Assembly: GCA_001793895.1 (NCBI GenBank)
Contig: MGIT01000001.1
Span: 61,413 to 98,170 of the forward strand
Direction of reading: 5' to 3'
DNA: 36,758 nucleotides
Source of the DNA: Candidatus Wolfebacteria bacterium RIFOXYB1_FULL_54_12
Lineage (GTDB): Bacteria > Patescibacteriota > Minisyncoccia > UBA6257 > UBA9933
The notes beneath the pieces were generated by a model. That model was given only the letters and a program-made list of their open reading frames with translations, did no database searches and had not been told where the DNA came from. Shown one piece after another: positions 1-36,758 of the stretch (the stretch's first letter is position 1; the number at the start of each line of letters is the position of its first letter). The translations under genes and the position numbers were made by a program.

Positions 1-829
1 TGACCACGACCGCTTCCGGCCTGTTGAACAACCGCTGAAACGCGATTCCGCTGTTGCCGATTCCCCTACTGATCACGATGCGCGTATTGTCTCGCTTATG
101 GACACCCGAAACTAATTTCGGAAACAGACCTTGCCCGGGAGCAAAGATCGGGCCGATCACGGGAAGATTCCACTGCCCGCCATGCGCATGCCCGGAAAAG
201 ATGAGGTTAAAATGGTAGCCCGCATACTCCCGCAACAACTCGGGCCGATGAGCCAGCAATACATTGAACGCGCGATCGTTGATGGAATGCCGCACCCGAT
301 CAAGTTCCCGATGAAGCGCCTGTCGCGGTTCTTTTTCCCCTGCATACCGCGCACGATCATCAATTCCCGCAATGGCAAATTCCTTGTCGCCTCGCGTGAT
401 GATTTCCGCGCGGTTATCAAGCACGTTCACGCCAAGTTCGGCAAACTGCCGCAAAAGCTCGCCGAGCTCGGGCCGGGACCACTCATGATTCCCCGTTACA
501 TAATAGATAGGGGCTACCTCGCGCAAACCACGCATAAGTTCGACGATAGGCTCGGAATGATAAAATGTAGAATCCACCATATCGCCCGTCATCACGATAA
601 TGTCAGGCCTTGCCTTGCGGACCATGTCTATGAGCCGCCACTGCCCTTTACCGAATTGCTTGTTGTGCAGGTCGGACAAATGCACGATGGTAAACCCGTC
701 AAATTCTTTCGGCAAAAATTCAAACCCGATCGCATGCCTGCTCAATACGAGTCCCTTGTTCTGAAAATACAACAACCCGACAATAGCGACCATGCCAAGC
801 ACTACTGCGAATAAAAATACGATTTCCAT
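1..829 (-). CDS. Metallophosphoesterase, YkuE-like (3' end cut by window edge)
   Basis: Calcineurin-like phosphoesterase that would hydrolyse phosphomonoesters or diesters with a two-metal centre; the substrate cannot be told from the sequence. I translated the minus strand from ATG at 829. An N-terminal hydrophobic segment (about residues 3-21) suggests a membrane anchor. The family motifs follow in order: SDLHN (D-x-H), TGDMVD (GD), TGNHEWS (GNHE) and SGHAHGGQ (H-x-H). The frame is open to position 1, so the last residues lie outside the window. The gene is downstream of the two tRNA-Met genes and separated from them by a terminator hairpin. The family call is firm. Confidence 0.9.
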   Translation of the reverse strand, partial: MEIVFLFAVVLGMVAIVGLLYFQNKGLVLSRHAIGFEFLPKEFDGFTIVHLSDLHNKQFGKGQWRLIDMVRKARPDIIVMTGDMVDSTFYHSEPIVELMRGLREVAPIYYVTGNHEWSRPELGELLRQFAELGVNVLDNRAEIITRGDKEFAIAGIDDRARYAGEKEPRQALHRELDRVRHSINDRAFNVLLAHRPELLREYAGYHFNLIFSGHAHGGQWNLPVIGPIFAPGQGLFPKLVSGVHKRDNTRIVISRGIGNSGIAFQRLFNRPEAVVV

Positions 830-853
830 ATTCTTTTTATGATACCACAAAAC

Positions 854-890
854 ACAAACACCGTCCGCCAAATTGGCGGACGGTGTTTGT
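854..890 (-). terminator. Terminator hairpin downstream of the tRNA-Met pair
   Basis: Near-perfect inverted repeat with arms 854-871 and 873-890 (core CCGTCCGCC/GGCGGACGG), flanked by T-rich DNA on the minus strand. It sits between the tRNA genes and the phosphoesterase. The ACAAACACC arm end is shared with the tRNA-Ser terminator near 31750. Confidence 0.75.
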
Positions 891-901
891 TATGGTACTG
901 G

Positions 902-975
902 TGGCTGGAGAGAGACTCGAACTCTCGACCTTAGCGTTATGAGTGCTACGCTCTAACCAGCTGAGCTACCCAGCC
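902..975 (-). tRNA. tRNA-Met (CAT), elongator type
   Basis: Cloverleaf of 74 nt on the minus strand: acceptor GGCTGGG pairs with TCCAGCC (one G-T), D-stem GCTC/GAGC, anticodon loop CTCATAA, T-arm GAGAG-TTCGAGT-CTCTC, discriminator A. C1-A72 mispairing is absent, so this is not the initiator. CCA is not encoded. A CAT anticodon could also be an Ile2 tRNA modified by TilS; the sequence alone does not settle this. Confidence 0.93.
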
Positions 976-999
976 ATAATGTGTTCAACTGACGTTTTG

Positions 1000-1071
1000 T
1001 TGCGGGTCCGGGAGTCGAACCCGGTTCTCAAGGTTATGAGCCTTACGAGGTAACCGTTCCTCTAACCCGCG
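1000..1071 (-). tRNA. Initiator tRNA-fMet (CAT)
   Basis: Cloverleaf of 72 nt with initiator hallmarks: unpaired C1/A72 at the acceptor end (CGCGGGT against ACCCGCA) and an A11-U24 pair in the D-stem (GAGG/CCTC). Anticodon loop is CTCATAA. The anticodon stem has only two G-C pairs next to the loop (TAAGG/CCTTG), whereas three is the bacterial rule. CCA is not encoded. It lies 24 bp upstream of the elongator tRNA-Met and is probably co-transcribed with it. Confidence 0.93.
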
Positions 1072-1133
1072 ATGCACTGGTAACACAGTTTTGTTAGTAT
1101 AGCAAATACGCTTTCCTTTTGTAAAGAGCGCTT

Positions 1134-1145
1134 TATAATGAATAG
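1134..1145 (+). promoter_or_regulatory. -10 box placing the C39-like gene as leaderless
   Basis: TATAAT at 1134-1139 lies six bases before the ATG at 1146, so a start 6-8 nt downstream falls at the start codon. No good -35 and no Shine-Dalgarno sequence is visible. Confidence 0.55.
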
Positions 1146-1676
1146 ATGACGATCAAACGATACGGCGTACCCGAATATTCACAATACCTCGACATCCGAT
1201 CGAAGCAATGGAATTGGCGCTCGTGTGGCATCGTTTCGCTGTTCATGGTCCTGTCCTATTGGGACCCCACCCTAAAGCGATCCGACCTGCCACGCCTCAT
1301 TGCTTACGGCCTCGATCGCGGCGCATATCGAGAGGGTGTTGGCTGGATACATCAAGGGTTGCTCGACATGGCAACCGGCCTCGGATTCACCGGCAAACGA
1401 TTCGACCTCTTTAAAAAACCGAACGAGATTGCATTCAAATCCCTACTCACTCAACTTAAGAAAGGTCCGGTTATTATTTCGATTTACAAAGATTTTAACA
1501 GCAAAAAAGGAGGTGGACATCTGATCGTCGCAACGGGATACGCGGAAAAAAACAATACGATAAAGATAGTCATTGCCGATCCAGAGGCACGCGACCGATC
1601 AAAGATCAGCTACATCGTCTCACAGAAAAAATTACTCAATGGCTGGAAACGCAGATTCATCGTAATCGCTTTATAA
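1146..1676 (+). CDS. C39-like (papain-fold) cysteine peptidase
   Basis: 176-residue protein with the layout of the Peptidase_C39_2 family: catalytic Cys27 in WRSCGIVS, His125 in GGGHLIVATGY and an acidic partner at Asp145 in IADPEA. C39 peptidases cleave leader peptides after double glycine or act as stand-alone proteases. No ABC transporter domain is attached and no signal peptide is obvious, so the substrate is unknown. The start at 1146 is set by a TATAAT box immediately upstream. The NlpC/P60 gene follows after 11 nt, suggesting an operon of two papain-like hydrolases. Confidence 0.75.
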   Translation: MTIKRYGVPEYSQYLDIRSKQWNWRSCGIVSLFMVLSYWDPTLKRSDLPRLIAYGLDRGAYREGVGWIHQGLLDMATGLGFTGKRFDLFKKPNEIAFKSLLTQLKKGPVIISIYKDFNSKKGGGHLIVATGYAEKNNTIKIVIADPEARDRSKISYIVSQKKLLNGWKRRFIVIAL

Positions 1677-1687
1677 AAAACACGACA

Positions 1688-2146
1688 ATGGCACAACAAA
1701 ACGATTCCAAGCAGCTCGTCGCATTCGCCCGCTCGCTAAAAGGTCTACCCTATAAATACGGCGCATATGCAGAACAGGCAAGCGATGCGCAGTCCGCATT
1801 TGACTGTTCATCATTTATCCAATTTGTCTTTCACAATTTCGGCATGGAACTCCCCCGCTCGACCATACTGCAAGCGGCGGCAAACGGCACGGAAGTCGCA
1901 TCGCTTGCCGACGCAGAACTCGGCGATGTCCTATTTTTTGAGGGCGAACGTGGCCACTACCGACACGACTTGTTCCCGGGTCGCAAAATATATATCGGCC
2001 ATGTCGGCATCTATATCGGCGATGGTGTAATAATCCACGCAACCAGCAGTAACGGATTCTCTGGCATCGTAGAGCACGACCTCGAACCGGCGACAAACCC
2101 CGCATACAATAAAAACACAATCGTACTGATAAAACGGTACCGGTAA
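1688..2146 (+). CDS. NlpC/P60 family peptidase
   Basis: 152-residue single-domain protein with the NlpC/P60 catalytic set: Cys40 in FDCSSF, His105 in IGHVGIYIG and His117 in IIHATSS. The family hydrolyses gamma-D-Glu to diamino acid bonds in peptidoglycan peptides, or related amide bonds. There is no signal peptide or cell-wall-binding repeat, so export is unclear. It follows the C39-like gene by 11 nt on the same strand. Confidence 0.85.
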   Translation: MAQQNDSKQLVAFARSLKGLPYKYGAYAEQASDAQSAFDCSSFIQFVFHNFGMELPRSTILQAAANGTEVASLADAELGDVLFFEGERGHYRHDLFPGRKIYIGHVGIYIGDGVIIHATSSNGFSGIVEHDLEPATNPAYNKNTIVLIKRYR

Positions 2147-2182
2147 CGCGTGCCGACTAACGGAAACCTAATCAGGAATTCC

Positions 2183-2211
2183 TTGCGTTTTAGGCCTTTT
2201 TTTGGTATGGT
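2183..2211 (+). promoter_or_regulatory. Candidate promoter of the infB unit
   Basis: TTGCGT at 2183-2188, a 17-bp spacer, and TATGGT at 2206-2211. The next ATG (2220) is eight bases later. The match to consensus is moderate. Confidence 0.4.
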
Positions 2212-2219
2212 ATGGAAAC

Positions 2220-2300
2220 ATGGGTGCAAAAAACAAGCATTTGCGCCATCTGCTCGCATTTCAGTCGAAAAAGAGCACCATCCGCTACCCTAATTTTTAA
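2220..2300 (+). CDS. Possible 26-residue basic leader peptide before infB
   Basis: Open frame ATG to TAA coding 26 residues, starting MGAKNKHL and ending RYPNF, rich in Lys, Arg and His. It begins eight bases after a plausible -10 box and ends 11 nt before the infB start, so it would be read first on the infB mRNA. No homologue is recognised. It could be a small protein, a regulatory leader, or chance; conservation in related genomes would decide. Confidence 0.4.
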   Translation: MGAKNKHLRHLLAFQSKKSTIRYPNF

Positions 2301-2311
2301 TTTCCACCGCC

Positions 2312-3790
2312 ATGCCACACACAAAGAACAAACTGCTCCCCCGTCCCCCAATCGTCGTCGTCATGGGCCATGTAGACCATGGCAAGACCACACTGCTCGA
2401 CACCATCAAAAAGACCCAGGTCGCGGCACGCGAAGCAGGCGGCATTACGCAAGCCATCGGTGCATATGAAATAGTGCACGCGGGGAAAAAGATGACCTTC
2501 ATCGACACCCCGGGCCACGAAGCATTTACCCACATGCGCACCCGCGGCGCACACGTGGCGGATCTTGCGATTCTTATTGTTGCCGCAGACGACGGCGTCC
2601 AACCGCAGACCAAGGAATCGATCGAGACGCTCATCGGCTCAAACACCCCGTTCGTAGTGGCGGTCAATAAGATCGACAAGGCAAATGCCGACATTGAAAA
2701 GACCAAGGCAAGCCTTATGCAGCATGGCGTTTATTTGGAAGGAGCCGGTGGAAACATCAGCTGGCAAAAGATCTCGGCAAAGCAAGGCACAGGCGTCGAC
2801 GAACTGCTTGATCTGCTTTTACTTGCCGCGGAACTCGAAAACTTTACCTATGACCCGAACGCAAATGCAGAAGGCATCATTCTTGAATCCAAGCTCGACA
2901 AACAGCGCGGCATCATGGCGACCGGCATCATCAAAAACGGCACACTCAAGACCGGCAAAAACATCGAAACCGATAGCGCTTGCGGCAAAATAAAACTGCT
3001 CGAAGATTTTCTCGGCAAGCGCGCGACCAAACTGGAGCCATCGGCCCCGGTAGTTATCATGGGCTTTGATAGCCTACCAAAGGTAGGCGAAAAATTCGTC
3101 AGCGGAGACATCGAGCTTGCGGTGTTCGACAAATACGCAGCGGCAATCATAGTTCCCCCGACGATGCAAAAATCGCTCATCAAGGAAACCGGCAATCCGG
3201 AACTGCGCCTTATTCTAAAGGCCGATGTCAGCGGTTCGCTTGAAGCGTTCGCCGCCATCGTAAAGAGCCTTAACCAAACCACGGTCAACATTCGCATCAT
3301 GGGTGAATCGGTCGGCGAAATATCCGACAGCGATGTAAAGGCAGCAGCGTCAGGCGATGCGATCATCATCGGATTCAACGCAAAGGTATCCAAGTCAGCC
3401 GAGCAAATGGCGCAGATCAAAAAGATCCGCATCATAACCGGAAACATCATCTATAAACTGGTAGAAACGATCGAAGAAGAAATCAAGGCGATCGAAGAAC
3501 CGGCTCCGCTCGGTATTGCAGAGATCATGGCGACCTACAGCCAAAAAGGAAAGAAGCAGGTCATCGGCGGGAAAATAACCAACGGCACCATCAAGAACAA
3601 CACGACCCTGGCCGTAACACGCGCAGGCGAAGTGCTCGGCACGGGCAAATTGACCAATCTCCAATCATCAAAACGCGACGTGACCCAAGTGGAGTTCCCC
3701 ATGGAATTCGGCATGGTGTTCGAATCAGGTGTAGACATACAAATAGGAGATCTATTATCACATGAAGTACAGAAAAGAACGGCTCAGTAA
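2312..3790 (+). CDS. infB: Translation initiation factor IF-2, short form
   Basis: GTPase that brings initiator fMet-tRNA to the 30S subunit and promotes subunit joining. The G1 motif GHVDHGKT is at residues 19-26, DTPGH at 65-69 and NKID at 119-122; the beta-barrel domain II, IF-2 domain III and C-terminal tRNA-binding domain IV follow in normal order. The protein is 492 residues because it starts almost at the G domain: the long N-terminal region of most bacterial IF-2 (often several hundred residues) is absent. The 3' end overlaps rbfA by 29 nt. No Shine-Dalgarno is seen; the upstream stretch is TTTCCACCGCC. Confidence 0.97.
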   Translation: MPHTKNKLLPRPPIVVVMGHVDHGKTTLLDTIKKTQVAAREAGGITQAIGAYEIVHAGKKMTFIDTPGHEAFTHMRTRGAHVADLAILIVAADDGVQPQTKESIETLIGSNTPFVVAVNKIDKANADIEKTKASLMQHGVYLEGAGGNISWQKISAKQGTGVDELLDLLLLAAELENFTYDPNANAEGIILESKLDKQRGIMATGIIKNGTLKTGKNIETDSACGKIKLLEDFLGKRATKLEPSAPVVIMGFDSLPKVGEKFVSGDIELAVFDKYAAAIIVPPTMQKSLIKETGNPELRLILKADVSGSLEAFAAIVKSLNQTTVNIRIMGESVGEISDSDVKAAASGDAIIIGFNAKVSKSAEQMAQIKKIRIITGNIIYKLVETIEEEIKAIEEPAPLGIAEIMATYSQKGKKQVIGGKITNGTIKNNTTLAVTRAGEVLGTGKLTNLQSSKRDVTQVEFPMEFGMVFESGVDIQIGDLLSHEVQKRTAQ

Positions 3791-4115
3791 TCTCATAGCG
3801 GAAGAACTCTCGAAACTCATTGTTCGGGAGCTTGAGTTCGATGGCGCACTGGTAACCATCACCGATGTAGGCATCTCGCACGATGCGGATTTCGCGGATG
3901 TAAAGTTCAGTGTCATCCCATCGACCAAGGCAAAGGAAGTGTCCAAGATCTTCGATCAAAATGCCGGACACCTACAACGTCTGCTCATCAGAAAGCTGTC
4001 CATGCGGAGCATCCCCTATATCCGGTTCGAATACGACCCGGGATTGGAAAAGGCACAGAAGGTGGAGAAGATTTTATTGGAAGAAGGCGTAACAGAAGAA
4101 CCAAAGGAGGAATGA
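3762..4115 (+). CDS. rbfA: Ribosome-binding factor A
   Basis: 117-residue RbfA, which binds the 30S subunit near helix 1 of 16S rRNA during late maturation. The N-terminal helix (RKERLSNLIAEELSKL), the ITDVGISHD strand and the C-terminal IPYIRFEYDPGLE segment fit the KH-like RbfA fold. The start lies inside infB; AGGAG about 10 nt upstream and the 29-nt overlap suggest translational coupling. infB-rbfA adjacency is the classical bacterial order. Confidence 0.93.
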   Translation: MKYRKERLSNLIAEELSKLIVRELEFDGALVTITDVGISHDADFADVKFSVIPSTKAKEVSKIFDQNAGHLQRLLIRKLSMRSIPYIRFEYDPGLEKAQKVEKILLEEGVTEEPKEE

Positions 4116-4126
4116 ATCAGAAGATG

Positions 4127-4146
4127 GTTTGCCGCAAGGCAAACCG
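4127..4146 (+). other. GCAA-tetraloop hairpin after rbfA
   Basis: Eight-base-pair stem GGTTTGCC/GGCAAACC closed by a GCAA (GNRA) loop, four bases before tRNA-Cys. No T-run follows, so it may be a processing site between rbfA and the tRNAs rather than a terminator. Confidence 0.5.
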
Positions 4147-4149
4147 ATC

Positions 4150-4221
4150 GGCTCGGTGGCCAAGTGGTAAGGCGTGAGTCTGCAAAACTCTTATACGTGG
4201 GTTCGATTCCCACCCGAGCCT
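4150..4221 (+). tRNA. tRNA-Cys (GCA)
   Basis: 72-nt cloverleaf: acceptor GGCTCGG/CCGAGCC, anticodon stem GAGT/ACTC around loop CTGCAAA (anticodon GCA), T-loop TTCGATT, discriminator T as expected for Cys. CCA is not encoded. Probably read through from infB-rbfA. Confidence 0.94.
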
Positions 4222-4246
4222 CAAACAGCGATAAAAATAAAATATT

Positions 4247-4327
4247 GGGCGAGTGGTGGAATGGTATACACGAGACACTTAAAATGTCTTGCCGCAAGGT
4301 ATATGGGTTCGACTCCCATCTCGCCCA
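4247..4327 (+). tRNA. tRNA-Leu (TAA)
   Basis: 81-nt class II tRNA: acceptor GGGCGAG/CTCGCCC, anticodon loop CTTAAAA (TAA), a long variable arm with a GCAA loop (TTGCCGCAAGG), T-loop TTCGACT, discriminator A. It follows tRNA-Cys by 25 nt. Confidence 0.94.
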
Positions 4328-4342
4328 CAGCTTGCCGGCATA

Positions 4343-4376
4343 CCCCCACACCAATCGTACTCGATTGGTGTGGGGG
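4343..4376 (+). terminator. Strong hairpin closing the infB-rbfA-tRNA unit
   Basis: Perfect 15-bp stem (4343-4357 with 4362-4376, CCCCCACACC/GGTGTGGGGG) and TACT loop. The plus-strand flank is A-rich rather than T-rich, so it is an atypical terminator by sequence. Confidence 0.6.
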
Positions 4377-4432
4377 AAAAAGTCCAGCTCTGGGCACTAG
4401 AATTAAAACTCACAGAGTTTCTTTTTTTATAA

Positions 4433-4493
4433 TTGACAGACGCGCCATATCCATGTTATAAAAAGACCAGCAGATTAACTTTTTCTCAGGAGG
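4433..4493 (+). promoter_or_regulatory. Consensus promoter and Shine-Dalgarno of the 4501 gene
   Basis: TTGACA at 4433-4438, a 17-bp spacer, and TTATAA at 4456-4461 preceded by TG (extended -10). AGGAGG at 4488-4493 lies seven bases before the ATG at 4501. Confidence 0.75.
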
Positions 4494-4500
4494 TGCATCT

Positions 4501-4881
4501 ATGTCCCAGCAAGCAGTGATGGCGGAAGTAGAAACCGGACCGGCAAGCATTCAGGAAATCGCCGAAGTAATGTACCGCATATTGACAGAGGTGGTCGACA
4601 TCAAAAACGTCGCGAACATCGGCAAACAGCCGCCTCGACACATGCTGTACATCACGAAACAGATCGATATCCCCGGTGAATACCGGATCGATATCGACTT
4701 CCCCACCGAGCGCGACGCGGTAAAGAATAAATATGTCGCCCGGATCGTGATCATGCTCGACGGCAGCGGCATTGACCTGATCGTGGGACCCTGCGGCCTC
4801 AAGCCCACACGATTCCCGCAAACCTCATGGCATACGGTCAAAAACCTCGCGCGCCAGGCTGTCCGAGATTTCCAAAAATAG
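4501..4881 (+). CDS. Hypothetical protein (126 aa)
   Basis: I do not recognise this protein. It has no membrane segment or signal peptide and looks like a compact soluble alpha/beta domain (a helical first 40 residues, then alternating strands such as YRIDIDFP and YVARIVIML, and a C-terminal helix VKNLARQAVRDF). The gene is a complete unit: consensus promoter, a strong Shine-Dalgarno at the best spacing and its own terminator. That implies high expression, in contrast to the many genes here without a Shine-Dalgarno. Confidence 0.8.
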   Translation: MSQQAVMAEVETGPASIQEIAEVMYRILTEVVDIKNVANIGKQPPRHMLYITKQIDIPGEYRIDIDFPTERDAVKNKYVARIVIMLDGSGIDLIVGPCGLKPTRFPQTSWHTVKNLARQAVRDFQK

Positions 4882-4903
4882 GCGAGGAATCGCCTACACA
4901 AAA

Positions 4904-4929
4904 CGCCCCCATATCGGGGGCGCTTTTTT
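4904..4929 (+). terminator. Rho-independent terminator of the 4501 gene
   Basis: Seven-base-pair stem CGCCCCC/GGGGGCG (4904-4910 with 4916-4922) followed by C and six T. It ends four bases before the pheT stop codon on the other strand. Confidence 0.9.
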
Positions 4930-4932
4930 ATG

Positions 4933-6966
4933 TTACCGGACCTCGGCGGAAAACTTTTTATGCAAAACCTTCGCAATGCGTTCCATATCCTCGTTTACCT
5001 CCGCATCGGTCAATGTACGATCGGCAGATTGAAAAATAATACGAAATGTAAGACTGCGCTTGCGATCCAATTTCTCATTTTCGTATTCGTCGATCAGATC
5101 GACATCTTCAATAAGATTCATGTCCACATGTTGGATATCTTGCATGATATCGCCAACCCGCGCATCGACGCTCACTAAAATAGAAAGGTCTCGCACGATG
5201 GACGGATATTTGGACAGCGGCAGGTATTCATGCTCGGCAACGATCAACTTGGTCAAGGCCGCCATGTCGAGCTCTGCAATACTGCCATGCCATTTCGCAG
5301 GTGCGTTCTTCATCTTCGCCATATACCCCACATGCTCGCCGGCGGATTCGATGCAAAGCATTTCACGCTCATTGACATACGGGCCGGCGAATCGCGGTTC
5401 CCGTTCTTTGTCTTCCACGAACGCAACATCGTGCAAACCGATACGCTCGAACAATTCCCGTAGCAACCCCTTCAGTTCAAAAAATTGCTCCTTGCCCTTG
5501 CCGGCCAATACGACGCCGAACATGTTGTTCTCTTTGACATCCTTATTGTATTTCGCAAATACCCGCCCGATCTCAAACGCGGCGACCGCGTCGAAATAAC
5601 GGCTGTTCGACGCAACATTTTCGTGCAACCCCGCGGCAAGCGTCGGCCGCATAAATACATATTCTTTACTGATCGGATTTTCCAGTTCCACCAATTCCTT
5701 GCGAATATCCGCATCGTGCGCGCCGAAGTGTTCGCCTACAAACGAATGATTATATACTTCGTCCACGCCAAGCGAGACAAGCTCCTTGCGGATCTTGTCT
5801 TTCAATATGATCTCGTCTTCGAAGCCAGACGGAACAAGATGGATGTGCGGCGCGGAAGAACGCAGATTCCCAAAACCGTGCAACCGGACCACTTCTTCAT
5901 AGAGGTCATGCGGATGTTCAATATCGGTACGCAACGGCGGAACGGTCACCAAAAACATGCCCATCGAAACCGGCATTTTTTTATCGATAGGCGCAATCAC
6001 AAAACCAAGCAATTCAAAATACGTCCGCACGGTCTTTGCGTCGAACTGCGTACCCAAAAATGCATTACATTTTGCAAGTTCAAACTTCACCATGCGCTTT
6101 GCCTGCTTTTTCGGATAAATATCCACAGCACCTTTTTGCGTCATGCCCATGATTTCTTGCAAAAGCATTTTCGCGCGGATGGCGCCGAGCGTCGCAAGCT
6201 CGGGACTCAACGTACGCGAAAAACGGGCCGATGCATCAGTCAAAATGTTTACGGCGCGGGATGTCTTATAAATGCTTACCGCATCAAAGTTCGCCGCCTC
6301 GATAACGATGCGCTTGGTGTGCTTGTCTACCTCGGCCAATTTGCCACCCTTGATGCCGGCAATGGCAAGCGGATGTTTTGCATCGGCTATTACCAGCATA
6401 TCGGGCGTCAAGGAAACATGTTGATCATCAAGTGTCGTGATCTTCTCTCCGTCTTTTGCGCATCGGACCACAAGCGATCCTCCCTGTAATTTATCGTAGT
6501 CAAACGCATGCAACGGCTGCCCCGTTTCGAGCATGACGTAATTCATGATGTCGACAACGTTGTTAATGGGGCGCATGCCGCACTCGCCCAGCACGTCTTT
6601 GATCCACTTCGGAGATTCCCCTACCTTAACATTCTCACAATAAGCGCCGATGTAACGCGGACATAGCTCTTTATCTTCCACGGTAACTTTAAGCGGTTGC
6701 TTGCCCGTGGTTGCCACCTGTTTTCCGAGGAGTGTTGCGATTGCGCGCTGTTCGCCAAACTTCACCCCCATGGTAGCGGCGATTTCTTGGGCAACGCCCC
6801 AATGCGACGCAGCGTCACCGTACCGGTTTGCCGGCAGCTTGATGTCGAATGTCTTGCCTTCCACGCCGTCTACTTCAAACGCATACAGCGAAAGATGCCG
6901 CTCAAGCGCCTTGGCATTTTTTATTTCAGGAACCAATTTTTTTAATAATGTATAGGAAAATTTCAT
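4933..6966 (-). CDS. pheT: Phenylalanine-tRNA ligase beta subunit, without EMAP-like domain
   Basis: Structural subunit of the alpha2-beta2 enzyme charging tRNA-Phe. The N-terminus MKFSYTLLKKLVPE runs straight into FDIKLPANRYGDAASHWG, so the inserted tRNA-binding (EMAP/OB) domain of the usual roughly 800-residue protein is missing (677 residues here). Next come the B3/B4 editing domain (about residues 90-260), the B5 domain (about 330-400, TVPPLRTDIEHPHDLYEEVV), the catalytic-like core and the C-terminal ferredoxin-fold anticodon-binding domain (about 585-677, LSKYPSIVRDLSILV). It lies downstream of pheS but is separated from it by about 200 bp of repeats. Confidence 0.96.
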   Translation of the reverse strand: MKFSYTLLKKLVPEIKNAKALERHLSLYAFEVDGVEGKTFDIKLPANRYGDAASHWGVAQEIAATMGVKFGEQRAIATLLGKQVATTGKQPLKVTVEDKELCPRYIGAYCENVKVGESPKWIKDVLGECGMRPINNVVDIMNYVMLETGQPLHAFDYDKLQGGSLVVRCAKDGEKITTLDDQHVSLTPDMLVIADAKHPLAIAGIKGGKLAEVDKHTKRIVIEAANFDAVSIYKTSRAVNILTDASARFSRTLSPELATLGAIRAKMLLQEIMGMTQKGAVDIYPKKQAKRMVKFELAKCNAFLGTQFDAKTVRTYFELLGFVIAPIDKKMPVSMGMFLVTVPPLRTDIEHPHDLYEEVVRLHGFGNLRSSAPHIHLVPSGFEDEIILKDKIRKELVSLGVDEVYNHSFVGEHFGAHDADIRKELVELENPISKEYVFMRPTLAAGLHENVASNSRYFDAVAAFEIGRVFAKYNKDVKENNMFGVVLAGKGKEQFFELKGLLRELFERIGLHDVAFVEDKEREPRFAGPYVNEREMLCIESAGEHVGYMAKMKNAPAKWHGSIAELDMAALTKLIVAEHEYLPLSKYPSIVRDLSILVSVDARVGDIMQDIQHVDMNLIEDVDLIDEYENEKLDRKRSLTFRIIFQSADRTLTDAEVNEDMERIAKVLHKKFSAEVR

Positions 6967-6980
6967 ATGTTTCTACCATC

Positions 6981-7100
6981 CCTAATCTTTTTCCATCGCC
7001 TCTAATCTTTTTCTGTAATCCCTAATCTTTTTCTATCGCCTCTAATCTTTTTCTGTCATTCATCCCACTCTTCTGTCATCCTCAATATTCTTCTGTCATC
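6981..7100. repeat. Six tandem 20-bp units between pheS and pheT
   Basis: Exact 20-bp period with unit starts at 6981, 7001, 7021, 7041, 7061 and 7081. The first four alternate between CCTAATCTTTTTC and TCTAATCTTTTTC cores (a 40-bp super-period); the last two keep TTCTGTCATC. The array ends in a palindromic repeat at 7094 and looks derived from its TGTCATC end. Confidence 0.75.
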
Positions 7101-7157
7101 CCCGCGGAGGCGGGGATCCATGCTTTGAAGTGGATTCCCGCCTCCGCGGGAATGACA
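7094..7157. repeat. Two dispersed palindromic repeats, tail to tail
   Basis: Copies at 7094-7120 (TGTCATCCCCGC...GCGGGGATCCA) and 7131-7157 (TGGATTCCCGCC...GCGGGAATGACA) in opposite orientation. They belong to the family that recurs throughout the window. Confidence 0.85.
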
Positions 7158-7163
7158 AACGAT

Positions 7164-8195
7164 TTACTTCTTGAATTGTTTTATAAACCGCAGATCCCCA
7201 TTATAGAAGAATCGTATATCCGGTATTTTATACTTCAGCATAGCAAGCCGATCGGTGCCCATGCCAAATGCAAACCCCTGCACTTCGTCAGGATTATACC
7301 CGGTCGCTTTGAGCACATTGCGGTGCACCATGCCGGCACCCATGACCTCAAGCCATTTCGAATCCCCCTTGCGCTTGATGTCCACCTCCACGCCCGGCTC
7401 CACGAACGGAAAGTAGCTCGGCCGAAAACGGAACTGCATGTCGGGGTCGTTAAAGAACTTTTTGAAAAATTCTTCGATGACATATTTGAAATTCGCCAAA
7501 GAAACATTCGTGCCGACCATCAACCCCTCCATTTGGTAAAAGTTTATCTCATGCGAAGCATCGGTCGCTTCATAGCGAAACACGCGCCCCGGTACGATGA
7601 TCTGAAACGGCGGCCGGTGGTTTTCCATGTAGCGGATCTGCATCGGGCTGGTATGCGTGCGCAACAAATACCGATTCTGCATTTTGTTTTTTGTTGTCGG
7701 TTGTCGGTTATCGGTTATCGGTTTTATCCAAAACGTATCCCACATCTCGCGCGCCGGATGACTTGCCGGAATGTTCAATGCGTCAAAGTTATAATGCTCG
7801 GTTTCGATTTCAGGTCCTTCCACGACCGAAAAGTTCATGGCCAAAAATATCTGCTTGATCTCTTCTTCGACGCGCGTCAGCGGATGCAAATGCCCCGCGT
7901 GTCGCTTGACGCCCGGTCGAGTCACATCGATCAAATTTGCATGTGTTCCCTTTGCTTCAAGCTCGATGCGCTTTTGCGCCAGCGCCGTTTCCAAAAAGGC
8001 CCGAACCTCGTTCGCTTTTTTGCCAAACGTACGCTTCTGTTCCGCGGAAAGGTCCTTCATGACGGCCATAACTTCGCTCAGCGCGCTCTTGCGGCCGAGA
8101 TAGGCCACCCGCAACGCCTCCCACTGGTCGAGGTCTACGACCGTTCGAATATCGGTCTCAAAAGCCGATTTGATGCCGGAAAGTTTGTCTGACAT
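7164..8195 (-). CDS. pheS: Phenylalanine-tRNA ligase alpha subunit
   Basis: Catalytic subunit (343 residues) that activates Phe and transfers it to tRNA-Phe. Class II motifs are clear: motif 2 around GRVFRYEATDASHEINFYQMEGL and motif 3 GFAFGMGTDRLAMLKY, with the LLRTHTSPMQIR segment between the coiled-coil arm and the core. I start at ATG 8195 (MSDKLSG): the frame extends upstream only through a palindromic repeat, and a TATAAT box lies ten bases before this ATG. An unusual insert (ITDNRQPTTKNKMQN) before LLRTHTSP is coded by a low-complexity heptamer repeat. Confidence 0.96.
   Translation of the reverse strand: MSDKLSGIKSAFETDIRTVVDLDQWEALRVAYLGRKSALSEVMAVMKDLSAEQKRTFGKKANEVRAFLETALAQKRIELEAKGTHANLIDVTRPGVKRHAGHLHPLTRVEEEIKQIFLAMNFSVVEGPEIETEHYNFDALNIPASHPAREMWDTFWIKPITDNRQPTTKNKMQNRYLLRTHTSPMQIRYMENHRPPFQIIVPGRVFRYEATDASHEINFYQMEGLMVGTNVSLANFKYVIEEFFKKFFNDPDMQFRFRPSYFPFVEPGVEVDIKRKGDSKWLEVMGAGMVHRNVLKATGYNPDEVQGFAFGMGTDRLAMLKYKIPDIRFFYNGDLRFIKQFKK
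7694..7724. repeat. GGTTATC heptamer repeat inside pheS
   Basis: Short tandem array of GGTTGTC/GGTTATC units read in frame through pheS. The same heptamers recur in intergenic DNA near 31870, 34940 and 36490. Confidence 0.7.
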
Positions 8196-8204
8196 AGTGC
8201 GGTT

Positions 8205-8233
8205 ATTATAGCAATTTACAGGCTTGAATTCAA
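8205..8233 (-). promoter_or_regulatory. Promoter of pheS, near-leaderless
   Basis: On the minus strand TTGAAT (8233-8228), a 17-bp spacer and TATAAT (8210-8205). A start 6-8 nt downstream leaves only about 2-4 nt before the ATG at 8195. Confidence 0.75.
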
Positions 8234-8251
8234 CTTTGAATCGCAACAGTA

Positions 8252-8279
8252 TGTCATTCCCGCGCAGGCGGGAATCCAT
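8252..8279. repeat. Dispersed palindromic repeat upstream of pheS
   Basis: TGTCATTCCCGC, a short loop, then GCGGGAATCCA. It lies upstream of the pheS promoter. From here to 8461 I see no further gene. Confidence 0.8.
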
Positions 8280-8461
8280 TTCAATCTTTGTGCGAAACAC
8301 ACAATAAAATGATTATACATGCGCGTGCCACGCAGAGATGGAAGTGAGCCCCGGCTTCCTCCGGTTGGCGGACAGGCTGACAATGCAACTATACATGCCG
8401 TGCGTGTTGCGATTCAAGCCATAATTCAAGAGGGTATATCGCAATAAACCGACCGGGCAAT

Positions 8462-9022
8462 TTATAGGCGATTCAACTGCTTTCTGATATCCCGATGATC
8501 GGGAATGGTGCGTGCCACCAAGGTCCAAAACGCCTTGGAATGGTTAAATTCCTTGCAATGGCACAGCTCGTGCACAATAACGTAATCGGCAACATGTTCG
8601 GGCACCACGGCCAGCTTGTAATTGAAGTTCAGATTGCCCGAGCGGGAACAACTCCCCCAGCGCGTCTTTTGATCGCGAATACTGATGGCACCATAATCAA
8701 AATCATAAAATTGATTAAAGTGTGCGAGCCGGGCATGCACCAATGCCCGCGCGGCTTCCTTGTGTTCAAAATAATGCGCACGGCCATAGCGCGCAAGCAG
8801 CCCACCCCGTTGGCGCATGCGGTCCATCTGCCGCAGGATCCATTCCGCCTTTTCGCATAAAAACCGCTCCACGAACATGTCGGGGAACCGATATGGCACG
8901 GTAACGGAAAGCACCCCGCCCGCAGAAACGGAAATCCGCATCCGCTTTGCGCGACTGCTCTTTTTTAGATCATATGCAATCGATTGATCACATAAAAGGA
9001 TTGTTTTTTTCTGCCTCGGCAT
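8462..9022 (-). CDS. YgjP-like metallopeptidase domain protein (DUF45)
   Basis: 186-residue zincin of the YgjP/DUF45 family. The metal site is HELCH at residues 151-155 with a third ligand His161 (EFNHSKAFW); the preceding RWGSCS (121-126) is the other family signature. E. coli YgjP has been reported as a nucleotide phosphohydrolase despite its peptidase-like fold, so the activity here is open. The gene is monocistronic; a terminator of the neighbouring gene lies upstream. Confidence 0.88.
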   Translation of the reverse strand: MPRQKKTILLCDQSIAYDLKKSSRAKRMRISVSAGGVLSVTVPYRFPDMFVERFLCEKAEWILRQMDRMRQRGGLLARYGRAHYFEHKEAARALVHARLAHFNQFYDFDYGAISIRDQKTRWGSCSRSGNLNFNYKLAVVPEHVADYVIVHELCHCKEFNHSKAFWTLVARTIPDHRDIRKQLNRL

Positions 9023-9061
9023 GATTTGTATAAAAAGTATACCCCATCCGTTCCGACAAAC

Positions 9062-9095
9062 AAAAAAGCCCGTCCGCTAACTGGCGGACGGGCTT
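9062..9095 (-). terminator. Terminator of the 9117 gene
   Basis: Twelve-base-pair stem AAGCCCGTCCGC/GCGGACGGGCTT followed by six T on the minus strand. Confidence 0.85.
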
Positions 9096-9116
9096 TATAA
9101 TAAACAAAGGAAAAGA

Positions 9117-9650
9117 TCAATGCGGCTTTTTGACGGTCATATAATCGGCAAGCGGCCCAAACATAACGACAAGGTCCGGAATATTACCCGCACAAACGCT
9201 GGAATCCGAAGGTTTTTCACGGACATTCGTCACGATCTTGAATCCTTGGCGTAAGGCTATGCCTCCCCTGGCACAAGGGAATCGCTCGCTGACCGATTCG
9301 CCCATAAACGAATGAAACCGCTCACTGACATAATCACCCAGTTTGAACATATCGGCGCAGGGGGCAGTTTCCGCATCGGCAGTGCCGCACACTTTGCATG
9401 TGACACAGGTCGATTTCTGCATCTCTTTGCCCCACGCCACGATCTCGCCCGCTCTTTGATCAAACCAACGGTTAAGCCGCTTCTCAAACGGCGTCATCTC
9501 GCCAAGGACGACCTCGCCCTCTTTGATCGGGACCAACTGGTCCACGAGCTCTTCGTCCTTGATCGCCGCCAACTCCTGAAAAAATGTCAGCAATGTCATA
9601 CCCGCCAACAACTCCTCGATGCCTACCCCTGTCTTTATCGTGCTATCCAT
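9117..9650 (-). CDS. Hypothetical Cys-rich protein (177 aa)
   Basis: I do not recognise this protein. The first 80 residues are predicted helical and acidic. A cluster CVTCKVCGTADAETAPC (about residues 82-98) gives four cysteines with zinc-knuckle spacing, but no known finger fits exactly. No signal peptide is visible. A GGGAGGG sequence about nine bases before the ATG is a good Shine-Dalgarno, and a terminator follows the gene, so it is a self-contained unit. Confidence 0.7.
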   Translation of the reverse strand: MDSTIKTGVGIEELLAGMTLLTFFQELAAIKDEELVDQLVPIKEGEVVLGEMTPFEKRLNRWFDQRAGEIVAWGKEMQKSTCVTCKVCGTADAETAPCADMFKLGDYVSERFHSFMGESVSERFPCARGGIALRQGFKIVTNVREKPSDSSVCAGNIPDLVVMFGPLADYMTVKKPH

Positions 9651-9823
9651 CGCTATTTCCCTCCCAAAGTAAAGGTTCTATATCGCCATGTCGTATGGCA
9701 ACTAAGATAAAATGTACCACACGGTATTTTTTTGTCAAAAACCACAGCAGGTTGCGCGACCTGTACTGCACCCCCCTGTCGGGTGTATCATTATAGGGAA
9801 AACTCGCTAACGCATATACCCGC

Positions 9824-9967
9824 ATGAAACACTATTTCAAATGGTCGGCGCACATAATTATTGGATTAATCGTGATCGTCATCGTTCTACTCCTATGGAA
9901 AATTGAAGAGCGCCCACCGGAAGACCTGCGCACCATCCCGCCCATGGCAACATCATCAAACAAATAG
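9824..9967 (+). CDS. Small single-pass membrane peptide (47 aa)
   Basis: Open frame of 47 residues: a short basic N-terminus (MKHYFKW), one strongly hydrophobic segment at about residues 9-25 (IIIGLIVIVIVLLLW) and a short polar tail. The composition is typical of real bacterial small membrane proteins rather than chance. There is no Shine-Dalgarno. It ends just before a palindromic repeat. No family is recognised. Confidence 0.5.
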   Translation: MKHYFKWSAHIIIGLIVIVIVLLLWKIEERPPEDLRTIPPMATSSNK

Positions 9968-9993
9968 CCGAAATAAAAATCCCGCGGATAAAT

Positions 9994-10077
9994 TGTCATC
10001 CTGATCCGCCAGCTGGCGGATTCAGGATCTGAGTTCCTGTATTGTCATTCCCGTCCGCCGTCTGGCGGAGGAATCCA
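9994..10077. repeat. Two dispersed palindromic repeats
   Basis: Copies at 9994-10029 (TGTCATCCTGATCCGCC arm) and 10043-10077 (TGTCATTCCCGTCCGCC arm), ending at the stop of the exonuclease gene. Confidence 0.8.
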
Positions 10078-10086
10078 CTTCCCCTA

Positions 10087-10794
10087 CTATTTCAAATACG
10101 TATTCAGCGTATACACCCAATCTTCATCCGGAATGGCCTCGGCCATTTTTTGCGCCAAGAACCACTGTAAATATCCCTTGTCTATTTTTGCCACTTCAGC
10201 AATATCTTTGCCGATATGTTTCCCGAAGGTAAACTTCTTGAACAGCATCGGCGCGGTCGAAATGTGTAACATCTTTTCGATGGCTTCATCGTCGCTCAAC
10301 CCTTCCTGCTTCATTTTTGCGAGTTGCCGATCAAACACCGCCACTAAAACCTTCACATCGCCCTCCGCATCGTGCGCATGCGCATCGACATCAAGGTCGA
10401 GATAGTACCGCAAAAACTGCAGTTTGTACTGCGGCAAAACCCCTTCCGGATCAAGCGCGCGCGCAACACGCAATGTGCAAATGTATTTTGGTACGGCGAG
10501 CCCCTCCGCTTCGAGTATTGCCTTGTCAAACACCGCATTATGCGCCACCAAAATGCCTTCGCTCAACAACACCCCCAACTCGCCCGACATCGCGCTTCCC
10601 GCAAACGACGCCTTGTCTGCAACCATTTTATTGGTGATGTGCGTAATGCTCATCGACTCCACGGAAATCGGAATCGGCGGCTTGAAAAACTCAGTATGCA
10701 TACCATCAGTCGTTTTGTAGCACACCTGACACAACCGATCTTTGGTCACATCATTCCCCGTCGTCTCCGTATCAAGAAAAATAAGCTTGTTCAT
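10087..10794 (-). CDS. DnaQ-like 3'-5' exonuclease with ExoX-type C-terminus
   Basis: DEDDh exonuclease domain (residues 1-170): Exo I FLDTETTG, Exo II HNAVFDKA and Exo III HAHDAEGD. The C-terminal FGKHIGKDIAEVAKIDKGYLQWFL segment matches the extension seen in exodeoxyribonuclease X and relatives. It probably acts in DNA repair or end trimming rather than as the replicative proofreader, since polymerase-binding regions are not evident. A TATACT box lies 22 nt before the ATG, with no Shine-Dalgarno. Confidence 0.88.
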   Translation of the reverse strand: MNKLIFLDTETTGNDVTKDRLCQVCYKTTDGMHTEFFKPPIPISVESMSITHITNKMVADKASFAGSAMSGELGVLLSEGILVAHNAVFDKAILEAEGLAVPKYICTLRVARALDPEGVLPQYKLQFLRYYLDLDVDAHAHDAEGDVKVLVAVFDRQLAKMKQEGLSDDEAIEKMLHISTAPMLFKKFTFGKHIGKDIAEVAKIDKGYLQWFLAQKMAEAIPDEDWVYTLNTYLK

Positions 10795-10824
10795 AAAATA
10801 AATTTTGTATTTCTTTAGTATATC

Positions 10825-10850
10825 AAAAATCCCATAAAAATGGGATTTTT
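10825..10850. terminator. Bidirectional terminator
   Basis: Perfect 11-bp stem AAAAATCCCAT/ATGGGATTTTT with an AAAA loop. On the minus strand it ends the broken toxin-antitoxin unit just before the exonuclease promoter. Confidence 0.8.
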
Positions 10851-10854
10851 GCGC

Positions 10855-11134
10855 TTACCCAAACAATTGCGAATGGCTGCCGATATCGATCAAAACCAAC
10901 ACAAGCTCGCCCTTTTCTATTATATATGTCTTTAGCATAGTCTATACGCTGTTATTACCGTTTGTTCGTCAACTAACAGATGAAGGCAAATTGCCACTAT
11001 CCCGCCTCCTCCCCGCATTGTCATACCGGCGGAGGCCGGTATCCAGTACCCGCTGCATTGTACTCTGGATTCCATATTCCACCAGCAGGCGAAAAAGATT
11101 TTTCAAAACCTTTAGTTCGCTTGATGCTATACAT
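10855..11134 (-). pseudogene. RelE/YafQ-family toxin, broken by a palindromic repeat
   Basis: A toxin frame starts six bases after the antitoxin stop at ATG 11134 (MYSIKRTKGFEKSF, the typical start of YafQ-like toxins), then runs into a palindromic repeat (11019-11046) and loses the frame. The typical C-terminus reappears at the far end (YIIEKGELVLVLIDIG SHSQLFG, stop at 10855). The middle of the domain is missing or scrambled, so no functional ribonuclease can be made from this locus. Confidence 0.8.
11019..11046. repeat. Palindromic repeat inside the toxin pseudogene
   Basis: TGTCATACCGGC, GGAG, GCCGGTATCCAG. It is the repeat family with a CCGG-type stem, sitting in the middle of the former toxin gene. 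Confidence 0.8.
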
Positions 11135-11140
11135 ATAAAA

Positions 11141-11404
11141 TTATTTTATATCATCGAGTAATTCCTTTGCGGTCTTATATCGCTTGCCATGCTTTAGCGC
11201 GTAAGCGACTTCCTTATCCAACTTATCCCAACGGGCCTTAATAACGGCATCGTTATTGGTAGGCGTAAACGGAAAACCATCTTCCTTAATAACCTGATTG
11301 AGGAAGATCTTTATCGCGCCAGACATATCAAGCCCAAGCTTTTCAAACGCCTTATTCGCCTTTGCCTTTATTTTTTCATCGATCCGCACGGTTAAAGTAG
11401 TCAT
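11141..11404 (-). CDS. RelB/DinJ-family antitoxin
   Basis: 87-residue ribbon-helix-helix antitoxin: MTTLTVRIDEKIKAKA is the DNA-binding strand and helix, and the C-terminal half (KARWDKLDKEVAYALKHG) would wrap the toxin. It is intact, whereas the toxin downstream is broken, so it is now an orphan or could cross-neutralise another toxin. The ATG is seven bases after a TATACT box, so the mRNA looks leaderless, and the operator lies in the promoter spacer. Confidence 0.9.
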   Translation of the reverse strand: MTTLTVRIDEKIKAKANKAFEKLGLDMSGAIKIFLNQVIKEDGFPFTPTNNDAVIKARWDKLDKEVAYALKHGKRYKTAKELLDDIK

Positions 11405-11410
11405 ATCAGT

Positions 11411-11438
11411 AGTATATACAATGTATATACAATGTCAA
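11411..11438 (-). promoter_or_regulatory. Antitoxin promoter with twin GTATATAC operator
   Basis: TTGACA (11438-11433), a 16-bp spacer and TATACT (11416-11411) on the minus strand. Two copies of the palindrome GTATATAC, 11 bp apart (11412-11419 and 11423-11430), fill the spacer and -10, as expected for autorepression by a ribbon-helix-helix dimer pair. Confidence 0.75.
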
Positions 11439-11460
11439 TACACCAATACCCCCGCAGTAT

Positions 11461-11836
11461 TGTCATTCCCGCTTCCCATTCTGTCATTCCCGCGAAGCAT
11501 GCCACGTGGAAAGTAGCAACTTTCTTTACGTGGGCGGGAATCCAGCATTCTGCCCCACGCGCATTGTCATTCCCGCGCAGGCGGGAATCCAGCATTTTAA
11601 TTAGAGATTAGAAATTAATAATTAGAAATTCCCCTCCTATACCCCATACCCTATACTGTATACTTTATACTGTATACTTTATATCCCCCTCCGCACATTG
11701 CTTCGCCCGCCCGTAGCTTTAGTGAAGGAGGGTCATTCCCGCGAGTAAGGACTCGGCCTCGACTATCTGCCATTCCGAACTTGTTTCGGAATCTTATTGT
11801 TTTATCACAAGATCCTGAATCAAGTTCAGGATGACA
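11461..11836. repeat. Cluster of palindromic repeats in a gene-free stretch
   Basis: The 550 bp between the antitoxin and the S24 peptidase gene carry no credible gene. Seen here: two half or imperfect copies at 11461-11535 (one with a long CCACGT...ACGTGG hairpin), a full copy at 11565-11591, and CCGAACTTGTTTCGG and ATCCTGAATCAAGTTCAGGAT forms at about 11770-11836. Confidence 0.75.
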
Positions 11837-11948
11837 GCTCTCCCCTCCTCTTATCTCTTTTCTCTTTTCCCCCTCCCCATACCCTATACTGTATACCCGT
11901 ATACCTTATACCTCTTCTCCCCTCCTATACCCCATACCTTATACTTCA
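11636..11948. repeat. TATACTGTATAC-type short tandem repeats
   Basis: Two blocks (about 11636-11688 and 11875-11948) of near-repeats such as CCCTATACTGTATACTTTATA. They interleave with the palindromic repeats, and I see no reading frame in them. Confidence 0.55.
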
Positions 11949-11957
11949 CACCATCCA

Positions 11958-12368
11958 TTAGTTCTCAAGTGGACGAACAACCTCCTGCACGATCCCCTGT
12001 ATCTGCACTCCCTCGGTAAGATAGCGCGGCTGATGCTCCGGATTTGTCGAGCGCGGTTTAAGCACAATTTTATTTCCCTCCCGATGGAACTCTTTGACCG
12101 TCGCTTCGTCATCGATCAGCGCGACGACCAGATCGTTCTCCCGCGCCGTCAGCTTTTGCTTGCACAAAATAAGATCACCATCGTTGATCCCCGCCGCATT
12201 CATGGAATCCCCGGTTGCGCGCAATATGAAATACTGCAAACCTCCCTGCAGCTTCTCCTTTGCCACGGGTATCATTTTCTCAACATTCTCTTCCGCAAAA
12301 AGCGGCGCCCCGCACGGAGCGGAACCAACTAAAGGAACATTGATCATTTCTTGCCCAAATAACACCAT
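11958..12368 (-). CDS. UmuD-like S24 peptidase (self-cleaving SOS-type protein)
   Basis: 136-residue Peptidase_S24 protein with no helix-turn-helix, the size and plan of UmuD rather than LexA. The probable cleavage site is Cys19-Gly20 (SAPCGAP), the nucleophile Ser55 (ATGDSMNAAG) and the general base Lys92. The distances Cys-Ser (36) and Ser-Lys (37) equal those of E. coli UmuD. Such proteins cleave themselves on RecA filaments and then form the subunit of a mutagenic polymerase. No umuC/dinB gene is adjacent. Confidence 0.85.
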   Translation of the reverse strand: MVLFGQEMINVPLVGSAPCGAPLFAEENVEKMIPVAKEKLQGGLQYFILRATGDSMNAAGINDGDLILCKQKLTARENDLVVALIDDEATVKEFHREGNKIVLKPRSTNPEHQPRYLTEGVQIQGIVQEVVRPLEN

Positions 12369-12634
12369 AACGAATCTGTTATTTTAAAATTCCCAAACCA
12401 TAACCCCTACCCCATCTGCCAACCAGCATCCCACGGCCAACTGCATCAAGTATATCACATACACCACACAAATCGCACCGCAACTTTAATCAAAATAACA
12501 GCCAGAATGTTCGCAACGATATACACGGCAATTCAACCACCTATATTCCATACATTCCTGCACGGGCAAGCAGACTACAAAGACAACTCCATCCCTCGGT
12601 CTCACGCCCCCTCAGCGAGGCATGTGAGAAGTTC
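12369..12634. other. Gene-free stretch upstream of the S24 peptidase gene
   Basis: No coding frame or repeat family member is found. A TAAAAT box on the minus strand 12 nt before the ATG may be its promoter. Near 12599-12628 a TCTCAC/GTGAGA hairpin precedes the palindrome. Confidence 0.4.
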
Positions 12635-12682
12635 TAAAAACGCTTAATAATATTGCTATAGCAATATTATTAAGCGTTTTTA
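12635..12682. repeat. 48-bp perfect palindrome, copy 1
   Basis: Perfect inverted repeat centred between 12658 and 12659, core GCTATAGC, arms AACGCTTAATAATATT. Its inner 44 bp are identical to the copy at 13380-13423. It lies 27 bp downstream of the PaaX/Cas2-like gene. The T-run ends mean it could also act as a terminator. Confidence 0.9.
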
Positions 12683-12709
12683 ATTCCTTCCTTTCATACG
12701 CTATAAATA

Positions 12710-13339
12710 TTATGCAACATCAAAAAATTTCCGAAGGTTGTCATCCTCCTCAATCTTCGCCTCCGCGATGATCGTCATTTCTTTCACAGCAAGCCCAAAA
12801 AACTCCCGCAGAAGCACGGCCTCTCGCTCGAAATCATACGGATACACCCACACGCTTTTCTGCAACTGATAAAATCCCAACTCTCTTAATTTGCCCCGCA
12901 ACGCCTCCCGCTTGATCTTATGCTTTTCGGCGATATCAAAGATCAATATGCGCCACTTTTTATCCCACTTCTTATCTTTCCTGATCTTCAGGTCGTTGAT
13001 CTGATACTTACCGGCCATCCGCTTACCCTCCCCGGTCAATGCAATGAACACCTGCCCGTTCCTATCCTCAAATTCAATAAACCCCTTACTTTGCAGATAA
13101 TAAAATGTATTGCGCAGCTGAGCCTTCTTCTCAGGATCGCTAAGCGAATCATCCCCGGACAACAACTTCCCAAGCGCAGGGTAGACGACTTTGGTAACAA
13201 AATACGGCGAGGTCATCGCGATAGCGATGCCTCCACTAATCAGCAAAAAACGAAGAATCTTCCCCGTCAGATCCTTGGCCTTATCTCTTCTCGAAGCCCC
13301 ACTGATTCGCCTTTGTTTGCCATCAACCCTTTTTTTCAT
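12710..13339 (-). CDS. PaaX/Cas2-like protein with winged helix
   Basis: 209 residues. A basic N-terminus is followed by a hydrophobic segment (about 28-57), a winged-helix-like region (about 70-112, LRNTFYYLQSKGFIEFEDRNGQ) and a C-terminal Cas2-like ferredoxin fold (about 127-205): WRILIFDIAEKHKIKREALR, then LGFYQLQKSVWVYPYD. Asp135 aligns with the Cas2 metal-binding Asp. The domain is shared by Cas2 nucleases and the C-terminus of PaaX repressors. There is no cas1 gene or CRISPR array, so a regulatory role is more likely. The gene is bracketed by two identical palindromes. Confidence 0.75.
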   Translation of the reverse strand: MKKRVDGKQRRISGASRRDKAKDLTGKILRFLLISGGIAIAMTSPYFVTKVVYPALGKLLSGDDSLSDPEKKAQLRNTFYYLQSKGFIEFEDRNGQVFIALTGEGKRMAGKYQINDLKIRKDKKWDKKWRILIFDIAEKHKIKREALRGKLRELGFYQLQKSVWVYPYDFEREAVLLREFFGLAVKEMTIIAEAKIEEDDNLRKFFDVA

Positions 13340-13373
13340 ATTTCATACTTCATGCGCATGTGTATTATATTCA

Positions 13374-13379
13374 TTATAG
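13374..13379 (-). promoter_or_regulatory. -10 box of the PaaX/Cas2-like gene abutting the palindrome
   Basis: TATAAT on the minus strand directly next to palindrome copy 2, so the -35 region lies inside the palindrome. That is the geometry of an autoregulatory operator. Confidence 0.5.
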
Positions 13380-13423
13380 AAAACGCTTAATAATATTGCT
13401 ATAGCAATATTATTAAGCGTTTT
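13380..13423. repeat. 44-bp perfect palindrome, copy 2
   Basis: Perfect inverted repeat with core GCTATAGC, the same sequence as copy 1 over all 44 bp. It lies 40 bp upstream of the PaaX/Cas2-like start codon and overlaps its promoter. Confidence 0.9.
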
Positions 13424-13425
13424 TG

Positions 13426-13480
13426 TGGGGTAAGGTTGAATGGGTTGGTTGGGTGGGTTGGATGAATTAGATTAGATGGG
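13426..13480. repeat. G/T-rich low-complexity tract
   Basis: Repeated GGGTTGG and GGGTGGG words downstream of tspO. Four G-runs of three or four are present on the plus strand, so a G-quadruplex is possible but not shown. Confidence 0.45.
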
Positions 13481-13506
13481 TTAGGTGAGAAAAATGGGAA
13501 AAAAAT

Positions 13507-14097
13507 TTAAGGGCATTGGAACTCGCAGTTTGGGCCGGTGCGGGCTACGAATGTTCCGTCTGGGCATTGCATGGCGTCGGCAGTGCAAAATACCATTCGC
13601 TCGCCGATCTTGTTCAGGTCCCAGATGGTGTAGTTCAAATACCCCGCAAAGCTGACCCATAAAATGTAAGGGACCAACAGCAACGCCGCAGGCTTCGAGA
13701 TACGCCAAAACACGCCGATCGTACCAACGATGGCGGCCCACAACAAAACGATCTCTACAAAAGCCCATCCCGGGCTGTGCAAGCCAAAGAAGATGATTGA
13801 CCACAAGGCATTCAAAACCAACTGTATCCCAAACATCGCCAACGCCAATCGCCATGTCATTCCGGCCTTTGAGCCGGAATCTCGTCGCCTCCACACCAAC
13901 CAAACCGCAACCCCCATCATCGCATACAGTGTCACCCACACCGGCCCAAACAACCAAGAGGGCGGGTTCCACGCAGGTTTAACGATCCCCGTATACCAAG
14001 TATCTATAGCACCCACAGTAAAAAACGACCCAATGATCCCCGCGAGTTCGGCTATTGCAATTGCAATAATCAATTGTATGAGGGGTTTGAGGAGCAT
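13507..14097 (-). CDS. tspO: TspO/MBR family membrane protein with Cys-rich tail
   Basis: Five-helix translocator-protein family that binds porphyrins and related ligands. Family marks include WYTGIVKPAWNPPSWLFGPVWVTLY and LNALWSIIFFGLHSPGWAFVEI. Two oddities: the loop RRRDSGSKAGMTWR between helices 2 and 3 is coded by a complete palindromic repeat read in frame, and the protein carries an extra C-terminal tail of about 30 residues with CPDGTFVARTGPNCEF, a Cys motif I associate with exported proteins of this type of bacterium. Total 196 residues against about 160 in typical members. Confidence 0.9.
   Translation of the reverse strand: MLLKPLIQLIIAIAIAELAGIIGSFFTVGAIDTWYTGIVKPAWNPPSWLFGPVWVTLYAMMGVAVWLVWRRRDSGSKAGMTWRLALAMFGIQLVLNALWSIIFFGLHSPGWAFVEIVLLWAAIVGTIGVFWRISKPAALLLVPYILWVSFAGYLNYTIWDLNKIGERMVFCTADAMQCPDGTFVARTGPNCEFQCP
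13855..13881. repeat. Palindromic repeat within tspO, in frame
   Basis: TGTCATTCCGGC, CTTTGA, GCCGGAATC. A full member of the dispersed family that keeps the tspO frame open. Confidence 0.85.
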
Positions 14098-14141
14098 GGG
14101 GTGATTATAGGATGGAATTAAAGGTATCGAACCATTTAATT

Positions 14142-16856
14142 CTATTTATTTACATATTTACCATACAATTCAAACAAGAAATTCATTCGCTCAGCAGAAG
14201 AACCAAGAGCACGTTTGCCATAGGCTAAGTCCACTGCCTTATCTAAATTTTTATGCGCCTTTACTAAATCGGCAGGCATTGTGAGGGAATCGTATAAATC
14301 AGCCAACGAATTATTTAGGTATTTTGCACGCACATCCAAAACATCTTGTGCTGATTTTTCAACAGCTTTTATTTTCTCACTACTTGGGCTTTCTGGCCAA
14401 GGGAAATTATTGTATACAATATCCTTAGAATACCGATAATCGCTCTTCAAGCGTCCGCAAACATAGCCAACCCATGTCATATGCATTTCACTCTCAAGCA
14501 CCCCAAAATGATAAAGGGTTGCATTTGGTATACTCATACATGTATCGCCAACAATACTTTCTTTACCAAAAAATCCCATCGGAATATACTTACGATTTTC
14601 TGAAGAAACACGTGGGATTAAAACATAATTTGAGCTCGGCTGATGATTCTCGCCAAATAATGCGGGCTTGTCAGCTAATTTAATCGTGGCTGGCCTTTTG
14701 CTTTTTAAACGAAAATCTCTCACGGCTTGAATACGCCGCATCACTTCTGGCATGCTTTTTAATTCCTTGGGATCAGAACCAGCAAGCCAAAGGCAATACC
14801 GTTTTCCTCCATTCAAAAATCCTTGAGCACCAATCAATGGCCTAATGAATTTCTTTACCAAAGATTCTTGCCTAATTAAATCATCCCGCTCTTCTTCATT
14901 TAGAATCAGATTGCCACCATCATTTGGCATGCTACCAAAACTCATTTCAGGAACTTTATTAAGTGGCTTTTGCCGCGATCCTATTACAACATCGTCGCCT
15001 GGAACTAAATACGGATTAATATTTTTTACGCTAATCTCATGCGCCTCCCCTTTCACGCTCTCATACTCGTAAAGCTTTTTCTTTTCTATATTAAAATCAC
15101 CAAAACCGATGATTACACAGTAGACAGCAGCCTTGCCCCGCGCCTCGTTACTCCATCTAAAGGTTTTATGTGCGAAATGAATTTTAATCCCGCGTTTCAA
15201 TAACTCTCCCCATAAAATTCCAACTTGCTCGCCTTGAGTAATAGAATTAGTGGAAACAAAAGCGCACCTTATTTTTGAGCCGCTAATGTATGCGGCCGCT
15301 TTAGCATACCAAGCAGTTACATAATCTAAGACGCCAATTCCCTTTACTTTGCCAAAGGCTAATTCTAAATCATGGCGTTGATCTACGCTCATCATTTTTG
15401 AGCCAACAAAAGGAGGATTTCCAAGAATATATGCCAACTCATTTTTCGAAACAACCTCTTCCCAATTCTTTTCCAAAGCATTACCCGTATAAATATGAGC
15501 GCCTTTAACCAGAGGTAAATCAGGGATATTTACACCGAACTTCTGTCCGACTAATTCATTCATCTGATGGTCCATCAACCACATGGCCGTTTGCGCTATG
15601 CGGGCAGGAAAATCATCAATTTCAATCCCATAAAATTGCTCGGGCTTTACTTTTATATATGACTTCAGATCTAAAGACATCTGATTTGCGGATTTAAGAC
15701 GCCGCTTTAATACCTCAAGCTCCAAAAGCCTCAACTCACGATAAGCAATAATCAAAAAGTTCCCGCAACCACAAGCAGGATCAAGAAATTTAAGCTTTGA
15801 TAATTTCTCCTGAAATAAAGCCAGATTTTTATCGTTTTTACCGCATGCATCCAGCTCATCCTGTAATTCATCGAGGAAAAGTGGCTTTATTAGTTTTAAA
15901 ATATTCTTCTCGGAGGTATAGTGCGCACCAAGATGTCGACGCGCTTCTTTGTCTATAACAGCCTGAAATAAGGACCCGAAAATTGCCGGGGAAATTGCGG
16001 ACCAATTAAAAGCACATGCCTCGAGCAATCTATTACGCATGCTGGAATTAAACGAAGGAATAGTAATATTTTCTTCAAACAATCCTCCATTTACATATTC
16101 AAATTGTGCCAACTCTTCATCTAATGTTGTGGAGCGTTTTTCTCTTGGCGTATTAAAGACCTGAAACAACATTCCTAAATGCATTCCTAAATCACTCCCA
16201 TCGGTACCGGTTCTTGTTTCAATATATCTACGAAATTGATGCCCGTTAAAAATAGCGGCGTCTTCTGCAAATAAACAAAACAATATCCTCACAAGCAGAA
16301 CATTAAGCTCATGCCCAACATAACCCGCTTCTGCGATCGCATCATATAGGCGACCCATTAACTCCGCGGCTTTGATATTCACCTCATCTCCCTCTTTATA
16401 TTCTTGCTTCTTATATCCGGCTAAAAATCCGAGTAGGCCAACTTTTTTAGAAAGCTCTTTTAGAGAAAACTCCGTTTCTGTACCCTCCTCAATATCGTAT
16501 AGTTTAAATTTTTCAAAATCAGAAACGAGGATATATTTTGGCAGATCCCTTTCAGAAATACCCGGGAAATAATCCATTGCTTGCGCGTAAGCCTTTTCTA
16601 AGCTACGACCACGCGACTTATGCTCAACTATCAACATACCCGGCCAAAAAAGATCAATAAATCCGCTATTTCCACCATATTTCTTTACTTCAAACTCAAA
16701 ATTAGCCAAACGCCTCCGCGTTAGACCAAACACATTAAAAAAGCCGTCCCAAAAAGACTTAGCTTCTGCGTCTTCCGATTTTTCATTTTCCCATTCTTTA
16801 GAAAACTCGACCGCTCGCGATTTTATTTCATTCCAGGATAAGGGCATATTTTGCAA
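14142..16856 (-). CDS. MmeI-like type IIL restriction-modification enzyme
   Basis: 904-residue single-chain enzyme that both methylates one strand of its site (N6-adenine) and cuts at a fixed distance; MmeI itself is about 919 residues. The nuclease motif is Asp68-x9-Glu78-x-Lys80 (FIDLF...VEHK), the same spacing as MmeI. A helical linker follows, then LGAHYTSEKNI (309-319), SAM motif I LDPACGCGNF (358-367) and catalytic NPPF (480-483). The remaining 400 residues hold the target-recognition and C-terminal regions. No separate S or R subunit is needed or seen. It is the last gene of the island and has its own boundary repeat. Confidence 0.93.
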   Translation of the reverse strand: MQNMPLSWNEIKSRAVEFSKEWENEKSEDAEAKSFWDGFFNVFGLTRRRLANFEFEVKKYGGNSGFIDLFWPGMLIVEHKSRGRSLEKAYAQAMDYFPGISERDLPKYILVSDFEKFKLYDIEEGTETEFSLKELSKKVGLLGFLAGYKKQEYKEGDEVNIKAAELMGRLYDAIAEAGYVGHELNVLLVRILFCLFAEDAAIFNGHQFRRYIETRTGTDGSDLGMHLGMLFQVFNTPREKRSTTLDEELAQFEYVNGGLFEENITIPSFNSSMRNRLLEACAFNWSAISPAIFGSLFQAVIDKEARRHLGAHYTSEKNILKLIKPLFLDELQDELDACGKNDKNLALFQEKLSKLKFLDPACGCGNFLIIAYRELRLLELEVLKRRLKSANQMSLDLKSYIKVKPEQFYGIEIDDFPARIAQTAMWLMDHQMNELVGQKFGVNIPDLPLVKGAHIYTGNALEKNWEEVVSKNELAYILGNPPFVGSKMMSVDQRHDLELAFGKVKGIGVLDYVTAWYAKAAAYISGSKIRCAFVSTNSITQGEQVGILWGELLKRGIKIHFAHKTFRWSNEARGKAAVYCVIIGFGDFNIEKKKLYEYESVKGEAHEISVKNINPYLVPGDDVVIGSRQKPLNKVPEMSFGSMPNDGGNLILNEEERDDLIRQESLVKKFIRPLIGAQGFLNGGKRYCLWLAGSDPKELKSMPEVMRRIQAVRDFRLKSKRPATIKLADKPALFGENHQPSSNYVLIPRVSSENRKYIPMGFFGKESIVGDTCMSIPNATLYHFGVLESEMHMTWVGYVCGRLKSDYRYSKDIVYNNFPWPESPSSEKIKAVEKSAQDVLDVRAKYLNNSLADLYDSLTMPADLVKAHKNLDKAVDLAYGKRALGSSAERMNFLFELYGKYVNK

Positions 16857-16876
16857 AAAATAAAAGCTTACTATAG

Positions 16877-16919
16877 CTTACCAAATTCCACCTTATTTAT
16901 AAACCAACCAAAAATCCCA
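16877..16919 (-). repeat. Island boundary repeat, copy E (before the MmeI-like gene)
   Basis: Plus-strand CTTACCAAATTCCACC, then TTATTTATAAACCAACCAAA, then AATCCC. It ends 20 nt before the MmeI-like start; on the coding strand TATAGT follows directly. The terminator hairpin half seen in copies C and D is lost. Confidence 0.85.
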
Positions 16920-16971
16920 TATTTTATAGATATTTAATTTAATACATTCACTTCCTGAATATAATGGTTAT

Positions 16972-17997
16972 CTACACTAACTTTGTGCGATACATTCCAA
17001 TTGAATACTTCGGAAAATGAAAGGTAAAAGTATTTTTCGCATATTTGATTCCATCTGCTTCAGAATTTTGCGAAAGATCAGGGAAAACCTGAGCTGAAAT
17101 CCCACTCCTATCTAATGCTTTTTTTAACTGATACATACCTATACCACTCCCGCGCAAATCTTCAGGGACGCAGCGGCCAGAAAACCCCCTATCAAAAATT
17201 TTATTAACTTCGTCCTTTTCAATACGTATGCTTTCCATTTCAAAAATCAATTCACCGGTTTCATTTCTCGTATATACCGCAACCTTAGAATATGGTTTTG
17301 AATACTTAACTATATTCTCGAGAAAGCTATGCATCGCGATATTAAATGTTTCATACTCAAAAGAACATTGGAAATTTTCACCCACATTATATAAGCTAAA
17401 TGTTACGCCTTTTTTCTTTAGTAAATCAAAAAACAAATGAGAGAGACCAAGTAAAAAATTCCTGAGATTATGATTATCTGTAATAGCAAGTATTGAGGTA
17501 GTATCGCGAAGTAAATTATATCCACCGATATGATAATCTACTAAACGAATCTCTTTTGAAAGTGCGCAAATATCTTCCGCAAAATCATCAGGGTTCTCTT
17601 GTATATTTTTCTTTACCGACTGAATAAATTCACCGTAATTCTCGCGTCCTTCAGCTCCTAAAATACATCTTTCTACGATGCTTTTTTGATTTCCATGAAT
17701 CTTAATTATATTATGCAAGTAATCATCCGTCATTTCTTTAACTTTATGCGATGTTTGCGCTACAAAATCCTTCAATACTATTTCGATGACAGAAATGAAA
17801 GTATTAAAAACTTTATTACTGTTTGTAATCCTCTCCTCATCCGCTATCAAAACTTCTAAAGTTCCAAATTCAACATTTCTACGATTGTAACGAGTCTTAT
17901 TTCTATTTTCATTTTCCTGATCAGGGGTAATAAAATCAGCAGGGAATGTATTTACTAAAATATCATTATTTTTATTTGTAATCCTTAGATAAATCAC
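16972..17997 (-). CDS. Histidine-kinase-like ATPase (cytoplasmic)
   Basis: 341 residues without membrane segments. The C-terminal part is a GHKL ATPase: N-box SFLENIVKYSK (225-234), an F-box-like FDRGFSG (268-274) and G2 GSGIGMYQLKKAL (283-295). The central region is helical and may hold a dimerisation domain, with His84 or His95 as candidate phospho-acceptors, but the canonical H-E-x-x-x-P motif is missing. The N-terminal 60 residues are unrecognised. It lies 22 nt downstream of the membrane-anchored receiver gene, forming an atypical two-component pair inside a defence-type island. Confidence 0.75.
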   Translation of the reverse strand: MIYLRITNKNNDILVNTFPADFITPDQENENRNKTRYNRRNVEFGTLEVLIADEERITNSNKVFNTFISVIEIVLKDFVAQTSHKVKEMTDDYLHNIIKIHGNQKSIVERCILGAEGRENYGEFIQSVKKNIQENPDDFAEDICALSKEIRLVDYHIGGYNLLRDTTSILAITDNHNLRNFLLGLSHLFFDLLKKKGVTFSLYNVGENFQCSFEYETFNIAMHSFLENIVKYSKPYSKVAVYTRNETGELIFEMESIRIEKDEVNKIFDRGFSGRCVPEDLRGSGIGMYQLKKALDRSGISAQVFPDLSQNSEADGIKYAKNTFTFHFPKYSIGMYRTKLV

Positions 17998-18019
17998 AAT
18001 TTAGCAACTTCCTTAGAAA

Positions 18020-18538
18020 TCAATGAGATAAATTCATCATATGACCCATTTTTTCTATATAAGGAAACCCGACTAATCCATCGAAATCCTGCACAGATGA
18101 GTAAATAATATAGCGTTTTTTATTTTTATAAACGCGCTTTAACTCATTAATAAGGCCAAGCCCCTCCTTTTTGCCAAAAAGCTTTTTACCAATATCTTTA
18201 TAGTCAACAAAAATTATATTAGCCCACTGCACATCATCATTCTTTTGAAGAGATAATACATCATCGATTTTTCGAACTTCAAAATTATTCCGACGCAAAT
18301 TTGTTACAATCTGACAATCTTTATCATCGATAAAAAGGATTTTAGCAATTTTTTGCACATCATGAAAATCTTTTGGCATTTTATTCTCATACTGAGAAAG
18401 AACCCATGCTATAAGCAAGGTCAATCCAATAATAATAATTGCTAATATTTTCGAATCCGAGAAAAAATAAGAAACAATTGCCACAACCAGTCCCATTAGA
18501 GAAATTAAACCTTCATTTTTATTAATTTTTCCTATCAT
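18020..18538 (-). CDS. Membrane-anchored receiver-domain protein
   Basis: 172 residues: two transmembrane helices (about 11-26 and 31-47) and then a receiver-like domain (66-172). The acidic pocket is Asp71-Asp72 (KILFIDDKD), the predicted phospho-acceptor Asp112 (IIFVDYKDIG) and the switch Ser region YSSVQD (146-151). There is no DNA-binding output domain, so the receiver itself, tethered to the membrane, is the output or a localisation device. It is co-transcribed with the ATPase gene that follows. Confidence 0.7.
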   Translation of the reverse strand: MIGKINKNEGLISLMGLVVAIVSYFFSDSKILAIIIIGLTLLIAWVLSQYENKMPKDFHDVQKIAKILFIDDKDCQIVTNLRRNNFEVRKIDDVLSLQKNDDVQWANIIFVDYKDIGKKLFGKKEGLGLINELKRVYKNKKRYIIYSSVQDFDGLVGFPYIEKMGHMMNLSH

Positions 18539-18584
18539 GAAATTTGTTAATTAACCCCGCATTCTCAACTTAAGTTTTATAATC

Positions 18585-18656
18585 TTACCAAATTCCACCC
18601 CATTAAGAAACCAACCAAAAATCCCGCAGGGATGCGGGGGGGTCTGGTTGGTTTCC
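18585..18656 (-). repeat. Island boundary repeat, copy D, with terminator
   Basis: Plus-strand CTTACCAAATTCCACC, then CATTAAGAAACCAACC. The distal end holds the hairpin CCCGCA-TCCC-TGCGGG followed by ATTTTT on the minus strand, nested within an outer GAAACCAACC/GGTTGGTTTC pair. It ends the 18734 gene and precedes the receiver gene. Confidence 0.88.
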
Positions 18657-18733
18657 ATTAATTAGCACTTTGAGTACTCTAACAATTACTTACTATTTAG
18701 AAAACAAATTTGAGTAGCCTGATACATATTTAT

Positions 18734-19057
18734 TCAGGAAAATTTACCCCAATCGCGTGGAATAAACCAATCATAAGGAGGGTCCCATGTAATATAATCA
18801 GCAGGTTCAAATTTTTGCTCAAGAACTTCAAGGGAAATTATCTGATCTGGTAAAATAGATAAATTATGAGTTCCCTCGGGGCTATCAAGGTCATAGAAAT
18901 GATATCTGTCAGGATTTATTGATAGGTTTCTTCTTGATGGCCCAAAATCAAAAGGAATACATTCTCTTTCAATAATCCCCTTTTCTTGTGAATTGAACCG
19001 TAGCTTCACAAATTTTAATTCCGCAATTGCTTTTAAAAAATTATTGTGAATATCCAT
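18734..19057 (-). CDS. Small hypothetical protein, possibly WYL-like
   Basis: 107 residues. The run of short strands (FVKLRFNSQEKGIIERECIP, YHFYDLD, NLSILPDQIISLEVLE) and the spacing between them resemble a WYL domain, the ligand-sensing Sm-like fold found in many defence regulators, but the WYL triad itself is not obvious and no helix-turn-helix is attached. It stands alone between two boundary repeats. Confidence 0.55.
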   Translation of the reverse strand: MDIHNNFLKAIAELKFVKLRFNSQEKGIIERECIPFDFGPSRRNLSINPDRYHFYDLDSPEGTHNLSILPDQIISLEVLEQKFEPADYITWDPPYDWFIPRDWGKFS

Positions 19058-19113
19058 ACATAAAAATATTTTATTAATTATTACCCCTCTCTAATTGCAA
19101 CATCTTTCTTAAG

Positions 19114-19170
19114 CTTACCAAATCCCACCCCATTTTGAAACAAACAAAAAATCCCACAGAAATGCGGGGG
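19114..19170 (-). repeat. Island boundary repeat, copy C, with terminator
   Basis: Plus-strand CTTACCAAATCCCACC, then CATTTTGAAACAAAC. Minus-strand hairpin CCCGCA-TTTC-TGTGGG followed by ATTTTTT terminates the methyltransferase unit. Confidence 0.87.
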
Positions 19171-19171
19171 T

Positions 19172-20032
19172 TTATAACTGAACCTTTGTCGGCTCAAGAA
19201 TATTTGGAACCTTTAACCCCCTACTAAAAAATAATACCTCCTTCCCTATTTTTGCCTCGCGAGCTGTATGAAAAAATGAATATTCAATTTTCTTACAACC
19301 GCTGTATAAATTATTTATTTCTGAAACATTATCATAGGAAACTATCCAATTAATATTTTTTATTTTCTTAATCGCATTACTAACAGCCTCATGGTCACCA
19401 TACTCATAAGCATTCATATACAAAGATTCCCCTTTTAAGTAATATGGGGGATCAAAATAAAAAATAGTTGAAGAATTTTTAGATACTTTCTGAATTTCTT
19501 TGATTAACTCAAGCGCATCGAGATGGCGGAGATTTATTTTCTCCTTATGTGCTGCGATCTTTCGAATTCGCTCAATAAGGCTTGTCTTATTAAATCGACA
19601 ATCCATTTTATAATATCCTTTTTGATATAGACCTCCAATTATCCCCCCATCAAGAATGCCAGATCGATTTGTCCGATTAAGAAAAAAGGTTGAGAATCCA
19701 AGATCCAAAAGCGAAGCATCTTTTTTATTCCTTTGAACCTGCTTGAGCTTCTTCCAATTTTTAACACTAACTTCAGTTTTCTCAATCAGATCGCAAAATT
19801 CATCCGTATGCTCTAATATTGCATACCAAAACGCGTAAATAGAGAGATCAAAATCATTAATCGTAATTTTTGAAACATGCCCCTCTAATAACAAAAACAA
19901 AGCCACACCCGCCCCTCCCGCATATGGTTCAACATAATGCCCACTAATATTGTTGGTTTCACAAACTAAAGTAACAAATTTTGCCAATTTGTTTTTACCA
20001 CCAGGATATCTTAAAGGGGAATAGAAGGCCAT
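19172..20032 (-). CDS. D12-class N6-adenine DNA methyltransferase (Dam-like)
   Basis: 286 residues. RYPGGK (8-13) and EPYAGGAG (35-42) bind S-adenosylmethionine, and DPPY (194-197) is the catalytic motif; the order is that of the alpha class. The family methylates adenine in short sites such as GATC; the target here is not known. The start is three bases after the ParB-like stop, so the two are almost certainly translated together. No cognate endonuclease lies in the same unit, although the HNH gene is directly upstream. Confidence 0.92.
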   Translation of the reverse strand: MAFYSPLRYPGGKNKLAKFVTLVCETNNISGHYVEPYAGGAGVALFLLLEGHVSKITINDFDLSIYAFWYAILEHTDEFCDLIEKTEVSVKNWKKLKQVQRNKKDASLLDLGFSTFFLNRTNRSGILDGGIIGGLYQKGYYKMDCRFNKTSLIERIRKIAAHKEKINLRHLDALELIKEIQKVSKNSSTIFYFDPPYYLKGESLYMNAYEYGDHEAVSNAIKKIKNINWIVSYDNVSEINNLYSGCKKIEYSFFHTAREAKIGKEVLFFSRGLKVPNILEPTKVQL

Positions 20033-20034
20033 GA

Positions 20035-21294
20035 TTATTTTTTAAAATAATGATCTAAAATATCCGCAACTATTTTAGATGTGGCCAAAATACCCTCCCT
20101 TGTATATTCAATATTTCCATGAGCATATTTTTGCAAAATAGCATTTAAATTCATCCTGTCTGAAAGCCAATCATTTGTTAGTGATAAGCTATTTTTATCG
20201 GTCTGATTTAAATTATTTTTAGCTTCTTTTAAAAATTTTGACGCAACCTGATCATCCTCCACCGCGCCTTGATAATACATCCTTGCAGCAACTTCAATCA
20301 ATAAGCGAAGTGCCATCCCGATAAACGGAAGAACGGCGTCATCCTCTTTGGTTCTCGTATCAATATCCACCAATGCGCGGTATAAATCATTAACCTTACC
20401 TGGTTTCAGCATAAGCGCCCGACCAAATAACTCATTGGACATTTTTGTTACTGGCGTTTTCCGAATCCTTTTCTCTTGAAGATCGCCTTGAATATCCAAA
20501 ACCATATTCTTTCTTGCCGCATCAAATTGAACCACCCTCCCTTCTAATTCAGGATATTTCTCTAAAAGAATTTTCTTCAATTCTCCGCGGTTATCACGCG
20601 TTGTTACGGCTTTATCTTTTATAAGTGCTGGGACTTTCCCAAGAATTTCTTTTGCGTCTTGCTCAGAGTAGTTAGAAACGATACCCTTTTCTTGATCCAC
20701 ATCGAAACCTATCTGATTAAGATTTCTTTTCGTTAAAACTTCATCCTTTACAAATCTTTTATTAAGTAAAGGATTGTCTGTGATAAGCCTGGTCTGCTCG
20801 TCGATCCTTAAGAATACACTTTTCGCATATCCCCTGTGAACATTGAGAAAATACTCTCTTTCCAAAACTCCCCAAGAGCCGTTACTACTATGCTTTCGTT
20901 CGATATTAGTCAGGGCCGTATTTACATCACAAATATTACAAGGAATTTTAGTTAGTACCCTTAACTCGTTTGGTTCAAGTTTAAAAAATAACCCCCCTCC
21001 AAGAGATGCATACAAATCTTCACTCTGTAGGTACTTTAGTACTGCAATTCTACGATTCCCATCGTAAACAACAAATCTTCCGTCTACATTTACTACAGTT
21101 GGAAGTTCACTAAAATCATAATAACTACCCATCTCAGATATAAGATTTTGCAAATTCCACTTTGTAGGATTCCCTGCTATTGCCCTCTTAATAATCTCAT
21201 GATCTGTGCTATCTACATTAATTGGATCCCGTGGATTCTCTGACCAAAGATGCAGATCATCAAGTTTAATTTCTTGTATTTTTTGCTTAGCCAT
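20035..21294 (-). CDS. ParB-like N-terminal domain protein (419 aa)
   Basis: Residues 5-90 fit the ParB/sulfiredoxin fold, with the motif DGNRRIAVLKYL at 78-89. In ParB this pocket binds CTP; in related proteins of accessory DNA it serves as a nuclease or NTPase. The remaining 330 residues are mostly helical and unrecognised, with no helix-turn-helix that I can define. It sits two bases upstream of the Dam-like gene, so the pair is one functional unit. A GAGGG sequence about 12 nt before ATG can serve as Shine-Dalgarno. Confidence 0.75.
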   Translation of the reverse strand: MAKQKIQEIKLDDLHLWSENPRDPINVDSTDHEIIKRAIAGNPTKWNLQNLISEMGSYYDFSELPTVVNVDGRFVVYDGNRRIAVLKYLQSEDLYASLGGGLFFKLEPNELRVLTKIPCNICDVNTALTNIERKHSSNGSWGVLEREYFLNVHRGYAKSVFLRIDEQTRLITDNPLLNKRFVKDEVLTKRNLNQIGFDVDQEKGIVSNYSEQDAKEILGKVPALIKDKAVTTRDNRGELKKILLEKYPELEGRVVQFDAARKNMVLDIQGDLQEKRIRKTPVTKMSNELFGRALMLKPGKVNDLYRALVDIDTRTKEDDAVLPFIGMALRLLIEVAARMYYQGAVEDDQVASKFLKEAKNNLNQTDKNSLSLTNDWLSDRMNLNAILQKYAHGNIEYTREGILATSKIVADILDHYFKK

Positions 21295-21342
21295 AGAATA
21301 GAACTTCCCTCAATTCGCCTCTCAATTTATATATCTTAATAT

Positions 21343-21390
21343 CTTACCAAATCCCACCCCATTTATAAACCAACAAAAAATCACGCGGGG
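21343..21390 (-). repeat. Island boundary repeat, copy B (before parB-like/dam-like)
   Basis: Plus-strand CTTACCAAATCCCACC, then CATTTATAAACCAAC. The terminator half is degenerate (AATCACGCGGGG). Confidence 0.85.
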
Positions 21391-21417
21391 ATAATGGATT
21401 TTCCCGGCACATTTAAT

Positions 21418-22116
21418 CTATATATCACCGATAACGCCCAAATCATAAATATCCAGCTTCCCGTCATTATTTAAATCGGTACTATCAAGCGTTCCTCGTT
21501 TCTCATGCAATCCATATATCAATTTTAAATATTTACCCAAAACTATACGCGGAACCTCGTATTGTTTCTCTTTCTTATACCATTCAAAAGGATCCCTCCC
21601 TGACTTTTCCAAATTACATTTCTTGCAAGCCTTTACCATATTATCGATAGTATCTAAATCTATCTTCTTTTTAGGAATAATATGCTCCCATTCAAGATTT
21701 TCTAAACTATCGCAATATGCGCATACATTATCAGATTCCACAAACATCTTATTTTCACGCAAAATTTGGGATGGCTTAATATGCTCATCCTTTAATTTCT
21801 TATAAGTATGCATCACAAACCCATAATTTTTCCGATCCCCAACCGCACTCCCTGCGATTAATTTCGCATACTCCCAATAGATCAAATCTCGTATTGTTTT
21901 TACTGAAGCGTGTGGCATATATTTCTTTTTATTCCGCCTCCTGATATAATACATTAAAAGGCGTATGTTTTCCAACAAATCATTCACTTCAATATCTGCA
22001 AAAATATTCCTGTTTATACAACTGACAGGCATTTTTACGATCTTGACAAACTCTTCAAGTGCTGGTATGTTGCCTATAGGCAACATACCAGCACTTGAAG
22101 AGCCTTCTCTTGACAT
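21418..22116 (-). CDS. HNH endonuclease with C-terminal dockerin-like calcium loop
   Basis: 232 residues. The HNH core is at about 132-176: CAYC (132-135), EWEHIIP with His145, DNMVKACKKCN with CxxC (164-167), then DPFEW. These are the zinc-knuckle and catalytic positions of HNH homing or restriction nucleases. The end of the protein contains DLNNDGKLDIYDL (214-226), an EF-hand-like loop of the dockerin I type, which is unusual on a nuclease. If translation starts at 22116, residues 6-23 are coded by a 52-bp perfect palindrome; the Met at 22032 is an alternative start. No Shine-Dalgarno supports either. Confidence 0.8.
   Translation of the reverse strand: MSREGSSSAGMLPIGNIPALEEFVKIVKMPVSCINRNIFADIEVNDLLENIRLLMYYIRRRNKKKYMPHASVKTIRDLIYWEYAKLIAGSAVGDRKNYGFVMHTYKKLKDEHIKPSQILRENKMFVESDNVCAYCDSLENLEWEHIIPKKKIDLDTIDNMVKACKKCNLEKSGRDPFEWYKKEKQYEVPRIVLGKYLKLIYGLHEKRGTLDSTDLNNDGKLDIYDLGVIGDI
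22051..22102. repeat. 52-bp perfect palindrome at the 5' end of the HNH gene
   Basis: Perfect inverted repeat centred between 22076 and 22077, core CCTATAGG, arms CTCTTCAAGTGCTGG. It shares the CTATAG centre with the palindromes at 12635 and 13380 but not the arms. It lies eight bases from the ncRNA promoter -35 box. Confidence 0.92.
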
Positions 22117-22139
22117 TATTTACGCTTAAGCTCTATACT
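22110..22139 (+). promoter_or_regulatory. Promoter of the candidate ncRNA
   Basis: TTGACA (22110-22115), an 18-bp spacer, TATACT (22134-22139) on the plus strand, antisense to the HNH start region. Confidence 0.65.
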
Positions 22140-22143
22140 TAAA

Positions 22144-22236
22144 TTGATCGAAAGGTCAAGAACTCTGTAGCTTGGGGGCTCCGCAAGGAGTCCCCTTGGC
22201 TTAAAAGACCACGTCTGTTAGATGTGGTCTTTTAAT
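22144..22236 (+). ncRNA. Candidate structured small RNA, about 90 nt
   Basis: Between a near-consensus promoter and a strong terminator lies a non-coding stretch that folds as three hairpins: TTGATC-GAAA-GGTCAA (22144-22159), GGGGCTCC-GCAA-GGAGTCCCC (22175-22195, one bulged T) and the terminator (22203-22233). Two of the loops are GNRA tetraloops, which are favoured in real RNA structures. It has no good open frame. It runs divergently from the HNH gene and towards the 3' end of the NYN gene. No known RNA family is recognised. Confidence 0.6.
22203..22233. terminator. Bidirectional terminator of the ncRNA and the NYN gene
   Basis: Fourteen-base-pair stem (AAAAGACCAC arm, one G-T pair) with a GTT loop and T-runs on both strands. 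Confidence 0.85.
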
Positions 22237-22242
22237 AAAGGC

Positions 22243-22998
22243 TTATTTAATTTTATCCTGAATGCCTTGGGGGATCTCTCTTGGCCAACAGATAAATTCT
22301 CGAATCTTTTTAATATCAAAAATAGGGACTCCCGAATTGGCGAGCTCAACCGAAACCCTCCGAGCAGTTGCAAATAAAAATACTTTTTTACCGTCATTAA
22401 GTAGCTGGATGACTGGATCGGCAAAATCACTATCACCGCTCCATAAAATAAAGCTCTTCGTATGGTTATTACCAAAATCAAAAAGCATATCCCTGCCTAT
22501 CTCAACATCGAAATTACACTTTTTATCCTCAATATAAAAAATCCCTTGTTTATTAAGATCTAATAATTTTCGATTAAGGAATTCTATAGTCTCGACAGAA
22601 AGCTTTAATAATAAAGCCTTCTTAATGAAATGTTCTAATAGCGCTGGCGAATTTGATTGGATACTCGTAGCATCGATGGAAATGTTCATTATCTTTACCG
22701 GCTTCGTTTTTAAACCATAACGCAATTCGCTTGCAGCTCGTATCCACTCCTCGGATCTTTGATCTCCATTTAATGTTCCGTAATATATTTTTGTTTCTTT
22801 TACCTGGTCGAATGAATCGAGAAATTGTTTTAATCTTTTTAAATCAATATGCCAACCAAGACGATCCTGCCAATGAATGACATTAGCATAGTCAATATAA
22901 ATATTAGAGTTACCATCAAAAATTTCCTCCAGCTCAATAATAGTCTGTGGGAATATTTTTCCTAATTTTATAAGCTTATCCGTTCGTGGGTTAAACAT
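22243..22998 (-). CDS. NYN domain (PIN-like) ribonuclease
   Basis: 251 residues from ATG 22998. The NYN/LabA-type metal-binding acidic residues are visible: Asp in IYIDYANVIHW, Asp in CNFDVEIGRDML and two in LWSGDSDFADPVIQLL. The family cuts RNA and occurs in toxin and defence contexts. The frame extends nine codons upstream, but those are coded by boundary repeat A, so 22998 is preferred. It is the first gene of the island in the direction of transcription. Confidence 0.85.
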   Translation of the reverse strand: MFNPRTDKLIKLGKIFPQTIIELEEIFDGNSNIYIDYANVIHWQDRLGWHIDLKRLKQFLDSFDQVKETKIYYGTLNGDQRSEEWIRAASELRYGLKTKPVKIMNISIDATSIQSNSPALLEHFIKKALLLKLSVETIEFLNRKLLDLNKQGIFYIEDKKCNFDVEIGRDMLFDFGNNHTKSFILWSGDSDFADPVIQLLNDGKKVFLFATARRVSVELANSGVPIFDIKKIREFICWPREIPQGIQDKIK

Positions 22999-23005
22999 AC
23001 TCAAT

Positions 23006-23036
23006 CCTACCAAATTCCACCACATTTATAAACCGG
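23006..23036 (-). repeat. Island boundary repeat, copy A (before the NYN gene)
   Basis: Plus-strand CCTACCAAATTCCACC, then ACATTTATAAACC; truncated, and only seven bases from the NYN start codon. Confidence 0.8.
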
Positions 23037-23043
23037 GCCTAAA

Positions 23044-23160
23044 GGGGTCAGGTACCTTTGATTTGCCTTCCCCGCTTGCGTACAGGTCAAGGAAGCTCTG
23101 GATTCCCGTTTTCACGGGAATGACAGCTCGATAAGATCCTGAAACAAGTTCAGGATGACA
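23044..23160. repeat. GGTCAGGTACC motif and two palindromic repeats
   Basis: GGTCAGGTACCTTTGAT at 23046-23062 (recurs at 23979), then palindromic repeats at 23099-23125 (TTCCCGTTTTCACGGGAA) and 23135-23160 (ATCCTGAAACAAGTTCAGGAT). Confidence 0.75.
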
Positions 23161-23285
23161 ATCTATCGTTCAAAAACAACCTTGCCACCCGTAGCTCCTC
23201 AAACGTAAAGCCGGGCCCAAGGAGGGACTGGGCGGGGGTTAATAGCATACTCCCCTTCTTTTTATACACTTCCTCCAGCTCGGCC
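23150..23285 (-). pseudogene. Duplicated 3' fragment of the PIF1-like helicase
   Basis: About 125 bp almost identical to the last 45 codons of the helicase at 26417-28141 (both code KKKGSMLLTPAQSLL and FTFEELRVARLFL). The upstream part is unrelated, so no intact protein is made. Both copies end in the same type of palindromic repeat, which supplies the stop codon. Confidence 0.85.
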
Positions 23286-23315
23286 GTAAATGGGGCCATG
23301 TACCAGCTCCATAAG

Positions 23316-23344
23316 TTGACAGTTGCACGGGACATTGCAACAAT
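23316..23344 (+). promoter_or_regulatory. Promoter of the 23390 gene
   Basis: TTGACA (23316-23321), a 17-bp spacer and AACAAT (23339-23344). AGGAGG sits at about 23369-23375 before the ATG. Confidence 0.55.
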
Positions 23345-23389
23345 ACCACCAGAACATGTAGCAACGACCAACATAGGAGGTGACGACTA

Positions 23390-23587
23390 ATGAGCTACAC
23401 GGAAAAAGATGCCGCAAAAGATACCGGTTCTTCGAACAAAGAAGTTTCTCGGGCATGGCATAGCGCCAGAGACGACGCAGCTTCGGGTGGCGAACTGGAA
23501 GAGCGCAACGAGCGAAAGGTGAGCGATTCGGAGGGTGGGTCGCTCCTCTACTCCATATTCAAATCCGTTTTTGGGAGCAAAGATTAA
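23390..23587 (+). CDS. Small hydrophilic hypothetical protein (65 aa)
   Basis: Very polar, charged protein (EKDAAKDTGSSNKEVSRAWHSARDD...) with a hydrophobic patch near the end (LLYSIFKSVFG) that could be an amphipathic helix. No family is recognised. Promoter, strong AGGAGG at the right distance and a terminator make a complete small expression unit, which supports it being real. Confidence 0.65.
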   Translation: MSYTEKDAAKDTGSSNKEVSRAWHSARDDAASGGELEERNERKVSDSEGGSLLYSIFKSVFGSKD

Positions 23588-23597
23588 CATGCTCCCG

Positions 23598-23951
23598 TCA
23601 GTCCCAAGAGCCGCGCAATGCGGCTCTTATTTTTTCCCATACGCTATGCTTTTTTAGCTCAGCATTAATACGCTGACCAATATACCAAGTAAAATAGGTC
23701 GAAAAGCTTATATTTTTATCGACTGGATTTTTATTCGAAAGAAACTTTTCCACAGCAACAGGAATATCGCCTATTATTTCCGCATAAAGACGATCTCTGG
23801 TTATATCATCAAACCCAAACTTCTTTTTTTGAAGCGCATTCTTAATGAGTGGCTCAAGATACTGCTGAATTATCGGGAAATCACCCCTGCCAGAAAGAAT
23901 CAGCTCAAGCTCTTCGCGTGGAGTTTTAGATTGAAATTGCAAATAATCCAT
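23598..23951 (-). CDS. Sigma-70 region-2-like small protein (117 aa)
   Basis: Residues 45-100 resemble region 2 of sigma-70 factors: a helical segment FDDITRDRLYAEIIGDIPVAVEKF followed by FSTYFTWYIGQRINAEL, which matches the FSTYATWWIRQAI core-binding/-10 recognition helix pattern. There is no region 3 or 4, so it cannot read a -35 element by itself. It could bind RNA polymerase core as a modulator or be a decayed sigma factor. Its 3' end overlaps the neighbouring terminator. Confidence 0.6.
   Translation of the reverse strand: MDYLQFQSKTPREELELILSGRGDFPIIQQYLEPLIKNALQKKKFGFDDITRDRLYAEIIGDIPVAVEKFLSNKNPVDKNISFSTYFTWYIGQRINAELKKHSVWEKIRAALRGSWD
23606..23636 (+). terminator. Terminator of the 23390 gene
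   Basis: Nine-base-pair stem AAGAGCCGC/GCGGCTCTT, GCAAT loop, then ATTTTTT. Confidence 0.88.
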
Positions 23952-23990
23952 ATATTAAAGTATACCACGCATTAATATGGTCAGGTACCT

Positions 23991-24242
23991 TTAATACGCT
24001 CCTTGCCGATGAGCGATGCGGATAACAAGTACGACGAGCTCGCCTTTGTTTATTCTGTAGATGACCCGATATGGCCAAGCGCGTACCGACCACTGGCCTG
24101 CGTGTTCTCCTTGCAACTTTTTTCCGGCAAAAGGATCTTTGCTTAATTCCTGCAAGGTTATGATCACCCGCATTCTGATCTTCTTATCAAGCTTTTCGAG
24201 GTCCTTTTGTACGCTTTTTGGCAGAATGATCCGATACTGCAT
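23991..24242 (-). CDS. RelE/ParE-superfamily toxin
   Basis: 83 residues with the family course: MQYRIILPKSVQKDLEKL, then PFAGKKLQG, WSVRAWPYRVIYRI and a final RIAHRQGAY. RelE-type members cut mRNA in the ribosome; ParE-type poison gyrase; the R-x-W-x-Y-R-V-I-Y-R core fits both. Its start lies inside the antitoxin gene (56-nt overlap). A GGTCAGGTACC motif abuts its stop codon. Confidence 0.87.
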   Translation of the reverse strand: MQYRIILPKSVQKDLEKLDKKIRMRVIITLQELSKDPFAGKKLQGEHAGQWSVRAWPYRVIYRINKGELVVLVIRIAHRQGAY

Positions 24243-24546
24243 AGTTTTTAGATGTCTTATCCGCTAACACATACCCCTCTTTTTCCAAGAGATCTTCAAG
24301 GGTTATATAATTACCACTCTTATATTCCCGCTCGGCACGGGCAATATCTTTCTTAATGTCAGGAAACTCACGCATGATTTCCATGGTTTCCATCCACGAC
24401 TCGAATTCTTCTACAGACATAATAACCACCTTAGGTCGGCCGTTTTCAGTCAATGTATAGTGCTTACCGGGAGCCTGCACTTCGGTAGCAATATCGAATA
24501 TTTTCTTCCGTGCTTCGGAAATTGAAATTGTTGTCTTGCTGTCCAT
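24187..24546 (-). CDS. Phd/YefM-family antitoxin
   Basis: 119 residues from ATG 24546 (MDSKTTISISEARKK); the longer frame upstream is coded by a palindromic repeat. ISEARKKIFDIATEVQ and LTENGRPKVVIMSVEEFESW are the Phd/YefM DNA-binding fold; the C-terminal half would bind the toxin. It is unusually long at the C-terminus (DHSAKKRTKGPRKA), overlapping the toxin gene. The promoter is 90 nt upstream and carries a TGTACA operator. Confidence 0.87.
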   Translation of the reverse strand: MDSKTTISISEARKKIFDIATEVQAPGKHYTLTENGRPKVVIMSVEEFESWMETMEIMREFPDIKKDIARAEREYKSGNYITLEDLLEKEGYVLADKTSKNYAVSDHSAKKRTKGPRKA

Positions 24547-24565
24547 GTGATTAAAATTGGTAATG

Positions 24566-24618
24566 GATTCCCGTCCCCGATCAGGTCGAGGACAGGCCCT
24601 CACCCGCGGGAATGACAA
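24566..24618. repeat. Palindromic repeat in the antitoxin 5' leader
   Basis: GGATTCCCG...CGGGAATGACA with a long loop containing TCAGGTCGAGGAC. It separates the operator from the antitoxin start codon. Confidence 0.75.
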
Positions 24619-24633
24619 TACGAAACTTTTTTA

Positions 24634-24670
24634 TATGTACATAATAACGTACACATAGATAAACTGTCAA
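24634..24670 (-). promoter_or_regulatory. Toxin-antitoxin promoter with YefM-type operator
   Basis: Minus strand TTGACA (24670-24665), an 18-bp spacer, TATTAT (24646-24641). TGTACA at 24636-24641 and an imperfect partner GTACAC at 24649-24654 form an inverted pair over the -10; TGTACA is the known YefM core site. Confidence 0.7.
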
Positions 24671-24691
24671 GGGATTAGAATCACAGGGTTA

Positions 24692-25297
24692 TTAATATTG
24701 TTTTGGAGCGGTTCCCCGCTGGTCAACAATTTTAGGAAAAGTTGATATTTTATCCTCTCCATTTCGGTCTCTTATTCCTTGATATTTAATTTTAAATTCA
24801 TGCCCATCCCCAAAATCGAATATGAAGTCAATCGTCGGATACTTTTTATAATCAATCTGGTGGATCATTATTTGATTAGATTTGTAAGTCGGGAATGGAT
24901 CGTCTTCCCAGTGTGATTCAAAAAATTCAATCCTTGTTGCGCCTTCGAACCTCATGCCTTCGGCTGGTTCTTTTACTACGCCCGGAATTGTAAATCCGTG
25001 CATATGATCATAATCCCACCCCATTGCAGAAACGATAGCCATAGCAAGTTCTTCGAATGTTTGCTTGCCACGCATCTCAATCTCGCGCCATACGCCTTTC
25101 TTCAGATTATAGACCGCACGAAGTCGATAAATGGCATCAGGGTCGCCATCTGCAAACACCCTTGCAAATTCGCTTTTATACCATGCGTAATTTTCCAAAA
25201 CACGCCGAAGATAGTCGACATAATCACCTCGCTCAATCGCGCTATTTACGCTTTCGATAAAATCATCCTCATCAATTATTGGAAATGGATTATGCAT
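24692..25297 (-). CDS. pRiA4b ORF-3-like domain protein
   Basis: 201 residues. The region from GVWREIEMRGKQTFEELAMAIVSAMGW through FIFDFGDGHEFKIKYQGI to PKIVDQRGTAPKQY follows the plasmid pRiA4b ORF-3 domain, which includes the family FDFGD motif. The function of the domain is unknown; it is frequent on plasmids and accessory DNA. The N-terminal 55 residues are helical and unrecognised. It starts six bases after the dinD-like stop, so the two form an operon. Confidence 0.75.
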   Translation of the reverse strand: MHNPFPIIDEDDFIESVNSAIERGDYVDYLRRVLENYAWYKSEFARVFADGDPDAIYRLRAVYNLKKGVWREIEMRGKQTFEELAMAIVSAMGWDYDHMHGFTIPGVVKEPAEGMRFEGATRIEFFESHWEDDPFPTYKSNQIMIHQIDYKKYPTIDFIFDFGDGHEFKIKYQGIRDRNGEDKISTFPKIVDQRGTAPKQY

Positions 25298-25302
25298 TGA
25301 TA

Positions 25303-26148
25303 TTATTTCTTCATTTTTTTTGCCGTCTTCGACAATTTTTTACCCTCGGATGCAACGCGTCGCCCAACCTTCTTGATATCTTCTTCCGCCGGCAAAGATT
25401 CCGGACGAATACCGCTCTTTGCTAATAGCTCACGAACATCTTTATTATTCTTCGCATGCTCTCGGGTAATGGAATGCTCTCCTTGTATTGCGCGGTCTTT
25501 TTTGATATTAAAATTGGTAATCTCATTTGCAAGATCTTTTGCTTTAATGGTCACGCCTGGCAAGAAATCAGCCAGCGGACGGCTGGCGGGTATACCAAGC
25601 TTACCCTTCATTTCATTTGTCGTATAACCACCAAAAAGCGCAGCGTCTCCCTTGCTACGAATTTGCGCAAACCCTTTGCCGTCTACACCACGCTCAAATA
25701 TCACACCAGAAAGTTCCTTTTCTGAAAGCGTCAACTTTTCACGGGCATGCAATCGGTCCAGATCCTGCAACCGTTGCTCGACAATCTCCTGCTTGCGGGT
25801 TTGCACCGCAAAATAGGTCATCGCAAATGCAATCTCATCTTTCCGCGGATCACCATTTTGAGCGATCAAATAACAGGCATAGCGGGTTAGCATCACATCG
25901 TCGATTTCTTTCTTTGCACCCTTCGGCATAGGTATCGTTTTGTTGACGTCAACAAAATGATTGTTCACCAATTGTCCCGCATTTTCACAGGCTATTTTCG
26001 CCTTCTCAATAACTTTTTCAAAATTTCTCCACTCCTCATATCCAAGCAACTCCTGCAATTCCCGTGCATACCAAAAATCAACCCCTTCTTTTTCATGAGC
26101 AACTTCCTCAAAGTTTTTATGCAGCTTTGTGACAATTTCTTTTTCCAT
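25303..26148 (-). CDS. dinD: DinD-like DNA-damage-inducible protein
   Basis: 281 residues, close to E. coli DinD (274). The start EVAHEKEGVDFWYARELQELLGYEEWRNFEKVI is a Bro-N/KilA-like region typical of DinD, followed by VDVNKTIPMPKGAKKEIDD and FAVQTRKQEIVEQRL. DinD limits RecA filaments in E. coli; here the role is inferred by family. A TATAAT box lies 11 nt before the ATG, with no Shine-Dalgarno and no LexA-type box seen. Confidence 0.88.
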   Translation of the reverse strand: MEKEIVTKLHKNFEEVAHEKEGVDFWYARELQELLGYEEWRNFEKVIEKAKIACENAGQLVNNHFVDVNKTIPMPKGAKKEIDDVMLTRYACYLIAQNGDPRKDEIAFAMTYFAVQTRKQEIVEQRLQDLDRLHAREKLTLSEKELSGVIFERGVDGKGFAQIRSKGDAALFGGYTTNEMKGKLGIPASRPLADFLPGVTIKAKDLANEITNFNIKKDRAIQGEHSITREHAKNNKDVRELLAKSGIRPESLPAEEDIKKVGRRVASEGKKLSKTAKKMKK

Positions 26149-26200
26149 ATGATTATTTAATTATACGAAATTATAAATGAAAAATCTTTCTTATTTGAAA

Positions 26201-26426
26201 TGGATTCCCGTTTTCACGGGAATGACACAGGGGCTGGATCCCGTGTCGGAGCACGGGATGACAATACGGGGATACTGGATTCCCGTTTTCACGGGAATGA
26301 CACAAATACTGGATTCCGGCTCGGAGGCCGGAATGACAATGCGAAGGTGGGATTCTTACTCAACGAGATTCCGGATCAAGTTCAGGATGACAATGCGACG
26401 AGATCCTGAAACAAGTTCAGGATGAC
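26201..26426. repeat. Cluster of six dispersed palindromic repeats
   Basis: Consecutive units with different stems: TTCCCGTTTTCACGGGAA twice, ATCCCGTG/CACGGGAT, TTCCGGCTCGGAGGCCGGAA, and two CTTGAACTTG-type units (AAGTTCAGGATGAC). All share the outer TGGAT...ATGACA ends. Confidence 0.85.
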
Positions 26427-28141
26427 GGTGCGTCTAGATTGCTCAAAAACAACCTCGCCACCCTTAACTCCTCAAACGTAAAGCCGGGGCCGAGGAGGGA
26501 CTGGGCGGGGGTTAATAACATACTCCCCTTCTTTTTATAGGTCTTTTCCAGTGCGGCCTGCATGGTCACGAACCTGCGGCGTTCGGGCTTTAGGTATTCC
26601 ATATCCGTCTCGGGGTCGAGCGTCCCACTGGCAACCAATTTTTCTAAATGCGTGATGATCGTGGTTTCGGTTACGCCACGCTTTTCTGCTATGTCGGCAA
26701 CCGACAATTTCTGCGCGACCAGCTCGGCCGTTGCGTCGTATGTCGAAACTTTCGGCGCAGGCGCCTGCATGCCCATGCCCACGGCTCCGCCGATAGTGTC
26801 GATGAATTGCAGTTGCAGATCGGCAATCTGCTCTTCGCCCAGTGCGGCGAAGTCATACCGGGCCTTTTCGGACGCGGCGCGGAACTGGATATCCTTCGCA
26901 AACACATCGGGATGCACTTCGAGTGCCCGTTCGTTGTAGCCCAACAAATACAACCCCGCGAGCGTACGCACGCGTGATAACGCGACATACCCCTGTCCGT
27001 ATTCAAACGCTTGTGAAAGATCCATGATCGCGGTATCGAGCGACATGCCTTGGCTCTTGTGGACCGTGATCGCCCACGCAAGGCGAAGCGGAATCTGCTT
27101 GATCATCCCCAGGCACTTCATGCCGTCAAAAATACTCCACTCGCCCAGCTCGGGCTCGATGGTCTTGCCGTTGTGCATCGTTATATGGGGATTGCCCGTT
27201 GCTTTCGAAAACCCAACCACCTCGCCGATGGTGCCATTAACATATTTGCCTTCTATATGATTTTTGGTGAACATGACCTTCGCGCCCACTTTCAGTGAAA
27301 GCGTTTCGGGCGACAAGCACCCACGCTTCAACCCCTCCACGATCGTCGGAGCGCCTTCGCTCTTCATGGCAAAGTCGTGCCGCTCGCCCGGCAGTTTTGC
27401 GAGCCGCGCATCATTGAGCTTATCGACCGCGAAGTTGTGCGTATACAATTTGGTATGGTCATCCGCAACGGCGGGCTCCACACGCCGGCCCGCAAAACAT
27501 TCCCTCACCTCGTCGGTAACCTCCCCGCGACGGATGGCCGAAAGCGCCTTTAAAAACTCTGCGTCTTCCTGCCGATGTTGCTCGGTCAGATAGCAGATGG
27601 TCGGGTCCGCTTTTGCCCACGCCGTACCCATGAATGCAAAGGGTGACCACTGATCTTCCCCATCGAGAGAAATCGTTTTTACACGCTCTTGGTCGGCTTT
27701 TGGCATAATGGGCGGCAGTTGAAAAAAGTCGCCCACCAGGACCACCTGAAGCCCGCCAAAGGGCTCTACGGAGTCCCGCAAGACGCGACAAACCTGCTCC
27801 ACCACCGCCAGTGTGTCGCCCGAGAGCATGGAAACTTCGTCGATGATCAACACCCGTGCGGCCCGAAGGCGCTTGACCAGCCGGTCCTTGTCGAGCATCA
27901 ATTCAAGGTCGTGGTCGGTCAACCGGGTCCGCACCCCGATGCCGCTCCACGAGTGGATCGTCATGCCGCCGATGTGCGTGGCCGCGATGCCTGTCGACGC
28001 CGTAATGGACGGTTCCACCCCGCAGGACCGCAAATATGCCACATAGCGATTGACCATGTGCGACTTGCCACTCCCCGGCTCCCCCGTCAAAAATACATTT
28101 CGTCCGGTCTTTAAAATTGCAAATGCTTCGTCTTGGGTCAT
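26417..28141 (-). CDS. PIF1-like superfamily 1 DNA helicase
   Basis: 574 residues. Walker A GEPGSGKS (20-27), Walker B DEVSML (101-106), motif III LVGDFFQLPP, and the SF1B C-terminal motifs including LAWAITVHKSQGMSLD and YVALSRVRTLAGLYL. PIF1 helicases unwind 5'-3' and resolve G-quadruplexes and R-loops. After the motor comes a helix-turn-helix-like region (about 475-510, SVADIAEKRGVTETTIITHLEKL) as in RQC-type tails. The last codons and the TGA stop come from a palindromic repeat. A 3' copy of the gene lies at 23150-23285. Confidence 0.93.
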   Translation of the reverse strand: MTQDEAFAILKTGRNVFLTGEPGSGKSHMVNRYVAYLRSCGVEPSITASTGIAATHIGGMTIHSWSGIGVRTRLTDHDLELMLDKDRLVKRLRAARVLIIDEVSMLSGDTLAVVEQVCRVLRDSVEPFGGLQVVLVGDFFQLPPIMPKADQERVKTISLDGEDQWSPFAFMGTAWAKADPTICYLTEQHRQEDAEFLKALSAIRRGEVTDEVRECFAGRRVEPAVADDHTKLYTHNFAVDKLNDARLAKLPGERHDFAMKSEGAPTIVEGLKRGCLSPETLSLKVGAKVMFTKNHIEGKYVNGTIGEVVGFSKATGNPHITMHNGKTIEPELGEWSIFDGMKCLGMIKQIPLRLAWAITVHKSQGMSLDTAIMDLSQAFEYGQGYVALSRVRTLAGLYLLGYNERALEVHPDVFAKDIQFRAASEKARYDFAALGEEQIADLQLQFIDTIGGAVGMGMQAPAPKVSTYDATAELVAQKLSVADIAEKRGVTETTIITHLEKLVASGTLDPETDMEYLKPERRRFVTMQAALEKTYKKKGSMLLTPAQSLLGPGFTFEELRVARLFLSNLDAPSS

Positions 28142-28154
28142 GGGTTAAGTGTAC

Positions 28155-28273
28155 TGGATTCCCGCCTGCGCGGGAATGACAATACTATAGATTCCGGCCT
28201 CCGCCGGAATGACACAGGCTCTGGATTCCCGCTCGAAGTTTTATCCCGAGCTTGTCGAAGGACGGGAATTACA
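28155..28273. repeat. Three palindromic repeats upstream of the helicase
   Basis: Copies at about 28155-28181, 28189-28214 and 28223-28273, the last with a GCTCGAAG...CTTGTCGAAG loop. All are in the TGGATT...ATGACA orientation. Confidence 0.82.
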
Positions 28274-28302
28274 ATCCGAAAGGCGGGTTTTGATTTATGC
28301 CA

Positions 28303-28330
28303 TTGACAATAGCGGCACAAGATCTATAAT
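28303..28330 (+). promoter_or_regulatory. Perfect-consensus promoter of the 28337 RNA
   Basis: TTGACA (28303-28308), a 16-bp spacer, TATAAT (28325-28330). Confidence 0.8.
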
Positions 28331-28336
28331 ACTTAT

Positions 28337-28389
28337 ATTAGGGCTTAGGCCTCCGAGGACCCCGCAGCAATGCGGGGTCCGATTTTTTT
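28337..28389 (+). ncRNA. Candidate very small RNA, about 52 nt
   Basis: A perfect promoter is followed after about 25 nt by a strong terminator, with no start codon and frame between them. The transcript would be about 52 nt: a short 5' part GGGCTTAGGCCTCCGAGG, able to form a small CCTC-CG-GAGG-type fold, and the terminator hairpin with a GCAA loop. It converges on the 3' end of the PemK-like gene. It could be a small regulator, a decoy, or a leader whose gene has been lost. Confidence 0.55.
28357..28389 (+). terminator. Terminator of the small RNA
   Basis: Ten-base-pair stem GGACCCCGCA/TGCGGGGTCC, GCAA loop, then GA and seven T. Confidence 0.92.
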
Positions 28390-28810
28390 ATAAATATTCT
28401 CTAAAGGCTTTTTGTACTATATCAAAGTCTGCCACAGGGACGACATCAACTTTTCTCAATAATCGCTTATTGCTAATCGCGCGCGCCTGCGTCAATTTTA
28501 CCCAAACTGGCTTATTATACAACTCCCCCGTTTCAATGTTCTTTGCCTTTACTATTATCTTACAATGAAACTTATCTTCTTTCCCCTTGCTCGTAATTGG
28601 AAGTACAAGCATCGAGTGCGGGTTATATACTCGAATAATCAAAACAGGGCGTTCAAAATTTTCATTTTTCCCATCAATCTCCACTCCAAGATTAACGCCT
28701 AAAGAACACCACCACACTTCACGCGGATATGCATACGCTTCCCCACCTTGTTTACATTCAATAGATTTTTTAAGCCCGTTCCATGTGTCAAAGTCTTTTT
28801 TATAATTCAT
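28388..28810 (-). CDS. PemK/MazF-like toxin (third gene of the PanA operon)
   Basis: 140 residues. YPREVWWCSLGVNLGVEIDGKNENFERPVLIIR is the start of the PemK/MazF SH3-like barrel; VLPITSKGKEDKF and the C-terminal QARAISNKRLLRKV follow the family plan. MazF/PemK enzymes are sequence-specific mRNA endonucleases. The N-terminal 30 residues are an addition to the usual domain. It starts four bases after the stop of the RelE-like gene and has no antitoxin of its own. Confidence 0.82.
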   Translation of the reverse strand: MNYKKDFDTWNGLKKSIECKQGGEAYAYPREVWWCSLGVNLGVEIDGKNENFERPVLIIRVYNPHSMLVLPITSKGKEDKFHCKIIVKAKNIETGELYNKPVWVKLTQARAISNKRLLRKVDVVPVADFDIVQKAFREYL

Positions 28811-28814
28811 ATAA

Positions 28815-29144
28815 TTATATTTTTAAATACGCCTTGATGCGAGTTTCATCTTCCATTTCTTGGTCGCCTTTAAAATACAACTCAATAAAATTGATGTGTT
28901 CTGCTTCTTCGTTATAGGCATAAATAACGCGCAGTGAAGATCCTTTTAAATATCGGCAAAACAAACGAGCTTTGACGATCTTGACCATATCCGTTTCAAC
29001 AAGGGTCGCGAAATGCTTTCCGTTTCCAATCGGAAATAACGCGAGCACTTTCTTTAATTCGCCAATGTCTTCCTCGAGTGAACGGTACCGCTTGGCCAAT
29101 CGTTTACAATCGCGCTCGAAGTCATGCGCTGTATCAAAGTTCAT
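28815..29144 (-). CDS. RelE-like toxin paired with a Panacea antitoxin
   Basis: 109 residues: FDTAHDFERDCKRLAKRYRSLEEDI at the N-terminus and VKARLFCRYLKGSSLRVIYAYNE, then INFIELYFKGDQE; this is the RelE/HigB fold with the usual basic and aromatic core residues. It overlaps the PanA gene by 11 nt, the standard coupling of a toxin-antitoxin pair. The exact RNA or gyrase target cannot be told. Confidence 0.78.
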   Translation of the reverse strand: MNFDTAHDFERDCKRLAKRYRSLEEDIGELKKVLALFPIGNGKHFATLVETDMVKIVKARLFCRYLKGSSLRVIYAYNEEAEHINFIELYFKGDQEMEDETRIKAYLKI

Positions 29145-29922
29145 CGTCGTAACTTCTCACCGAATAGTTTTTATCCCGATAGAACACGCTCTCGTAACTG
29201 ATCACTTTTTTATCTTCTGCAATGGCCCAAGGGACATCTCCGTGCGAGTAATCGCTTAATTCCTTTGCGCTCTTGTCTGACAATCGATTCAAGACATCAT
29301 CGATATGGGATGTCTCGAGTGCCGATAATACGGCAAGATCGGACGAACGCCGGGGAAGATACTTCTTCTGTTCGTAATCGAAGTACTTACTCTTGATGCG
29401 CTCCAATTCGCCCCGCTTCTCCATATCTTCAACGATCTTGGCGAATTCAACGGGCGTAGGACCGTAATTGTTTTTGATATATGTTGCCCCGATCAACTGC
29501 TCCTCATATTTCTCATAAAAATCAAAATCGATAAAATAGAGCAGTTTATAAATTGCCGTTTCCCCAATGTTGGGCTTTGCACCGACCTTCTCGAGCACAT
29601 ACAAAAGCACCTCCTTGAATTTCTTCAGGTTCTTTTGTGGGACGTTGATGCGAATATCCAGCTCATCACCTTTCTTTTTTGCCGCCGCTTTTGATAGGAC
29701 AACGATGGGTTCCGATACCTCCTTCTTCGCCAAAAACTCTTCTATTCGCATATCGAACAAATCGGCGAGTCCTTGCGCCTCTGCAAGCGTTAATTCGCGC
29801 TCATCCTTTTCTATTTGCGTGATAGTCGGACGGGAAACACCAATCTTCTTCGCAACGAAATCTTGCGAAAGGTCCACCCGCTCGCGCATTTTTTTAATAT
29901 ATGCTCCGTAATGTATGGCCAT
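29134..29922 (-). CDS. PanA-type antitoxin: XRE helix-turn-helix plus Panacea (DUF4065) domain
   Basis: 262 residues. Residues 8-65 are an XRE domain (LSQDFVAKKIGVSRPTITQIEK). A linker (70-100) is followed by the Panacea/SocA-like domain (about 105-255), with KLLYFIDFDFYEKYEEQLIGATYIKNNYGPTP as the signature. Panacea domains are known to neutralise toxins of many unrelated folds. The gene leads an operon with a RelE-like and a PemK-like gene and is preceded by a 16-bp inverted-repeat operator, so it is probably autoregulated. Confidence 0.9.
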   Translation of the reverse strand: MAIHYGAYIKKMRERVDLSQDFVAKKIGVSRPTITQIEKDERELTLAEAQGLADLFDMRIEEFLAKKEVSEPIVVLSKAAAKKKGDELDIRINVPQKNLKKFKEVLLYVLEKVGAKPNIGETAIYKLLYFIDFDFYEKYEEQLIGATYIKNNYGPTPVEFAKIVEDMEKRGELERIKSKYFDYEQKKYLPRRSSDLAVLSALETSHIDDVLNRLSDKSAKELSDYSHGDVPWAIAEDKKVISYESVFYRDKNYSVRSYDDEL

Positions 29923-29936
29923 AGGTTTATATTTCC

Positions 29937-29991
29937 AGTATATGTAATGTAATATTTTCTGTCAATGCGCAGGAAAGAAAATATTACATTA
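29937..29991 (-). promoter_or_regulatory. PanA promoter and 16-bp inverted-repeat operator
   Basis: TTGACA (29965-29960), a 17-bp spacer and TATACT (29942-29937). Arms TAATGTAATATTTTCT (29945-29960) and AGAAAATATTACATTA (29976-29991), 15 bp apart, cover the spacer and the region upstream of -35. Confidence 0.87.
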
Positions 29992-30003
29992 TACCGCTTG
30001 CGC

Positions 30004-30450
30004 CTATAACGCCCGCTGTTTCAAAAACTTCTCGATCATTTCCGCCTTTTCGGTCCTCCCCATATTCTTATATGCGCTCAGCTCATCTTCGAGCGATATG
30101 CAGGGCAACCCCATGTCCTTAAATGGAATGATCCGCTTATACAGCAACCCGTCAACGGCCCGATATAGATTGTTTACATTTCCAAGCACTTCCACTTCCA
30201 CGCCATCGATCATATAAAAACTTCGGAACGAATTTCTTCCCTCTGTTTCATCAAAATAAATATCTTTTGTCCGGTAGCCCGCTAACAGCCGATCGATCTC
30301 TTTGATCCCCTCGGGGGTCGTTAATATATCGATATCTCGCGGAGCAATGGCGAACCCTTGAATATACAAATTGACCGAGCCGATGAATGCATACTCAACC
30401 CCAGTCAATGATTCCGATATGTTCTTCAAAATGGTATCTATGGTGGTCAT
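30004..30450 (-). CDS. Nucleotidyltransferase-fold protein (MNT/AbiEii-like)
   Basis: 148 residues from ATG 30450; a longer frame continues upstream but its translation is not protein-like and crosses the divergent promoter. The motif AFIGSVNLYIQGFAIAPRDIDIL is the GS...D-x-D core of minimal nucleotidyltransferases, with a further acidic residue in VEVEVLG. Such proteins act as toxins or antitoxins that nucleotidylate RNA or proteins, but no HEPN partner is adjacent. It is divergent from the orphan gene at 30596. Confidence 0.75.
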   Translation of the reverse strand: MTTIDTILKNISESLTGVEYAFIGSVNLYIQGFAIAPRDIDILTTPEGIKEIDRLLAGYRTKDIYFDETEGRNSFRSFYMIDGVEVEVLGNVNNLYRAVDGLLYKRIIPFKDMGLPCISLEDELSAYKNMGRTEKAEMIEKFLKQRAL

Positions 30451-30514
30451 AAAGATAGAATAAATGATTATGTCTGCAGTATAGCAAAAAGTAATACGTT
30501 TTTCTTCGTAAAAC

Positions 30515-30546
30515 TTGACAAACAAAAAAGAATGGTTCACTATAAT
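30515..30546 (+). promoter_or_regulatory. Promoter of the 30596 gene
   Basis: TTGACA (30515-30520) and TATAAT (30541-30546), but with a 20-bp spacer, which is longer than optimal. Either box is consensus. Confidence 0.55.
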
Positions 30547-30595
30547 AGTAGATAGCAGTTCACCTTTTACAAAAAAATACAGAAAGAGGGGCACC

Positions 30596-31015
30596 ATGAT
30601 ACACACAACGGAAGCACGGAAGATTAAAACGACAGAAATGTGTATGAGCACGGGCCCGATGCGGTGTCTGTGGAAGCAGTTCGAAATGGCGAACAAATCG
30701 CTCCACAGAAGGCTGCAGCTCAACCCCCGGTACTATCACGGACAGCACAGGGAATTGGGCACGCGGATCATACTCCGCGAGGGCGATGTTGGTCGGGTCA
30801 CGCTTACGGCGATCAGCGAACATGATACGATGAAAGAAATTCGCATCTATCACAACAACGCAGCGCAGAGGTATGAAATCTGCGCCGTAAAGAAGTGCTA
30901 CCAGGAAACACCCCGGGTGCCCTTCTCGCCAAGGCGGGAAGTCAAATTCATCTTGAGGGCGGTCGTTCTCGGCTGGACCCTCGAGCGCTTACACAGGGAA
31001 ATCTGCGATGCATAG
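30596..31015 (+). CDS. Basic hypothetical protein (139 aa)
   Basis: Starts MIHTTEARKIKTTEM and ends LHREICDA, with many Arg, His and Lys; no family is recognised. The middle (TRIILREGDVGRVTLTAISEHDTMKEIRIYHN) looks like a small beta-rich domain. The start is fixed by GAGGGGC before the ATG, downstream of a consensus -10; a longer frame beginning in the -35 box is not credible. It is a self-contained unit with its own terminator. Confidence 0.65.
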   Translation: MIHTTEARKIKTTEMCMSTGPMRCLWKQFEMANKSLHRRLQLNPRYYHGQHRELGTRIILREGDVGRVTLTAISEHDTMKEIRIYHNNAAQRYEICAVKKCYQETPRVPFSPRREVKFILRAVVLGWTLERLHREICDA

Positions 31016-31050
31016 CCACATGGCTTTCGTTTCGCCATCTTCCCTGCCCA

Positions 31051-31080
31051 AAAGGCCTACGCATGCGTAGGCCTTTTTTT
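31051..31080 (+). terminator. Terminator of the 30596 gene
   Basis: Palindrome AAAGGCCTACGCA/TGCGTAGGCCTTT followed by further T. It overlaps the XRE gene stop on the other strand. Confidence 0.88.
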
Positions 31081-31276
31081 ATTTATCCTCAAAAATAAAC
31101 AACTCATCCACGCTCGTGCCAAGCGCGACCGCAACATCGTGGGCCAACTGCAGCGATGGGTTGTATTTCCACTGCTCCAAGAAAACGATCGTCTCCCGCC
31201 GCACGCCAGCGCGCTGGGCCAACTCCTCCTGTGTCATGTTCAATTTTACCCGCAATTCCTTGATCCGATTTTTCAT
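31079..31276 (-). CDS. XRE-family small regulator
   Basis: 65 residues from ATG 31276 (MKNRIKEL); a GTG two codons upstream overlaps the previous stop. The helix-turn-helix [24 protein letters not shown] is followed by a tail [24 protein letters not shown]. Small regulators of this type commonly accompany DUF2178 membrane proteins. Confidence 0.9.
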
Positions 31277-31278
31277 AT

Positions 31279-31665
31279 TCACTGTTTACCGCGCGGTCCG
31301 ACAAGGTAGCGAAACGCCCCCGAATAGATCAGCATCAACGCACAGGTGGAATAGGCCAAGGTCGTCGCAATCGGTTCATATGCAGGATTGTTTGCACGCA
31401 AACCGAACAATACCAGCATGATGACGACCGCAATCCACGAATATATCTGTATGCTTAAAAACGCAGCCTTGCCGCCAATGGCATGATCACGCTCATCCGC
31501 AACGACTTCAACAACCTTCCGGCGCAAATATATAAGCACTAGCGTACTAATGATGAGCGCGATAAGTGGAACAAGATATTCATTAAGCACGATCGATTGC
31601 CCGACGATCATGGCAGTCAGAACCACGAACACCAATTTTATTTGCTGAAATCTTTTTGCAGTCAT
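31279..31665 (-). CDS. DUF2178-like four-helix membrane protein
   Basis: 128 residues with four hydrophobic segments (about 10-27, 30-46, 72-88, 100-117). The [32 protein letters not shown] stretch is the hallmark of this family of unknown function. It is translationally coupled to the XRE regulator that follows. An ATGTTA/TAACAT inverted pair at 31699-31718 upstream could be an operator. Confidence 0.75.
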
Positions 31666-31742
31666 AGGGTTTGTTGGAATTAATTAACTATTGGTAATAT
31701 GTTATATTATTCTAACATTTAAATCAAGCGGCGTAGCTACCC

Positions 31743-31781
31743 GCATAAAACAAACACCCTTTACGGGTGTTTGTTTTATGC
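31743..31781 (-). terminator. Terminator of tRNA-Ser
   Basis: Seventeen-base-pair stem GCATAAAACAAACACCC/GGGTGTTTGTTTTATGC; the base at 31781 is also the tRNA discriminator. T-rich on the minus strand. Confidence 0.85.
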
Positions 31782-31865
31782 GGAGGGTAAGAGATTCGAA
31801 CTCTTGATACCTTGCGGTATACCCGCTTTCCAAGCGAGCGCAATCGACCACTATGCGAACCCTCC
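31781..31865 (-). tRNA. tRNA-Ser (GGA)
   Basis: 85-nt class II tRNA: acceptor GGAGGGT/ACCCTCC, anticodon loop around CTTGGAAAG (anticodon GGA), variable arm GGTATACCGCAAGGTATC with a GCAA loop, T-loop TTCGAAT, discriminator G as required for Ser. CCA is not encoded. Confidence 0.95.
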
Positions 31866-31866
31866 G

Positions 31867-31902
31867 AATAACTAATAACCTATGACCAATAACCAATAAC
31901 AT
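31867..31902. repeat. TAATAACC/CCAATAAC heptamer repeat
   Basis: Runs of AATAACC and CCAATAAC, the reverse complement of the GGTTATT/GGTTATC repeat in pheS and near ssb and rpoC. Confidence 0.65.
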
Positions 31903-31988
31903 AGGCTCAAAATACTTCCGTATTGTAAGGGAAAAAGACGGCTTTGGCAATAAAATAGACGACTATCGTAGACGTAAGGCAAATGTGG

Positions 31989-31994
31989 TATAAT
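31989..31994 (+). promoter_or_regulatory. -10 box of the PAS gene
   Basis: TATAAT with upstream TGTGG; no clear -35. The PAS start is 36 nt downstream. Confidence 0.5.
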
Positions 31995-32030
31995 AAAAAA
32001 AATAATAAGGAATACCCTAATTTTTCCACC

Positions 32031-32567
32031 ATGAACAACACAGCAAACAATTTGCCGGAAAGGTCCGTGACGGAGCAAGAGCTTGCCCAGTACAAGCAAA
32101 TAGTAGAGTCGACCCCTGTTTGTATTAAAGTGTTCGATAGCGCCGGCAAGCTTATATTCATAAACAAGGGCGGCAGAGAGGAGCATGGCATAAACGATAC
32201 AGATGATATCGCAAAATGGAACTGGGTCGCCACCGTCAAGCCGGAATACCGACCGGAAGTATTGGAGGCATTCAAAAAGGGTCTCATGGGCATATCCTCG
32301 CGCGTAACGATGGAACACACGGAAGAAGGCTCAGACCACGCATGGTGCGAGGGGATCATATCCCCCATCAAGGACGAAAACGATAAAGTAACACTGCTTC
32401 TGTTCTATTCGATCGACGTAACAGACAGGGAAAAAGCCGAGGCGGAGATAATAAAGCGCGAACAGGCCATGCGCCAACGGAACGAAGAGCTCGCCGAAAT
32501 GAACAAGATATTGATCGGCAAAGATTCGGAAATGGCAGAGATCAAACGAAAACAAGACGAAGCATAG
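32031..32567 (+). CDS. PAS domain protein with C-terminal coiled coil
   Basis: 178 residues from ATG 32031. Residues 15-115 form a PAS domain (YKQIVESTPVCIKVFDSAGKLIFINKGG, then the PAC-like HAWCEGIISPIKDENDKVTLLLFYSIDVTDREKAE). The C-terminal 55 residues are a charged coiled coil (IIKREQAMRQRNEELAEMNKIL), probably for dimerisation. No output domain follows, so it may act by binding a partner such as the nearby GGDEF protein. A longer frame upstream starts inside the promoter. Confidence 0.82.
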   Translation: MNNTANNLPERSVTEQELAQYKQIVESTPVCIKVFDSAGKLIFINKGGREEHGINDTDDIAKWNWVATVKPEYRPEVLEAFKKGLMGISSRVTMEHTEEGSDHAWCEGIISPIKDENDKVTLLLFYSIDVTDREKAEAEIIKREQAMRQRNEELAEMNKILIGKDSEMAEIKRKQDEA

Positions 32568-32568
32568 C

Positions 32569-32610
32569 AAATACAATAAAACCGTCCATGGGGGCGGTTT
32601 TATTGTATTT
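32569..32610. terminator. Bidirectional terminator between the PAS and DUF2007 genes
   Basis: Sixteen-base-pair stem AAATACAATAAAACCG/CGGTTTTATTGTATTT with T-rich ends on both strands. Confidence 0.85.
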
Positions 32611-32830
32611 ACTTATCGAGAAGCTCCTTCGCCTTATTGGCCTTATTTCCGGGAACACACACGCTGTACGATGCTTTGCTCGCGCATAGGTCGGCCTGCG
32701 TGCACGACTCCACTTCTATGCTTGCCTTGATGCCATTGCACAATAATTTCTCCTGCACGATCCACGCGCGGTTGACATCAAATGCCGTATAGACCGGAAC
32801 ATATTTGACGCGAAATAGTGAAAAGGCCAT
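32609..32830 (-). CDS. DUF2007-like small protein
   Basis: 73 residues from ATG 32830 (MAFSLFRVK). VPVYTAFDVNRAWIVQEKLLCNGIKASIEVE and VCVPGNKANKAKELL follow the DUF2007 pattern (PII-like ferredoxin fold, thought to be signal-transducing). Translation is probably coupled to the GGDEF gene, whose stop is 12 nt upstream and provides a GGAG. Confidence 0.72.
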   Translation of the reverse strand: MAFSLFRVKYVPVYTAFDVNRAWIVQEKLLCNGIKASIEVESCTQADLCASKASYSVCVPGNKANKAKELLDK

Positions 32831-32841
32831 ATACGACAAGT

Positions 32842-33501
32842 TTACTCCATTATTTCCGAAAAAGAAACGATAACCCCCTTCCCTCGCTTGATCTTTGCCT
32901 CATACATGGCTTTATCGGCCTTTTCTATAAGGTCAAACAGGTCATAGTTTGCACGCTTGCGTTGCTCATCGTCAACGGCGATAAACCCAAAGCTCGCACT
33001 GCAAGTAAAATCTTTTATTTCCTTTCCCAATTTTATTTTATTGATACGCGCTTTCAGTTTTTTCGAAACCGAAAGAGCTTCGCCTTCCCCGGCATTGACG
33101 AGCGCTATCGCAAATTCATCACCACCCCAGCGCCCAACCACATCGATCGCCCGTACGGTCTTGGCAAGTACGCGCGCGACGGACTGAATGTATAGATCTC
33201 CATTTTTATGGCCGTAGACGTCATTTACCTTTTTCAAATCATCTACATCTATGAAGACGATGCTAACGTTTTTAATGATCTCTGATCGCCGCTTGCCGGG
33301 ATGCCGGCGCTCCCCTTTCATTTCGTTCAAAAACCGCTCCGTTTCACGTACGAATCCATGCCGATTATACACATCGGTCAAAAAATCACGTTCCGCGACC
33401 CGTTGGTAGGATAGTCGCTCCTGCTCCGAAAGTGCCAACTGCTTCTTAAGTAGCCTGATGTCCGTCTTAAGTTTTTTAATCTCCAGTGTAAGTTTTTGCA
33501 T
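32842..33501 (-). CDS. Diguanylate cyclase (GGDEF domain)
   Basis: 219 residues from ATG 33501; the longer frame overlaps htpX. The first 38 residues are a coiled coil, then the GGDEF domain with DFLTDVYNR, DVDDLKKVNDVYGHKNGD and the active site GGDEF at 126-130. An inhibitory RxxD site (RAID, 117-120) lies exactly five residues before it, so product feedback is expected. The enzyme would make cyclic di-GMP. No membrane segment is present. It follows htpX by 11 nt. Confidence 0.92.
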   Translation of the reverse strand: MQKLTLEIKKLKTDIRLLKKQLALSEQERLSYQRVAERDFLTDVYNRHGFVRETERFLNEMKGERRHPGKRRSEIIKNVSIVFIDVDDLKKVNDVYGHKNGDLYIQSVARVLAKTVRAIDVVGRWGGDEFAIALVNAGEGEALSVSKKLKARINKIKLGKEIKDFTCSASFGFIAVDDEQRKRANYDLFDLIEKADKAMYEAKIKRGKGVIVSFSEIME

Positions 33502-33512
33502 GAATCCTTTGA

Positions 33513-34418
33513 TTACATAGGCATATTCCGCAATGCCTTGATGCGCTCCTCGGCCGGTGGGTGGGACATGAACATCTTTTGCAACCATGTCGTCTTTTGC
33601 GGACCCTTGAACGGATTATCGAGCCATAAATGTGCAGTGGTTCCGCTCGCCACACTCATGGGCGTTGCAGAGCTGGATATCTTTTCCAATGCGCTCGCAA
33701 GCCCTTCCGGATAACGGGTCAACAGCGCGCCGGAAGCATCGGCAAGAAACTCGCGCTTGCGCGAAATCGCCAAATGCATCAGCTGTGCAGAGATCGGAGC
33801 AAGCACGGCAACAACAATGCCAATAATGAACAAAACAGTTCCCGCCTGCCCGCCTTCTCGATCATCACGACGGGAAAAACTGCCCCATAGTGCGGAGCGC
33901 ATGAATATGTCGGAAATGATGGAAATAAAGCCTACAAGGACCACGACCACGGTCGAAAGCAACATATCGCGATTGCCGACATGCGACAGCTCGTGCGCTA
34001 TGACGCCCTCCAATTCTGCACGATCAAGCCGATCAAGCAAGCCTTGTGTAACGGCAACGACCGCATGTTTTGGATCGCGACCGGTGGCAAATGCGTTTGG
34101 CTGGGCCTCGTGCACGATATATAACCGAGGCATAGGCAAGCCTGCAGTAATGCACAGATTTTCGACAATGGTATACAATTCAAAATGATCTTTTTTCTCT
34201 ATCGGCTTCGCGTGGGCCATGGACAGGACTATCTTATCGGAAAACCAATAGGAAAAAACATTCATAAAGATGGCAAATGCGACGACGCCATACAAAATAG
34301 CGGAAGATTGGTAGAGGTAAGAAAAGAACCAGCCAATACCAATGACCACGACAAGAAACATCGTAAACAAAAACCACGTTTTTCGGATATTGGAATCTTT
34401 ATGCGTATATAGTGTCAT
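33513..34418 (-). CDS. htpX: HtpX-family membrane metalloprotease
   Basis: 301-residue M48 zinc protease that degrades misfolded membrane proteins. Two N-terminal transmembrane helices (about 13-35 and 40-60), HELSH at 142-146, a membrane hairpin (about 152-170 and 193-213) and the third zinc ligand in KREFLADASG. Upstream lie a palindromic repeat pair and a terminator of the S18 gene. The gene is transcribed together with the diguanylate cyclase. Confidence 0.94.
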   Translation of the reverse strand: MTLYTHKDSNIRKTWFLFTMFLVVVIGIGWFFSYLYQSSAILYGVVAFAIFMNVFSYWFSDKIVLSMAHAKPIEKKDHFELYTIVENLCITAGLPMPRLYIVHEAQPNAFATGRDPKHAVVAVTQGLLDRLDRAELEGVIAHELSHVGNRDMLLSTVVVVLVGFISIISDIFMRSALWGSFSRRDDREGGQAGTVLFIIGIVVAVLAPISAQLMHLAISRKREFLADASGALLTRYPEGLASALEKISSSATPMSVASGTTAHLWLDNPFKGPQKTTWLQKMFMSHPPAEERIKALRNMPM

Positions 34419-34430
34419 ACTATTTATGCG

Positions 34431-34495
34431 TCATTCCCGCGGAGGCGGGAATCTATGCCATTTGGACTGGATTCCCGCCTCCGCGGGAATGACAG
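34431..34495. repeat. Palindromic repeat pair upstream of htpX
   Basis: TCATTCCCGCGGAGGCGGGA at 34431-34450 and the inverse GGATTCCCGCCTCCGCGGGA near 34469, in opposite orientation. Confidence 0.83.
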
Positions 34496-34526
34496 TACTA
34501 ATCCTCATTTTATAAAATAGTATACC

Positions 34527-34554
34527 AAAAAAACCGTCCGAAGACGATTTTTTG
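34527..34554 (-). terminator. Terminator of the rpsF-ssb-rpsR operon
   Basis: CGTC-TTCG-GACG hairpin (stable UUCG tetraloop) extended by A-T pairs and followed by GTTTTTTT on the minus strand. Confidence 0.85.
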
Positions 34555-34561
34555 TTTCTGT

Positions 34562-34768
34562 TTACCGTTTTACAAACGGGAGCAAAGCCATGAAACGGGA
34601 CCGCTTTACGGCGGACGCGATCATGCGCTGGTGTTTGGCGCAGGTTCCGGTGTGGCGCGGATCGATGATCTTGGCCTGGCCCGAAATGAAGCGCTTCAGC
34701 AGATCGACTTCTTTATAGTCGATCGTTTTTAAGTTTTGTGAACAGAAGAAACACTGTTTGGTCATCAT
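34562..34768 (-). CDS. rpsR: Ribosomal protein bS18
   Basis: 68 residues from ATG 34768 (34765 is equally possible). [60 protein letters not shown] is a complete S18, including a Cys-x-x-Cys at the N-terminus that could hold zinc. The longer frame upstream is coded by tandem repeats. Last gene of the rpsF-ssb-rpsR operon. Confidence 0.96.
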
Positions 34769-34851
34769 ATTTGATAAATAGTTAGTTGATTGGTTAGTGG
34801 GACACGTATCCGATCTTATTATGTAGATACGCGTATCAACACCTGGATTGA

Positions 34852-34968
34852 ACATGTTGCATGTTGCATGTCTCACATCTCACGTCTCACATCTCATGCC
34901 ACCGGAATGACACCCCGAAATGCATTTCGCATTCCGTTATTAGTTATTGGTTATCGGTTATCGGTTAA
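34852..34968. repeat. Short tandem repeats between ssb and rpsR
   Basis: CATGTTG and TCTCACATC/TCTCACGTC words at about 34852-34898, and the GGTTATC heptamer array at 34937-34968. Confidence 0.65.
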
Positions 34969-35444
34969 AATGGCAAATCTTCCGGTTTGATATCTTCTTC
35001 GTCGATATCGATCTGCGGAAGAGCTTCCTCTTCGAGAGAAGATGGACCCGAGCCGAAGTCATCGTGCGCAGGCTGGTCGACATTGCCTCCTCGCGGAGCC
35101 ATGCCGCCTCCCCCGCTCGCCCGCTGTCCGAACTGGACACGATCGGCGATAATCTCGGTGGTCTTTATGGTCTGGCCTTGCTGGTTCTGCCATGAGCGGG
35201 TCTTTAATCGTCCTTCGACGAGTGCGACCGAACCCTTGGTAAGAAACTGCGCAGATGTTTCCGCTTGGCGTCCCCATACCACGATGTTGTGGTATTCAAC
35301 CTCCTCTTTGCGCGCACCGCTTTTATCGGTCCATGTGCTGTTGGTCGCAATGGAAAACGTTGCGACAGACTGGCCTTGCGGCGTGGTCTTCAACACGGGG
35401 TCAGCGGTCAAGCGACCTGCTATGAGTGCTTTGTTGAGATTCAT
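34965..35444 (-). CDS. ssb: Single-stranded DNA-binding protein
   Basis: 159 residues: an OB fold (1-110) beginning MNLNKALIAGRLTADP, a Gly-rich linker (GGGGMAPRGG), an acidic segment and the conserved protein-interaction tip EDLPF. It lies between rpsF and rpsR, the classical bacterial arrangement, here spaced out by repeats. Confidence 0.97.
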   Translation of the reverse strand: MNLNKALIAGRLTADPVLKTTPQGQSVATFSIATNSTWTDKSGARKEEVEYHNIVVWGRQAETSAQFLTKGSVALVEGRLKTRSWQNQQGQTIKTTEIIADRVQFGQRASGGGGMAPRGGNVDQPAHDDFGSGPSSLEEEALPQIDIDEEDIKPEDLPF

Positions 35445-35454
35445 AGAAATATTG

Positions 35455-35521
35455 TGTCATTCCGGCCTTGAGCCGGAATCCAGTTTTTTCATAATGGATT
35501 CCCGCCTCCGCGGGAATGACA
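35455..35521. repeat. Palindromic repeat pair between rpsF and ssb
   Basis: TGTCATTCCGGC...GCCGGAATCCAG at 35455-35483 and TGGATTCCCGCC...GCGGGAATGACA at about 35495-35521, inserted within a conserved operon. Confidence 0.84.
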
Positions 35522-35531
35522 AAGATCGACG

Positions 35532-35963
35532 TTACTTAAGTATGTCTTCTAAGGTCTTCTCAAGCACCGCATTATCGACCGCTCCGAAATCGGCTGATTT
35601 CTTTACAGGCTTTTCGACGGTTGATCGCTCTCGAGTCCTTTCGGTCTTGTCGCCCCGTACTCCGGCTACCCGTTCTTCGTTGAGCTCAAGCGGTGCGGCG
35701 ATAATGATATGTCGCAACACCTTGGTGTTAAGACGCAATTTTGCGTCCATCTCCTTGATGGCCTGAGTATCAGCGTTGAACCAGTAGTAACCAAAATGGG
35801 CAACGGTCTCCTTTTTAATAGGATAGGATAAGCGAATCTTCTTCAGTCGACCTTCGGACACGATCTCGGCCTTGGCGGCTGCGAGCGCGTTTTTGATCTC
35901 GTCGACTTCGGATTCTTCCCTTACCAAAAACCCGATTTCATATTTTTTTACTTGCTGTTCCAT
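35532..35963 (-). CDS. rpsF: Ribosomal protein bS6
   Basis: 143 residues from ATG 35963 (MEQQVKKYEIGFLV). The S6 ferredoxin fold covers residues 1-100 (LSYPIKKETVAHFGYYWFNA, LNTKVLRHIII). The C-terminal 45 residues are a charged, probably disordered tail not found in E. coli S6. The ATG lies seven bases after the -10 box, so the operon mRNA looks leaderless; a longer frame runs up into the -35 box. Confidence 0.95.
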   Translation of the reverse strand: MEQQVKKYEIGFLVREESEVDEIKNALAAAKAEIVSEGRLKKIRLSYPIKKETVAHFGYYWFNADTQAIKEMDAKLRLNTKVLRHIIIAAPLELNEERVAGVRGDKTERTRERSTVEKPVKKSADFGAVDNAVLEKTLEDILK

Positions 35964-35970
35964 AGGTTCT

Positions 35971-35999
35971 AATGTACTAAATAAGCCCTCCAATGTCAA
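35971..35999 (-). promoter_or_regulatory. Promoter of the rpsF-ssb-rpsR operon, leaderless
   Basis: TTGACA (35999-35994), a 17-bp spacer and TACATT (35976-35971), seven bases before the rpsF ATG. Confidence 0.8.
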
Positions 36000-36000
36000 C

Positions 36001-36438
36001 CTGCGCGCAGGTTAAAGCCATGCCATATGCTGGATTCCGCAGTCCTTCTCTGTCATTCCAGCCCTTCGTCCGCCGGCCCTGCCTGCCGGCAGGCAGGCAG
36101 GTGGCGGATCAGGATAAAACTCCGGCGGAAATCCATTTGCAAAAGTAGTGGATCCCCGCTTCCGCGGGGGATGACAACCCAAACGCAGATTCCTGTTTTC
36201 ACAGGAATGACACAAGCCGCATCGTCATTCCGGCCCACGAGCCGGAATCTTATCACTTACTCATAAGATCCTGAATCCGCCGGCTGGCGGATCAGGATGA
36301 CAGAATACTGAATACCGGCCGGAGTTTACCCCGTACTTGATACGGGGCCCGCGTTGGGTATGACAATACAGAAGCGGGGATGACAATTCAGTCGCAGATT
36401 CCTCGACTACGCGGAGTACCGCTCCGCTCGGAATGACA
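36001..36438. repeat. Gene-free stretch packed with palindromic repeats
   Basis: About 440 bp without a gene between rpsF and rpoC. At least seven units are seen: near 36050 (CCTGCCTGCCGGCAGGCAGG), 36148-36176, 36188-36212, 36220-36247, 36265-36302, 36315-36365 and 36385-36438. Stem sequences differ but the TGTCAT/ATGACA ends recur. Confidence 0.8.
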
Positions 36439-36485
36439 GAGTACACAAAAGCCGTGCGCCCAAGGCGCACGGCTTTTGTGTACTC
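36439..36485 (-). terminator. Terminator of rpoC
   Basis: Perfect 22-bp stem (core AAAAGCCGTGCGCC/GGCGCACGGCTTTT) with a CAA loop, T-rich on the minus strand. Confidence 0.85.
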
Positions 36486-36486
36486 C

Positions 36487-36758
<272 letters not shown>

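Follow-up and report, generated by a model that had tools for sequence, protein, structure and literature searches.

REP and REPIN repeats, together with the RAYT tyrosine transposases, are known from Pseudomonas and E. coli (PMC3116915, PMC3733652) and are the closest described systems to the locus reported here. At the protein level, the closest counterparts are PaaX of E. coli and CRISPR-Cas Cas2, and the layout of the locus also recalls IS200/IS605 elements. We analysed a PaaX_M gene in a 36,758-nucleotide stretch of DNA (hereafter the window) from Candidatus Wolfebacteria bacterium RIFOXYB1_FULL_54_12, a member of the Patescibacteria, which have very small genomes and few regulators. PaaX_M genes and their palindromes look like an undescribed protein-plus-repeat system; the literature searched, with subscription papers and preprints largely outside it, held no account of PaaX/Cas2 with palindromes or REP in candidate phyla.

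A PaaX_M gene between two copies of one palindrome

The gene, its leader and the palindromes on either side are located in the window as follows.

12710..13339, minus strand: PaaX_M gene, encoding a 209-aa protein with a winged helix and a PaaX_M (Cas2-like) domain
13340..13379, minus strand: leader/promoter stretch, CTATAATGAATATAATACAC..., with two TATAAT-like boxes adjoining the palindrome
13380..13423: perfect 44-bp palindrome upstream of the gene, with core GCTATAGC; putative operator for the gene itself, at its promoter
12635..12682: perfect 48-bp palindrome downstream of the gene, 27 bp from the stop codon

The original prediction placed one perfect palindrome at the promoter and a matching one 27 bp past the stop codon. 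Both were confirmed at these positions, and the identity they share covers 45 bases. Because the gene lies on the minus strand, the copy at 13380-13423 is the upstream one, 40 bp from the ATG, and the copy at 12635-12682 (TAAAAACGCTTAATAATATTGCTATAGCAATATTATTAAGCGTTTTTA) is the downstream one. The local match between the two flanks scored 45 versus approximately 11 for shuffled flanks, and a chance origin of this match is excluded. The DNA hairpin z-scores of the two copies of the palindrome (P1, spelled AAAACGCTTAATAATATTGCTATAGC...) were -9.6 and -9.2. P1 has the form of a GC-rich stem with a U-tract, and the A/T tracts of the downstream copy resemble those of a bidirectional terminator; a scan did not call it.

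A search of the same genome (G000) recovered a third exact copy of P1 and no further copies within 3 mismatches. This third copy is a solo palindrome (G000:C2:16646-16689), found between the convergent ends of a DUF167/yggU-like gene and a metal-ABC-permease gene (both named by eye). The genome contains two PaaX_M genes only, the window gene and one on contig C4; the latter is bracketed by a different palindrome (P2, TTTGCTGTCCAAATGTACG-RY-CGTACATTTGGACAGCAAA), which has two more solo copies in the genome.

Other features were recorded in and around the window. The window gene adjoins a sequence encoding a LexA/UmuD-like S24 protein without an HTH match (window 11958-12368), and in genome G003 an ORF resembling a LexA-type HTH protein is found between two palindromes beside a PaaX_M gene (L165 1925-2392). 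Four to five copies of CTTACCAAATTCCACCCCATTTATAAACCAACCAAAAATCCC are present in the window (16868-16933, 18575-18640, 19105-19170, 21334-21399 and 22993-23034), as is a short tandem array with a 20-bp period (ATCTTTTTCTATCGCCTCTA) at 6965-7064. A second dispersed family, the interrupted palindrome GGATTCCCGCCTCCGCGGGAATGACA, occurs at least 11 times in the window; sister genomes also contain many copies, and it is a candidate REP family.

7132-7158, 8252-8288, 11565-11601, 23100-23126, 26202-26303, 28156-28215, 34429-34495, 35496-35522 and others, window: copies of GGATTCCCGCCTCCGCGGGAATGACA

Pfam assigned the window protein to PaaX_M, with a match to the central Cas2-like domain of PaaX (PF20803) at 1.7e-19 and 70 bits, against a cut-off of 24. 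Scores for the TIGR02277 equivalog (36.7 bits) and the Cas2 family TIGR01573 (18.6 bits) were below their cut-offs of 264.55 and 24.5, and PF09827 was matched at E<=0.01 by 20 of 25 relatives. The N-terminal (PF07848) and C-terminal (PF08223) PaaX domains, both present in E. coli PaaX, were absent from the window protein and from the 25 relatives. Neither the window protein nor its relatives matched the Y1 family PF01797, which was matched by a genuine Y1 protein of the same genus used as a control. A fold search was run with the model of a relative (pLDDT 69), the model of the window protein being poor (pLDDT 50). It suggested similarity to E. coli W PaaX, PadR-type winged helices and Cas2, all with weak E-values; E. 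coli W PaaX (8a39) was the best structural match by this measure, itself weak. The modelled winged helix aligned with PadR at Z 11.7, and the VIA-align list was taken up by the winged-helix part. The window protein is not simply PaaX or Cas2. The proposal of a Cas2-fold protein without cas1 was borne out, Cas1 (PF01867) being found in none of the 22 genomes sampled from the window's family and in 9 of 14 control genomes.

The conserved FDI Asp and the QKSVW motif are both present in the window protein, and residues D131, R140, R144, Q156, S158, V159 and W160 (reference numbering) are invariant among relatives. Invariance of the Cas2-type Asp and Arg residues in 25/25 aligned relatives would fit a nuclease of the Cas2/VapD type that serves as a toxin or in defence, cleaving hairpins of DNA or RNA except while it occupies its own palindromes. 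The absence of the FDIPE motif from E. coli PaaX and the presence of several diverged paralogues per genome point the same way. We nevertheless hold this to be highly improbable: the conserved residues may be structural, the gene has no antitoxin or partner gene, PADLOC returned no system beyond weak Cas2 domain matches, and no relatives were found in three viral-contig scans or on plasmids. A phage or plasmid origin was rejected on the same searches.

Private palindromes in the family and the phylum

The 22 family genomes contain 45 PaaX_M genes, distributed over 20 of them, and 41 of these genes were testable with both flanks readable. With dyads scored at 14/20 or better and centred on CG..CG or CTATAG, 34 genes had a dyad upstream, 36 downstream and 32 on both sides, compared with 2 of 229 equally sized control windows. 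Of the nine misses, most still had at least one dyad or else a core-bearing site in degraded form. The two flanks of a gene match each other: own upstream and downstream flanks scored 20 or more at 27 of 40 genes versus 19 of 1560 swapped pairs, the strongest of which came from related copies of the same gene. Orthologues were expected to carry palindromes if the arrangement was meaningful; they do, and the two copies at each gene match, the part that failed being a common spelling, which differs between subfamilies.

Across the phylum, PaaX_M genes were detected in 90 of 287 sampled genomes, with up to 11 per genome. A flank score of at least 18 was obtained at 17 of 38 loci sampled outside the window's family with both flanks present, versus 2 of 1406 swaps, and the cores in these other families include CGATCG, CGGCCG, CTATAG and CTCGAG. 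Eight PaaX_M genes sampled from genome G133 have eight palindrome spellings; because these genes are only ~45-65% identical to one another and each has its own spelling, the family appears to be old, every gene having a private site, and not the product of recent copying. A Mantel test showed that palindrome distances correlate with protein distances (rho 0.30, 0/2000). A contig search with one protein as query returned three loci. In the window's family, bracketing by private palindromes is the rule, and it is common across the phylum; the bracketed window gene belongs to a system and is no accident.

Two further observations concern individual loci. Some PaaX_M frames in G239, G081, G292 and G045 contain an in-frame stop codon and are perhaps decayed copies. 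In G020, two palindromes of the TTGGTGTCCAAAT subfamily bracket an unrelated gene (L090 2173-2890; 5'-nucleotidase-like by eye), which is flanked by two apparent endonuclease-III-type genes.

The palindromes are 34-48 bp long, nearly loop-free and mostly single rather than doublets. Their core is CGRYCG, with CTATAG in the window palindrome, and CG-RY-CG was invariant in 28 centre-aligned copies. Dyad positions in these copies were paired in 96.8% of cases, 212 of 532 cells held double changes and 17 of 19 positions varied on both arms. Outer arms are gene-specific. When copies are compared genome by genome, the outer arms are stable, the core is fixed and the 5-bp linker (+/-4 to 8 from the centre) is most variable, approximately half of its changes being compensated on the opposite arm; families were grouped by their outer arms, so the conservation of these arms is partly built in and the linker-versus-core contrast alone is non-circular.

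Mismatches of the G.T type (22) showed no clear excess over A.C (14), indicating that the constraint acts on the symmetry of the DNA and not on a transcript. An RNA hairpin as the selected unit was rejected, G.U pairs being rare and not clearly commoner than A.C; Rfam returned only sub-threshold miRNA-like matches of the sort given by any perfect hairpin. The symmetry may reflect selection for a hairpin, selection for a dimer site, or template-switch repair, which makes and keeps perfect hairpins from imperfect palindromes (PMC8794818, PMC7202029) and could yield symmetry without selection.

Since template switching can maintain perfect hairpins (PMC8794818), the two palindromes could be bidirectional intrinsic terminators that bracket the gene by chance and are kept identical by this process or by gene conversion. 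The A and T tracts of the window palindrome agree with such an origin. So does a solo site (site A) where G000 and G020 carry the window palindrome, with one paired change, in place of the ordinary terminators of G018 and G019. The gene-specific pairing largely refutes this explanation, to which we attach very little probability. A fixed CGRYCG core, gene-specific arms and a statistical tie to PaaX_M genes need a protein, the U-tract is absent from most other palindrome subfamilies, true terminators adjoin some solo palindromes, and no G.U preference was seen.

Promoter overlap, solo copies and their turnover

Alignment of upstream regions showed that the upstream palindromes end within a few bases of the -10 region. 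At the window gene the TATAAT-like boxes directly follow the palindrome, and in many relatives TAGTAAAAT is the end of a palindrome arm. In the GTCC subfamily, TTGGAC is part of the arm and lies 17 bp before TATACT; the start codon follows shortly after. A generic promoter scan made no call at the window leader/promoter. Because the upstream palindrome overlaps the promoter, autoregulation of PaaX_M genes is likely. The original prediction of self-regulation through flanking sites, to which the protein is predicted to bind, is well supported by the gene-specific pairs and the promoter-borne upstream copy.

The upstream copy on the promoter and the combination of PaaX_M with a winged helix, which is a regulator architecture, also suit an ordinary specific transcription regulator. 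The protein would then be a repressor with few operators, two of them around its own gene, where they perhaps act by looping, and a handful at other places; the solo copies would be a small regulon or transcription roadblocks, nothing would be mobile and the arms would co-evolve with the protein by selection.

Genome searches with a covariance model built from the palindrome (R1) found copies in 20 of the 22 family genomes, and palindrome number tracked PaaX_M gene number across these 22 (rho 0.78, p 2e-5). Among the 287 phylum genomes, 18 of 90 with PaaX_M genes were palindrome-positive versus 2 of 197 in which no PaaX_M gene was detected (Fisher p 2.5e-8). For many solo copies, the matching pair belongs to a gene of that genome; there are also orphan solos, one of which, in G000, matches, over the compared palindrome, the pair of a G018 gene not found in G000. 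Solos number approximately 1-10 per element, far fewer than classical REPs, and lie in intergenic DNA, with a stop codon often no more than 40 bp away. In G021, a palindrome is present within 20 bp of the start of contigs C46 and C52 (first 60 bases); because these contigs begin near one, the repeats probably break assemblies and so are undercounted.

Of the 35 solo sites that were classified, only two are in divergent (double-promoter) gaps, and many are by stop codons or convergent genes, which is not what a regulator would lead one to expect, with the proviso that the gap types do not differ significantly from background intergenic space. An enrichment between convergent genes was rejected on a similar same-locus background (convergent p 0.11, divergent p 0.35). 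Comparison of sister genomes revealed both stable and variable sites. Site B occupies the same place in G000 and G020, with paired arm changes. Solo gain or loss was seen at sites whose flanking genes are ~90-95% identical. The solo at site C is present in G000 and absent from G020, and site E is without a copy in G000 but carries a tandem of two, from two families, in G020, the flanking genes being ~91-94% identical in both cases. The intergenic DNA around the variable solo sites is unstable in general, and no clean insertion junction or target-site duplication was found at the compared sister sites.

Vertical inheritance of the genes at fixed loci, and the retention of site B in two sister species, are in keeping with a regulator. 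Differences in solo presence between close sisters are not; neither are unconserved linkers that are often symmetrical, a symmetry that protein contacts do not need, nor an operator past its own stop codon at nearly every gene, which would be unusual. A pure regulator with scattered operators is a strong rival, about which we are somewhat doubtful.

The locus had also been proposed to be a small mobile element, and its anatomy is that of a minimal insertion sequence: ~740 bp, one ORF, a promoter in the left end and a right end just past the stop codon. The Cas2-like protein would then be the transposase of a palindrome-gene-palindrome unit that moves as a whole. G000 and G020 have the P1 unit, G018 and G019 lack it, and solos could be relic ends. 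A search for further copies of the unit, recent paralogues, duplicated targets and empty sites did not support whole-unit transposition. The genome has no second copy of the unit, the divergence of the eight G133 genes argues against recent copying, and G000 and G020 carry the window gene in syntenic positions. Likewise, the GTCC gene occupies one fixed locus in all four species of the genus, target-site duplications are missing, and relatives did not appear on viral contigs or plasmids. A clean empty site for the window gene in G018 or G019 was rejected, gene order being different there, with lexA and tspO swapped in G019. Bracketed units recur in this and related genomes, without clean empty sites; turnover is seen in some solo palindromes, and movement of the whole unit is quite improbable.

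At one syntenic place, G018 and G020 have a bracketed PaaX_M gene and G000 and G019 a REP-type Y1 tyrosine transposase, next to the same downstream gene.

L159 and L151: syntenic place with the PaaX_M gene
L164 3177-3761 and L035 1147-1740: syntenic place with the Y1 transposase

A candidate mechanism and its relation to known systems

We give about an even chance to the window gene belonging to a large family, found in Patescibacteria, of DNA-binding genes that are self-bracketed, regulate themselves and have REP-like dispersed palindromes. Judging from the sequence comparisons, the protein, with its winged helix and Cas2-like domain, would recognise a long palindrome with gene-specific outer arms and a CGRYCG or CTATAG centre. 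On the upstream copy it would occupy its own promoter and repress its own gene. The post-stop copy and the intergenic solos would together form a small gene-specific population of REP-like sites, dependent on the protein and quickly gained and lost, and the palindromes may spread by a hairpin-type copying step aided by the protein. A more far-reaching proposal is that of a new HUH-independent repeat-propagating system, widespread in Patescibacteria and with mutually exclusive paralogue specificities, in which the protein recognises and spreads its own perfect palindromes via a DNA hairpin; this we consider unlikely.

Many Patescibacteria carry 1-11 such genes, commonly flanked on both sides by a private palindrome, which amounts to a ready set of many natural protein-site pairs with differing specificities. 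The proteins are small and the sites base-exact, so that binding and specificity are directly testable in vitro or in E. coli reporters. The family may be a missing link that joins regulators to Cas2-type nucleases, and would offer a second, HUH-independent route to REP-like repeats.

Like E. coli PaaX, the window-type proteins combine the central Cas2-like domain with a winged helix. They are shorter (~200 versus 316 aa), keep the Cas2 Asp and lack both terminal PaaX domains; no paa genes were noted near the window gene, and E. coli paaX has no bracketing palindromes. With CRISPR-Cas Cas2 they share a ferredoxin-like Cas2 domain and the conserved Asp, whereas the winged-helix fusion and the absence of Cas1 from all 22 family genomes set them apart. 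As in IS200/IS605, one small gene lies between palindromic ends, which in IS200/IS605 are subterminal hairpins; here, both ends are identical full palindromes, without a Y1 transposase or a multicopy unit.

The differences from REP/RAYT lie in both protein and repeat. The protein has a winged helix and a Cas2-like fold, without a Y1/HUH match. The repeats are long, nearly loop-free perfect palindromes with a CGRYCG core and few copies, the solos are mostly single and not inverted doublets (REPINs), and no GTAG-type tag was seen in the aligned copies. REPs also show G.T pairing (PMC3733652), of which there is no excess here. As to repeat mobility, sister sites C and E differ in the presence of the repeat, with no clean junctions. 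Because the protein is no Y1 transposase and mobility is unproven, the PaaX_M/palindrome system is not a REP/RAYT system, but it works like one. In both, single-copy, vertically inherited and non-identical protein genes are each flanked by their own palindromic repeat, this repeat is also dispersed in intergenic DNA, often near the 3' ends of genes, and several independent families exist per genome in which protein and repeat co-evolve.

Follow-up and report, generated by a model that had tools for sequence, protein, structure and literature searches.

A conserved structured RNA convergent with an NYN nuclease gene in Patescibacteria

The DNA analyzed here, a 36,758-nucleotide stretch of a Candidatus Wolfebacteria genome (the window), contains a conserved and structurally constrained RNA gene, RNA-A, which is tied physically and evolutionarily to a subfamily of NYN nuclease genes, NYN-A; both conclusions are well supported computationally. 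The bacteria concerned account for a large part of bacterial diversity and are mostly uncultured parasites with tiny genomes, and to our knowledge few small RNAs have been described for them. As to function, we give roughly even weight to the proposal that the locus may be a self-contained module of two genes, one for the RNA and one for the nuclease, that works in the manner of a type III toxin-antitoxin or abortive infection system without belonging to that family.

At the window locus, RNA-A is preceded on the forward strand by a sigma-70 type promoter (22110-22139) made up of TTGACA (22110-22115), an 18 nt spacer and TATACT (22134-22139), which agrees with 11 of 12 consensus positions and had already been recognized in a first-pass annotation of this DNA. 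The core RNA, about 62 nt long (22142-22203, forward strand), starts 2 nt past the -10 box and is scored by covariance model R1 at 72.9 bits (E = 4e-13); the window copy is one of the 12 training rows of R1, and 67 held-out loci also match the model. Both hairpins described in the annotation, one with a GAAA and one with a GCAA loop, are found. Hairpin 1 (22144-22159, UUGAUC-GAAA-GGUCAA, in which a GNRA loop is common) begins near the predicted transcription start and is followed by a single-stranded linker (22160-22168) whose approximate consensus, taken together with the start of hairpin 2, is AAUUCUANAGCUU. Hairpin 2 (22169-22201) comprises a GC clamp, a U-rich internal loop and GGGGGCUCC-GCAA-GGAGUCCCC, with a conserved G.U pair; in relatives it forms an intrinsic terminator, the GC clamp being present and a U tract following directly after. 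An extra third hairpin (22201-22235, no strand assigned), flanked by A and T runs, is particular to this locus, lies outside R1 and probably serves as terminator for both converging transcripts. The annotation had proposed an RNA of roughly 90 nt with a strong terminator: the third hairpin is present, but it is not part of the conserved RNA, which is confined to the 62-nt core. The minimum free energy of the whole stretch 22110-22236 is -50.1 kcal/mol (z = -6.8), with 0 of 200 shuffles as low, and that of the core by itself is -29.1 (z = -3.95); no pseudoknot was detected in the RNA. The RNA strand has stops in all three frames, in keeping with the reading-frame-free character first ascribed to it. 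RNA-A is single copy in all loci read, and the window contains no tandem repeat of it. In Rfam, no match to RNA-A was found at the gathering threshold in the window, where tRNAs were the sole matches, and none was found for RNA types A-C or E-H; permissive matches (e.g. miRNA families) were rejected as chance, having arisen from an adjacent palindrome.

The conservation of RNA-A was assessed through its relatives. A nucleotide search of 150 related genomes returned two convincing matches, in G140 and G085, both located at the 3' end of an NYN gene and oriented toward it, which is also the layout in the window. With the NYN protein as query, 244 genomes of the order, 380 genomes of the phylum and the GTDB contig collection yielded 79 named loci. 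Most are from Patescibacteria; the remainder are several from Omnitrophota and single MAGs bearing labels such as Elusimicrobia and Terriglobia, the taxonomy being that of the MAG label. One of these loci (L041, from Candidatus Staskawiczbacteria RIFOXYD1_FULL_32_13) belongs to the same species as the window, at 99.97% identity. Model R1, built from 12 copies with the structure written by hand, matches, at E < 0.002, 76 of the 79 loci as well as one viral contig, and 67 of the 76 lie outside the training set. The matches are always antisense to NYN and fall between -47 and +40 nt from the NYN stop where the NYN frame is intact. The three loci without a match are truncated NYN copies, two of them (L111, L113) cut short close to the end of a contig and the third (L118) a fragment, and nothing further was found elsewhere at E < 0.01 in 473 kb. 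The covariance search suggested at the outset thus recovered the RNA beside NYN almost throughout, which also substantiates the link to the NYN gene that had been put forward as a possibility.

In the alignment of 81 sequences, standard pairs fill 89.4% of the pair cells, compared with 76.5% when shuffled, and 260 cells carry double changes, against 80 +/- 11 in shuffles. Sliding the partners destroys this signal, the slid structures having only 3-51 double-change cells. This alignment was fitted to R1; a MAFFT alignment of 12 sequences, which is independent of the model, has 31 double-change cells against 10.7 +/- 3.2. Double-sided changes occur at every pair of hairpin 1. In hairpin 2 the GC/GC clamp pairs are invariant (81/81), the G.U pair is kept in 75/81 sequences and inner-helix cells are paired in 98.4% of cases. 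Column conservation and the alignments indicate that the linker, too, is conserved across the 81 sequences. Hairpins free to differ, with no covariation, had been named beforehand as the observation that would speak against an RNA gene, and the opposite was seen; together with the conservation and the empty Rfam search, the covariation sustains the original description of a novel structured ncRNA. Since the conserved G.U pair would read C.A on the opposite strand, the RNA strand is the functional one.

Promoter strength is distributed unevenly between the two genes. In 62/76 loci, a sigma-70 promoter agreeing with at least 9 of 12 consensus positions lies in a 68-nt interval around the start of the RNA, compared with 6/76 for random 68-mers, and in 33 loci the -10 box ends 2 nt from the R1 model start. 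Promoters of this quality precede NYN start codons, within 110 nt, in 16/72 cases. At a threshold of at least 10/12, the RNA has a promoter in 48/76 loci versus 7/72 for NYN; a strong promoter on the RNA and not on NYN is as expected if an antitoxin must be in excess. These data also bear on the reading in which the element is a mere terminator plus promoter of neighbouring transcription, with no function at the RNA level. Hairpin 2 is a good intrinsic terminator and NYN is close by, as that reading would have it, but hairpin 1 and the linker are conserved though no terminator needs them, compensatory changes occur in both hairpins, and antisense promoters of at least 10/12 are found at the 3' end of 47/73 NYN-A and 8/11 NYN-C genes versus 1/29 core NYN genes and 7/197 other genes. 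We therefore consider it very improbable. A DnaA-box-like sequence, TTATCCACA/TGTGGATAA, abuts the -35 box upstream of RNA-A in many loci, among them L058, L064, L091 and L101, with 16 exact occurrences of TTATCCACA upstream of RNA-A among 77 loci against 0.11 expected; it was rejected as a pair-specific signal, being found upstream of other strong CPR promoters as well.

The partner gene, NYN-A, occupies 22243-22998 on the reverse strand of the window (251 aa from the conserved Met; the longest ORF extends to 23025) and converges with RNA-A. Its product matches the Pfam NYN profile (PF01936) with E = 3.4e-14 and 54 bits, against a cut-off of 24.2, and D36, D164, E166, D189 and D191 are invariant in an alignment of 63 sequences, so that both the profile and the conserved acidic active-site residues that mark NYN membership are found. 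The AF2 model has a pLDDT of 94, and its only significant structure match in Foldseek is VPA0982 of Vibrio parahaemolyticus (PDB 2qip; E = 3e-6, 16% identity). The PADLOC HEC-09 and LabA-like NYN models show weak profile similarity to the NYN domain (E = 4e-5 and 1e-5, respectively). NYN-A is predicted to be an NYN-fold endoribonuclease. No relatives of it were found in cultured plasmids and phages.

Distances between RNA-A copies are correlated with distances between the adjoining NYN proteins (Mantel r = 0.52; 0 of 2000 permutations), and the two genes are convergent and separately transcribed in all loci but one, the sole exception being G047, where the RNA is on the same strand as NYN. The convergent layout, with the NYN stop frequently overlapped by an RNA lying -47 to +40 nt from it, would suit a type I-like control in cis, in which base pairing to the 3' end of the NYN mRNA by the RNA, or else transcription across the RNA gene, silences NYN. 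The structure and the G.U pair are, however, conserved on the RNA strand only, the RNA does not overlap the NYN coding region in many loci, and it is retained where NYN is gone and sits on NYN's own strand in G047; antisense control of this kind is accordingly judged unlikely.

The context of the pair varies widely. No conserved protein neighbour was found, the commonest family besides NYN occurring in 6 of ~75 loci, and the RNA/NYN pair is for this reason regarded as a stand-alone module with a patchy distribution in many unrelated contexts. Several neighbours are restriction-modification genes, and some loci lie within or beside restriction systems; in five related loci (L068, L071, L072, L076 and L084) the module has a type III-like methyltransferase gene on one side and, downstream, a large gene on the other. 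In the window, the pair lies in a defence island (14142-23025) that also holds a type IIG restriction enzyme, a PDC-M43B-like ATPase, PD-Lambda-5 A and B and an HNH gene. The assignment of the RNA to this island holds for its location here, but not for the pair in general. A near-identical 27-nt element, TACCAAATYCCACCNNATTTATAAACC, is found on the forward strand at window positions 16879, 18586, 19116, 21345 and 23008, directly upstream of five reverse-strand island genes (the type IIG restriction-modification gene, two small genes, the PD-Lambda-5_A-like gene and NYN); all five genome copies are within this island, suggesting cassette boundaries or shared control.

The HNH gene had been offered as a second candidate partner, with the RNA as its guide or regulator. 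The RNA promoter does abut the HNH start in the window, but no homologue of the window HNH protein was found at ~75 other RNA-A loci, and the segment that could act as a guide, the single-stranded linker, is conserved and not variable; we consider such a role barely credible. The HNH start called earlier (ATG at 22116) falls within the RNA promoter and shares its frame with a perfect palindrome of 52 bp (22051-22102), and for this reason the HNH protein may in fact begin at a more internal codon. The palindrome itself consists of 26-nt arms without a spacer, is read in frame as part of the predicted HNH N-terminus and lies 8 nt upstream of the RNA promoter; it is single copy in the genome and is also present in the same-species contig L041.

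Further accessory NYN subfamilies in Patescibacteria have different small RNAs in the same convergent position. The group C RNA, with consensus GUCUUUCGGUU..CCAU..AACYGAAAGGGUAUUACAUCCAAGG plus a terminator, is found in 14/14 genomes and has 24 double-change cells versus 7.7; the group E RNA has the hairpin loop GGUUUUGUCC; and groups B, F, G and H have convergent RNAs too, groups B, D and F-H having been read by eye from few loci each. The ubiquitous core NYN genes are without a convergent RNA feature. Of the 52 NYN proteins placed in a tree, the 32 that were scored RNA-positive all fall in one clade (support 97/91), which also holds one unscored row of the same subfamily, with core and other NYNs outside. 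On this basis, the odds appear about level that the accessory NYN clade of Patescibacteria and some neighbouring phyla represents an undescribed class of RNA/protein conflict module, in which control of each subfamily would fall to a separate, dedicated convergent small RNA, with at least seven unrelated-looking RNA types in all. At L155/L156 (G018:C15), an IS200-like/REP-associated transposase gene separates two group E NYN/small-RNA pairs that are ~1.5 kb from each other. At L152 (G010:C26), a different NYN gene is preceded on its own strand by a promoter and a small RNA resembling a terminator, which is the order in type III toxin-antitoxin loci.

Losses of the two components are asymmetric. 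Among the 380 phylum genomes, intact NYN-A is accompanied by RNA-A in 7/7 cases, and three RNA-A copies have NYN broken, reduced or absent: in G486 the NYN gene lacks its middle through a deletion, in G294 a remnant of the last 26 codons is left, and in G450 a weakly matching RNA-A has no NYN. Among the 244 order genomes, intact NYN-C is accompanied by RNA-C in 12/12 cases, and NYN-C is frameshifted, a remnant or absent at 10/22 RNA-C loci, one of which belongs to the window's own genome. No intact NYN-A or NYN-C without its RNA was found in these samples of 380 and 244 genomes. This pattern fits an RNA antitoxin outliving its toxin, but it is suggestive only, since a 750-bp gene is struck more often than a 62-bp one and the same asymmetry is expected under neutral decay. 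An orphan group C RNA is present in the window's own genome (G000:C3:74561-74630; L191, L198), with 59.9 bits and no adjoining NYN-C; this and the other orphans could have a function of their own. The NYN-C of G082 was rejected as a broken gene, because its TGA codons stand at Trp positions and the lineage appears to read TGA as Trp, leaving the gene intact; the TGA codons of the G047 NYN likewise stand at Trp positions, and one apparent frameshift remains there. TGA appears to be read as tryptophan in G047, G066, G082 and G096 (family f27, of the window's order) and in L194 and L197, on the basis of numerous TGA codons that lie in frame in tRNA synthetase genes where canonical motifs have Trp (e.g. 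LVwTTTPwTL, GwDTHGLP); 435 kb of G066 yielded no tRNA-Trp. In the literature checked for this phylum, only TGA=Gly is reported (PMC13293708, PMC8629427).

Several known systems resemble the pair in part. Type III toxin-antitoxin systems (ToxIN, CptIN, TenpIN) likewise have a small structured RNA adjoining an endoribonuclease gene, with the RNA in excess, and are accessory modules of patchy distribution with links to phage defence (PMC5086642, PMC5772629). Their antitoxin RNA, however, consists of tandem nucleotide repeats and lies upstream of the toxin in one operon, with one promoter and a terminator between, and the toxin has a ToxN/AbiQ fold (PMC5086642), whereas RNA-A is single copy and convergent with its own promoter, and NYN-A has an NYN domain by Pfam and an NYN-like match to 2qip, with no ToxN relation found. 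The NYN associated with the type III-B CRISPR system of Bacteroides fragilis is also an NYN-fold RNase working with small RNAs (PMC11346440); here there is no CRISPR array or cas gene, the RNA is a dedicated 62-nt species and not a set of crRNAs, and the gene context is different. The likeness to the candidate defence models HEC-09 and LabA-like is weak and at the level of the NYN superfamily, and those models are without an RNA partner; VPA0982 matches in fold only, and no RNA partner is described for it. RNA-guided TIGR-Tas systems of phages and parasitic bacteria likewise pair a small RNA with a protein in CPR-type bacteria (PMC12045711), but the tandem guide array, Nop-type domain and variable guide segment are all absent here, as is the combination of a variable guide with HNH linkage that characterizes RNA-guided HNH systems. 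No NYN/ncRNA pairs are described in the open-access papers searched, and the pairing is provisionally regarded as an undescribed system.

In the antitoxin reading, the 62-nt structured RNA, transcribed from its own strong promoter opposite a convergent NYN-fold endoribonuclease gene, would fold into a 5' hairpin, an exposed linker and a 3' terminator hairpin, bind its NYN protein and keep the nuclease silent, the conserved linker and U-rich internal loop probably serving as a substrate-like decoy at the active site. Were the RNA supply to fall, for instance when a phage or stress stops host transcription, the nuclease would be released and would cut cellular or phage RNA. This reading is favoured by the linkage, covariation, co-divergence, asymmetric loss, promoter strength, intact acidic residues, patchy stand-alone distribution and restriction neighbours; it is weakened by the same-strand RNA of G047, the orphan RNAs, the option of neutral decay and the fact that the B. 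fragilis NYN is an RNA-trimming enzyme and not a toxin (PMC11346440). That enzyme trims crRNA intermediates in vitro (PMC11346440), which is in line with a different, less probable but still plausible reading, in which RNA-A is a dedicated cofactor or substrate that NYN binds or trims, and the RNP or matured RNA does the work, e.g. in regulation or in sensing foreign RNA. The tight one-to-one pairing, the co-divergence and the persistence of the RNA after NYN loss would all agree with it; against it, there is no conserved target-pairing or guide-like variable region and no third partner gene, and the patchy accessory distribution suits a conflict module better than housekeeping RNA processing.

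The nuclease clade and its small-RNA families, with their repeatable pairing, provide a testable protein/RNA system, probably of phage defence or genome conflict, and add several new RNA families that existing annotation had missed. The orphan RNAs, one of them in the window's genome, make the idea of an anti-addiction function testable. If the proposed class is borne out, it would constitute a new, non-operonic type of RNA-antitoxin system.
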